This document shows positions 1-64,000 of a stretch of DNA of 64,000 nt, one piece after another. A model generated the notes under the pieces. The model did not search any database, was not told the DNA's origin, and worked only from the letters and a program-made list of their open reading frames with translations. Origin of the DNA: Poronia punctata (lineage: Eukaryota > Ascomycota > Sordariomycetes > Xylariales > Xylariaceae); NCBI GenBank assembly GCA_022579005.1, contig MU401573.1:1-64000 (forward strand), written 5' to 3'. Numbering within the stretch: the stretch's first letter is position 1; each line of letters opens with the position of its first letter. Position numbers and translations under genes: made by a program.

Positions 1-1965
1 TTAGTAAATATTTAGCTATTAAAAACATATAAAGCTTTTAAACATTTTAGTTTTTTTTTTTTTTATAATTAAAATAATAATTAATTATATAAATACTTTT
101 ACTTTATAGTTTTAATTACTTTTATTAAAGCTTTAAATAATATAATTAACTTAATATTTAATTAAGCTTTTAAAGTAAACTTATTAATATTTATTTTATT
201 AGTTATATAGTTAGTAATTAAATATAAAGTTATATTAAAATAAAAAAGCTTAGTACTTATATTAGCTATATTTTAATAAGCTTTACTAACTTTACTAACT
301 ATATTATTTATATTTAACTTAATAATTTTTAATACTTTTACTAAGTTAGCTTAAAATTTAAATTTTAAAAGATTACTTACTAAAATATATATTATATAGC
401 TATATAAAAGCGTACTTACTTTTTTATAAATAAAGCAAATTTTTAATTTTAATGTTAATATTTTATACTTTATAAAATTAAATATTAATAGCTTTTATAG
501 CTTTATAAACTTATATAATAAAAATAATAATATAATATAGTACTAATATAAGCTAAAGTACTTAATTAATATAACGCTTAAAATTTGCTATTAAAAGTAG
601 CTTACTAATAAAAAAGTAGCAATTATTATAAAATATTTTATAAAAAGCTATTATTTTAGCTTTTGCTTTAAATACTTTATTATAACTATTAAACTTATAT
701 AAAAAGTTTATTTTATAAAAATTTAAACTTAAAATAAAGTTATTTATAACTTATAATAAAAAGCTAATATTTATAAATAAATACTAGCTTATTTTATTTT
801 AAAGTATTATAAAAAGCTTTATTAATATATTATAATAATTAATTATAATTAAAAAGCAGCGTTTATTATTAATAATTTAAATATATTTAAATAAAGTACT
901 AAGCATGTTAAAAAAAAACTGCGCTAAGTATACTTAACTATTTTTAATATATTGCTTATTTTAAAACATATTATAGTAGTGCTTTTATTAATATAGTATA
1001 AAAGTTAAAAATATAAAATGCTTAGCATTATTTATATAGTTTACTTATTTAAAGTTTTAAACTAGCTTATTTTTTTAACTACTAATACTTATAATAATTA
1101 TTAACTTCAAAATATAGCTACTTTATTAATAGTACTTAAAAATATAGCTAAAATCTATTTTATTAAATAAAAAACTATATTAGTAAAGCTAAATTAATAA
1201 AAAGCTTTATAATTTTAAACTTTTATAATAACTATAATTAAGTTTATTAAACTAAATATATAAAGTACTTTAAAAGCTTTGCTATAATTTTTAGCTAATA
1301 TAGTTTTAATTACTTTTTTATAAAAAAATACTAAAGTAATAAATACTTTATTTAAAGTATTAATAATATGCTTATTAAATAAAAAGCTTTTTATTAATAG
1401 CAATTATAATTAAAGTTTAAAAGCTTTGCTAGCTAAAAAGCTTTAAAAAAAAGCATAATAATATTTAACTTATTATAAGCTTTATAGCTTTTTTATAAAA
1501 GTAAAAAAGTATATACTTAAATTTACTATTAAAAATATTATATTATAGTAATATTAGCAAAGTATATTAAAATAATTTACTACTAATATAAATTTAAGTC
1601 TAGCTACTACTTTATACTATAAAGTTAATAAAACTTTTTTTTAATATATAACTTGCTTTTAGCTTATTTATTTTTATAAGTAAAAAAATTAAGCATAGTA
1701 CTGCGTAAATATAGCAGCTTTTAACGCTATAATAGCTAAAGCAAAGTTTTAGCAGCTAAAGCAAGCTATTACTAAAGCTAATAATAAGCAATTTTAATAA
1801 ATAAAACCTTTAATAGCTTTAAATAGTTATAAAAAGCCTATTAAATAATAAAATAATAAAGTTTTATATTAATTTTATTAAAAAAAAAAGTTTTTATAAT
1901 ATATTAATTTATTTTAGCTTTAAAATACTAAAAATAGCAACCTTTTTAGCTAAAAGAAATTATAA

Positions 1966-2264
1966 CGTAATTAGCATATATACTAGTTACGCTTTATATT
2001 ATAAAGTAGCTATAAAGCTAAAAAAAGTTAGCTTAATTTCCATTTTTATATATATAGCTATTACTTTTGCGTTACTTTTTAAACTTAAATACCTAGCTAT
2101 TTATTATATATATAATATACTAAGTTATGCTTTTTAAAATACTTTTATAAAGCTATAATTAATATAAAGCCTTTAAAACCTAATTAATACGTTTACTTTA
2201 GCTAAACCTTTTTTAGTATAAAGTTAAAGTAATCTTTAAAAATCTTTAATTTTTATTACACTAT
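1966..2264 (+). repeat. RIP-mutated copy of a 299-bp repeat
   Basis: This aligns by hand, without indels, to 4265-4563. I count about 72 differences over 299 columns; about 65 are C to T or G to A going from the 4265 copy to this one. Both strand senses are present, as expected when RIP acts on both strands. Flanking sequence is not similar beyond these limits. Confidence 0.85.
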
Positions 2265-4264
2265 ATAGCTTTAACTTTTTTATAAATTATTATAAAAGCA
2301 GCAGCTTTATTAATAGTACTAGCTATAATATCTTTTTGCTTTTATACATTTTTTTTACGCTTAATTTATTAGTATAAGCGTTATTTAGCGTTTTTATATT
2401 TTTTTTATATAAATATTAAAGCTATAGCACGCTTATAAGCTTTTTTTATATATAAATTAATAAATAGTTTAATTTTTTTTTTACACTGCTTTAATAAAAG
2501 TAATAGTAAAGATTTTTTTATATTATGCTTTAATATTACTTAAAAAAATTAATATAAATTAGTATATAAAATAAAAAAATATATTTTTATAGTAAAAGGC
2601 TAGTAGCTTAAATAAGTTTAATAATAAAATTATAAGTAATAAAGTACTATAAAGTATTTATTAGCTAAATATATATAATATAAGTATAGAATATAAAATA
2701 ACTAACTAATTTTACTTTATAAAATAAAAGTATAATTTAAAATAATAAAACTTTTAATTAAATAAAAAATATAATAAAAGTAAAGTAAAAGTAAAAAAGT
2801 TAAAAATATATATATATAAGTATAGTAAAAAAAGTTTAAAGTAAAAGTAAAAAAGTAAAGCTATTTTATTACTTTTAACCGCTTTTTTAGCCTAGCTATT
2901 ATTATATATAAAATATTAATATTTTAATAATATTATATATAAATATATATATATTATAAAAATAAAATTATATAAATATTATTAAAACTTTATAAATTTA
3001 AATATATATATATAGCTATATATAAATTAAATTTTAAATTTAAATATATATATATATATAAACTTATTTTAAGTGCTTTAATATTTATAATTTTAACTAT
3101 AATTTAAAGTTTAATATATAATTTTTAAATAATAATATAGTACTTTATTATAATTAGTATATAATTAGTATAATTTTACTTAACTTTTATTTATATATAT
3201 TTATTTAATTAGCTAAACTAAGTAGTATTTTATTTTAATACTATTTATACTTTTTTTTAAAGTAAAATATTATATACTTTTAACTTAAATAAATTTTTTT
3301 TTTAGCTGCGTTTTGCTTATTAATAACTATATTTTATTTTTATAAAGCTTTTTTTATATTAAGCTAAGATTTTAAGTATTATTTAATTTATTATTTATTA
3401 ATTTATTATTATTATTAAAATTATTAATATTAAAAATTTTACTTTTATAGCTTAAAAATAAATTTAGTAGTTATAATGCTGCTTTTAGCTTTTTAATATA
3501 CTTACTATATATAATAATATTTTTTTATTAAAAAATGCGTTTTTAAAGTTTTTATTTATATATAAATAAAAATTAATTATTATAGCTTTATAAAAAGTAT
3601 TTATAATAATATAAGTTTGCTAGTTTTTATATATAGCTTTTACTTAACTTTATATACGCTTTATAAGTACTAAAGCTACTTAAACTATAAAAATATTTTA
3701 AGCAAAAGCTATAAAATTAAAGTTAGTTAGTTTTAAACGCAACTAAAACTATAAAATATTTATTTTTTTATTTATTTTTAAATAAATTTTAATATTTATT
3801 ATATAACTAATAAGTAATATTTTTTAACTTACTTATATTTAAAAAATTATTAATAATATAATTTAATAATTTAAAGCTATTATTTAAATTAAACTAAAAA
3901 ATGCTTTATAAAAGTTAATAATTTTAAAAATATTAAATAAGTATATATAAATAAGTTTATATACTTTTTTAAAGCTTAATTATAATATAAATATTATTTT
4001 AATTATATTATTATAAATAAAACTTAAAATAGTAAAATATTTAAAATTAAACTTTTTTTAATAAAATTAGTATATAGCTTTTAGTTTTTTAATAGCAATA
4101 GCTATATAGTAAGTATTAATTTTATTTTTATTATAGTTAAAATATTTATATTAACTATTAAACTTAATAGTTTAAAAAATAGTATACTAGTACTAAGCAA
4201 ATAAAATAATATAGCTATTTTAAGTATATATTTATTTTTAATAAACGCTTGTTTAATATTGCGA

Positions 4265-4563
4265 CGTAATTAGCATGTATGCTAGTTACGCCTTACGTTA
4301 CAGGGTAGCTACAGGACTAAAGGGGGATAGCTTGATTTCTGTTTTTGTATATGTAGCCCTCATTTTCGCGTTGCTTTCTAGACCTAGATATCTAGCTATC
4401 TATTGTACATACAATACACCAAGTCATGCTTTTTGGGATACCTTTATAAAGCCGTAATTAATGCGAAGCCCTTGAAACCCAGTTGATGCGTCTACTCTGG
4501 CTGGACCTCTTCTGGTGTAAAGTTGGAGTGATCTTTAGAAATCTTCAATTTTCATTGCAATAT
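4265..4563 (+). repeat. Nearly unmutated copy of the 299-bp repeat (possible solo LTR or short element)
   Basis: This is an island of ordinary composition inside the AT-rich block. It begins with an imperfect palindrome at 4265-4290 (arms CGTAATTAGCAT and ATGCTAGTTACG), also kept at 1966-1991. No coding potential is convincing; a 60-aa frame inside it has no recognisable features. Its short length may have let it escape RIP, or it may have inserted after the block was mutated. LTR identity is a guess: no TG..CA ends or target duplication are visible. Confidence 0.7.
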
Positions 4564-6185
4564 ATTTTTTTACTTTTGCTTATATATAATATAATTTTTT
4601 TGCTAGCTTTTTAAAGCTAAAATAATTAAAAGCTATTTTTTTACTATGCTTTTTATTTACTTACTTTTTATATTTAATTAAATACTTTATAATAATAAAG
4701 TATTTAATTAAAATATAACTAATTTAATTATTTTTTAAAAAGCTAAAATTATTAATAAAAAAACTAAAAAGCTAATAAATTATAATAATAAGTTAAATAT
4801 AATTTTATATTTTAAAAGTAAGCATATATTTATTTTTTTGCTTATAAATTTTAATAAACTTTATAATAGTAAAATAAAGCTATAATGCTTATTTTAGTAT
4901 TATAATATAAAAGTTTTACTTAGTTTTAATATTATTAATTATTTTAAATAATTATTAAATATTAAGTTTTTTATATTATATAAGCTAAGCTTATATATTA
5001 GTAAATTTTTTTTATGCTTAGTACTATTGTTAATATATATAGCTAAGCTTTAAAACTATTATTATTAGCTAAAAAATTAAAAATTAATATATAATTAACA
5101 TATTCTTTAAATATATTTTTTATACTATGTTGCTAAAATTATTTAAAATACTAATTTAGTTTAAATTATTAATATTTAAATTTGCTAAAAACGCTTTTAA
5201 TATTAGCTATATTATATAAAAAAAGTAGCTTAAATAAGCAACTTTATTAGCTATATTGCTAAGTTGCTTAGTAATATATTTAATTTTAAAGCTTAAATTA
5301 TTATTTGCTATATAAGTTTTAATAGTATAATATAGTTTAAATTGTTTTAAAGCAATATATATAATATTTAAGTTAAGTTTTACTTTTTTTAAGTTATATT
5401 TTTAAATATTAATTAAAATATAGTAAAGTATTTAGTTTATATTAATAAAATATATATATATACTTTAATAGTAAATTTATATATTTAAAAATGTTTATAT
5501 ATTATATATAACGCTTACTTATAACTTTATTACTTATTTTACTAGTTAGTAAGTAATAATTTTTTAAAAATATTTTATATAAAAAGTATAAAAACTTTTT
5601 TTTAAAAATAACTTTTAATATAAGGCAATATGCTTTTGCTATATAAAAATATATAAGTTTTTAATTATATTAAATAATAAGTTGTTTTTAATTTATATAT
5701 AAAGCAAAAGCTTAGTTATTAAAAAAGTAACTTATTTATTTTATTAAATAATTAGTATATAATTAGTATATAGCTTAGTAATATATATACTTTTTTACTA
5801 AAGTTACTATTTTTTAATTGCTTTTTTTAATATAAACTATAGTTTTTAAACTAAATATGCTTACTTATTAAGCTAGTGCTTATTAATTTTAAAAATATAA
5901 AATAGCATAAAACTTTATTATAAGCTTTATATTTAATTATTAGTATTTTATTTACTTACTATATAACTTAGTTAAATTTCTTTTATACTAAACTTGTTTT
6001 TTTTTAATTAGCTATATTTTTTTATATTATTTACTTTTTTTAAAATATATTATTTTAATAGTAAAACTTAGTTATTTTAAACTATTTATAAAATTTTACT
6101 TTAATTTTCTTTATATATATATAGTATTACTTATTTTAAGTTTTAAAAAAGGTTAAAAGGTATATTAGTAAAAGTAAATTTAAAA

Positions 6186-6281
6186 GCTTAAAACTAAAAT
6201 GCTTTAAAGGCTTAAAACTAAAATGCTTTAAAGGCTTAAAACTAAAATGCTTTAAAGGCTTAAAACTAAAATGCTTTAAAG
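6186..6281 (+). repeat. Tandem repeat, four exact 24-bp units
   Basis: Four consecutive identical 24-bp units begin at 6186, 6210, 6234 and 6258 and start GCTTAAAACT. A fifth partial unit begins at 6282. The copies are identical although they lie in a heavily mutated block, so the array probably expanded after mutation. Confidence 0.9.
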
Positions 6282-9200
6282 GCTTATTTATATTTAAAAT
6301 GTCTTTATTTTAAACTAGGGTATATAAAAAAGCAAGGTTACTAAAGTTGTTGTTTTTAATATTTTTAGTAAATATTTTAATGTTAGCTTAACTAAACTTT
6401 TTAATTTTTATTATTATAATATAATTTAAAAAATATAAAAGTAAGAATTTAAACTAATAACTTAAAAATTTAAAAAATAAAAAAAAGTAAATATATTATA
6501 AATTTATTTTTATAATTATATATTTTAAACTTTATAATAAATTTTTTTTTTATTAATTTTAAAAAGGCCTAGGCTTTATAAAAAATAGTATTTATATACT
6601 ATATTTAAATATATAAATTTTTTACTTACTAGCTTAGTTTTTTTTTTACATATTTTTTTATACGTTTTTTTTTATATATTTTTATATAGTAATAATACTT
6701 TATAATACTACTAGCTTTAAAACTTTTATTTAGTTTAAATTTATTATTTAGTTATTTATTTTAAATATTATTAAATAGCTAGTTTTTATATTTTAATAAT
6801 AATTATAGTTTTGCTAAAATTATTGCTATAATAAATTACGTTTATTAATTATAAGTAATTAAAAAAACACTACTATTGCTTTATTATTATAATATATAAA
6901 GTATAATATAAAACATATTTAAAAATAGTTTTATAAATATAAATAGCTTAATTAGTTTTAGCTTTTTTTTGCTTTTTTTTTTTGCTTAGCTAAGTTTAAA
7001 AGCACTAATTAACTTAGCAACTTATAACTAAGGTGCTATAAAAATTTTTAACTTAACTTGCTAAAAAAAGCAAAGCAAAAGTATATAATATAAAAAAAAA
7101 AAATATATTAATAAAACTATTTAAAGTAGTAAAAAGTAGTGTTTGTTTTTTTAAGCGTAAATAAAAACTTAGTAATAAGTAATTAATTAGTATAAAATTA
7201 ATATATTATAATATAACGTTAATAAAATTAAGTAGCTATGCTTTAAAAAATTTATAAGTACTAAAAAAGCTATAATTTATTAATTTTTTTTTTTTTAGCA
7301 AGTTGTTTAAAAGATTATATTTAAATATAATCTAGCTTTTTATATTTAATTTATAGCGCTTACTATACTTTAAAAAGCTACTAAAGCTTATATTATAAAA
7401 ATTTTTACTTATAAAATAAATATAAGCGCTACTAGTTTGCTATTTAAATACTAACTACTTATAAAATAAATACTAATTTATATACTATATATAAAAAATA
7501 AGTTATAATTATATTAGCAAATTTTACTTTTTTTAAAAATATAAGTAAAAAAATAAATATAAAGATTTTATAAAATAGTTAATATAAAATTTTTACTTTT
7601 AATTTTTTTATATATAAAAATATAAAAAAGTTATAATTTAAAAATTATATACTATTAATATAATAATTGTTTATATTATATTTTATAATATAGTATAAAA
7701 TGTTTGCTTTTTATTTATATACTTATTTATAATATATATTACTTTAATACTAATATATATAAAAAATATATATATTATATATTTAAAATATAAGTAAATA
7801 TATATTATATTATATATAAAAATAATACGATTTTATATAATATAATAGTTTATATATTATTTTTGCTAAATAATATAATATATTTTTACTTTTATTTTAA
7901 ATATATAATATAAATATTTTTAATATATTATATATAAATAAAGCAGTTAATTTTACTTTAGTACTTATAAATAACATATTTTTTTTAATTTTTATAAATT
8001 CCTTTTAATTTTTTTAAACTTTTTTAAATTTTTTTAATTAATAATTTTAATATTATATAAATTTAAATATAAACTTATATAATATTTTTTTATAGTTTTA
8101 AAAATACTTTTAATACTTTAAAAAATAAAATAAAAAATAAATACTTATATATATTAATTATAAATAATAAATTATTTTTATAATAAATTATTATAAATTT
8201 TTTAGTTAATAAATTTTTAATTTTTAAATTTAATTTATATATTAAAAAATAAATTAAAAAAAGTAAACCTTATTATTTAAAGTAAACTTTATATATATTA
8301 GTACTTAGGTATATTTTAGTTAATTAAAATATTTATTTATATTAATTAATTTATATTTACTTATACTTATATAAAAACTTTATTAGTATAATTTTAAGTA
8401 AATAATAAAGTATATATATTTTTATATACTTTAAATTATTATACTTAATTTTAATTAAGTTTTTTAAATTTTAATATATTATTATATATATTATTAATAT
8501 ATATAGTTATAATATAAATATAGTTAAAAACTATAGCTAAAATAGCTTTAATAAATAAACTATATTTTATATACTAATTATATACTAATATATTTAAGCT
8601 TGCTAATACTAAACTTTTTATAAAGTTATTAAATATAGCAATACTAGCTAAAATTAAAAGTATAAATATATTTAAATAAAGTATTTATATTTATTAAATA
8701 TATATTAATTTAAATATATAAGTTAAATAACTTATAAGTAAAATAATACTACTTTATAAAAATGCTAAAAAAAAAAATAATAAAAAAAAAACTTAAAAAA
8801 AACTTAAAACTATAAAAAGCAACACTTGCAAATACTATAAAAAATATTAAAGTGCTTAAAAAAAAATAGTTACTTATAATTAAAAGTATATTTTATATAA
8901 TTTTATTATTTTTATTTATATATTAATTATTTTTTAGTAAAACAAACTTTTATTATTATATTTAAAAAGCAAAACTAAAGCTATTTAAAGCAAGCTATAC
9001 TTTTAGCTTTTTTTACTAAGCTTATAAAAAAAGTTATAAAAAACATTACTTAAAAAAAAATTTATATTTAAATATTTACTTTTTAAGCACTAAAAAAAGC
9101 AAGTAAAAAAACGCTTATAAGCTTATTTATAAGTAAATATATTAAAGTTTAAATATACTAATTATATACTAATTTATTATAGCTACTTTTTAAGCTACTT

Positions 9201-9602
9201 TTTATGCTAGCAAAATTATACTTTTTTTAAAAAATATTTATTTTATATTTTTTATTATAAAAATTATAAAATATATAAATATTAATAGCTTAAAGCTATA
9301 AAGCTTTAAATATTTATATAATAAAGCAAATATTTATAAATATTTAGTTAATATAAAGCAAGTTAAAAAAGCTTGCTAAAAAATTTTAAAAAAATAAGCT
9401 ATTAAAAGGACAGCTTTTAAAGCTAAATATAATAAAAGTAAAAAAAGCAAAAAAAGTAAAAAAAGCATATAAAGTAAAAGTAATAAAAGTATACTAGCTA
9501 TAATACTTATTATATTTTACTTTAACTTAGCTAGTTAATTTTAAGCAATTATAAGTATTAAGTTTATAAATATATTTTTTTATAAATATATAATTTTATA
9601 TA

Positions 9603-9712
9603 TATACTTATTACTATATATAAGTACTTATTACTATATATAGGTACCTATTACTATATATAAGTACTTATTACTATATATAATTACCTATCACTATATA
9701 TAGGTACCTATT
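9603..9712 (+). repeat. Tandem 20-bp repeat at the edge of the AT-rich block, RIP gradient
   Basis: About five to six copies of a 20-bp unit built around TTACTATATATA. The link between units reads AAGTACTT in leftward copies and AGGTACCT in rightward ones, which are the G-to-A and C-to-T forms of each other. The array is followed by two copies of ACCCATGGGTACCCA between 9754 and 9792. Confidence 0.8.
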
Positions 9713-10081
9713 AAATATTTCCATAGGTACCCATTACCTATGGCGCTAAAATGGACCCATGGGTACCCAAAAATTACCCATGGGTACCCATTTGCCAACC
9801 CTACCTGTGACTGAGCCTATGGCGGAGGCTGGACTCGCCCGAAGTTATTTGGGGCTGCTTAAACATATCACGATACACTTGTCTGGAACTGTTGGTACAT
9901 GTCGCGGTGCCCTTGATGGGGAATTGTTTATTCGCTTGAAACATCAAACTCGGAATAAACCAACCCAAACCCCAAAATCCCACCAAAACTCCAATTACAA
10001 TCAAAACTCCCATTACAATCCCATGTCAAAATCCAATCGCTTGTCCCCTCACTCCAATCCCTTGTCGCTACCCCCGACAAT

Positions 10082-10671
10082 TTATCGGTTGCAGTACTTC
10101 TTGTACCACACAGTCGACGCCGTTATGCAATCTGGTCGGCAAGGCTTGCACTTGGGACCGACGCAGTAGACGAGGTGATCGACCATCCATCGATGGATCG
10201 AAATGTCCTTGTCCCAGCAAAACTGTTGTATGGTGAGTTTGCGGACGTCGTCGACAAACACTTGCATTGAGTGTCAGCTAACATGAACACAAATAGTAGA
10301 GAGTGAAGGAGGGTAAGGTAGGGTTGAGAATGGGAAAGAAGAAGAAGAAAAAAAGGTAGGTACTTACTGGCTTTGTGTGCGAGCTTGTCGATACACTTTC
10401 GATGGCACTCGGGCAGTTCCCAGATCGGAATCCTGTCCTGTTTGTTGAAGTCGCCTTTGTTCGCAGCGAGGCCCATTTGCGCAACGGTGGTGTTTGTTGC
10501 CGTGTCGTTTGACGAGAAGAGGTTGGCGGGCGCAGCAGGGGAACGGTTGATATAGGCCTCGATGAGGCCTCCGCAACTTGCTGTTGCGTTACTTCCAGCC
10601 GGTATGGAGAGCCCGGTGGTGATGGTGAGGAGGTAGGCCATGATGGCGATGAATACAGACGTGAAATGCAT
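10082..10671 (-). CDS. Small secreted cysteine-rich protein (effector-like)
   Basis: Two exons, 10671-10368 and 10260-10082, joined across a 107-bp intron (donor GTAAGT, acceptor CAAG), give 160 aa. The start ATG at 10671 opens a hydrophobic signal peptide (about residues 1-22, ending near ITTGLS). The mature part has potential N-glycosylation sites and about nine cysteines: one near the N-terminus, a CHRKC pair at the end of exon 1, and a dense group near the C-terminus (YCVGPKCKPCRPDC, then KYC). No enzyme motif is visible and I do not recognise the family. Size, secretion and cysteine content are those of fungal effector candidates. It is the first gene beside the RIP block, a typical position for fast-evolving secreted proteins. 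The effector role is inference. Confidence 0.72.
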
Positions 10672-10691
10672 TTTGTGGACGAGATGTGCAA

Positions 10692-12091
10692 AAAAGGTCT
10701 GTGATAGGATTGTTATTTAAAAAAGCTTGTGTTTGTTTCTTCTCGTGTGTCCTATTGCTTGGGTATTGCGGCTCTTGGATGTTATGTGTCTAGTGTGTTT
10801 GATACTTGTAGTAATTGAGTGTTTAGTGACTTAGTATTTCATCAATCAAGAGCAGAGAGCAGAATTTACGGAGAAGTTAGAAAGCCGAAGAGATGAGGAA
10901 AAAGGGCTGGGGGGAAAGCTGGTTCATATATTACATGCCAAGGTACTATATGACGTCTGAACTATGTCCTCCATCTTCTTGAAGTCAACGATACCCTTGA
11001 TTATTAGGTCCTTGGATCGTCTGGACGGGTAGAAATCGTAATGAAACTCGGCTAGTGTACCTAGACCTACCACCTAGTAAAACAAATTCGAACAGATTCT
11101 CTACCAGCAGCCCGTTTCCTGCACTGTTACAATTTGTCGTAGTTGAGCAGGTTAACGCACAGTATTGAGTCGTCGGACAAACACATGTTGAAGTGATAGT
11201 GCCTCTAGCCGAGGGCGTTCTAATATCAAAAAGATAGCCTAAGGTTGTACGGTAGATGTGATTTTACTACGGACTGTTCTCAAAAAAAACCCTATGTACA
11301 AATGACATCTACAAATCCGCGTCGGCGTCGCGAGCATGGGCAACCCTGTCACTACAATCGCAATCACCACCATTGTACCAAGAAATTTGTATAGCTTGGT
11401 GTGTCCCGGAGGACGTCTCGATCAGTTGATTGTTATCTATTACACCCCTTAACCGTCATCACTTGTTATCTTGTTGCCAGTGCTATTTCCGGGACCTCCG
11501 GTATCAGAGGAGGTGAGCCGGGAGAGAAGATTCGAGAGTGTTCTATAACATATACAGTGCACAGTAGGGGACGATGTGGGAGGCCTCAATCAAGGAGGCC
11601 TCCGTTTGACACCGACAGTACTTTTCTTGTAGGCTTTAGATATCAATAATACCTTGTCATAAAGTGTTACCAAGCTGAAGGCGAAGTAAACATTACAGTA
11701 AACTGATGTACGGATTGCATACCCGCCTCTATAAATAGAGTGAGAGTCCCGTAGCTGTCAAATCTCTTCTTGGCTCCCTTACGCGTGTTTGACAGCTCTA
11801 GGAAAAGACAGGACAGTATGTCCGAGGTCGCCGGAAATGCGAAAACGAAGGGGGAGGTAAGGGTACCCCAAGTAAAAGGTAGCATGGTCCAGGCAAGGAG
11901 GCAAAGAATGTGCCGAGGACATTTAACCGTTTCGTTTCGCTTAATTCGATATCTTAGTAGGTCAAAACGCCGATTGCAAAACGGAGGCTCGGCGGCTATA
12001 CGGAGGAAGTGGGGCCGTCGCGTCACCACAATCAGTCAGCAGATCCCCACGTACATAGGTACCGAGTACTTATTCAATTCTGCTCGGGATA
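10692..12091. other. Intergenic, no gene seen
   Basis: This holds the upstream region of the minus-strand secreted protein, then about 1.3 kb in which open frames are short, overlap on both strands and lack family features. Base composition is normal. Confidence 0.6.
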
Positions 12092-12545
12092 TGCCGCATC
12101 TGCCGTAGGGTCTGTACGCCGTCTGCTGTAGTGAGGCTCTGAGCACCTGGTGTCGGATGGCGTACAGTACGATTGCGTACCCGTGCCTTTTAGAGGTTGA
12201 AGCTATTCGCTATTTTCGCGACCTGCCTACTACCTACCTAACCTATCTTCTCTAACCTAGGTGCCTAGACTTTCGCAGCCCTTTTAATCCCCTTTAATCC
12301 CTTGGATGGCGTTTAATCGAGTTTCTAAACTATCGCCTCAATTGACCTTAACCCCCTGAAGCTGTAGTACATGCACCATTGCCTGATATGCGCCTGGCCT
12401 AGGCATATACTTGCTAGATAGGTCGGTAAGGAGACTTGCTTTCGCACGCCGGATGTACTTATCGCTATATCAGCTATTCCACCTAGCCTGGCACTGCACT
12501 ACCGGGTACAGCAGACGGAGTACAGGCTCTGCCGCAAATGCAGCA
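12092..12545. mobile_element. MITE-like element with terminal inverted repeats
   Basis: The left end (12092-12130) and right end (12506-12545, read as reverse complement) match over about 38 bp with roughly 80% identity. The best shared block is CCGTCTGCTGTA, preceded by CTGTAC-G/T. The interior, about 375 bp, has no coding frame. No clear target-site duplication is visible, so the copy is old or its ends are slightly misplaced. It could be a deletion derivative of a DNA transposon; no transposase is present in the window. Confidence 0.55.
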
Positions 12546-13060
12546 CATTTCTTTTGCTAAAGTCTCTGTAGTTGAGCTGGAAAGCTTTGATCTTCTTTGT
12601 CGACGTTAGACAAAGTCTTGCATGGTTCTAGTATTCGGAGGTTAAGTATAGGGGTGTGTAATTGAAGACGATTGGATTATTCACCATGGACAAGGGCCAT
12701 TGGGCCATATTTGGAAACACAAGTTCTAGCGTAATAGGGGTAATTACTGTATGGCTTTTATGCAAACAAATCTACGGCACCACCCATTATTCCTTCCGAG
12801 TCTAGCAATTAGGTAGACAAGGAGACAAATTCGGATGAAAGAGACAGAGCGTTGACTTTTATGAGAGAACAATGGTATAGAAAGAATCGTGGTACTAAGG
12901 AGAGAACAAGGACTTCACATTGCATTGTTCACGATGTTAAAAGTCGAATATTTAAGACTCAGCGTCATGACAAGATGCTATCTCATGATCAAGAAGCCCA
13001 AGCCACCAACGTTATCCAAGAGAAAGCATACTAACCAAAAAAAAAAAAACTACAGTTCAG
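12546..13060. other. Intergenic, no gene seen
   Basis: About 500 bp between the inverted-repeat element and the next gene. A 60-codon frame at 12852 lacks an ATG start and has no recognisable composition. A 12-A run occurs at 13038-13049. Confidence 0.55.
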
Positions 13061-13070
13061 TATAAAAAGG
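13061..13070 (+). promoter_or_regulatory. TATA-like element
   Basis: TATAAAAAGG stands 28-37 bp upstream of the ATG at 13098. If functional, the 5' leader would be very short. Confidence 0.35.
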
Positions 13071-13097
13071 TGTAAGAATAACAAAACAGGAAGAAAA

Positions 13098-14015
13098 ATG
13101 GGTAATAACAAAATGTGGTACCAGGGCGACGCAATCCCACCCGCCTACGACCCATGCAAAGACGACCGAGAAGAGAAAACATACTCTCAGGCCTTGGACG
13201 ATCCCAACCGCTGTTACGGCATAGGTACAGAAGAAGACCCTCTCGTAATCTGGATGAACAGTTCGTCTGACAAGATGGACAGGGACATGCTCTGGGCCAA
13301 CAACAACTTCGCTAAAGCCATAGCCAAGATCCTCGGCTTCACACACGCTTGGATCATCAAGGAAGCTCACGGAGTGGAATACGCGCGGGACGCGAAAGGA
13401 CGGAAGATCCCCACATCGACATCGCCGAACAGGTATCTGTTACAAGAGGCAGATATGCACATCACATTGCGTCTGGGTACCGGTCTATACGATTGTAGGT
13501 TGTCAGCGCATGCGTATGTGCAGCTGGATGACGAGGGGTGTCCGGAGACGTATATGACGGATTTGGTCCGCCGGTACAGGAAACATGACGGGGATTCACA
13601 GATCGAATTCTGGCCTTGGAGAAATGCGCATCGACGGACTAGGCCGCGTAAGCCCATGTTTCTGTGCCAGATGCCCAACTGGGAAGTTCATGCTAATGTT
13701 GGCCCTTACTTAGATACGTACCGGCCCGATAATCGTTGGGCCGGAGATACGTATACGCCGAGGAAGCCGAGCACCCCGCCGAGAGAAGAGAGTGATTCCG
13801 GGAGTGATATTATTGAAGGTACGTTGACGGAGGAAATGAGCAAGCTGATGACTAGGTGTAAGTCGACATATGACAGCTACAAGGAGATGCATAGGGAGGT
13901 GATGGCACTTGGTGATCCGCCTGTTGATAGACTTAGGCAACTTCAAGCGGTAAGGGAAAGGTTTTATACGATGAAGAGGGAGATATACAGGGAGGTCAGG
14001 GGGATACTCGTATAA
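13098..14015 (+). CDS. Orphan 305-aa protein, function unknown
   Basis: A single open exon of 305 codons starts at ATG 13098 (context AAAAATGG). The composition is that of a real soluble protein rich in charged residues and Trp. There is no signal peptide or membrane segment. Residues about 50-200 look globular, with a conserved-looking core (MHITLRLGTG, HAYVQLDDEG, IEFWPWRNAH). A proline/serine/acidic linker follows around residues 220-240 (PSTPPREESDSGSD). The C-terminal 60 residues are helical and charged, likely coiled coil. I do not recognise a family. The HIT and HAY stretches are not a convincing 2H-phosphoesterase pair. It lies between repeat-rich DNA and a degenerate SAM-like fragment, which suggests a lineage-specific accessory gene. 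Confidence 0.7.
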   Translation: MGNNKMWYQGDAIPPAYDPCKDDREEKTYSQALDDPNRCYGIGTEEDPLVIWMNSSSDKMDRDMLWANNNFAKAIAKILGFTHAWIIKEAHGVEYARDAKGRKIPTSTSPNRYLLQEADMHITLRLGTGLYDCRLSAHAYVQLDDEGCPETYMTDLVRRYRKHDGDSQIEFWPWRNAHRRTRPRKPMFLCQMPNWEVHANVGPYLDTYRPDNRWAGDTYTPRKPSTPPREESDSGSDIIEGTLTEEMSKLMTRCKSTYDSYKEMHREVMALGDPPVDRLRQLQAVRERFYTMKREIYREVRGILV

Positions 14016-14418
14016 TCAACCATACAACAGTTGCCCTCGGGGTTATACTATGCTATAGACGCGGGAATATGAGGTCAAAGTCAGCCGGACTGACTAGGAC
14101 AGTAAGTAAGGCAAGTGCATGAACAAGGTAAGTTGGGGGGGGGGGGGGGGCTGGTTTGGGGTATAATAGGGCTTGATGTGTTGGTCTAGAAACAACGCGA
14201 CTTGGTTTTTACTACCAATATAGTGTCACATGTGAATAGCATTATCTGAGCCTATTAGTGAAGATAGATGTGTTGAAAAGTTAAAGTGCGGAGGATAGAT
14301 ATACTCTAGTGAAGCTTGTAACTTTCGAATGAGGCTCCGTGTTTTCCTGAGGGGTGTGTTCCGCCAAATGGTAGGAGATGGTATGTAGCAGATGTACCAT
14401 GTCTACGTCCTGGCTTGA
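14016..14418. other. Intergenic with a G16 homopolymer
   Basis: No gene. A run of 16 G lies at 14135-14150. Confidence 0.6.
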
Positions 14419-14658
14419 ATTCTTCCCTCCTTGTCTACTTTCATCTCACCTCTTCGCGTATCCGTACCCCCAACTACATATTCTACCGTAACAACATGGT
14501 TTGGAGAACTCCCAGGCCACGCAGACTTGGAACGCTCTGCAAGATACCATGAAATCGACGGGCACACCCTGCTCGCATACCCCGACGAACATGAAATGGC
14601 TACATTGCTCGGTGCTAGACCGGGGAAACAAGTCAACACGGTCATACAAATCATCTAG
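14419..14658 (+). pseudogene. SAM-domain-like fragment (sterile alpha motif)
   Basis: The frame open from just after a TGA (14416) to a TAG (14656) encodes about 80 residues. The last 55 resemble a SAM domain: a leading Trp (TTWFGELPG), the core EIDGHTLLAYPDEHEMATLLG, then PGKQVNTVIQII in place of the usual G-x-R-x-x-I-x-x-x-I helix. No in-frame ATG precedes the domain, so it is either an internal exon or a decayed copy. A nearby ATG at 14398 in a good context is in another frame and would need a short intron. A second acidic frame downstream (about 14960-15137, with KPKQEEVEDTEAEDN) may belong to the same broken gene. SAM domains mediate protein or RNA binding; nothing more specific can be said. 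Confidence 0.4.
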
Positions 14659-15137
14659 CAGCTACGTCGACGAAGTCCACTATACTATCGCCGTGTCGCC
14701 GAAATCAATACCCCAATATCAGATCCCCTATATAACTCAGACCCGAGACACAGTGAAAACACCGCTGCCGTACCTATACGTATTAATACCCAACTGCTAT
14801 TCTACACTCCGAGGCTGAACCCTCAAACAGGAAAAAGGCGAACACAGCAGAAAGGAGGGCAAAAACGCGGATGACGAGGGTACAATCGGAAGTGACAGGA
14901 AATAGCTTGTAGCTACAACTGACAAGGAAGGCCTTATTGAGATATCGTCCAACGATAGTTTCTATCGAAGATATTGAGCTGAAACCTAAACAAGAAGAGG
15001 TCGAGGACACCGAGGCAGAGGATAACACAGAACTCCAATCCAAATTCGACTTGGCCGGTATGAATGCAAACCGGCAAATTGGTTGGAGCCGCGTACTCCA
15101 TGAAGCTCAGGAAGGAGTTCCAGACTCTCAAGCCTAA

Positions 15138-17043
15138 CGTATGGAATCATAAGAATAGTACCCTCAAGTCGATTAGCAGATACCTACTTTAGTCATTCTT
15201 CCACCATGTCGAGCAGTTGCGCGAGATCCATCTAATAAACCAAAAATTGAGTGTTAGATTGGTGCGCATCCCATAATTGTGTTAACATGTTGGTAAGTAT
15301 CGAAATCGGTAGATCTTGATCTAACCTCAGGGGAGGAAAAGAGGATTCCCCCAATCAGTTGCGGGATACATGGCGGTTCCTCAGTCGGAGTCGCACTCTT
15401 CGAAGCCTAAATTCATCATATCTTTTGTAGGAACCATTTCAAATTTATTCCCCTCCAAGTAGAGAAGTATCTTACGAAACCTGGATTTCTCTCCCCCATC
15501 TACTCAACAAGCTAGTACCTATATTGCTTACATTCTTCCTCTTCCGCAGCATATCTATACGCCAAATTACGTCACCAGATTCTCCAAATATGTCACCCAT
15601 AAATTGACCGGTGGTGCTCGTAAACAACCGTGAAACTTCACAGCAGGTACCCAAAAGATTGAGCCTTTCCCCAACAAGTGTCCCAAAATCTCCTCTCAAA
15701 TATCTTGAACGTCTCATATGGCCGACATCGATATTTGGGTTTGGGTGAATTCAAACGTGACGGGAGTGTGCAGGCGGTCATGGACGGGAATGGTGACTTT
15801 GAATTGGAATATCACCCCTTTCCAATGTATCGACCGGGACAGGGACACACTTCGAATCTACGACAAATACTTCATATCTCGGTTTACCTAGATGGTGAAG
15901 GAGGTTTGTGCCATGATAACGCAGAGTCAAGATATCAAGAGGATTTATAAGCAGGTGAAGTGGGGATGGAAACAAGGGGTTAAATCTGGGGTAGAGGCCA
16001 TATGCGTTAATACAGGGTTGTTCTTTTGAGGTTATGTAGGACGGAACGTTCAATTGTTACCCCTCCAAACCCTGGGGTAAATACATACTAAAATCTTATG
16101 AGTAGGCACGTACATTAACTTGGGCGACGGAACAGATAGGAAAAGTGAGCAATGTAGTAATGATTTAGTGTTCCCCTCTAATCTGTAACATCTTTTACCT
16201 GCTGCTACTTGGTCCCGGTTGGTCCGGGGCATTTATTCTCGTGCGGGGAGAAGTAGGCAAGTTAGAGGGATTCACTTGCAATTACGAGTATTACTAGGTA
16301 GTTAACATTTCGAACTTCTTATCGGTACTAAGTACTTTGCTCCAGGCGTTGATGATACAACAGAAGGTAAGTATGTATGTACTTACTTATGAGGCACCAA
16401 TCCTGATACTGATGCAATCACCGGTAACCTGGACAACAGCTGATGACCAGTCTTATCAATGATTGATAATTCACTTTTGTGACTCACAAGTCCTTGCGTG
16501 CTTTGCATTCTCTAAGTACTTTATCTATCGCGGTAGGGATGATTCCCCTGGCAGAGGTTTAAATACTGTGTAAGATGCTATCATCAAGGCGCCTAGGTAA
16601 CATGAGGTTAGGGGCCCTTGGGGCATTCCGTCCTCTCACAGAGTCGAACTGTTGGAGCCACTTGCTAGAATAGGTATAGCACCAAGTGATCGGATATAAG
16701 AACTGCATTGTATGATTGCACCGCTTGAGCGTTAGCCTGGGCTAGCCTATTAGATTAGCAGAATAGCTGCAGGACGAGGCGTTGGAGGGGCTAAAAAAAA
16801 TATCTGGAGAGGTTACGGTACGGCGTAGTCGAGTGAGTCGGGATAGAGAATGTAGGAGTACCATGCATCTGTATTGTTTCCTGTTTCCTAGTATCTGTTT
16901 TTAAAAGGGTGTGAATCGGCTTGTTTCCAAAGAGATATATAGCTTCATGAAACGAACCGTCTGTTGGAGGTAGTCCAGCTTTTGATTGTCGCAATCGAGA
17001 AAAGAGAGCGGGCATATTCTACTTTCTTCTCAACCGCCGAGAA
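15138..17043. other. Intergenic, no gene supported
   Basis: About 1.9 kb with only short frames, most lacking ATG starts and overlapping each other on opposite strands. The frame at 15678-15950 begins with GTG and has no recognisable features. Confidence 0.55.
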
Positions 17044-18917
17044 ATGACGGCAAACGATGAGACGACGCCCCTCTTGGAGAACAGGGACGAGAACGAGAGG
17101 GATCGCGGACAAGAACATGAACAGAAAGATGTCAAGACGCCTTTCTTCGGCCCGGCAACCATCGTTTTGATGGCCGGTTTCCTCATCTCCCTCTCCTTTA
17201 GCTATACCCAGACACCGTAAGTTTCCCCGTCTCTGCCGAAAGACATGTCCGTCTAGACATCCAACCGAAACTAACAAACGCCAACAGAATATTATACAGC
17301 TTCCACTTGATGGTATGCGAAGAATTCTACAAACACGCACCGCCGTACGACGGAACCGGCGACCGCTGCGCCCGCAACGAGGTCGATGCCGGCGCTGCCA
17401 TGCAGTTCTCCATCATGGCAGCCGCCACCATTGTCTGCGGAATCACCAACCTCTTCTTTGCCGGCTGGGAGATGAGGAAGTACGGGCCGAAGAAAGCACT
17501 GGCTATCCAGACCTTCTTCCCGGCTATCCGCGTCACCATCCAAGCACTGTCTCTCTTCGTCGGTGCTCGAAACGGCCTCATCATCATGCAGTTGAGTCAG
17601 TTGATGGGTATATGGGGCGGTCCGGTCGGATATATCCTCATCCTGAACACCATCGTTGCCGAGATTACCGAGCCAGCCGGTCGGACCGCCATGTTCGGAC
17701 GGTTACAAGGAGTGTTGATGTTGGGCACCTCGCTGGGATACATGCTAGGCGGTATCTTGGCTGAAGAGGTCGGCATCACGACGCCATTTGAAGTCGCCGG
17801 AGTGTCATTCTTGGTGTCTACTGCCTGCGTCTTGTCCTTCTTGCCCTATATCGATCCAAAGACGTTATCGGATGATCAGACGCCCAAAGCAAAGGGACCT
17901 CTCAGCTTCTTGGCCCCTCTGAAAAACCTGGGGCCGCAAAAGATCAGATTAAGAGACGGGCGAATCATCTCGCATTACGGCATCCTCTTCCTAGCCCTCG
18001 GCATCTTCACCGGAGTCCTCGCGACTGGTTACGCGCCCACCTTGATCCAGATGTACTCCATGGCCGCGTTCCAATTCACGTCGGCAAACAATAGTCTGCT
18101 CATGTCGGTCAACTGTTTAGTCCGTGGCTTGTTCCTCATGTTCGTCTTTCCTCGAATCATCGCTCGGGGACGCAAGTTTTATAAAACCGACGATGAATCT
18201 CATCCAGAGACGTCGCCTGAGTCCCCGTCCCCATCCCCGCTACCGACCGAACCCCGAGATATCGACCCCGTTCCGGCAATCGTGGCCGACCAGGAGGAGC
18301 CGACAAAACCGCCCAAGCCCGCCACAGTGACCGAAGGCGCCGGGTTCGACCTATTCTTTCTAAGAGCAAGTCTGTTGGTAGACGGGTTCATCACCGTGTC
18401 CTCGGCCTTTGCCACCCAGGGCTGGCACCTGTATCTAGGTACGCATCCACCGTTGTCACGTATTACCTAATCGAACAGTTACTGACATGACGCAATCTGT
18501 AGTCGGCACCTTGCTCCCCCTAGCATCCGGATCGGCACCGGCAAGCAAAGGTGTCCTGACGGAAATGGTGCCTTCAAATCGCAAGGCGGACGCACTACAA
18601 GCCATGACGCTCGTAGAATATTCCGCGACCCTAACAACACTAGGAATGTTTGGCTTTATCTTTTCCTCCTTCGCAGATATTGGGAAGTCCTATCTGACCT
18701 TTTATTGCAATGCAGTATGTACAACCTGGCCTTCATCGCAACGCTCTACACTTACTTACTGATTTATTTCATCTTCCAGGCTGTTGCAATCGTTGGAGTC
18801 GGGCTCCTCCTATTCGCGAGATTTCCGCCGAGCGGCAGTGAGATGGTCTATGGGGACGACGAGACAAGTTCACGATCAGAAAGTGATGCATCAGAGCGAG
18901 TGGCATATGAGGATTAA
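17044..18917 (+). CDS. Major facilitator superfamily transporter (SLC46/folate-transporter-like)
   Basis: Four exons (17044-17216, 17288-18438, 18503-18714, 18780-18917) join in phase to 557 aa. Donors are GTAAGT, GTACGC and GTATGT; acceptors are ACAG, TGTAG and CCAG. An N-terminal acidic cytoplasmic tail precedes about 12 hydrophobic segments. Features of this MFS subgroup are visible: a first loop with DRCARNEVDAGAAMQF, the loop-2 motif-A position (GWEMRKYGPKKA), and a polar central loop rich in Pro, Ser and Glu around residues 370-425. The C-terminus is acidic. The plasma or vacuolar membrane is likely; the substrate is unknown. The closest family resemblance is to the SLC46/HIAT-type transporters common in ascomycetes. 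It is not part of an obvious gene cluster. Confidence 0.88.
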
Positions 18918-20232
18918 CATGATTATCGATGGCATGGCATAAAGCAAAAGCGTGGCTTTCAAAGTTTTGATTTTATACATATAGGGTATGAAGTCATGAC
19001 ACCCAACCCTCTCGCATTTAGGGCAGAATAATATGATTATGAGGCAAAAGCGAGTGAAGGGTTTCTTCATGAAATCGGACTGACTGGCGACGTCCTTCCT
19101 TAATATGTTGGTAGTGCCTGGGATGCGAATACGATTGACATCTGCTTCTAAAAGCATATCGTGACCCCACTTAAAATAGAGCTGTGGATCCAACCCCTAT
19201 TCTAGCCTATTAAAATCAAATTTGATCAATCTCTTTCACATTCAGGATCTTAAATGACCAGACCCTGCATAACTAGCAAATCAACCCCACTAACCTAACC
19301 TAGATTAACTAGTCCTAACTTTAATTTACAGGTACGTTCGTTTCCATCTCCGCCAGAAAGACGCTGCTCAGAGAATCTTTCTCACGAGAACAGGAAGAAA
19401 GGCATATTGAAGAATCCGGAGATCCATGGACAAGGACCTAAGCCCATATACCTACATACCTACAGGTAGGTAGGTTAGGATATACATTGGCAGCTCCCTT
19501 CTCGGCAATAATCAAAGGAAATGAAAGAAAACGGTAGGCACGTTAGGTCACGACAAATCTGAGACCCGCCTAAGAAACCCAACCCACTTGACTACCTATA
19601 TCTAGTTAACACTGTTCCATTCGTAGCAAATGGTCGTTTGGGCAATGAGGAAACAGAATTTGGGTCGAATTCAAATTGCAAGTACCTCGTCCGTTTCGGG
19701 TTTAACCTCCTCCCCCGTGGCGGGAGAGACGGGAGGTCCGGCTCAAACTATCAAAAGGAAAAGTAAATTGATATAGTGTTTGAGGACGTCTCCATGTTGG
19801 TTTTTCCTTTTTGTTGATGTATCTGTTTGTTATCGTCTCGGTTTCGATCCCAATGACATATCTCCAAGCAAAACCGAGACAAACTTACCTAATAAGAAGC
19901 ACGCGACTTACAAAAGAAACCGACAGACAGACTACTTTCCGGAAGGCAGGGCTTGAACTAAAAGGATCTAGGCGTTTTGCCATTTCATGTCTTACTGTTT
20001 CTTTATTCATGTGACAAAACACACCTAACCTAGAGTTCCCGTCCTGCCCCGACGTATCCGATAATCACGACTGCACTTTCCTCATCTTTCCACCGTTTTT
20101 ACAGACCAAGAATATGATGTCTTAGCCTCTACTCACTCACTCACACACAACCCCTCAAATTACACTACACCTCTTTCATATGAGAAAAGAGGAAGAATCG
20201 TAATATTAATATTAATACCTTCTCATCATATC
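18918..20232. other. Intergenic, no gene seen
   Basis: About 1.3 kb. It contains the recurring low-complexity motif (CCTACATACCTACAGGTAGGTAGG near 19450-19476, split by a few bases), pyrimidine-rich stretches before the next start, and no convincing frame. Confidence 0.6.
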
Positions 20233-21167
20233 ATGCCTTGGGCCATCAACCCAGTCTTCCAAAATCAAACCCCGGAAGAAGTCGCACCCGAACCAACCCC
20301 AGACCTAGAGGCCGCGAGCCGATCCAGCGCGAATGACAGCACTAACCCCGACCCACTACCTTTGGAAAAACAACAAGAACAACAACAAGGCGGCGACGAT
20401 GAGGTGTCAGGTTTCCGACAGCCAACGAGTAAATTCACAGCTCATCAAATATTTTATATTTTCATCCTCGACGGTATAGGCGCAGCTATTCTCTCGGGCG
20501 GGATTAACTTTGCCATAGCATACGGTGTGTAAACTCACCTCACCCCTCCCCCACATTAAAATAGGTAAAATAAAATAAAACCCGCTAAAACCAAAGCCCC
20601 AACTTAGCACTATATCACGGGAGAGGAGGAGAAGACAGTCCGATCCGTCTATTCCAGTTCCCCAACACGTTGGCCGGAGACACGGCCGTGACGATCTTCA
20701 TCCAGTTCCTCATAACCTGGATCATAGAGTCCGTCCTCGTCAACCTGGACCTGAAGAAGGGAGCAGTGGCGCCGATAGGGTTCATCCCGGAGCCGAGACG
20801 GAAGGTCCTGCGCTGGTTCATGTTCCTCGACCGGCCGAGGCAATCGTGCGATGTCAGGAGCATCAAGCATTGGCTGGAATTCCTCTTGTCGCAGGCCATC
20901 CGTTCGCTCATCTTGGCCGCCGCATTCTTCCCCGTGTTATGGGGCGCTAGCGTCGGCTTTCTCGTCTTGGTCGGGAAACATCGTGCGGATGATGACTGGG
21001 ATTGGTATTACTCGGCTACATGGGCACCAGAGATTTTCAAGCTGGTTCAGGGGGCCATACTTGGACTGTTGTTCACGCCGCCGATGGTCATGTTCTGGTT
21101 GTGTAGATGTGGATGGGCTTTGAAGAAGAAGAACGAAGAACCCCATCAAACTCCAGAGATAACGTGA
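20233..21167 (+). CDS. DUF2456 family multi-pass membrane protein
   Basis: Two exons, 20233-20524 and 20608-21167, join at phase 1 (donor GTGTGT, acceptor CTTAG) to give 283 aa. The first 75 residues are disordered (Pro, Glu, Gln rich). Four hydrophobic segments follow: FYIFILDGIGAAILSGGINF, then AVTIFIQFLITWIIESVLV, then the segment around SLILAAAFFPVLWG, and the segment around GAILGLLFTPPMVMFWL. FPNTLAGDTAVTIF and the GGIN-containing first segment fit the fungal DUF2456 (YHR140W-like) family as I know it. Function is uncharacterised; endomembrane location is likely. The gene is tail-to-tail with the aldehyde dehydrogenase, with only 110 bp between their stops. Confidence 0.8.
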
Positions 21168-21277
21168 AGAAAAGGGGCTGGCAACCTAAATGGAAAAGAA
21201 AAAAAAAAGACTTGCGACATGAAATATATTTAAAACTAACTTAATTAGCTAATCCATTCATCATTCACTTCAAATCT

Positions 21278-23080
21278 TCATCCATATCTAACATCCCCCG
21301 CCGTCTCCCTAAACCAGTCATTGGTAACCAGCGCCTCTTCCGTCGACGCGTAATTAATAATCGTACTCTTGGCCGTCGTGTAGGCCTCGTAAGCCTCGAC
21401 ACCATTTTCCGTCCCAAGCCCACTCGACGACTTGGTACCTCCCCACGGACTACTGGGATCGTTCCGATGATGAGTATTCACCCAAGTAATACCCGCATCA
21501 ATCCTCTCCGAGACCCGGAAAGCCTGCGATAGATCCTGCGTCCATATCCCAGCCCCAAGTCCAAACTCACTATCATTCGCCAACTCGACAGCTTCGTCCT
21601 CGGTATCGAACCCCACGACAACAATAACCGGCCCGAAAGCCTCCTCCCGCCACAGCCTCGTCTTGCGTATATCCCCATTTCGCGCATGATTGTTGACGAG
21701 GATGGTAGGTTCGAAGAAATACCCCTTTTCGAAATCCGTCCCGTCCCCATCAAGCGTACTCACACCCGCCATCCTCTTCCCCCCCGTCAGGACCATCGCC
21801 TCCCCACTCCCCACCGCATCGTCAACAAGCCCCTGCACGTGCCTCAACTGTCTCTCCGAAACAAGCGGCCCCATCAAACAATCCCCATTCATCGGCTTCC
21901 CCATCCGCCCAGCAATAAACTCCGTCTTTCTCTTCAACAACCCCAACACCTCATCCAACACCTTGTTTTCCACAATAATCCTCGTACTGGCAATACACGT
22001 CTGCCCACTAGCAATAAAACTCCCAAACGCAACCCCGTTAACGGCAAGTCTCAGATCCGCCCCCTTGAACACGACGAGCGGAGCCTTCCCGCCCAATTCC
22101 GCCGTATACCTGGCCAAATTCCCCCCCACAATCCCGCCTATCGCGCGCCCCGCCGCCGTCCCACCCGTGACATCGACTTTTCTTACGAGTGGATGTTGCA
22201 CGAGTGCCCTTCCCGTGATATTCCCGTATCCAGGTAAAACACCAACGACCCCATCCGGCACACCCGCTTGTTTCAGAATAGCACCCAGTTTGATAGTCGT
22301 GAGAGGGGTCAACTCGCTCGGTTTGATGATTACAGAATTCCCAGCTGCTAAAGCGGGGGCGAGTTTCTTCACGGCGATGAGGAGAGGGTGGTTGAAGGGT
22401 GTTATCTGTACGACGACGCCTAAGGGGACGCGGTCGACGAAGTTGTGGAGTTTCCCCGTCGTGGGGAGTAATGGACGGGGGGAGATTCGGAGGAGGGAGG
22501 CGTAGTATTTGAACCATCGGATTAGGGAGGGGACTTGGGCTTTCACTTTTTTTTTTGGTTTCAAGTTGTGTTAGTAGCAAAAGAAGAGAGGGGGGGAGGG
22601 GGGGAATGGGAGTGAGGAAAGGGGAAGAAAAACATACTTTCGCGAATAGCCCGACCGGTTTGTCGGACTTCGAGGGCGATCAGTTCGGGGAGTTGGTCAG
22701 TGAGAAGTGTGGCGCAATTATCTAGGACGTCGGCGCGGTGGTGTGGGGATGCGCGCGACCAGATGCCTGATTTGAAGGTTTGTTGTGCTTGGGCGATTGT
22801 TTCCTCGACGTCTTCTTCTGAGGCGGCATGGCAGCTGGATAGATGATCTGGTCAGGAATACGAATTGTACTCATGAGAGAAGGGGATATTTACTTACTGG
22901 GCGAATATCTCCCCGGTAGAAGGGTCTTCTACTGGTATTCTATGAAAATCATAATTAGTATGAAGAGATGAGAGTGAGATGTGATCATGTATATAATCTG
23001 GATTGATGAATGAAGACTCACAATTCACCCCTCCCAGGACGTTCCTCACCACCCACCCACATAAGATACGTCTCACTCAT
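21278..23080 (-). CDS. NAD(P)+-dependent aldehyde dehydrogenase
   Basis: Four exons (23080-23022, 22939-22898, 22834-22638, 22545-21278) join in phase to 521 aa. Expected motifs are present: VEDPSTGEIFA near the N-terminus, the ITPFNHPL segment with the oxyanion Asn, IIKPSELTPL for cofactor binding, the general-base Glu in TAELGGKAP, the catalytic Cys in SGQTCIAS, and EEAFGPVI. It should oxidise an aldehyde to the acid; no signal peptide is seen, so a cytosolic enzyme is likely. The final 20 residues show no peroxisomal signal. The substrate cannot be told from sequence. Start chosen at ATG 23080 because exon 1 splices in frame and supplies the usual N-terminus. Confidence 0.9.
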
Positions 23081-24274
23081 TATTTTGATTCGGGTCGTCG
23101 ATACAGCCAGTCGTAGTACTAGGTTGAAGCAATACTACCGAGTTTACCTACTTATTCGACAATTGCAAAAGTTGTATGAGGGAAGAATGCACGTGTAGTA
23201 GGTAGTAGTTTCCAAAGATGCTGACTGTTCATTCACCCCTCACCGACAGACTACAGCTGCCCCTCCTTGCATACCAGTGATACCACTGACCAGGACCCAT
23301 AAACAAGCATGCGGCTTATCGCCTCGGCGCGTTCCGGACGACGTCAAATACACTTATTCTGAATTCATTGTTGCGTCCGAGTATTATTTCTTTGAATATC
23401 AACGACATTGACCCTTTTCTTTTCAATTTAAATTACGGCCAACTATACTACCTGTTTCCATATCCTAGGTACAGGCAGGACACGACGGTATCGGCTGAAC
23501 TGCAATATTGGACCATTTTATCAGCTCTGATGCTGCATGCATTTACCTATGAGATTGATGCTTCGTACCCTTACGTGTTTAACGGCTTGTGCCGTGGGCT
23601 CATGTTTCAGCAGTGAAGAAGGCGATGCAGAAAGATTCATTCGTACCGACACTCGGTATAGGTACTTTAGGTATTTGATTCAATCCGTCACTTTCCTACC
23701 GAGGTACTTTAGCTACATACCGATACTAGTACCCGCACGTCAAGGCGCGCGTGCAGGAAACATGGTCAGTCAACGATGCTAAAGTCCGATATTGGATGGT
23801 TGACGAGCATGATCTCAATTCATCAGCGGGATCCTTCTTCCCACGGACTGCTTCGCCACAGCACCGAATGAGCTTCGCGGCTATCTAGTGGCCACACGAG
23901 AAAAGCATTCCGTAATATCCTGCTGAGAAACCAACTCAAAAAAAAACCCCCGGAAACGAGAACGTCGCAACAAGTAGGAAGAAATTTATTGATCAACTGA
24001 TGAATCTACCCGCTTACCAGACAGTTGGACAGTTGTTAGGATGAAGTAGGTATGTGAGTGGTCATCTTTCCAAATCCGCCCCTCTAAGGCTCTACCTACA
24101 GCCTCTGCACCTCTTGAGGGAAAACACATTATACCCGAGTCATGTCTCAAACTGGGTCCCCAAACGACGGCAAATGACAAATGTTCCTATGACCCAGTAA
24201 AGTGCACTTACTTATTCAAACAACCTTTCCATTACAGTATAGACCTTAATGTGAAGAATATTAGCACAATTCAA
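23081..24274. other. Intergenic, no gene seen
   Basis: About 1.2 kb of mixed composition upstream of the aldehyde dehydrogenase and before the tRNA gene. Short frames lack ATG starts or family features. Confidence 0.6.
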
Positions 24275-24376
24275 TCTTGATTGGTCTAGTGGTCAGGATA
24301 CCTGCTTGTCATGGACGAGCGTTCGCTCGTCGTTCGGCAGTGCGCAGGTGGCCGGGGTTCGATTCCCCGATCGAGA
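24275..24376 (+). tRNA. tRNA-Asp (anticodon GTC), with a 31-nt intron
   Basis: A complete cloverleaf can be drawn. Acceptor arms TCTTGAT (24275-24281) and ATCGAGA (24370-24376) pair over 7 bp with one T-G wobble. The D arm follows. Anticodon stem CCTGC (24301-24305) pairs with GCAGG (24344-24348), and the T arm is CCGGGGTTCGATTCCCCG. The anticodon is GTC at 24308-24310. The intron, 24312-24342, sits one base after the anticodon, the canonical eukaryotic position. It contains a perfect GACGAGC/GCTCGTC hairpin. The B box GGTTCGATTCC is intact. Confidence 0.88.
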
Positions 24377-24386
24377 GAATACATTC

Positions 24387-24392
24387 TTTTTT
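24387..24392 (+). terminator. RNA polymerase III terminator
   Basis: A run of six T begins 11 bases after the tRNA-Asp 3' end, followed by a second run of five T. Confidence 0.7.
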
Positions 24393-24783
24393 CTATTTTT
24401 CTGGTTGTCTTCTTGATCGAACCATCTTCTCTCTGTTTGAGCGGTGGTATGTATATCTTTTTTGGCGTTTTCATACCAGTTTGTCGTCTTCATGGCATTT
24501 TTACACCTTGTGCGTTTGCACGGCATCACCGCAATACAATATCAGGAATGTCCGCTGCCATCATACGAGCGCATCCTACATACTTTTTTTCATTATCTGG
24601 CAAACCCGGCCAGATGAGTGGCAATATATACTTGATTCACTCCTGCGGATGTTATATACAAATAGATCCGCCATAATATCCAATCACCATACACCCCTCT
24701 CAAGAAAAGCTTACACCACTCCACATGCACCCCATCCAAACCGCACAAAACAGACACCCTCTTAAATATCCCACTTCTCCCCT
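24393..24783. other. Intergenic, no gene seen
   Basis: About 390 bp between the tRNA and the 3' end of the LPMO gene. Frames here are overlaps with no recognisable product. Confidence 0.6.
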
Positions 24784-25713
24784 CTACCGTCTCGAGGCCC
24801 TAGGCACAGACGTAAACCTACTCCTCCCCCTTCCCACCGTGCCCGTAGCCCTCACCCCATCCGTAGCAACAGGCGTAGTCTCGGTCCCGGTATAAACCGG
24901 ACCCCCCTCCGTAGGCACCGGATGACTCAACTCGGGAACATCCGTATTCCCCCCTCCAATCACCTTTGGACCGGGGATATCATACTCTTCCAAAACGCCC
25001 GCATAAATATCCAAAAACACACTCGGTTCATCCGGACTATACAGCTCTTTCCCCTTGACTCCCTCATAAACCTCCGTCCCGTCCCCCGTGATCCACAGGT
25101 TGACGCATTGGGGATAATTCTGCGCGCCCGTGACATTACTCGCGTTATGCAACGAGATGATCTCCGTGCGCAAGACATAATACCCCGGCCGGATATTAGA
25201 CGGGATCTCGACGACCCACGAATTATTATTCGCAATCAACAAATCCGTCGCCCAGACGCCTCCCGGACCGGTAGATTCATCCGCTCCATCGATAAGACCC
25301 AATTCGCCGATTTTGAAGAATTCGAGATCGTTCTTATCGACGTCCTCACAGGTTTTTCCCGTTCCCGTTCCGCAAGAAGCGAGATAATCCACCACGGGTC
25401 CCTTATGTGAATTCGGCCATCCGTTCCATTGAATATGGATATTTTCCCCGGCCGAGACTCTAGCGTGGGCGTGGGCGTTGAGGGCGTCGCGATGACATAT
25501 TATCTCCTCGGTCGTGTAGCCTGTCTGGTTGACGTAGCCTTGGTCGAAGGCCGTTGTTGACCAGCCGATTATCGTGCCGGGGTCGGTGTCGGGCGTCGTG
25601 GGGTGGTAGCCGTTGTATAGCTCGTTGTTGATGTTGATGTTTGTTACGAAGCTGTGGGCCGAGACGTGGGTGGCGACGATGGCCCCTAGGGCGGCGGGGA
25701 AGTGCGTTCGCAT
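24784..25713 (-). CDS. AA9 lytic polysaccharide monooxygenase with C-terminal extension
   Basis: A single exon of 309 aa. The signal peptide is residues 1-19 and cleavage after VSA exposes His20, the N-terminal ligand of the copper histidine brace. The second brace region is the SHKGPVVDYLASC stretch. The axial Tyr is in NYPQCVNLWI. Cysteines fit the AA9 disulfide pattern. After about residue 240 comes a Pro/Thr/Gly-rich tail ending in a basic segment (GRGRSRFTSVPRASRR), with no cellulose-binding module. The enzyme oxidatively cleaves cellulose or related glucans outside the cell. The tail is longer than in minimal AA9 proteins and may act as a linker or cell-wall tether. Confidence 0.92.
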   Translation of the reverse strand: MRTHFPAALGAIVATHVSAHSFVTNININNELYNGYHPTTPDTDPGTIIGWSTTAFDQGYVNQTGYTTEEIICHRDALNAHAHARVSAGENIHIQWNGWPNSHKGPVVDYLASCGTGTGKTCEDVDKNDLEFFKIGELGLIDGADESTGPGGVWATDLLIANNNSWVVEIPSNIRPGYYVLRTEIISLHNASNVTGAQNYPQCVNLWITGDGTEVYEGVKGKELYSPDEPSVFLDIYAGVLEEYDIPGPKVIGGGNTDVPELSHPVPTEGGPVYTGTETTPVATDGVRATGTVGRGRSRFTSVPRASRR

Positions 25714-27487
25714 TTTGTTGTGTTGTTGTTTTGGAACCCTACTAGTACTGACACGACACTGGGCCTTGATGTGTTGAGATCGGCTGATACCGAACTACCC
25801 AAGGTAGAATGTCGATCACCGAGGTAACTAACCTACCAGGCAGTGGGCTAGGTAGGTAAGGCAAGGTAGTTGCAAGAAATCCCAAGGTGGAAGAAAACAA
25901 AGTACGCGATTTCCTAGGTTTGGTCAGATCCCCAGGATATCAAAGAAACGTTTTTACAAAAAAAACTTCAAAAAGATAAAACAAGTGAGCGGACGGGAAA
26001 TGTCACCTCTGTATACATAAAGTACTTAACCCATACCCATACCCTGAAAACCCGGTCATATAAAACCTCACTCACCCAAAACCCATCTTATTATACTCGT
26101 ATATACATCACCCAACTTATTACCTACATGACAGCATACAAAGAAACCCATCCCATCAAACCAAGGCCTTTTCTTCTCCTCGTACCTACTTTACGGAACA
26201 ACGGGTATATCACATACGACTACTCACCTCTTAAATTGAACCGGCCCTATATCTCAAGATTGACATCCTTTCCTTCCTATTCCAACCCATGATCTACATA
26301 TATACTATACCCTACCCGTTAGAACGTTGTAACTTGGGGGGATGGCCGGAAACATATCATCTTCCGTTGAGCCCAGAGAGGCCTGACCCTGACCCTGACC
26401 CGAATCCAGAATCCAGAATCCCATGATATATATTTATATCGTAATATTATTAAATAAAGCATCCATAAATAAAACATTGCTGACGCCAATACACTTACAA
26501 TAAAATAGATAGACAACAAGTATTTAACCTTCAATTACGTACTAGATAGAAAAAAAAGACACACACCCACACACACGCGTCGGCAGTTTAATCATTTGAT
26601 ATGCAGGTCCAAGCCAATCTTCGGCATGTCAGACGCCGAGGCCAGCTTAGGTGGTGATCGACAAATATCAGAATGTGGCTAGACTGGGGTTGTTTTGTTC
26701 ATTGTGGCTTGCCCCTTGCTTGCACATCATAACTACTTATTCTTTTTAACCGACCTATTCCAGTGGCTTGGGTTCGCTAGGTTAGGTAAATCCGGATCAA
26801 CCCGTATCTTAGTCTCAATGATGATCAAGTTGATCAATCTCGCTTTAATAAAAATAGATAAAGTTAAAAAATAAAAAAGATTCACCGGGATAGATTGTAG
26901 TTTGCTCCTGATGATTCTTTAGGCGCATATATATGTATACTCATATGTAACGAACAACCCCCCCCATTTGCTGCTTATGATATGAGCATGTTCCGTTTCC
27001 GTTGTCTATCATTCATTCCGGAGAGTCATCATAGTCGCGCCAAAAATACTTCGGTATAAGACCTGACCGATACTTGGTATAACCTCATCCTTTCGTTAGC
27101 CTGGGCCTTTATAGAGATAGTATATCGTCTCATACTGTCACCCCGCGCAAGCACTTTTCGCTTACCCCTTAGCCGGCATCAAAGTACGGTAAATCCTAGG
27201 CGTCTGACAGAGTTGACTAGCAACTGGCCGAAGTAGCCAGACTGCCAACATCCTCGCATCTACTGGATAACACGACGCATTTCACCACGAAGAGCACAAT
27301 AATTTACTTCCTTTCCCCCCTTGTCATGGATTAACGTCCTATCACAGTTCCATAGGTAGCTCATGACATGTTTCGCAAAAGCGGGCATATATGGATTGAT
27401 AGATGGCAATCAAAATATCCAAATGAATCGTTTACGCCAAACCACCCGACCTAATTCCCAAGCACAAACACCTCAAAAATCGACATT
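25714..27487. other. Intergenic, no gene seen
   Basis: About 1.8 kb. It holds repeated CTAGGTAGGTAAGGCAAGG-like sequence near 25850, a CCCTGA triplicate near 26385, long A/T runs, and no convincing coding frame. Confidence 0.6.
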
Positions 27488-28269
27488 TTAAGCAGTAAAA
27501 GGCACCTCGACCTTGGCAGCAGCAGCTTGCTTATCCGCCTGGGCAGCCGTGAGAGCGGTGATGACGGCGGGGTACCAGACGTCGGCCATCTTCTGGTCAC
27601 CCGACTGGTTGGGGTGGACTCCGTCGCGCAGGTCGCCCGAGGTCAAGCCGCTGTACTGGTCGACGACGTAGATGGGCGATTCCGTGCTGTTGAGGCCCTG
27701 GGCCCAGGGTACGATGGCGCTGTTGAGAGACTCGATCACAGAGTTGTAGTTTCCGAAACCGGCCGGGATGATTTGTGCGACCTAAAAGAACCACATTAGT
27801 CGCTTCCCTTTGCTTTATTAGTTTCAGGAGATTAACTCACAATAATCTTCATGTTCGGGTTGCTATCTCGCATATTTCCAACCAGCGTCGTAAACGCACC
27901 CAGAATCTCATCGGGTCCCTTGTTCTGCTGCATGATATCGTTGGTGCCTAGATGCATCGTGATGACATCGGCCGGGTTCTGCTGCAGCCAGCCAGCGAGC
28001 TGGTTGTTGTTGGCAATATCCACAGCCAGGAACCCCGAGTGACCTTCATGGTCACGATCGTAGTTCCCATCACCGCAGTTGTTATCCACCTGGCCGGATC
28101 CAACCCAGTCCACCGAGGCGAACTCGGTGCTCTGTAGCTTCTCCCATAGCAGTGCGCGCCAGCAGATGATCTCCGTGATGGAGTCGCCAAAGGGCATGAA
28201 TCGGAGCGTTTCCTGGGCTGCTGCTGCACCCGCCAGGGCCGCGAGGGAGAATAGCTTGGCGGAAACCAT
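27488..28269 (-). CDS. SGNH hydrolase, carbohydrate esterase family 3-like (acetyl xylan esterase)
   Basis: Two exons, 28269-27841 and 27781-27488, joined at phase 0 (donor GTGAGT, acceptor TTTAG), give 240 aa. A signal peptide covers about residues 1-18 (ending AAAAQ). The SGNH blocks are clear: nucleophile Ser30 in MPFGDSITE, block III HLGTND (Asn110), and catalytic Asp/His in DGVHPNQSG. The CWRALLWEKLQ segment after block I and DHEGHSGF are typical of CE3. It should remove acetyl groups from xylan outside the cell, in keeping with the other plant-wall enzymes here. Confidence 0.9.
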
Positions 28270-29342
28270 GATGTCTCGATTTCTTTACAGACGGTGATGT
28301 CGACTGCGAAAAGCTTGTTTGGTCTGAGGTCCGGCACTTGTCTTGGATTTCTGGGGGCGGGGTCTCTTCCTATATATAGCCTTGCATTCTTTGCAACTTT
28401 GTTCAGCCGGGCACTATTTCCTAATCCGTTTCACTTGGCTATGACTTCACGATCCGGGCAGGAGAAAACTCATTCCGTTACTAAGCGTATCCCCAAAAAT
28501 CAAATAACCACCGCGGGCGAGTGGATACGACGGCGATGTAGGGTCGGTCTTGTCGAACACCGACCTGGTCTGGCTATTTTCCCTTTTCCAACTTGTCAAC
28601 CTTTCTCCACGCTCCATCTTTCCAATCCGCCGTTAGAAAAGCAGAATAGGGGGAAGCTTCGGCAACCTACGCGTTTGAGGGGCCGTCGCGGAAGTGTGCG
28701 TTGCAACTGGGCACAAAATGGGTAGCGAATATAGCCAAAAAGTCCAGTTCACGGCTTAAACCTTGCGTGGCGGCAAATCAAATAAAGAAGGTAAGCAGAT
28801 CATTCGTTGCCGAATCAGGTCGCCGGATCGCCAAGGATCAATTTATCCCAACTTTCCGGGTCTTCGGAGTATCTTTTGCCTGGTCCACCGGAGCGTTCCC
28901 AGAAACCTCCACCCGCTCCGCCTTGGATATCCGTCGCACTCATTGATGGAAACATGACCCTCGGACTTTCTTGTTATCCGAAGGGAAATACTTGGCTTTA
29001 TTCCCTATATTCCACGTTTCCGATAGTGTTGGTCTTTCAAGACTAGTATGAACCGCACGAAACCAGAGGAAGCAACTGCGTCAGTATCTCCAATACATTT
29101 GACAAACTGATCGACACCCTAGAGGTCCAATGAAACAGGGATCCCGAGCTGTGGAGCCAAAGGTTGGAGACGGGCACACTAGGCGGGGAACGTAACAAGG
29201 CCGGCAAATACCCATGTTTCCCCAATTCAAGATAAAAACCCTTTATCCAGTTTATACAGACACTCTCAAACTGGAGCGAGCCCTGGGCTATCCTAAAAGG
29301 GCCAGTACGCGCCATAGAAGTGAATTATGTTCATTTCCGACG
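28270..29342. other. Intergenic, no gene seen
   Basis: About 1.1 kb upstream of the CE3 gene and downstream of the next gene. Frames of 60-140 codons lack family features. Confidence 0.55.
28371..28378 (-). promoter_or_regulatory. TATA box of the CE3 gene
   Basis: TATATATA stands about 102 bp upstream of the ATG at 28269. Confidence 0.45.
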
Positions 29343-32300
29343 TCATTCGCTTCTAGTACTTCTCTTGATTTCTCTCGGATCGAATTCGACTGTGCGCCGT
29401 CGAGTTGGACGGCCGCGACTCTGCTCAGGCACGACGACCCTTTCATCACGATGTGCTCGGGTTACATTCTGACCCTCTTGCCTGGATTTAGTCCCTGGCC
29501 GACTTGACTTAGGACGTCCATTTACCCGACTGTGTTCCCCGTAGTAGAAAGACGGCTCCCGTCCTCGTGACCGTCCTGTCGTTGACCTAAGAGGTGTGTC
29601 GTATTCTTCTGGCTCATCAACGACGGCTGTCTCCTCCACAATCTGTCGTGCCCAATCGACCTCTGCCCAGGCTTGGCATGCTGGAGCAGGGACAGTAGAT
29701 GACCTTGTCACGTCTTCAACCCTCGGTCGTACATTCGCGGCAGGACGGGGCTGCACGTCAGCCGTTGCTTGGACTTCCTTGTCATCCGTTGCATTCGACT
29801 CTCGAGGCCCATTCACCGTGGCCGTCTGTAACGGAAGCTGGGCATTGCTATGCCATGAATGAGTTGACCTGGTCCTGCTGCGGGACCTGGATGTCCTAGG
29901 CTCTGCCGCTCCCGTAGCGTCGATAGGAGTTACCGCTCGGCTCTGGGAGGGTGACGCGGCCGTGTTGACCTCATCCTCTTTCGTTTTACGGCATGGCGTC
30001 CACTCGAGCAGGAGTTGTTCAACAGCTTCGTCGCGAGCTTTGCATTCATCCGTTGGTTGATAACGGTTGCTAAAGTTCCTCTCCACGTCGACCGGGTCGA
30101 ACGGTACCGAGGGAGGAAAGGAATCATAGCAACGCTGGACCATTGGCTGTGATGAGATGTTTTCACCCCAGATACCCGAGTTGGAATGCTTGACAAGGGC
30201 CGCCTCTTTGTCGTCAGTGGATTCCCACGGCGTATATATCGTCTGCTGATACTCGGTGTCTGATTTGGGCCCGCGACGCTTGCTTTGACGCAGTGGTCCT
30301 ATTCTTCTTTCTCGTTCGTATACTGCCGCTTGTCTATGCTGTTTAGCGGGCACCACCTCACGTCCGGTTGCAGGTATCGACATTGACCTTCTGCGACGGC
30401 TTTCTACTATAAATGGTTAGCTTTCCATCTTAAAGACTGTATTATTGTAGATCCTGCTTACCCCTGGAAAATCTGGTATCTTCCGAAGTTTGATCTGACC
30501 AGTCGCTCTCGTCACTGGACACGGGGTGCTGATCTAACTTGTTGCGTACGAAGATTGTCGGTTGCGAGTAGCTTGTAAGGGATGGCGAAGGGAAGCGCGA
30601 CCGCCTGGGTCTGGGAGGGCGGCTCGCAATGGTGCTGTTGACGCGTCGGACCTTCTGCATCTTGTCAAGATCCAATACGTCTTTTCTACTAGCTATTGAG
30701 GAAGTCGTATTGCTGCTGTCGGTACTGTGGATACTGGACGGCGCCGTCTTCTTTTTCTCTTTCGGCGGTAATCTGTCGTAAGAGCCACGCCTCGGTAAGT
30801 GCGCTAGAAGACCAGACTTGGTGTCAGGCCACTGTCTCTGTGATATTCTTGATGCATAGTAGTTTTCTGGTTGCGGTTTCGAGCAAACATAAACGACGAT
30901 AGCCTTGACCTGTTGCAATTTGAAGAATTTCTTGGCTCGGACGATTTCCAACTGCCTTAGTAGCAGCCGATGGTTAACACTTCCGTGATCAACAGCTCTG
31001 GCCGACTCTATAGACTGCATTACTTGAATCTGTTGACTCGCAGTGAGAGTTGACATCTTGTCAAGAACTGTGGCTGACTTTTTGTCGAGCTTCTTCAGTC
31101 GCCGCTGCATTTCAGACACCTCACAGTATTCTTCCAGTAGCAGACAACTGTCCCAGTAGTCGGATGTTTGGTCTCCGTCTGCGGTTGGATATGGTCGGAG
31201 AGTCCACATTCTATACTCCGTCTGTCTTTCCGACCACTCGTTCTCGAAAATCAAATGTGGTGTGATGTCTTGAAGGCCGGGAAGTCCAAGAGGCCCCCCG
31301 CCGCTTAACCAGTCCCTTTGACCCCTTTGCTGGGTCTGTCTCGGGATGGGAGTTGTCTCATGTCTTACGCTGCTGGCTGGATCCGTCCTTGCCATTGCTT
31401 CCCTTATCGACCAGCCGTCCTTCTTGAAATTGGTCGCTTCATTCATTATTTTTGGCATGCCGGAACCTTTGGTCCGCTCCTCTCCACCTATAGAGGCTAG
31501 GTCTTGCCTTTCCGACAGGATGGAGGGCGGCATGCTCGCAGTGTCTCCTTCTATAAAGGCAACCATCACCCGCGATGACCTGTGCCAGAACCTCTTGCTC
31601 GACTTGTTTTTCAAGGTTTCCAAATGAGCCAATTTGCGTGTGTTATTGTCTGAGTCATGGCGCAGAAGTTGTTGCAATGTCTGCAGTTGACCGGCGCTGA
31701 GGAATGCTAGTTTTTGAGTCAAGTCCCTTCCTGGTTGATTGCTGTGAGCACCGCCCTGAAGATTGACCTTCATTTCTGGTGTGAGAGATATGGGAAGTTG
31801 GTATGCCCCTCCCTCATATACCACGTACGGTAGTATTTGAGCAGCGTTGTCCCCGGGAAAATGCTTATGGGCTTTGCCCACTTGTTTCGAATTATCGATG
31901 CCCTGGTTATTTTCAGTTTGAGGAGAAAGCGCTGAATCTGGCGGGCTATGATTCCATGGCGCATGGCTTTGCAAAGGACTAGTTGGGTTAGGAATAGAAA
32001 GCGGCGCCCTTGTATGGCCGGTATTGGCATTTGCATCCATGGGTGCCATCTGAGGCTCGGTCACAACAGGTTTTACGATGCCCTAGGGAAAGTGTCAGAC
32101 AGTTAAAATAGGGGCAAATCTCGGGGTTCCAATAACGCACCTTTGGCTTCTGACCCCTTTGCGATTCTCCGTGGGCGACAGAATGGTTTGCCCCGGCCAC
32201 TGGCGAGGACCTTGAAGAAAAAATGCTCTCCTTCTCTAGAAAGGTAACGTGTAACTGTGTGTTAGACAAATCATACAACTTATCCGGCGGAATGGCTTAC

Positions 32301-33471
32301 CGTCTTTCTTCCGCCCAGCGACCTCAGGTTTGGTCGAAAACCGCACCGAGGGGCCCAGGTTCCGTGTCCGAGGACCTTGATCAGATGCCTTGTTGCCGCC
32401 AAAGTTCTGCCAGTACGAGTCAGCTTCTGACACAATAACCACCTGGAGGGTATTAGTCTGACACACCTCTATATCCCGGAGTCGAACCGTATTTTGGTTC
32501 CCGGGCGCAGGAGAATCCCGTGTGATGGTCTCGTTTGTCTTCAAACCTCCCGGTGCAGCAGCCTGTGAGACGTGGTTCAGGCTCTGTGTGGTAGAGACTA
32601 AACGCGGTTCTGGACTAGCTGGCACCACCACAGACCGTGCGGCACCAGATTTAGCTCTAGGTAAGTCACGGTTTCGCGTTGGGTAACAGGTAGCAGCTGA
32701 GGCCTCGCCGCCTTCTTTTTTTGAGCACCTTTGGCTTTGTGTCAAGGCTTCTTCCGCAAGCTTTTGCAGTTCATGGGGTGTTGCTAGTTGGTTGATGACA
32801 GCGTAAGTCCTCAACATTAACCTCGCGCTTTCTTCTGTTTGGGACCTGGGATTTCGTCAGCAATGCCCTGCGGCCATAGAAACTGGTTCTTCATACGGTT
32901 TCAACCGCTGCTGGCCTAGCGAAACTACCTGGAGCAGCAAGACTAGGTTGTCTTGGTATCGTTGCAACTGTTTGCAATACTTATCGAGCTTGGAGGCCTT
33001 AGCAGCCCAGCGGAACTTGTCACGCAGGCCCAGAGGGTCAGACGTGAGTGCTGGCTCGATCACAATCGGCGAGCCAGAGTCAGAGCAAGTGATCTTCTTG
33101 TTGAACTCGGTGAGCTTCCTCACCAGTTCATCCTCGACCTCGGCAGGCCAGTTTCCGGAGATGGTAGCTTCCACCCGCCAGAATACCACAAGGCACTGGT
33201 CGGCGGTAATCTTGACCTTGGTCAATGAAGTTTCGGAGAAAATATAGAGCGGCCTTCCACGCTTGATGTTGCCCACTTCCTGTCTAAGGAAGAAGTAGAT
33301 CTCCTCGAGTGCGGCTGTGGTCGCCTGGATCTCGTGGACGATGGCCTCTAGATTTTCCTGGGCGGACCAAACCTGCGAAGCATACTTGTTTAGGATCTGA
33401 CATAGCTGAAAGCCAAAGCCAGCAATTCCGACGACCGAGCCGACAGCCCCAAGCGCAGTTATTGGATCCAT
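29343..33471 (-). CDS. Large protein with fungal STAND-type N-terminal domain, otherwise disordered
   Basis: Five exons (33471-32897, 32845-32301, 32235-32141, 32082-30462, 30406-29343) join in phase to 1299 aa. All introns are 51-65 bp with good consensus. I start at ATG 33471 because the frame upstream begins only with TTG. Residues 1-190 begin MDPITALGAVGSVVGIAGF and continue as helices (LNKYASQVWSAQENLEAIV, then ATTAALEEIYFFLRQE). This is the pattern of the fungal N-terminal domain found on NLR/STAND and PigL-like proteins (PF17111 type). No P-loop NACHT or NB-ARC motif and no ankyrin, WD or TPR repeats follow. The rest is Ser/Pro/Arg-rich and mostly disordered, with one more ordered part around residues 480-740 (SCLLLEEYCEVSEMQRRLKK, then KKFFKLQQVKAIVVYV). 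It may be a signalling adaptor; that is inference. Confidence 0.75.
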
Positions 33472-34350
33472 GTGCAAGCCAGATACCCTATGTTTCTGTC
33501 GTCATGGCTCATACACTTGGGCTTATGGGCCCGGATAAAGGACAAAGGCATAAATAAGGTTAAGGAATCGCGAGCCTGGTATATCGTCTCTCAATCAGGC
33601 GTCACGTCGCCACTCGTTGGTTCCTCGATGAACCCTCTCCTCGACGAAGACGTACGAGTAAGCTGGAGATAAGTAATCATTACGGAGGTTGGTTTTAATT
33701 AGACCAAGAAAAGTTGGGGGCCAGACACCCCCGTGATTGGATGCCCACCCGTCAAATGTTCAGCGAGTGAGAATGAGATTTGCTCTTGTCAGCGAACCTA
33801 CATAGGACTAGTGCTGACATGATCACCTCGGAAGTTCGGACAAGTACCGATGCCTCTTTCCTTGCTACGCACGAAATACTCTATCCCTGGAAACCACCAG
33901 TGAACATCGGTCTCGGCTTCCTTCGTCACATATGCAGCATTACGTTATCTGCTCCACGTATTTCCATTTCCACCAAGGCAGAGGAAGAATTGCGGTCCAG
34001 AGAACTTCGCAAAACGCAGGCGACCAATGGACCGAGACGATGTACGCATTGTGCAACGTCAAATCGTAACCGCGCACCTGCCGCCTCTCGATGGCTTCTA
34101 ACAGTCGGCATCTGTCATTACTCTGCAGTTACGTAGGAAGTCGCGAGCATGGCAAAGGTGAAACGCGGCTTGGAGAACCCTTCGAGGGAAAAATCTTCAT
34201 CTTCAGGCGAGACGATACACTCATATCGGTCAGCAAGAAACATTTGAGACTAAAGATCTGCTCGTCTGCCGCCGTTGCTTCATTTGCTGTAAATCAGCCG
34301 AACACGTAGAGGTACCATCGCCAGGCATTTTCCCTTCTAAATCGTGCACC
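33472..34350. other. Intergenic, no gene supported
   Basis: About 880 bp between the divergent 1299-aa gene and the small gene at 34351. Frames at 33780-34309 are short and unremarkable. Confidence 0.55.
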
Positions 34351-34979
34351 ATGGACTTCATCAAACCCACCCACAAAATCGGCAAGCCGGATGGACCGGA
34401 GCAAAGTATCTTACAGGACCTACGTAATATGGTGCAACGCGTCGACCGCCGTAGGTAAGTGGCCGTCTTCCCTCTCGCGGAGCATCACGATAGGGGAGAA
34501 ATGGAAGAAAGTAACACGAGACGAGGGGAAGCTCATACTATATCGAACCGACCTGGCTCATCAATGGGGTCCCAATATCCCAATGCGTAAACACCGGTCA
34601 CTACCAGCCCCTTCCAGCCCCGCCATCCGAGTGCACGGATACGTGCAAATTGAAAAGAAGCTTCAAAGAGGAGCTGCGACAGCTCCGTTGCTCGGAACTC
34701 AGAGAAATCATAATGAATGCTGCTCTCAAGAGCTTCGACGCCCATAGAGAAGTTGTCCGGATTTTAAAGCGCCTCCACGAGAAAAAGCCCCGTACGCTAG
34801 GACAGGGCATACAGCGGCCAAATGTAGGCCTGTACCTTTATTGTCGCAACCAGGGTGAGCTTGTCGATATTGTGCTTGAGCTGGCCAGGCTGGACATAAC
34901 TGGGCATTTCAATCAAGATGTTCAAGACCTCATCACGGTGATGCAGGAGCAAGGGGATGATGCGACAGACTACCGATGA
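34351..34979 (+). CDS. Small hypothetical protein, helical
   Basis: Tentative two-exon model: 34351-34454 and 34658-34979, giving 141 aa. The donor is GTAAGT right after an in-frame Arg, just before a stop in the unspliced frame. The acceptor AAAAG restores the phase, but the 203-bp intron is longer than its neighbours and a different acceptor (CTTCCAG) is possible. Exon 2 is clearly protein-like, rich in Leu, Arg and Glu helices (RCSELREIIMNAALKSFD, then ELVDIVLELARLDITGHF). No signal peptide or membrane segment. I do not recognise the family. It is divergent from the 1299-aa gene, about 880 bp away. Confidence 0.45.
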
Positions 34980-35934
34980 TGTCGTGGACTCTCAGAGGGG
35001 AAGTCTCGCTGTATCAAAATTTGGGGCGAGCCGGCTTAAGGAAGCTGACTATTTGCACTCCGGGCTGACATGTAAAGTATTACTTATGGGGTGCGTTAAC
35101 GGATGCACGCGGTGTCATGCATCTATGATCTTAGTACGTGGTAATGAGATAGGCTGACGATAACTGGCGGCAAGAAGCCTGACTTGCAGTGGACATTGAG
35201 GACATGTCTAAACATCATGACAGAGTTCTTTTTATGATCATCTAAACAGGCCATATAGCAAAATTAGCACTTCTAATGGCAAAACACACACACAATCAAT
35301 AAAAAAGAAACGCTTATAACATAAACACGGGTTGTTACCCGTAGTTTTTAAAATGAACCAAAAAAAAATTAAATGAAAAAATTAAAAACGTACAACACCA
35401 GGGATTCGCTGGTCGTCACCGACCCAACTACTGATCTGGCGGTATGTAGCTTAGCTATGGGGGAGCGGACGGGACCCCGCGTTCTCTACATCCTATGGTC
35501 GTACGTGCTAATCAGTCGACGTAATATAATATATATACCGACCTCCTATAGGACACGTTTCGTCCATGTAGGTCTAGACAAGCACCGCTCGACCCGAGCC
35601 GACATCTACATCTTCCGTACCCTTCCATAAGCCGAGCGGCTCGGCACTTCAATTTTCCTCGTGATCTTTTTACTAGGTAGATTCGGTATGTACCAAGTCG
35701 GTAATTACCTATGTGGTCGAAAGGTATGTGGTTTGAATCATTTACCACCCATAGAAAAGCAGAGCACACGCACACGTTTAGTCGAGATATTGAACCTAGC
35801 ATGAATTTCCTAACCTAGCACTCACTAGATATCAATCCTCCACGCCCCTTCGAAAAACCCGAACTTTGCGCCATATCCTATATACAGCCTATTTTATCTC
35901 TTATAACAACCCCCCTCTCTCAAATATACAAGAT
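34980..35934. other. Intergenic, no gene seen
   Basis: About 950 bp, partly A-rich (35280-35395), with no convincing frame. Confidence 0.6.
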
Positions 35935-36557
35935 TTAGAGAGTCGCAACAGCAGGACCAGGCATGACATAATCACCCTGACCACCCCAAAAGTTAAAGGT
36001 CAAGCCGGGATCGGATCGCGAGTAGATACCGGGGATCTTGACGAGAGGAGACGGGTTGGCGGTACCGCTTCCTCCGACGATGCGGATCTGGGCGCATTCC
36101 ATGTAGAATTGTGGTTTTCCGACATCTATTTCATTCATTTTTTCGTCAGCAAATGGTCAAGATAGATAAGTCATGTAGGTAAAGAAATTAAAGGACTTAC
36201 GGTTCTCGTGAATACCGATATGTTCGCCACGAAGCAGGTATTCTCCATCTTCGAGAGTGGTCGGGAGTTGGAATTCCATGGTATATTGGCCAAAGGTGGG
36301 CCAGCCTTCGTTGGTGGTTGGGCTGCCTGTTGGGCCGGATTCCCAGCTATATTTCATTTTGTTAGTAAGTACCTAACCACACTACGGAAAAAAAGAAAAA
36401 AAAAAGGGATGGGAAAAGGGGGGGGGGGGGGGGGGGGGTTAAAAAATAAAACATTAAACAAAAAACCCCAACAAAGTAAAAGTTAAAATTTAACGGGGGC
36501 ATGGAAAATGTTAAACAACCCCGGGCCGGGAGTTAGTTGTAANNNNNNNNNNCCTCG

Positions 36558-36622
<65 letters not shown>

Positions 36623-37151
36623 ATAATAACTTACACCTTGAACCAATCTCCCGATCCATCGTAATCGTTCACTTTATCCGGGGCCTTGGACATGTAGAAG
36701 AATCCCGGGCCGGGATGTTCGATGAATTCGTTGTTGAAGACCTTGAGGCCGATCTTGTCGCCGGCTTGGACTTCGTAGGTGTCTGTGCCGGAGCTGGTGG
36801 CGCCTTGGTTGCAGCGGAGATCATTACTAGATCGTCCTTTCAGTTAGTAACATGGACATGGTTGGGAAGATAGGAGGAGGGTAGGGGAAGAGAAGCATAC
36901 GTGTCGATTATTTCGAAGAAAGAGGGCATGTAAGTGTTGGTGTTCTTTCGGACGTAGGTGTATTCCCCGCCAACTTGCTGGCCATTGTGCATCACTATGC
37001 GCATTCATTAGGCAGTCAGTCAGTAACCCCCTTATGAGGTAGGTAAAGGTAAGGTACAAGAGGACATACAGATGTTGAAGATGTAGTGCGCGTTGACCAG
37101 GGGGGCCGCCAGCAGAGTAACTGCGGCCGCTAAAGTGCAAGTCTTGACCAT
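35935..37151 (-). CDS. AA9 lytic polysaccharide monooxygenase (234 aa), assembly gap in intron 3
   Basis: Five exons (37151-37070, 36994-36901, 36826-36635, 36346-36201, 36125-35935) join in phase to 234 aa. The signal peptide is residues 1-21, leaving His22 (HYIFN) as the N-terminal copper ligand. The second histidine is in EFIEHPGPGFFYMSKAP, and the active-site Tyr in GKPQFYMECAQI. This is a compact AA9 catalytic domain with no binding module. Intron 3 (36347-36634 as assembled) contains G21, ten N and C65. All coding exons lie outside the gap and join in frame, so the gene is probably intact and only the intron is mis-assembled. Confidence 0.9.
36418..36622. other. Assembly gap flanked by G and C homopolymers
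   Basis: G21 at 36418-36438, N10 at 36543-36552 and C65 at 36558-36622 lie inside one LPMO intron. A stretch so long of pure C, opposed by a G run on the other side of the gap, is more likely a sequencing or joining artefact at a G-rich tract than true sequence. The true length is unknown. Confidence 0.85.
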
Positions 37152-38879
37152 GATGACAAATATGTAAGTTTATTTCAAAATTCCGGTAAAGGGTGAAGAT
37201 CAATAACTGGAAAAGGGATCATATGTTGAGAATCACTTGTATTTATAGATCTATCTACCACAAGTCGGGTCCGCTGCACCCCAGATTTAAACGAATAAAC
37301 GTCTTTGCCCGGTTGGCTCGCTTCGATGTATCGCAGCCAAGCCAACCCGCAATTTGGACGATCGTCATGAGTGATGGAAAATTCCATCCCAGGAAGCCGT
37401 CTTGGACATGGTAGAAGGCAAGAAGGTATATATAGTGCCAAGGAAGAATAGAGTGGGTGTGAGTGGCTGAAACAAAGCTGGGGAAACTGCCGGCTTTGCT
37501 TGGCGGGGTCTTTTAACCAGTGGAACCAATAGGAAAAGGGGGGGGAGGTAAGAAGGGTCTCGGAGGTTATTTTCTTGGTCCCTGATGTCTAAAACAGGGG
37601 ATTACAACGTAGATATTCTACCTAAGACTTTCGGGAATCTTCCTATGTCCGAGATGTTATGTTGAAAGAACCAAGCCAGCATATAAGCTTCAAGCAGACT
37701 GTGCCTATGTCACGAAAACCCAGTCTCTCCCACAATCAACGCCGTCAAACAAACACGACGAGGTGATAGAGTATCATGTTGAGAGATGACTAGCGCCGGG
37801 AGTTAGGTTGACGTAACGCGCACCGGAGCATAAACCAACATGGGAAGCGGCAGGCAGGACATTTTTTCCTAGTCTAGTCCAGGCCAAGGCCGGCATTGTT
37901 CTTTGCATATTTTCCTAAATAGGCTACCTTACGTAATGCCCAGATATAGATAGTAGCGTGAAACGACCCTACCCAGTTCATCGGAGTCTAAGAATTGGCA
38001 CGAATCAGGAGCTTCAAACCTTTTCCTTGTTTTTGAATCGAGGATGAGACTCGTAAACAACATGCCAAGAGTGAGCCCAGCCGGAGTATAACTATTACTG
38101 TCATCTTTTTTCTGTTGTGCCGCTTTATGACATCTCTACCTAGTCTTGTAGACTAGACCACTTCTAACTCCTGAGACACTCGTGGTGTCTGATGTATCTA
38201 GGCTAATACACGCAGATATTTCCTAGCGCTTTTCTATGTTATTACCTCATGCACATTGTATAAGAGACTGAGATGGAGGAGAATGAATATGCAGCACCAA
38301 GAGTCTAAGACAGAGTCCCTCCCTCCGGCCAAATCTAAGGCCAACACGGGCAACACTCTTGTAAGAGGTTAAGCCCCCGGTGACTAAAATACCGGTAAGT
38401 GCAAGTATGCAAAAACTTCTCCGAAGGAAACTATTTCCTCTTTAGTAGTCCTTACTACAGCTGTATCCCTTCTACTATTCAAGAATTATATTGATTTCAT
38501 GTGCCCGAATAACCTATCAGCCGTAACACGATGCGAAGTAAGTTATAAGTTGTCACTAATTATAGCGGACCAAATCAGCCCAAAGGTACACAACCCGTAG
38601 TTTTTTTGTTGGGTCCAGGATAATAGTAACGCTCTGAAACGAACAGTAACGGCAACAGTAGTATGGGATCGTTTGTGGAGAGCTTTGCGGCTTTGGGGAA
38701 GAGTGATATAGACCTCAGCGGTAACAACAGCTTAACAACGCTCATGAAGTCCGGGGGGATATCGAAACCCTCAACAAACATGCTACTGTCGCCTCAGCTA
38801 ACTTTAAACATTGACCTATTAAGTAGGTACATATGTACACACACCGTTTAGACAAGATCCGGTCCCCCTATCCTCCACT
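37152..38879. other. Intergenic, no gene seen
   Basis: About 1.7 kb. It includes the promoter region of the second LPMO and no convincing coding frame. Confidence 0.6.
37240..37247 (-). promoter_or_regulatory. TATA box of the second AA9 gene
   Basis: TATAAATA on the minus strand, about 90 bp upstream of the ATG at 37151. Confidence 0.5.
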
Positions 38880-39293
38880 TCACGCCCTCTTGGTTTCAAT
38901 CGTCTCTCCCAAAACAACAACCGTCATCCGAGCGCGATCAAGAAACTCGTCCTCATCCTCGGCAATCTTGGCCGCAATATCCGGCTGCTGCATGTGTCCA
39001 AAGAATGTCTGGAAGGCGCCGGCGTCCTCAAAGGTCAGCTCAGCAAAGGCATCGTAATCGAATTCCTCTTGACTTCCGATGAGAACAGTCGCCGGCGTGC
39101 TTGGGTTGCGGACCGTACCGGTACCGGCCGCGGTTTCCGACCGGTGAATGTAGCGTCTGGTGTGTGAGAGCGGGAATAGTGCGCCGGCCAGCTGGCGCAC
39201 CAGGGGCACGTGGGACTCTTCGTAGTGCTTCTTGAACTGCTCCGGTGTTATTCCGGGCTTGCGAAAGGCGAAGATGAGCACCGAGTACGTCAT
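38880..39293 (-). CDS. EthD-domain protein
   Basis: A single exon of 137 aa starts at ATG 39293. It has the layout of a dimeric alpha/beta-barrel EthD protein: first strand SVLIFAFRKPG, then TPEQFKKHYEESHVPLVRQL with the conserved His-Val-Pro-Leu, a central variable region, and the last strand MTVVVLGETI. EthD-like proteins in fungi often accompany polyketide or aromatic pathways, but no such cluster is here. The specific reaction is unknown. Confidence 0.82.
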   Translation of the reverse strand: MTYSVLIFAFRKPGITPEQFKKHYEESHVPLVRQLAGALFPLSHTRRYIHRSETAAGTGTVRNPSTPATVLIGSQEEFDYDAFAELTFEDAGAFQTFFGHMQQPDIAAKIAEDEDEFLDRARMTVVVLGETIETKRA

Positions 39294-40791
39294 GTTTTCT
39301 GCGTGACGGCGGTGGGTAGAAAGAGCTTGCTCTGGTAACGTGGGGAGTGTGACGACGAGGTAGATGATGGAGGACTGGAGGGGATGATAATGTGTGAGCT
39401 GAACAAATGAAAGACAGTTCCGGTTGGGATTCGGGAAGGGCACAGCAGTCAACCTTATATAACTGGTCGACGATGCAAGGGGTCATTTCGTGCAACTTTT
39501 CTATTTGATTTTGAATGCTATTCAAAACATCCCCGTATCCATATCCCTTTTCTGTTGACCAACGTTCGATGACGCGGGGGAGGCTGTGCCGTCAAAACTT
39601 GTTATGTCTTATAATAGAAGGACTTTCTTACATACATCGCAGCGCCCCCACCTGTTATACTCCAACCAACTCCATCCCTGCCGAGCCAGCCAGCAGGCTC
39701 GATCTGGTTCGTCCTCTTACGAGTATACACATAGATTCTAACCGTAGCTGTTATCAGCACAGCTCAGCCCGCTTCATGAAGTTCCCCGGACCCTCTCTCT
39801 AAATCTATAGGCAGTCTTAACTGTGCCGCAAAGTGGTAGAAATTCCCCGCCCTGTCTATGCCGTGGACAAACTAAATAAGTACGCCTCACCTTTGCGTTC
39901 TAGGACCTACTGCTTACCCCTAACATGACCGAATCTATTAAGGAGATTATGTTTTTGTTTTACAAAAGCATAGCAATACCCTTTTATAGGAGGTGAATAG
40001 AGGGTCGTGGCCAGGGCAGCTCAAATGAAAGCCATGATCAAGGGGGTTGAAATCCAAAGCCACGGGAGGTCAGGTCAGATCGTTTCCAAGCCCATGATCA
40101 AAGGGGGTGCTTAGGAAGGTAGTAAGAAACTATATAAATGTCCATTACACGCGTAGAAAGTGCCTGTCCTTTTATACTGCAAAATCTATTTATACCAAGT
40201 AAGTGAAAGGAGACATTTTGCAAGGGAATTATTTCCTTCTACTAACGACCTTTATAGGCAGTTAGGGAAATTTGGATGGGTAGGTATCCTAAGACGGACG
40301 ACAGACTATATGGAGTTAACCCCTTGTTAACTGCCGGTTATACTTCCTCCTTACCTGTCGACCACATGATCCTTTACCTATGCGGCTTCTTTAATCGGCA
40401 TATAATCCAGTACAGTCTATGTATGTAGTATAACAGCGTCATCGGACAAGATGGTATTATGAGCATGAGCACCAGGTCTCACAAACAACCGCCGTGTGGC
40501 TTTGTCCATCCGTCGCGGAACTATCCGATTCCTATTTCGTGTAACAAGATCTTAGATACATTATCTCTATCGGCAACTATCCAAAGTTTCCAACCGGTTG
40601 TGTAATACCAAGTGGGCCGCCGGGCAACGTTCCGGTTTACACAGGAGTGGGGTAACTGTAAGTAAGACACAATTAGTATAGATCAAGAAACAAACATATT
40701 ACCACGTGCAACATACCTGCCCCATGATGTCTCTTAACCTTAACAAACTAACCTTCCTCACTCTCATCCTCATCTAACCTCCTCACAACCC
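39294..40791. other. Intergenic, no gene seen
   Basis: About 1.5 kb. A TATATAAG motif on the minus strand near 39455-39463 may serve the EthD gene. A direct repeat containing CCATGATCAA and GGGGGT occurs at about 40032-40051 and 40092-40109. No convincing frame. Confidence 0.55.
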
Positions 40792-41762
40792 CTAATCAAA
40801 CACTGCCTTGAAGTTCTCAAAGCACTCCTCAGGCTTCCCACCGGCATTGACCTGTTCGTAAACAAAACTTAGTACCACTACACTCCAAATGAAGAAGGGG
40901 GAGGCGGGGGGGGGCATATAGCAAACCTCTACCACGTTCGACAACCGCTGCCTAATAGCGACCATATTCCTCTCATACTCCCTAAACCTCGTATACCATC
41001 TCGCCGGATCATCCATCGTCTCCCTACCGCGACTCAGATACCGCTCCGCCGCTACCTGTCCAGGACAGGCGAGGACGATGGTTTTGGTAGGTTTACCGAT
41101 CTGTCCCAAGTATTCACTGATCAGCATCTCCATCACCATCACGTCCCCCTTACACCAAAGAAGAAAAAAAGGAATTGAAAAAAAAAGAAAAAAAAACATA
41201 CCTCTGCCTCGAAAAGAATCAAACTATCCTCATCCCTCGGAAACCCATCAATCAACCAAACCACCTTCTCCTTTCCATCCTCATCCTTATTCCCCCTCAA
41301 TTCCTCGATCCTCTTCCGCAAAATCGTAACCAGTTTATCGGCTGGTATCAGTTTACTAGCTCGTAGATAGCCTCTGATGGATTCGTCGTCTCGGCTTAGG
41401 TGGCGGAGATAATCGCCTACGGAGAGGTGGATACAGCAGCAGTCGGTATCGGGTTTGTTGTTGTTGTGGTTATTGTTGTTGTTGTTTAGATGGAGGGACA
41501 TTTTTTTACAGAGCGTTCCTTTGCCGCTTCCTGGGGCGCCGAGGATGAAGATTATTTTGTCGGTGGGTGGGAGAGCCATTCTTTTCTTTTTTTTACTTTT
41601 GGTAGGATAAGGAAGGGGTGTTTGTTGATGGGAATTGAGAGATGAGTTTAGATAGATAGATGTTGGGTAAGTAGAGAATATGGATCGTGCTGTAATTCTT
41701 GAGAGCAGGGAAGGAGTAAGGAGGTATGAGATGATTAAATACATCGAATCAATGAGTGACAT
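40792..41762 (-). CDS. Nucleoside monophosphate kinase (adenylate/UMP-CMP kinase family), divergent from viperin
   Basis: Three exons joined at phase 0: 41762 or 41579 to 41202, 41148-40927, and 40851-40792. The inner ATG at 41579 (strong context AGAATGG) gives 219 aa, close to the family's usual length; the outer ATG at 41762 gives 280 aa. The P-loop is GAPGSGKGT, followed by HLSVGDYLR (NMP binding), WLIDGFPRD, ACPGQVAAERYLSRGRE, and an Arg-rich lid with DDPARWYTRFREYERN. An Asn-rich insert (LNNNNNNHNNN) lies between the P-loop helix and the next strand. The extra N-terminus from the outer start is hydrophobic/Ser/Arg-rich and almost without acidic residues, like a possible mitochondrial presequence. 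The family phosphorylates NMP to NDP; which NMP is not certain. Head-to-head with viperin. Confidence 0.85.
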
Positions 41763-42098
41763 TCTTTGTGTTTTTCGTGTTGTTGTTGTTGTTGTTGTTA
41801 TTGTTCTGTTGTTTTGTGTATGGAATCTAGATGTTGTTTCTTGGTGTTTTCGTTCGTTTCTGCCTGCGAGGGTTTCCTTCTAACATCTAATCTCAACAAA
41901 GCCTAACCTAGACAGTTTGAGCAGATATAATAAATCCGTTTGCTTCTAATTGTCCTTCTATCAATGCTTGTAGCCTTTTGGAACTCCCCGAGCCGCATGA
42001 TCTTTTGTTTTGCCCTAATAAGTGACTCTATAGAACTATCCAGAGTTGGCAAGCTGTGAAACTGAATCAAGGGTCTGAAGTAACCACCCATTGTGTAC

Positions 42099-42105
42099 TG
42101 AGTCA
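42099..42105. promoter_or_regulatory. Possible bZIP (Gcn4/AP-1-type) site
   Basis: TGAGTCA, the palindromic core bound by Gcn4/CPC1-type bZIP factors, lies 205 bp upstream of the viperin ATG. A single 7-mer match, so chance is not excluded. Confidence 0.3.
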
Positions 42106-42226
42106 CAAGAATATCCGCCAACATCCGGTGTGTGACAAACCTGAAGTTGTTTTACAGGCCTTTGTTGTTTTCTGGATCTGTGAGGAAAACCGAGAAGGAC
42201 CCAGAGAGAGTGAGATAACCTGGCAA

Positions 42227-42234
42227 TATAAATA
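42227..42234 (+). promoter_or_regulatory. TATA box of the viperin gene
   Basis: TATAAATA, 76 bp upstream of the viperin ATG. A strong TATA box suggests an inducible rather than housekeeping promoter. Confidence 0.5.
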
Positions 42235-42309
42235 GAGCTCGGCCTCCGGCAAAGATTTGTTATACTTGCCATAGAAGAAATCTCCATCAATTAAGAAAGA
42301 TTGCCCAAA

Positions 42310-43344
42310 ATGTTAGCACAACTATTCTCCGCGTTGGGTCCATCAACTCTCCTCGCTTGCATTCTCGCTGTTTTAGGAGCCTCCCTCGCATATCGAAAAT
42401 ACACAATCTACAACACGGTCCTCCCGGTTTCTGTCAACTATCACTTTACAAGAAAATGCAACAAGGAATGTGGCTTTTGCTTCCACACAGAGAAGACCTC
42501 GTATGTGGCGAATGAAGACGACATGAAGCGTGGACTACGCCTGTTAAAAGATGCCGGCATGCGAAAGATCAACTTCGCCGGCGGCGAACCATTCCTATAT
42601 CCCGATAAACTTGCCATGCTCTGTCGTTTCTGCAAAGAGGATCTCGGCCTCGAGAGCGTCAGCATAATCACCAACGGGACCAAAGTAACGGAGAGATGGT
42701 TGGAAAAGCATGGCAAATGGGTTGACGTGATGGGAGTAAGTTGCGACAGTTTCGACGAGCCGACAAACATTGCTATCGGACGTGGCACGGGCAAGAACGT
42801 GGAACAATTATTCCGCATCCGCAACTGGTGCGAGCGACTTGGTATCAAGTTCAAGCTTAATACGGTTATCTGCAAATTCAACTGGAAAGAGGACATGGCC
42901 GAGACGGTGTGGAAGCTTGATCCTTTCCGCTGGAAGGTTTTCCAGGTCCTATACGTCGAGGGAGAGAATGACGCCATGGAGGAAGACAGTGACCAGGACA
43001 AGAGGAAACGCAACGCGCGGGATTTACTCATCACGGACGAGCAGTTCGAAGACTTTTGCCGGCGCCATCGTCAGCTCGAGTGTTTCGTCCCCGAACCCAA
43101 CTCTCTCATGGCGTCGAGTTATTTGATCCTAGACGAGTACATGTGCTTTCTGGACAAGGGTTCTGGGGTGGAGAAACAGTCAAAGTCGATTCTCGAGGTG
43201 GGAGTTCAAAAGGCGCTGAGCGAAATTCACTGGGACGAAAAGGCCTTCAAGGCAAGGGGTGGCATGTATGAATGGTCAAAGGAGGTCGCCGGGGACAGCG
43301 GAAGTGGTTGTGGTTCCAGCGATCTCAAGGCACTTGAATTTTGA
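42310..43344 (+). CDS. Viperin (RSAD2) homologue, radical SAM ddh-nucleotide synthase
   Basis: A single exon of 344 aa from ATG 42310 (AAAATG); the frame just upstream opens with TTG only. An N-terminal hydrophobic helix (about residues 12-28) may anchor it to membranes. The radical SAM Fe-S motif is Cys50, Cys54, Cys57 in RKCNKECGFCFHT, and the SAM-binding GGE is in NFAGGEPFLY (residues 91-93). Viperin-specific signatures follow in order: ITNGTKVTERWL, GVSCDSFDEPTNIAIGRG, KFKLNTVICKFNWKEDM, PFRWKVFQVLYVEGEN, CFVPEPNSLMASSYLILDEY, SKSILEVGV, and RGGMYEWSK. It ends Leu-Glu-Phe, which fits the C-terminal tripeptide read by the CIA targeting complex. Family members convert NTPs to 3'-deoxy-3',4'-didehydro-NTP antiviral nucleotides; the fungal substrate is not shown by sequence. 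Head-to-head with a nucleotide kinase. Confidence 0.95.
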   Translation: MLAQLFSALGPSTLLACILAVLGASLAYRKYTIYNTVLPVSVNYHFTRKCNKECGFCFHTEKTSYVANEDDMKRGLRLLKDAGMRKINFAGGEPFLYPDKLAMLCRFCKEDLGLESVSIITNGTKVTERWLEKHGKWVDVMGVSCDSFDEPTNIAIGRGTGKNVEQLFRIRNWCERLGIKFKLNTVICKFNWKEDMAETVWKLDPFRWKVFQVLYVEGENDAMEEDSDQDKRKRNARDLLITDEQFEDFCRRHRQLECFVPEPNSLMASSYLILDEYMCFLDKGSGVEKQSKSILEVGVQKALSEIHWDEKAFKARGGMYEWSKEVAGDSGSGCGSSDLKALEF

Positions 43345-45057
43345 GCCACCTACGTTCGGGCTGAAGTCCAATTAGGGAAGGGCTAATGGTAGCTAAGCGA
43401 GTGTTCTGCTGTGAGGAGTGCCAGCATAACGTTGTTGTAGATATACCAGTGTCATAAGGCTGCTTACGTTACTTTGTCGAGCCTATGGGTAAGGAGGGGC
43501 ACGACTGTTGCTCAACCAGAAGCCCTCACATGCTTTTCTCCAAGGTTAAGACTTCAAGTGCCAATAACGTATCATCTTGCCATCCTGTAGTAAATGACAA
43601 AGGCGCTGTGTAGGTTGAGCGACCGAGATGGAGCGATGCGCCATTAACTATCACAGATCGACAGGAAGTAGCCAACTGCAAGTGCCAAGGAATATGGCGT
43701 GAAACGATTCAAGACATTTTATGTCTATACGGTTAGCTGAAAGGTAATGAGGTTGTGGCAATCAAGGCTCACTCGTGCAAGTATACTGGAGTGACCAAGC
43801 GTGAGGCCAAGGTTGTTTCGACGAGCTCGATATAAGCTAAGAAGCCGGTGAGCAAAGGTCATGCTACGGGAGGATTTCACCTGCAAGGTACCGGTTCGGC
43901 AATCGTAAGGCGGAACATAGTTAGGTAAAATACACTGACGCTCGTGACACCGAGAGTATGTAGCGTTGCAGCTCCGACGTCGTGCAAACAAGGCCGGATG
44001 GTTGCTTCCCCGGAGTTGCCAAGGTTACCAACAGCTTGTACGGGTACCGGGTAACCGGGGCATCATCCTAGGTTAGGTTGAGGGGAATTGGCTCTAGAAA
44101 GGCCGGGTTCGGGTTCGGGTTCGGGCATACTAGCAATTAGAGTGACGCTTTCGTGGCCGCGGAATGCATTGGGCCCGCGAGACTGAGCCGAAACTACATA
44201 GCTTTGAGTGTTGTCGCTTCCACCATAGAATGTAGAGATATTATCGAGATTGGATTGCTCGTGTCTCATGTCCCATGAGCACTTCCATGCAACCGGAACA
44301 GCGGCGTAGGTAGGTAGGTAGGTAACGTCCCTGCACGTCATTCTGTCAGCTGCATTCCTTTTCAGATACGCTGGCACAGCTGTCAATCTAGCCCAGACTG
44401 GTTAGACAACAACATGCCCGGCCGAAGCGGCTCAAATCTTTGACCTTATCCCTAATAGGTATAGCGGGGGATTGCGTGATCTCCAGCCTTTGATGCTGCA
44501 ATGCCGATTTATGGACATGGACTTGTTGGTGTGGCAATTCCGCCAATTCAATTCTGTGCCCCCCTGGGCCCTGCCCCTGTCTCGACCGTTGAATCGTAAT
44601 CCAGCACCGACCGACCGGATCCGCCAAAGTGTCCCCCGATAACCGCTCTCCCGACGTTGGCTTGTCTTGCGCCATCCAAGTATGCATAACACAATTGCTC
44701 TAAAGCACCATGTCCACGGCCGAGGGCGAATCGCTGTCTGGGGTAGGGGGGTGAGGATGGGACAATAAAGTTTCTTCAAATAAATCTTTTTTTATATCTT
44801 GATGCTAATCTGATGACGTGAAATCGCAGCTTTCGTTTCTTCGTCGCAGATTGTGTGCCCATCTTCCCATTTTGCGCTGTTGTAGCTGTGTAGGCTTTGT
44901 GCTCGACAGTCGCTACTAGAAATCCGTGGTAGTTATCACAGATTTCTTTGTCGGGATTGATTCGATACACGTTAATTCGACATATCCCTCTTTTCGTCTA
45001 TTTGCGTGCGATTCGTTTTCGTCGAGAGCGGCTTCTGCTCTTGTTAGCCACGTAAAA
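43345..45057. other. Intergenic, no gene supported
   Basis: About 1.7 kb. It contains a GGGTTC repeat (about 44105-44125), a GTAG repeat (44307-44322) and the promoter region of Met10. A 99-codon minus-strand frame at 44388-44687 looks non-coding. Confidence 0.55.
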
Positions 45058-48000
45058 ATGGCCGACCCCCAGACAAACAGCGCCCAGTTCGTGGTCAAGT
45101 CCTCGAGTCTTCCCTTTGGTCAGGCCGTACCGCTATCTTCGATATCCGGTCCCACGTACGTTACCGGACAACTGCTCGTCCAACAAATCGCATATGCCTT
45201 GTCTGATAAGATCTTTTCCTACTCGCCCGACACTTTCGATCTGAGCATAGCGGCAGAAGAATGGGCTGCGAATCAAGACAAGAATATCCACGGTTATGCC
45301 ACTTCTGTCCTCCCGCTTCAGACTCGCACCGGCGCCGGCGCCTTTGCACTAGGCTACATCTTCTCCAAGGACTTCGACCTGAGCAAACGCCAGATCCCCC
45401 AGACCCTTTTGGCGCCTTCGCTCAGTCTCCGCCACCTGCGATCCGCCTTGGATCAGCTGTCGCTTCTCTACGGAGTCGCCAGCCCCTTTGTCGCCCATGT
45501 CGCCGCTCTGGATTATTCCTCCGAGGGTGGTCTCGCTGCCGAATATGGCAATGCCATGCAGATAGCTGAAGAGCTCGGCCTCGCTCTTGTGTCGAGTGCG
45601 TCGGCCTACGAGTCCCAGCACATGTCCTTGTTCGCCACCCTAGTGGCCAAGATTCTCCCTGCTCTCCATGTGTACGATGGCGTCCGTACATCGCGCGAGA
45701 CCCTGAGAGTCATCGACGCACTAAGCAAGACAGGAGTTGCCGAAGTCTTCAACAGACTATCCGAGTCTATCGACAAGATCAACACACGTCTCGATAGCGC
45801 TGGCAAAGTGTTTGAGCTGCTCCAGGCCTTTAATGGCGAGCTCGGCACCGAGTATGAGCCTTTCGAATACGTCGGCCACCAGTCGCCCGAGACTGTCTTG
45901 GTGGCATTTGGCAGTGTCGAGGTCCAACTCGCCAAGCAAGTCGTCTCTAAGCTTGCTGCAGGCGGTGCCAAGATCGGCGTGGTCGCTGTCCGCATCTACC
46001 GGCCTTTCATCGAAGAGGCCTTTATCAAGGCCTTGCCGGATTCGGTCCAGAAGATTAACGTCCTTGGCCAAGTCGCCAACGAAACTGCTGTCTTGGACAG
46101 TTCGGTACAATCGATCTTGTACACCGACATCCTCACCACTATTGCCTTCTCCTCCAAGTGGGAGACTGCCCCTGCCGTTATCGATACCAAGTATCCTGCC
46201 ACACAATCTTTGACTCCTGCATCCCTCTCAGCTATACTCTCGCAGTTCACAGGCACAACAACGGCAGACGTCAAAGTCCAGCTTCCCCATCTCGATACAG
46301 TCGAGCAATACATCTTCTGGGATGCCGATGACTCGGTAGCAGTTCACGCTCCCACCATTGTCGGCGATCTGCTCTCGCAGGATTACAACAGAAACGTCTA
46401 CCTTGGCCAATCCTATGATAACTTGGTGCAAGGTGGCGTAGTACGAACCGACCTTCGTTCATCACAGAAGACTATCGACGCCCCTTACCAGGCTGAAGAG
46501 GCCGATATCGTGGTTGTTGGTGATGAGAAGCTCCTAAAGGAATTCTCCGTCTCCCAAAGCGTCAAGGACGGCGGAAAGCTGCTCCTGCGACTTTCTAATT
46601 TCAAGGAAGAAGAGATGGAGAAGAAAATACCGCAATCCATTCGCCAGGACATCAAGAAGAGGCACGTGTCTCTTTACGTCTTGGACACAGCCCTATCGCC
46701 CGCCTTTGAAACCGATGTCGATGTCACTGCCCTACTTGTACAACTAAGCTTCCTCAAGCTTGCCAAGCCCGATACGAAGACGGATGTCCTTCAGAAACTA
46801 GCCAACTTCGTAGGAACCCAGATCAAACTAGAGGAATCCCTTGACGCGGTTGAGAAGTGCTTGAAACAGATTGAAGTTCCCGAGTCATGGGCAGAAGCAT
46901 CCGATCCGGTCCTGCCTCAAGCTACGATCACCAGAACTCTCAAGCCAAGCAGCTTCGTCCCGTTCGTCAAGGAAGAGAATGAGGCAGCGTTGGGCCTAGG
47001 TGATTGGCAAGAAGCCGCTAAAGGTCTCGTATTCAAGGAGGCTTACGTGACTGACATCAGCCTTCGGCCCGACCAAAACGTCAAGACCTACACTATTCGT
47101 GTCAAGGAAAACCGCCGACTCACGCCTACCACCTACGACCGCAACATCTTCCACATCGAGTTCGACCTGGGCGAGTCTGGTCTTACATACAAGATCGGAG
47201 AGGCCCTAGGTATCCACGCGGAGAACGATGCGGAAATGGTTAGCGAGTTTATCGAGTCATACGGTCTCAACGGAGATGATCTCGTGCAGGTTCCATCCCG
47301 AGAGAATGCTGCTGTCGCGGAGACGCGAACCGTGTGGCAGAGCTTGACCCAGAACATCGACATCTTTGGCAAGCCGCCGAAGCGGTTCTACGAGTCCTTG
47401 GCCGAATTCGCCACCGACGAGCTGGAGAGAAAGAAGCTGGCCTCTCTCGGTGCCCAAGAAGGCGCCGAAGAATTCAAGCGCCGCACCGAAGTCGATACCG
47501 TCACATTTGCCGACATCTTGGAAGAGTTCAAGTCTGCCCGTCCCAGCTTCCCCGAGCTCGCTCGACTAGTCGGACCTCTAAAGCGTCGCGAATACTCGAT
47601 TGCCTCGGCCCAAGCGGTGACACCCAACGCCGTCGCGTTGATGATTGTCGTCGTCGACTGGGTTGATCCCAAGGGAAGAACCCGTTACGGACAAGCCACG
47701 CGATATCTAAGCCGACTGCCGGTTGGTGCCACCGTGACTGCTTCGGTGAAACCGTCTGTGATGAAGCTACCCACCCGCGACGACGCACCTCTCATCATGG
47801 CCGGCCTGGGTACAGGATTAGCACCCTTCCGCGCCTTTGTCCAGTACCGGGCGATGCAAAAGGCCCAAGGCAAGGAGATTGGTGCCATCCTACTCTATCT
47901 CGGTTCGCGTCACCAACGTGAGGAATACCTCTACGGCGAGGAATGGGAAGCCTACGTCGACGCCGGTGTCATCACGTTACTGGGCGCCGCATTCTCCCGT

Positions 48001-48246
48001 GACCAGCCGCAGAAGATCTATATCCAGGATCGCATGCGGCAGACCATCAACGACATCGTCAAGGCGTACATCAAGAATGAAGGCTCTTTCTATCTATGCG
48101 GTCCCACGTGGCCTGTACCTGATGTGACGGATGTGTTGAAGGAGGCTATCGCGGTCGAGGCCAAGATGAGTAGCCGCAAGGTCGATCCTAAGAAGGAGAT
48201 TGATAGACTCAAGGAGGATGGACGATATGTTCTCGAAGTCTACTAA
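45058..48246 (+). CDS. met10: Sulfite reductase [NADPH] flavoprotein (alpha) subunit
   Basis: A single uninterrupted exon of 1062 aa. I start at ATG 45058 (AAAAATGG); upstream in-frame sequence begins only with GTG. The N-terminal two-thirds has the pyruvate-oxidoreductase-like fold typical of fungal Met10 and lacks the bacterial CysJ flavodoxin domain. From about residue 660 comes the FAD domain of the ferredoxin-reductase family, with RREYSIASAQ. The NADPH domain starts near residue 915 with MAGLGTGLAPFRAF and includes YLCGPTWPV near 1011. The protein ends DGRYVLEVY, as in homologues. It passes electrons from NADPH to the sirohaem subunit to reduce sulfite to sulfide in cysteine and methionine synthesis; cytosolic. 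Codon use is strongly biased, consistent with good expression. Confidence 0.95.
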   Translation: MADPQTNSAQFVVKSSSLPFGQAVPLSSISGPTYVTGQLLVQQIAYALSDKIFSYSPDTFDLSIAAEEWAANQDKNIHGYATSVLPLQTRTGAGAFALGYIFSKDFDLSKRQIPQTLLAPSLSLRHLRSALDQLSLLYGVASPFVAHVAALDYSSEGGLAAEYGNAMQIAEELGLALVSSASAYESQHMSLFATLVAKILPALHVYDGVRTSRETLRVIDALSKTGVAEVFNRLSESIDKINTRLDSAGKVFELLQAFNGELGTEYEPFEYVGHQSPETVLVAFGSVEVQLAKQVVSKLAAGGAKIGVVAVRIYRPFIEEAFIKALPDSVQKINVLGQVANETAVLDSSVQSILYTDILTTIAFSSKWETAPAVIDTKYPATQSLTPASLSAILSQFTGTTTADVKVQLPHLDTVEQYIFWDADDSVAVHAPTIVGDLLSQDYNRNVYLGQSYDNLVQGGVVRTDLRSSQKTIDAPYQAEEADIVVVGDEKLLKEFSVSQSVKDGGKLLLRLSNFKEEEMEKKIPQSIRQDIKKRHVSLYVLDTALSPAFETDVDVTALLVQLSFLKLAKPDTKTDVLQKLANFVGTQIKLEESLDAVEKCLKQIEVPESWAEASDPVLPQATITRTLKPSSFVPFVKEENEAALGLGDWQEAAKGLVFKEAYVTDISLRPDQNVKTYTIRVKENRRLTPTTYDRNIFHIEFDLGESGLTYKIGEALGIHAENDAEMVSEFIESYGLNGDDLVQVPSRENAAVAETRTVWQSLTQNIDIFGKPPKRFYESLAEFATDELERKKLASLGAQEGAEEFKRRTEVDTVTFADILEEFKSARPSFPELARLVGPLKRREYSIASAQAVTPNAVALMIVVVDWVDPKGRTRYGQATRYLSRLPVGATVTASVKPSVMKLPTRDDAPLIMAGLGTGLAPFRAFVQYRAMQKAQGKEIGAILLYLGSRHQREEYLYGEEWEAYVDAGVITLLGAAFSRDQPQKIYIQDRMRQTINDIVKAYIKNEGSFYLCGPTWPVPDVTDVLKEAIAVEAKMSSRKVDPKKEIDRLKEDGRYVLEVY

Positions 48247-49608
48247 TCTGTCTATTTTTCACGATGCGACGAATGCAAGCTAGTTAGATCGGGTTTGATT
48301 TGATTTAAGCCTGTTGTTTGTTTGTTTGGTTTTAGAATATGATATATCATCTACACTATACATAGACACAAATGAAAAATGTGACTCGTCATGATACCAT
48401 ACAATCCACAAGTCACGTCTCCCGTGTCGTCGTTTATTTTGAACTAGTCCCAACCCGCCAAGCACGGAAATATAGTCAGCAAGTATCAAGTTTGCATATT
48501 GACGCGGATATTTGTTACCAGATCAGGAACAGAAACCCACGAGCATCTCCTTTATAATACTCTCTCTACCTATAGACCTATTGGTATACAGATCGTACAA
48601 CCTAGACTACTTGGATACTCGTACCTAACATGCCGAAATCATCCCTGCTAAAGCCTGCAACTTTTCACTACCACCCCCGACCCGTACCTAATTTATTTTT
48701 TCGTCTCTCCATTCCCCACCCAAGTATACTCTGTCTTGTCTCCTTACGAGAACAGAAGAGAGAAGGACGAATCGAATTGCACAATCTGTCGTGATAGAAG
48801 TTTGAGTAGTAAGCTTTTACCACCTCTACAACTATTTAATCTCATAGGTTCGTTGTTTCGCGATATTGAACAGTCAGCTATACTAAAAACCCCCGGACTG
48901 ATTGTGCCAAGATATGACGTTATTTTCATCTGGCATGGTGTATTATTTTCCGCGTGTTCCTGCGCTAAACCCTTTTTCTCTCTGTTCTGGGGTATATCTC
49001 CCCGCCCCCCGCACGACGCGGGAGGGTAGCTTGTCTACGCGTCTTTTATGAAAAAAAGTTGAATTGGGGTTTTGTTTTGTTTTTTTGGGTGGTAAACTAG
49101 TTGTATGCGAAATAGATAAAACTAAAGAAATCAAAGAAGAGAAAGAAATCAAAAATGGCATGTTGGAACTCACATGTTTCTTTACCAATAATAACGAAAA
49201 AAAAAGAAGAAAAAAACCACAACTTGCCGCTATCACAATCACAGTCACTTTCTCGCGGGAACAGGGGGGGGAGGGTATTATACACTCTCGCTTGCATTTG
49301 CCCGCGCATGCGCAATGCGGCACTTGATCGGATCAGGCTAACATACCTACGTACGATCTACCCGTACCTATGCTTCCTCCCTCCTTGGAGCTCTTAAGAA
49401 CAAGGATCAAATTGAGGGATTAGGAGCGCGATTGGGTAATTCGATCCCAAGATGGCGGCAGAAGAACATGAACCCTTTTCCTTCCCTTACAAGGGTTTAC
49501 ATAAAAAGGAAGAACCTTTCTTTTCTTTTTGCCGATCTCTTCCCAACTTTCTTTTTCACTCACTCACTCCCAAATTCTCCTTTAATTTGGGGAAATAAAT
49601 CGTAAAAG
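48247..49608. other. Intergenic, no gene seen
   Basis: About 1.35 kb with a pyrimidine-rich stretch and the leader of the oxalate decarboxylase gene. Frames at 48736-49397 overlap on both strands and lack features. Confidence 0.6.
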
Positions 49609-51285
49609 ATGAAGTTCCTTCCTATATTCCTAGCAGCGGCAGCTACTACTACAACGACTGCCTCTGTAATCGAGAAAAGGGACGGGATAGAAGATGGTCA
49701 ACCAATTGTCGGAGAAAAGGGAGCTCCTCTACTAGGTAAATTTCACCCTCACCCTCACCCTCACCTGATTCCCTTATTTACCATTTTCACATCCCCTTCC
49801 AATATCGGAAAAGAAACAGAAAGAGAGCTGACAAGGATGTATGTATGTGAAAAATAGGAGGCACAAACCACCAACTCGATCTCCAAAACCCGGATAACCT
49901 CGGCCAACAGTCCACCGACGCCGGCACAGTGCCCAATCTCAAATGGAGCTTCAGCGATTCCCACACGCGGATCCTAAAAGGCGGCTGGGTGCGCGAATCC
50001 GTCATTACCGACTTACCCGCCAGTCATGACATTGCTGCCGCGCAACAGCATTTGAAGAAGGGGGCTATTCGGGAATTGCATTGGCATCGTGTTGTATGTT
50101 TTCCCCCCCCTTTCCCCTTTCCCCTTTCCTCTTTCCTGTCATTCAAGAGAAAAGAAAAGTAGGTAAAAAGAAGTGTAGGGCTTTAACTAATAAATGATGA
50201 CAAAAAAAATTAAAAGGCTGAATGGGGCTACCTATACTCCGGTTCAATCCTCATGTCCGCAGTCGATAACGACGGGAAATGGCAAGTCACCAAACTCGAG
50301 GAAGGGGATGTATGGTATTTCCCCAAGGGACAAGCACATACGGTGCAGGGACTAGATGAGGAGAATGAGTATCTACTCGTTTTCGATGATGGGAATTTCG
50401 ATGCTGTCGGGTAAGTCCTCCTTCCCCCTCTTCCTCCTCTCTCACTCTTCTTTCCGTCAGCAACAACAAATATAAAGAAGAAATAAAAAACTAACAAAAA
50501 GAATAAAAAAGAACAACCTTCCACGTAGACGACTGGATAGCACACACCCCCAAATCCGTCCTGGCCAAGAACTTCGGCCTCGACGAATCCGTCTTCGGGA
50601 GCGTCCCGTCTCCAAACCCGTACATATTCCCCTCGACCCCGGACACGCACAACGTGACGGGCGGAAACGGCCAGTTGACAGGAAACGCCTCGTACGCCTA
50701 CTACGCCAAGGACCACCCGTTGGAGGACGTGCCCGGCGAGGGCGGGACGTTGCGGATCGTCGACACGACCACGTTCCCCATCGCCACGACCATCGCCGCC
50801 TCGATCGTCACGTTGAAGCCGGGCGGGTTGAGGGAACTGCACTGGCATCCGAATGCGGAGGAGTGGTTGTATTTCCACAAGGGACAGGCCAGGGCTACGG
50901 TCTATATCGGCAATTCGGCCGCTAGGACGTTTGATTTCAGGGCCGGGGATACCGGTGTTTTTCCGGATAATAGTGGTATGTTTTTTTCTCTCTCTTCTCT
51001 CTTCTCCCTCTCCTTCCCTTCCCTTCCCACCCCTCCTTCTCTTTCCTGCTTGACCAATTGATTGATTGACTGACAAAAAAAAAAGGCCATTACATCGAAA
51101 ACACGTCAGACGAAGAAGAACTCGTCTGGGTAGAAATCTACAAGAGTGATCGCGTACAAGACATTTCTCTAACGCAATGGCTCGCTCTTACGCCGGCCGG
51201 TATCGTGGCTGATACCCTGCAGATCCCGCTTGACGTTGCCGAGAATCTGGTCAAGGAGAAGCAGCTCTTGATCAAGGATCGTTGA
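49609..51285 (+). CDS. Oxalate decarboxylase, secreted bicupin
   Basis: Five exons (49609-49735, 49858-50093, 50217-50410, 50512-50975, 51086-51285) join in phase to 406 aa. The signal peptide is about residues 1-19. Both cupins keep the Mn ligands. Cupin 1 has GAIRELHWHRVAEWGYLYSG followed by GDVWYFPKGQAHTVQG. Cupin 2 has RELHWHPNAEEWLYFHKGQ followed by GDTGVFPDNSGHYIEN. TTFHVDDWIAHTPKSVLAKN links them, as in fungal oxalate decarboxylases. The reaction splits oxalate to formate and CO2 outside the cell. Intron 4's acceptor lies after a 10-A run, and intron 1 holds CACCCT repeats. Oxalate oxidase activity cannot be excluded by eye. Confidence 0.92.
49744..49766 (+). repeat. CACCCT microsatellite in oxalate decarboxylase intron 1
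   Basis: Three exact CACCCT units plus a partial fourth, eight bases after the donor. Confidence 0.8.
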
Positions 51286-51287
51286 TT

Positions 51288-51317
51288 CGATTTCGATTTC
51301 GATTTCGATTTCGATTT
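51288..51317 (+). repeat. CGATTT x5 microsatellite in the 3' UTR
   Basis: Five exact 6-bp units begin three bases after the oxalate decarboxylase stop codon. Confidence 0.85.
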
Positions 51318-52064
51318 GGCCCTTCACTATGTAAGGTAGATACCTAAGGTTATGATACTTTTCTTCTTCTTCTTCTTGTGTCACAACTATGTATTTAAGA
51401 AAATTAAGGGGGTTGGGGGATGGTTATTTAAGGGAAGGGGTTTGTTCAACTTCAATGTAACAAATACCTAACCTACCTACATTATTATGCATTTTCTCAA
51501 AGTAAATAAATAATATCATGTGTGGACACTTTTACCCGTTCCTTTTATTAGTGCTAGTGTTGATGAAACTTGAATACAACATATAGACAGTTCCCGCCGT
51601 CAAACTAACCCGCAAAAACTCACCGTCGCATAGATCCATAATCCATTCTCTTCTCTCCTATTACACAATAGGTGAGCAAGTAGGTACTTACCTTATGTAA
51701 CATATCCCGCCACTACCTACCTGAGGTTGAAGTAACCACTGATGTCGGTGTAGCATTTCAATTTGCCGAGGTCGGCCTTTTACAGCAGGAGGTGCTTACA
51801 TTACCTACTCGTATTGCGCGATACGACTCTGCCCCGCCTCCACTCTACCCTACCTTACCCCAGATCCTAAAGTTTGTACTAGATTCCACACATATTCATA
51901 TTAGGTGTGGGTAGTAGGTATTATATGCGAATCTAAATATTTTTTAAATAAAAAAGTGCAAATCAAGAAAACATCAGATTTGACTTGACACCTCGTCCCC
52001 CCCTTTATCGACGGTAAAAAAAACTTAACCTAGGTAACCCCCCCCCCCCCCCCCCGGGGAAAAA

Positions 52065-52092
52065 TGTGCTGTGCTGTGCTGTGCTGTGCTGT
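52065..52092 (+). repeat. TGTGC x5 microsatellite
   Basis: Five exact 5-bp units plus TGT, shortly after a C18 run. Confidence 0.85.
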
Positions 52093-53560
52093 TGGAGGAA
52101 AGGTGAGACCATTCGTCTCCAACTATCTCTAAATCTCTACAGCAAAACCCCAATCAAGATCAGGGGTTAGGAAACAGCCCGCGGAATTTACAATTCGACC
52201 GATTTGCTCGAGACACAAGGATGTAAGATAGACAGACGTTGGCGCGCCGGTAAGCGCCGTATATCCAATCCCTACCCCTCCCTCTCCCTCTCAACCTTGT
52301 TTGACCTTTGAAACCCCCTCCAACTAGCTACCTGCTGTAGAATGGAATGCCGGTAGACGAGCAAGGCAGGCGGGTCGGTCACCGTGGACCGATACCCGTG
52401 TATGTAAGTACCTTACCTAAGGTAGGTAAGCAAAACACAGCGGAATGGAAGAAACAGGACGTTGCAGAATGCCCAGTCTCATATTCGGCATATTTGATAA
52501 AAGTCTGGCCATATCTGCAAATAGTCGGTGACTAAAACTTGTTCACCATGAAGGCCGAAGTGGGTACAGTAAATAACTCCCAGTTTCTAGGTTGGTTAGA
52601 GATTCATCTGCGACCACAACCCCCACGATAGGTTTCCAACATGCTACTAGTTGACGAATACTACACGGATATTACTACTTGCTTCTTCTGGTATATAATC
52701 AACATTGTCTGCGATTAAAGTATGGAGATTGTCCAAGGGGGACCCCGCGTGGGAGGCTAATGCAGGTTGCAATCCTGCCAAGGGTAAAAACAAGCTTCGT
52801 GGTTCGCCAGATGGCAGGCCCCACTGCCGTCATCTCCTCCCTATTCTAGTAACCGACGCTCATCAATACCACTTCCTCACAGCGATTTGCGTTTGTGCAT
52901 CTTTCGAGAAATCGCATATCAGCTGAGGTCGGGTTAGGCCAACAGCTTGAGCAGGCGTGGCAGGGTTGCCGTTCGTGTGGCAGGGCGGGAGAGTGGCAGG
53001 TTGACAAAACAAACCGTACACAGCTGCCATATACGGAACGGGACACATTGGTGCGTTGGTTGTTATCGGTCGTCAACCTCTCAACCACCAAGAATGCGTG
53101 AGATTGGGAGAGGGGCTATTCGCAGAGGAGCAGGTCGATAAGACTTGGTTCCTATTTATCAGCGCGGAATTGTCGCCGTTCGACCATTCGGCCATTTCGA
53201 CTTACTCACCTTTTTATCTTTATCCATCAAGGACCTTGCATTGGAGTCGAAACACTTCTGCCCTTCAGCCTGCCTGCGGCCTGCCTACCTTTCGGGTTTG
53301 GAGCTAGCTGAGCTGAGAAGGTGTCGAGGAGGAGACATGCAACACGCGACTCAACCTCGACACTTGTCGGCAGGATCCGATGTTGAGACGAGCAAGATGA
53401 GACAATCCAGGCCGTCCGTCTGAACATATATTAAGGGGAATCCTTCCTCACGATTCTCATATTGCTTCCCTCACCATCCTCAGCCGTTGTGTCCAAGCCC
53501 TCGTCCGCACCCGCCCCTTGAGCCAGCCTTTCGACCACAGTCACCGCAACTCCCGGTATC

Positions 53561-54332
53561 ATGACTCGCCTTAACCTCGGTCTCTTGGGCCTCGTTGCCT
53601 CCGTCGCGGCTGTGCCGCTGGCGACCAACGAGTCTGTCGCCCCTCCCAAGGCTGCCGTTTCGTGCGCTTCCGGTCTCTACATGATCGCCGCCCGCGGCTC
53701 CGGCCAGGACCCTGGCGAGGGATCCATCGCCGAGGTCACCACCAAGATCAAGGCCCTGATCCCCGGCTCCGTAAGCGTGGCGGTCGACTACCCGGCCAGC
53801 ATCTACGACGACGCCCTGTACCCCATCTCCGTGTCGGACGGCATCAAGGACACCATCTCCAAGGTCCACGACTACGTCGACACCTGCGGCTCCTCTAGCA
53901 GGATCGCCTTGCTCGGCTACAGCCAGGGCGGTAACGTCATGACCGACGCCCTGGCCGGTGGTGTGCTCAAGCCCGACCCCTTGACTTCCGCCTATACACA
54001 GTACAGTGAGTTGCAACCCGTCTGTTGCCGCATCATCCCTCGCCCCATACTAATTCTTCTTTCCTACAGTCACCGCCGTGGCCGTCTTTGGCGACCCGAG
54101 CTTCACTGCTGGCCAGAGCTTCGATGTCGGCAATGCTACCAAGAGCGGTATCTTCAAGCGAGGCGGTGACAGCCTCGAACTGCTCAGCTCCTTCTCCGGC
54201 GTCCTCCGCAGCTACTGCATGGTCCACGATACCTTCTGCGCTACCGGCGACAGCCTGAGCGTCCACTCGGCCGAAGTCAGCACCTTTGCCGATGCCGCCG
54301 CCGAATTCGTTGCTTCCAAGGCTCTGTTGTAA
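53561..54332 (+). CDS. CE5 esterase (cutinase / acetyl xylan esterase)
   Basis: Two exons, 53561-54005 and 54070-54332, join at phase 1 (donor GTGAGT, acceptor CTACAG) to 235 aa. The signal peptide is about residues 1-18 (ending VAAVP). The alpha/beta-hydrolase nucleophile is Ser121 in LLGYSQGGNV. The catalytic Asp and His lie in HDTFCATGD and LSVHSAEVS near the C-terminus. Four conserved cysteines fit CE5 disulfides (VSCASG, DTCGSS, SYCMVHDTFC). IAARGSGQDPGEG is the oxyanion-loop region. Whether it acts on cutin or on acetylated xylan cannot be told. Strong C-ending codon bias suggests high expression. Confidence 0.92.
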
Positions 54333-55517
54333 ATACTGAAGATGAGGCTTGGGACGAAAGCGGAAAGCGGAAAGCGGAAACGGGGGTTTTAAAATATTAG
54401 ACTCTTCTTGACTGGTCGAAAAGAAGAGCAAGTCAATCGCTGTCTACAAAGGTTTTCCTTGTAAAAAGGTTGTACCAAAAGGCAGCTCGAGTTTGGGTGC
54501 GTTGCCGAAGGGTATAGCGCCGAGGAGATGGCGTCGCGATAAGCTGACCCGAAATCCTTAGAACAGTTCACTTATAGTGACTGCTCGTCGATATGGTTAC
54601 GGACCACGATGACCGAGGCTTCTGGCCAAGTTAAAGATACCCCTGATATTTAGAACTAAATCGTTAAAAGAAGTTAAATATTGCACTTGAAGGTCCATGT
54701 CCTTGTGAGCCGTATGTCAGTATCCTGATTTGCCGTATTTTTTCGATGATTTCGGTTATCTGTCAAGATAGAGGGTAATCTAGGTCCATTCTATGGCATT
54801 GTCAGCTCATTCGGCTCCACTCTTCCTCGTTGGCATTGCTTCCGGTTTCACGATACTTGGCCCACTGCTGTTGTTCGACTAAAGTTGACTATAGGTAGCC
54901 AAATGTGAACCGCGATATAACGTTACTAACTCGCATGACATTTCCTGAATAGTGTTGAAACATGTGGTTCTCGGCCACGCTCTGTATTGGTGCGCATAAA
55001 AGCCTCGCCCGGGGGAAAGGGAGCTTTAAGTATACCGACAGCGGTCGGAACATACAAACCTAGACCGCTTAACATTTGACATTTGAACCACAGTAATTGC
55101 AGAACACAGTTGTTACGCGAGAGATGATATCGCTGCCATTCTTATTTTCCTTATACATCCCCCATTAGCTTTTGGTTTCGCACGCCCAGCTTGTGAAGCC
55201 GAAATTGTTTGGTAAGGAGAGTGGAGGGATACTTTACCTTCCGCTTTGTTCGAATCCACCCACGACGCCAGTCCCCGCGATCCAAGGCTTCGAAGTAGGA
55301 AGTAACATGGGTTCTCCCTTTTTCCTCCAATCACAGCTCCCGCCCAAGGACCCTGGTACCTGATTAGGAAACCATTCTCACGGAACCGGCAATGACCGTG
55401 GACGGATATGTCGGTTGGCGACAACTATAAGAGTGCTGGTAGGATGACAGTCGATCGACGGGATTGACCATTGATTATCGCCCGACCAAGATTAAAGATC
55501 TGTGAGATTATCTCAAG
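54333..55517. other. Intergenic, no gene seen
   Basis: About 1.2 kb. A GGAAAGC triplet repeat (54358-54380) follows the CE5 stop, and a TATAAGAG element stands about 90 bp before the GH43 start. Confidence 0.6.
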
Positions 55518-56608
55518 ATGGGCTACCGTACTTGTTTCCTAGGGTTGCTACCCCTGTTGGGGTCCGTTCTAGGCTACGCGAACCCGGAATCCTGCAGCGG
55601 TACTTGTACCAATTCCCACGACCCGGCCATCATCAGACGCTCCGATGGTACCTACTTTCGCTTCTCGACGAACGGTAAAGTCGCCGTCCATACAGCGCCT
55701 GATATTACCGGTCCGTGGACATATCAGGGAGCTGCCATTCCGTCCGGCTCGTCCATCGATCTCCCCGGTAACGGAGATCTATGGGTAAGTGAATCATCCA
55801 GTTAATGCGAGAAGCTGGGGGTAGTGGACAACTCAACAAGAATTGTACAGGCACCAGACGTTTCCCTCGTTGGAGACACGTATTATCTTTATTACTCCGT
55901 GAGCGAGTTCGGTTCGCAGAATTCGGCTATCGGAGTAGCCACTTCGACGACGTTGGATGTAGGCTCGTGGACCGATCATGGAGCAACGGGCGTCAGGTCC
56001 TCGTCGGGAAAACCTTACAACGCCATCGACGGCAACCTGATCAATGCCGACGGGAGGTATTATCTGACCTGGGGCTCTTTCTGGGGTGACATCTACCAAG
56101 CCGAGATGTCATCGAACCCCTTGAAGCTTGCAAGTGGCGTTTCCTCGTACCAGCTAGCGTACGACCCGGCCACGACGGCTCTCGAAGGTTCTTACATCTT
56201 CAAGTACGGAAATTACTATTACCTTTTCTACAGCAAAGGCAAATGCTGTGGCTACGACGCCGATAGACCACCTGCAGGAGAGGAGTACAAAATTCTGGTT
56301 TGCCGGTCGTCATCGGCTACTGGAGGCTTCGCTGATAAGAATGGTGTTGCATGCACCAACGGCGGCGGTACCGTCGTTCTGGAATCTCATGATAATGTGT
56401 ACGGGCCGGGTGGCCAGGGCGTGTATGACGACCCCACGCACGGACCGGTAAGTGCCTGCTTCGACGCTAGTCTGGTGTGCCGACCTGTTGACTTACAGCG
56501 CAGATTCTCTACTACCACTATGTCGACACCACGATCGGCTATGCGGACGGTGACAAGCGGTTTGGCTGGAACACTATTGACTTCTCTAGTGGCTGGCCAG
56601 TTGTTTAA
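55518..56608 (+). CDS. GH43 endo-1,5-alpha-L-arabinanase
   Basis: Three exons, 55518-55784, 55851-56447 and 56504-56608, all join at phase 0 to 322 aa. The signal peptide is residues 1-19 or 20. The five-bladed beta-propeller catalytic residues of GH43 are in place: Asp35 in SHDPAII, the pKa-modulating Asp in [12 protein letters not shown], and the acid Glu in TALEGSYIF. The [18 protein letters not shown] loop and the terminal [12 protein letters not shown] are usual for fungal arabinanases. It cuts the arabinan side chains of pectin outside the cell. Exon 3 could be missed because the exon-2 frame stays open after the splice site; the spliced version restores the family C-terminus. Confidence 0.92.
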
Positions 56609-57572
56609 AGTCCCGAGGAGCGGTGATTGAATACATTTGATCGATTTTCTGTTCTAATGCGTATCTTTGTGACCATGCAGTTCCATGTGTCTGGCCGGGG
56701 GGCGGATGTAACTGTGGCTTGACGCGCTAGATCCATGATTGCATACCTGTGGGAAATCGACATGCTGCTTTGGCGGTGGTATGGATTGTGTCGACCACAT
56801 AGACGAATTTGTACTCCGTGGTATACCACGGCAAGTCAGATAAATCCTATATAAATAGCACATGTGGCATGGTCGAGGTAATGTAAGAGAACATGATTTT
56901 TTTTTTTTTTGACAAGCCTCCCATTAGTTATGGAGACAATGCAGACACGCACGCACAAGTTTAGGATCGGGGGGAAGTGTGAGACACTGTACCTTTGCCT
57001 ATCGGAACTTTGTCTATCGGGATGAACTAGCATCTCAGGGTCCAGGGGAGATCATTTATTGAACCGGAACAGTCTAGAATACCTAGCCCCCTAAGATCTG
57101 ACTCTCAGGCAGATAGGGCTGATGACAGTCGGCGCCGCTTTGTAAAGGAGAGGGGTGTTCCTGGAATGTTTTGAGGTAGCTTTGAAAATGGGAACGCTAA
57201 CAGCCTCTTGCGCCCTCTTAAAAGGTAATCACAAGGCTTTTAATTGGTCAGAGCAAGTAGCAGAAGACTTGAGCCAATCAAATAGCAGTTGATGACCTTG
57301 ACAAATGATGTCACTTAGGAATGCGACCTGTCAGTCATCAGGTACAATATGATTGTACCTTTGCCAGATTATAACAAACGGCAGATAATACATCTATAAA
57401 AGCCCATATGAATTCCCAGTAGCAAACATACATTCTGCCGCACTCACAGTCATATTTCAGATAGGGATTAATCAACCACCGGTTTATTGCCATCAAAGAA
57501 CCAACATCCCCTTCTACTTTCACATATCTCATCCACTAGCATACCAAACAACGTGCCAATACTACAATTACA
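56609..57572. other. Intergenic, no gene seen
   Basis: About 960 bp between the arabinanase and the metallothionein-like gene, with a T12 run near 56897. Confidence 0.6.
57395..57402 (+). promoter_or_regulatory. TATA box of the metallothionein-like gene
   Basis: TATAAAAG, about 170 bp upstream of the ATG at 57573, leaving room for a leader of about 140 nt. Confidence 0.5.
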
Positions 57573-58003
57573 ATGGCAACTCAAGTCACCCAAGCAACCC
57601 CTACTTGCTGCGGCAAGAATGCGGGAAGTGAGTGCGTGTGTGGTAAGTTAACCTTCAGTACACCCAATATCCCAACATCCTGCAGACTTGGGAATATCAA
57701 TGGTGCTCCGATGCTAACTAGTCTCCATTTACAGCCAAGCAAGCCACATGCTCTTGCGGCCAACAGTCCGCCCTCAACTGCAAGTGTGATAAGGCTCCCG
57801 CAGAGAATGTTCTGAGCGGTGCCCGTTGCTCATGCCGCGCCCGTCCTGCCGGCCAGTGCACCTGCGACAACGCCGCCACAGAGAATGCCCCTCCTGCTGG
57901 CAGCACCTGCGAATGCGGTGCCCGTCCTTCCAACTCGTGCACATGCGAGCGCGCCGCCTCTGGCACAAATGAAAACGAGATCGACTTCACCACCAAGAAA
58001 TAA
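57573..58003 (+). CDS. Cysteine-rich metallothionein-like protein
   Basis: Two exons, 57573-57642 and 57735-58003, join at phase 1 (donor GTAAGT, acceptor TACAG) to 112 aa. There is no signal peptide. Cysteines come in repeated CxC and CC patterns: TCCGK, ECVCG, TCSCG, NCKCD, RCSCR, QCTCD, TCECG and SCTCE. The second half is an internal duplication (GARCSCRARPAGQCTCD against STCECGARPSNSCTCE). Such spacing suits binding of Cu(I) or Zn. A similar conserved cysteine-rich family is widespread in Pezizomycotina. Metal detoxification or storage is likely, but redox or regulatory roles are possible. The C-terminal FTTKK is non-cysteine and conserved in style. Confidence 0.82.
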
Positions 58004-59818
58004 GCGTCATGGGGTTCAACTACTAGTTTCCAGTATGCAGAGCCATGCACAACACGAATAGGAAGGTCTTCGGGTTTTCGGGGTATAGGCGTTGATGGTA
58101 ATTCAGCAGGAGTTTAGGGCTTGATACTAAATGAATTGACGATTAACTGCTATTGTTGCACACTATTATCATTAACATTTTCTAGACGCCTTGGGAAGAT
58201 TCTTATGTGACTAGAGAAAACACTTGTAGCTGCGATGACTATACACGAAGATATAGATACTATGCCTCCCTCAAATTGATATCTCTAGAGAATAACACTC
58301 AACGTATTAGATCTAGTCATTTTGGTCGATTCTTATACACGATTCAGAATAGGACTATGTTTGACTTTGTCAAAGTACCTACTGGGCAAGGACGTTGCCA
58401 CATGTTGGTTTCAATGGTCAAGTGGAATTTCATGGCCCAGGGCGCATCTGTTGCCCTTCCAAGGCAATATCTTGGTGCAAAGTGCAAGCTTATTCTAGAA
58501 TACACATATGGTATGCGATTGTTTTCTGTCAGTGTAAATTTTAGTTTTTGTGTACTTGTATGGTGTGTTTTACCTACATGTATGATGTACCCAGCTACCG
58601 CCCAGGCTGTAGAGTACTGTGATTACATGTAGGTATCTATTATAGATGTGCATTTAGGTAACGTGATGTTTTAAAACAATCTAGGCGCCAACTACAGATT
58701 GTAAGAGGCCTTGACGTTTTGCTCCTTGCCTCTATAATAAGATAGACTTGTTCTATGTTAACATCTTAGACTGACCATACCTACACAACTGTAACTAATA
58801 TATGTGGTGTGTTATTGGTAAGTACTGAGTACATACCATCTTCGATATGTCCCTGGACTGAAACCTATACCGTTTTCAATAAATATGTACGTACCTTATT
58901 ACAGTTGCATTTCTGTACAGGATATCATTTACATGCCTTTTCACTTGTACCTTTGTACTTGTGCAGAAGGGACATACAACAATGTCTGTACTCGTACAAG
59001 TACTGAGTAGATCAATGGGATAACAATGGTATTCTGCTCAAAATTTGGTAGTCAACTGAATGGGTACCGTTGTTTTAGGTAGGCGGTAAGCAGCTCCCCC
59101 AGTTAAAGTTGCTACGAGTAAACAGCTGGGAGCTATTATGGGGTCTTTTCTGGTTTGGCATTAAGCGCGACGTATGATTTGTTATGCAAAGCATAGTGGG
59201 TCTCCATCAAGGATCAATGTGTATTTTTACCCATTTCCACCAGGTGACAATGTACCTGCCAAGGCTTCTAGTGTCCCATTATTGCCATTTTGGACACTAG
59301 CTCTCTGTCGCGAACATCTTGAATAGGTCCTGATAAAGAGATAAAGGTAATAAAAACAACAGCCCACAGCCGCGTCTTTTCTTTATATCATCATACATCC
59401 CATCCTCCCTTCCATTACTTATACTTCCTCGCACATCACTATACACTCCAACGAACTGTCATCAGTTGGCGCGCACGTTCTCTTCTCAGATACCAGCGCA
59501 AAATTCGACGTGAGATAAACGCTTGCAGCATTTGATCACGTTGATTGGGCTGTGCCTACATCAAAAAGTAAACTACGCGCTCGCATCTGTAAGTTGTGTA
59601 TCCCTTCCAATCACGAAGCGCAACCCGGTCGCAAGGCTATAAACACCTAATCCCCCCCGAGTTCTATTAATATTTGGCGTTGCGGTCGATCCATTCTATT
59701 ATTTACAGCTAGTACTAAACATATTTTGCCTTTTAGCTACAAAGTCTGCTGTGTGCATCTTTCCTCCCTATTAAATACCGACACCCTCTTACACTCTTGC
59801 GCAAATCATCTTTCCATC
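58004..59818. other. Intergenic, no gene supported
   Basis: About 1.8 kb. The 141-codon frame at 58207 lacks an ATG start and has no family match that I see. TGTAC/GTACC-rich sequence occurs around 58800-59000. A pyrimidine-rich leader precedes RCC1. Confidence 0.55.
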
Positions 59819-61689
59819 ATGGCTCCGAGAGCGACTCGGGCTGGTACAGCCGCGTCCAAAGAGACGAATGACGCGAAACCATCTGCAAAGGTAACCAAAG
59901 CCACAGCTGCCCCTGCGAAGGCCAAGGCTACTACTGCAAAAGCCGCCCCAAAGGCAACGAAAGCAAAGGCCGCTCCCAAGGCTGCAGCCAAACCTGCACC
60001 GAAGACCAAGGCACAGCCTAAGAAAGAGGCAACCCCTAAGCCCACAACCACAAAGAAAGCTGCGGCTCCCAAAAAGGCTGCGGGCGGTAAGAAAGCTGCC
60101 GAGAAAGTCTCGGCCCCCAAGAAGAACGTGAATGGAAAGAGACCAATTGAGGACGAAGACAAGGACGAGGCAGAGGTCAAAGAAGATGTGTCCGAGGAGC
60201 CAGCGGCTCGCCCCATCAAACGGGCGCGTGTGACAACGACTCCTGGCCCTACGGGATTCCACAAGCAAGTCGCCTTGCGGAGGCGCAAGAGAAACGTTGT
60301 CGCCAATCCTGTTCCCTCCGACCCTCTCGACGTCTTCGTTTTCGGTGAAGGTAGCTCTGGCGAACTTGGCCTCGGTAGCAAGAAACACGAAGGAAAGAAG
60401 CCCATCGATGTCAAGCGTCCTCGTATCAACCATAATCTCGACGCAGAAAAGACAAAGATTGTAGACATTGCATGCGGAGGCATGCACGTTGTCGCCTTGA
60501 CCCAGGACAATCGCGTCCTTACATGGGGTGTCAACGATGACAAGGCCCTGGGCCGCGATACTAATTGGTCTGGTGGTGTCCGTGATGTCGACGCTGAAGA
60601 CTCCGATTCAGAGGACGAAGACGACACTGGAGTCAATCCTCGCGAGAGCACGCCTGGTGAGATTGAGAAAGGAGATCTCCAGGATGGTGATATCATCTGC
60701 AAGGTTGCTGCTACTGACTCGGCATCTTTCGTTCTGACGCAAGACGGCTTCGTCTATGGCTGGGGAACCTTCCGCGGAGCCGATGGCATCATTGGATTCG
60801 CCGAAGGCATCAGAGTTCAGCCTACGCCCATGTTGATTGCCCCTCTACAAGATATCACAGAGCTTGCTTGCGGCTCCAACCATGTCCTGGCCAAGGACGT
60901 CAATGGTAAAGTCTGGACCTGGGGTAGCGGTGGCCAATACCAGCTTGGTCGCAAGCCCATCACGCGTCACGGTGGCCCTACGGCTACGCTTCGTCCCGAA
61001 CCTTGTGGCATGTTCGGCAAGAGACACTATGCTGTCTCCATCGCTGCTGGATCTTACCACAGCTTCTACATCGACAACGCTCAGCGTGTATGGTCCTGGG
61101 GACTGAACAATTACGCACAGACTGGCCACTACGACGATACAGGCAAGGATGACGCCATGGTTCTCCAGCCTAAGATGGTAGAGTCTCTTGAGGATGCCAA
61201 GGTCGAGAGCATCGTTGGAGGAGAACATCACTCGGTTGCGTGCACTAGTGAAGGCCGCGTGCTTACCTGGGGTCGTGTCGATGGTCATCAAGTTGGTCAA
61301 CCAGCTGACCTGTTCAACGAAGACAATGCTGTCTTTGACGAGAATAAACGACCCCGTATTCTCCTCACACCCTCGCGTGTTCCTGGTAAGCAGACTATGT
61401 CCTAGATCAAACTCTCCTCGTCCTTGACTCAGCGCCACTAACTAAATGTTGTACTGTAGATATTGATGCCAAGTTTGTTGCTGCTGGTGTTGACACCAGC
61501 TTCATAATCGACAAGGAGGGTCGGGTATATTCATGGGGTTTCTCTGCAAACTACCAAACTGGCCAGGGTACGACGGACGATATAGAGGTCCCAACACTCA
61601 TTGATAACTCTGCCATCCGCGACAGAGAGATGGTGTGGGCTGGAGCTGGTGGACAATACTCCATCGTTGCTGCGAAGCACGACTCCTAA
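59819..61689 (+). CDS. RCC1-type Ran guanine nucleotide exchange factor with histone H1-like tail
   Basis: Two exons, 59819-61385 and 61460-61689, join at phase 1 (donor GTAAGC, acceptor TGTAG) to 598 aa. I start at ATG 59819 (CATCATGG) and not at the non-ATG opening of the frame. Residues 1-110 are Lys/Ala/Pro-rich (for example KAAPKATKAKAAPKAAAKPA), like the tail of histone H1. A bipartite basic stretch follows near 150 (RPIKRARV, then RRRKRN). The seven-bladed propeller starts near residue 166 (DVFVFGEGSSGELGLG), with repeated VLTWGVN, VYGWGTF, VWTWGSGG, VWSWGLN, VLTWGR and VYSWGFS blades. An acidic insert (EDSDSEDEDD) lies in blade 2. The protein charges Ran with GTP on chromatin. Confidence 0.93.
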
Positions 61690-62711
61690 GTGCCACCGCA
61701 TCCACTACGGCAGAGGGAATTATCCCAGTCATAGCCAAAGCGTATCTTGTTTGCCGGTTTGTTTTCCTGTTTTTCCATTGCGGGGGTTGTACTACTATAT
61801 ACTCTTTTGCATTTGTCTTCATGTGTTGGAGAGAATGGATGCACTGCACGGGTTTACCAGGGAAAGAGGAAGATGAGGAGGAGGGAGACAGTTGTGCATC
61901 TTTTGGCAAGCGTTGCGGTTTGCACCCCCTCCGGATAGAGAATTGAGAGGGATGGATGAGAGGAATTGAGATTCGGGAAAGAAGGAAAAGGATGGGTTTT
62001 GTTTTTTAAGTTTTACAAAAGCCATATTAGGGAACTCGGTACAAGAAGGTGTGCTAACTCATCGTAGCGGTGCAGCAGGCCTGCCGGTTCTGCGGCCTAC
62101 ATTTCGTACCCGCCGGTCCTCCGTTTTGGTATTGGCCTATTAACCTACTTAGGCACCGTAGTTAAAAAAAAAAAAAAAAACCCTGTTAATGTTAAGCTGC
62201 TAGGTTATGAAGTAGTTGTAGAATTATTTCTTTTTGCTTATTATTATGGGGCTATGGCAGCGGTATTAACACCATACATTACGCGTTGCTACTGTATTTA
62301 GCACTTAAATACAGCCTCGCGCAGACAACGGAGTCAATTTAATTCCAACATACCAACATACCTTCGCAGTCAATTTCAACATACCTTGGTACTTAGAGTA
62401 CATGTTGCAACCTACATACCTATAATTATAGAAGGGTTAGCCACTGTAACCAACGGAAATACGTCATATAAGCAAGAATAAACATCCTTTTACTACCAGC
62501 CATCCGAGGCGTTGTGGCTGATGGGAGTAGCCATATTTTGCACTCCATCCCAAAGTCCCAACGATATCGTCGTCGCCTTGCAGTAGCCCCGACGATGACA
62601 TCGCCCGCCGACCATGTAACTCATGAAGCATTCTGGGAAAATGCATCGCGAAGATGCCGAGCGAAGACTCCGGGGTTAGAGTCGGGCGCCCGCCGCGGCG
62701 ACCTCGTTGAC
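61690..62711. other. Intergenic, no gene seen
   Basis: About 1 kb with an A17 run near 62164 and short shadows only. Confidence 0.6.
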
Positions 62712-64000
62712 CTATTGCCCGGCCCGTGCGTCGTGACTCGTGAGGACAACAATCTCATTGAGCGCCTCGCAAACTTCGTCCTCGCCAAGAACATCAACAG
62801 GCCTCAGGCCGTCTGGTCTTCGCCCCTGGCCGTCCGCATTTGCCAAACTGTCGCCCACTTCCTGCAGTCTTCTCTCAATCAAGTTAGTATCAGCTTTGTC
62901 GCTTCCCATCGCATCTTCGAGGAACTTATTCAATCCATAGGCCGTGAAGTCCCCTTTCTTGAAGAATCGCGGGGCCGCCAAATCCTCCGAAGCTCGCAAG
63001 TCTTTTAGTATCTTTACGAAGGCGAACCGAACGTATTCAAAAAAGGTGGGTGCCCAGCCGCCTGTGCGCATATTGTGCTCGTGCACCTCGCGGTCCCACC
63101 GCTTTTCCCGACTGATCAGCAGGAACTGGGCTCCGGAGTCGAAAATATCCCAAATCGGGGGTACAGTAAATATGTCAGCGGCGTTCCTTGTCTGTAACGG
63201 GCCTATCTCCACCCTCGAGATATCCTGTAACGTCGGGGAGGCGCTCGCAAGTCTGACGGGGCTATAGTCGAGCGCTTGCAGCGAGTCCAGCAGCCCAGTA
63301 GTAAGGCGAATTGGGCTCAGGAGGGCCTCTCTAATGTCGACTGCCATCCACGTCCAGTATTTTCTCGGTCGACCGCGCACATTGGTCTGTGTCCGTTGGA
63401 CGATGCACTCTCAGGGAGACGATGGAATAGGGGGTTTGCACCCCGGCGGCAGCCAGGACCTGCGGCACAGACCGGCTGAATACACGCCCGAGGCGAAAAC
63501 TTTGGAAACTCGCTGGTTTATGTTCGCATATTTGGACAGTTCCAGCAAGATGTCGATGCTAAACTGGTCGTTGTCTCGTCTAGCTGACTGGACAAGGTAT
63601 ATTTCAGTAAGTGAAGGTCCACAAGACGCGAGGGCCGAGGCAAGCTCAGCTGCTGAGCCTGAAAGATAATCAACGCAAACGCTTAGTATTTTGACCCCCT
63701 GCAGCTCGTCCCTCTCGAGAGCAGCCGGTATAGTTGTCGCCGAATGTCCCCTATAGCGTACGAGGTTGAGGTGTATTTCGCCTTCAAATGCAAGCGCTAT
63801 CAGCTGTCCCGCTGAGCGGGTATCACCCAGTTTTCGATAATCACTTCGCATGGTGTGTCGGAGGTGAGTCTGGAATGAAGGCATTTGACGTAGTTCGTCG
63901 ACAAACGATTCGTCCAAGACATCTGTATCTCTAGTGCTTTCAATCAACCTCGCCATTGTGATCTCGACAAGAGATTTGATTGATTGCCCTTTAGCTATTG
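62712..64000 (-). CDS. Hypothetical protein, 5' end beyond the window edge
   Basis: Two coding blocks on the minus strand, about 64000-63486 and 63386-62712, join at phase 0 through a likely 99-bp intron (donor GTGTAT, acceptor ACAG). A shorter intron (donor GTCTGT, acceptor CTGAG) also restores frame. The first block has an ATG at 63956, but the frame stays open and protein-like up to the window end (IKSLVEIT before the Met), so the true start is probably outside. The sequence is a helical, leucine-rich pattern (ILSVCVDYLSGSAAELASAL, then LTEIYLVQSARRDNDQFSI), reminiscent of fungal F-box/LRR-like hypothetical proteins. The C-terminal block has RGRPRKYWTWMAVDI and WGWAP-type aromatic residues (GGWAPTFFEYVRFAFVKIL). 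I do not recognise the family. Confidence 0.6.

Follow-up and report, generated by a model that had tools for sequence, protein, structure and literature searches.

Does the viperin gene of the ascomycete Poronia punctata form a functional unit with the nucleotide kinase gene beside it? In vertebrates, RSAD2 and CMPK2 are arranged head-to-head, and CMPK2 is thymidylate-kinase-like. The pair studied here lies in a window of 64,000 nucleotides (the whole stretch of DNA that was analysed) on a 113,662-bp contig (C120) of a 45.05-Mb assembly with 573 contigs. It resembles the vertebrate pair in that viperin lies beside a nucleotide kinase gene, and differs from it in that the kinase is of the adenylate/UMP-CMP rather than the thymidylate-kinase-like type. 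We give a probability of roughly 58% to the reading that the two genes are a module for ddh-nucleotides (3'-deoxy-3',4'-didehydro analogues), in which viperin makes chain terminators and the kinase serves it by raising the flux from NMP to NDP or by rescuing ddh-NMP. The features of the locus are:

38880-39452: EthD protein, beyond the kinase
40792..40851, minus strand: kinase exon 3 with stop codon
40927..41100, minus strand: kinase exon 2, with the LID arginines
41202..41579, minus strand: kinase exon 1, with the P-loop, the NMP-binding Arg, DGFPR and the base-reading residue Ser119
41580..42309: region between the two start codons, 730 bp
42227-42233, plus strand: TATAAAT, 83 bp upstream of the viperin ATG
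42310..43344, plus strand: viperin (radical SAM ddh-nucleotide synthase homologue), one exon, 344 aa
44926-48246: sulfite-reductase-like flavoprotein, downstream of viperin

The viperin is the sole match reported in the 45.05-Mb assembly and is, as the earlier note had read it, a full homologue: it scores 252.5 bits against NCBIfam NF038283 (above the cut-off of 180) and 66.7 bits against PF04055 (Pfam), has the CX3CX2C radical SAM cluster motif (CNKECGFC, residues 50-57) and matches solved structures. Against the animal-type model TIGR04278 it reaches 369.8 bits, below the cut-off of 450. The viperin model has 50-62% identity to the solved fungal, mouse and Nematostella viperins, and the close solved relatives carry SAM and CTP. 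Based on the fold and on 54-62% identity to the solved ddh-synthases of Trichoderma virens, it is likely that the window viperin has ddh-synthase activity.

The substrate is a finer question. Residue 217 is Glu, as in an engineered form of the first T. virens enzyme (9dfw, CTP-bound) and in the F40H variant of the second (9dfu, structure with CTP), and this leans towards CTP rather than UTP. As proof of CTP use, Glu217 was rejected: in the first T. virens enzyme this position is Thr, yet its structure too contains CTP (9dgw), so residue 217 leaves the substrate unsettled.

The C-terminal Trp found in most relatives is absent from the window viperin, which ends in Phe; three further proteins (P0077, P0243, P0244) in an alignment of 40 sequences do the same. 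According to the excerpted source, the C-terminal Trp serves Fe-S cluster insertion and was described for the animal protein (PMC12737575). Because the Trp was described for the animal enzyme, and because NF038283 does not depend on it, the protein is filed as a viperin despite its Phe end. The corresponding NCBI protein (P0001) has only 287 aa, compared with 344 aa for the open frame, and a different end; it is missing most of the C-terminal part that is kept in relatives, and the annotated splice therefore looks wrong. Scans of viral contigs and genome contigs with a fungal viperin alignment confirmed no relative.

The kinase gene on the minus strand has two GT-AG introns (101 and 75 bp), and its spliced product of 203 aa is identical to NCBI protein P0121. 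The gene had been placed at 40792-41762; the kinase itself stands, its start does not. The ATG at 41762 is an in-frame upstream ATG and was rejected as the start, as the annotated protein begins at 41579 and the 60 extra codons upstream matched no Pfam family at E 0.1. The kinase passes the Pfam cut-off for PF00406 (adenylate kinase superfamily), and the fold agrees. Its best NCBIfam match is the UMP-CMP kinase model TIGR01359, with a score (74.1 bits) below the cut-off of 207.6. The dTMP kinase model gives 18 bits (cut-off 83.25), no thymidylate kinase domain was matched in Pfam at 1e-3, and the thymidylate-kinase match of the genome is on another contig (C13). A CMPK2-like identity was therefore rejected, and the earlier assignment to the adenylate/UMP-CMP family, apart from CMPK2, agrees with both fold and score; on the same two grounds, convergence with CMPK2 stands. 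Exon 1 also encodes an Asn/His-rich repeat (41440-41490) between the P-loop and SVGD, which is missing in the other 38 aligned linked kinases.

No supported gene separates the two divergent genes, again as first described: the distance from start to start is 730 bp, and the three short ORFs that were scanned within it all remain below the Pfam cut-offs (best scores 18.4 bits versus 50 for PF25707 and 13.2 versus 20.6 for PF00414).

Whether other fungi have the same arrangement was assessed from the best 120 of 2360 viperin matches and the best 120 of 293 kinase matches, each entry being a cluster. Linkage was called when a viperin and a kinase entry lay on contigs of identical size in bp, together with the species name; 101 of the 120 kinase entries entered this comparison, and the other 19, plants among them, were checked visually against the viperin contigs, with no match. 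Among the matches listed, 39 kinase entries are on a contig of exactly the same size as that of a viperin entry. The counter-case named in the earlier note, that related fungi as a rule keep viperin without the kinase neighbour, does not hold among species with both entries listed: the two genes share an identical-size contig in 36 of the 39 species common to both lists (best 120 each), against about 0.6 species expected if genes were placed at random in genomes of 45 Mb. All 36 exact matches between named entries are within one species and none is between species. In three species (Hypoxylon sp. FL0890, Jackrogersella minutella and Ustulina deusta) the contigs of the two entries differ in size. 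With Dothistroma septosporum, which came from a second viperin search, the count rises to 37/40. Locus tags, read by eye, are consecutive in all six species with serial numbers in both lists:

Lasiodiplodia mahajangana: g450/g451
Xylaria curta: g802/g803
X. hypoxylon: g4921/g4920
X. bambusicola: 012444/012443
Xylariales No.14919: 043260/043270 (consecutive, in a step of ten)
Apiospora aurea: 000200/000199

The pairing is thus not private to the Poronia punctata genome. Head-to-head orientation and distance are taken from this genome alone, and adjacency elsewhere from the six tag pairs. The linkage spans two classes, Sordariomycetes and Dothideomycetes, the latter with shared contigs in Lecanosticta acicola (116 kb), Zasmidium cellare (873 kb) and Dothistroma septosporum (2.75 Mb). 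Two metagenome contigs of 4,460 and 17,870 bp also pair a viperin with a kinase, by identical size alone, and a 204,578-bp contig joins a viperin entry with a kinase entry named Annulohypoxylon stygium. Xylaria curta, X. bambusicola and X. arbuscula are each listed with a second strain, and the kinase entries of these strains equal no viperin entry in contig size. Among the best 120 matches of each list, 30 of the 69 viperin species have no kinase entry: 14 of 51 Xylariales-type species and 16 of 18 others, including all eight Mycena.

Viperins of Mycena and Favolaschia (P0050, P0051, P0055, P0063, P0064, P0076, P0103), which belong to the Basidiomycota, are 70-76% identical to the window viperin and are placed next to the Xylariales viperins by a quick, poorly rooted tree of 63 entries, hand-picked from those listed, the root of which was flagged as unsound by the program. 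From these sequences, transfer of viperin between the phyla, involving the Xylariales side and Mycena/Favolaschia, is possible. No Mycena kinase is among the best 120 of 293 kinase matches. P0013 and P0122, labelled Lasiodiplodia mahajangana, group with a Nemania viperin, and this species label looks wrong.

The strongest competitor of the module is a neutral conserved neighbourhood: in Pezizomycotina, small gene blocks or the gene content of whole chromosomes persist without joint function. Most of the linked species belong to one order, so the linkage may be one inherited event. Conservation at the level of chromosomes is known from Dothideomycetes and could yield the shared contig of Dothistroma, where a common contig of 2.75 Mb is the only evidence. 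It fits less well that a second class has the linkage on a contig as small as 116 kb (Lecanosticta), that the two genes probably also lie together on the two short metagenome contigs, that the linked kinases have a common clade and a change at the base-reading position, and that viperins are paired with nucleotide kinases in bacteria and vertebrates too. Overall, we regard mere neighbourhood as unlikely, at perhaps a third of the weight of the module.

The kinase tree has 93 entries, three added paralogues of the Poronia genome among them; 30 of the 120 kinase entries were omitted as near-duplicates or plants, including 13 of the 40 linked kinases. All 27 linked kinases in the tree fall within one clade of 53 entries (support 100/96). 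The URA6-type UMP kinase that this genome also encodes, at C165:46287, lies outside that clade and has 28% identity to the window kinase, and the identification of the window kinase as the housekeeping UMP kinase (URA6) was rejected. The earlier note had set its proposal against the case that the kinase is the only housekeeping UMP/CMP kinase of the genome; with a separate URA6-type gene present, the window copy would be free to specialise. Two further divergent adenylate-kinase-like genes with long branches are at G000:C41:204398-204895 (L004) and G000:C18 near 188128 (L008); in the C18 protein, DGLPV replaces DGFPR.

The catalytic framework of the linked kinases is intact: the P-loop, the NMP-binding Arg and DGFPR are kept in 40/40, the LID pattern in 38/40, and the last LID arginine (R164) is invariant in an alignment of 39. 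The base-reading residue was defined as the fourth after the arginine of DGFPR, which we take to correspond to Arg88 of the E. coli enzyme and Arg97 of human AK1. In the excerpted sources, Gln92 of E. coli adenylate kinase, after Arg88, bonds adenine and helps to set specificity (PMC3369945) and Gln101 of human AK1 is an AMP-binding residue (PMC8317388); the role assigned here rests on these two residues, as literature searches gave nothing direct on UMP kinases. Within the 53-entry clade the residue is Ser/Thr in 44, Gln in six, Asn in two and Cys in one; in the 40 entries outside it is never Ser/Thr (30 Gln, seven Asn, one His, one Glu, one unreadable). Of the 40 linked kinases, 36 have Ser/Thr and four have Gln, Asn or Cys. 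The distribution of the change approaches that of one event plus reversals, so the change marks the clade and is no independent proof of the link to viperin. Ser/Thr at this position could also reflect relaxed function. The motif SVGDYLR was rejected as a marker of the linked clade, as SVGD is also present in plant UMP-CMP kinases and the search had been seeded with the exact words.

Across 39 gene pairs, mean identity is 47% for the kinase versus 71% for viperin, and kinase identity is the lower one in 741/741 comparisons, which are not independent of each other. The faster divergence of the kinase would fit arms-race evolution or weaker constraint.

Ordinary UMP-CMP kinases have a different base-reading residue, so a simple supply of UMP/CMP is one possibility among several. 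The kinase might instead act in recycling or self-protection, handling ddh-monophosphate or another modified nucleotide downstream of viperin rather than supplying NTP: the URA6-type gene already covers bulk UMP/CMP, and the altered residue departs from that of housekeeping kinases. However, it is the sugar that the ddh modification alters, and the changed residue reads the base, judging from E. coli Gln92 in the excerpted account (PMC3369945); we consider such a purely downstream role improbable, more so than a neutral neighbourhood. A role in making a nucleoside natural product for secretion or storage, instead of antiviral defence within the cell, is very improbable, as the flanking genes (EthD protein on one side, sulfite-reductase-like flavoprotein on the other) are unlike a biosynthetic cluster, even though excerpts on the Thielavia fungal enzyme put it forward as a maker of antiviral natural products (PMC9642334).

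The module itself would thus be a two-gene system of Pezizomycotina. Viperin would convert a pyrimidine NTP (CTP or UTP) to its ddh analogue, and this analogue would terminate the chains made by the RNA polymerases of mycoviruses or elements. Its partner kinase, probably a paralogue that has specialised within the UMP-CMP/adenylate kinase superfamily, would boost the local flux from mono- to diphosphates that feeds viperin, and may additionally re-phosphorylate ddh-monophosphate released by RNA turnover. Enzyme activities, substrate, joint regulation and antiviral use of the pair are all inferred from the genes and their neighbours. A more far-reaching version is tentative and rather doubtful: a dedicated Pezizomycotina partner kinase, derived from the UMP-CMP/adenylate kinase superfamily, with a base-reading pocket rebuilt from Gln/Asn to Ser/Thr for nucleotides of the ddh pathway, in a pair that pre-dates the split of Sordariomycetes and Dothideomycetes and serves as an inducible defence against RNA viruses, independent of animals.

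Shomar 2024 is said to have already reported, in general, linkage of viperins with nucleotide kinases in eukaryotes. Our literature searches found no fungal viperin-kinase pair in print, and we make no claim that the literature has none. New here are that the partner in fungi is of the ADK type, that it recurs in two classes and that its base-reading residue is altered. The yeast URA6/UMP-CMP kinase differs from the window kinase in both clade and the Ser/Thr at that position. In mammalian cells, CMPK2 raises ddhCTP, according to the excerpted report (PMC10058120), and excerpts on bacteria state that a CMPK2-like kinase gene adjoins 15% of viperin genes (PMC11249213). The window viperin matches the PADLOC model of kinase-associated pVips (PDLC02904, 9e-67) and that of viperin-kinase fusions (2.5e-53), but its match to the model of viperins that lack a kinase association is slightly stronger (4.7e-70). 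Against VakA (PADLOC PDLC02911), the window kinase (P0121) and P0122 gave no match, and P0172 (1.4e-5) and P0180 (1.6e-4) matched weakly. The accounts of the Trichoderma virens and Thielavia terrestris ddh-synthases, as excerpted, do not mention a kinase partner. From the sequences, the fungal module was most likely assembled independently of RSAD2-CMPK2. If true, viperin-kinase pairing would have at least two origins in eukaryotes, with kinases of different folds, and this would argue for a real bottleneck of ddh-nucleotide immunity at the supply or recycling of nucleotides. Fungi would gain a concrete two-gene antiviral candidate, with Ser119 of the kinase as a single residue bearing on what the partner phosphorylates.

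Elsewhere in the window, Rfam identifies a 5S rRNA gene (35387-35506, minus strand) and a tRNA gene (24275-24377, plus strand), the latter missed by ARAGORN with bacterial settings. A run of 65 consecutive C at 36558-36622 is either a real tract or an assembly flaw. The block 1-9600 is AT-rich (GC 0.13), with a TpA/ApT ratio of 1.43 (0.83-0.93 elsewhere in the window) and a (CpA+TpG)/(ApC+GpT) ratio of 0.31 (1.03-1.08 elsewhere), and from this composition it looks like the product of repeat-induced point mutation.
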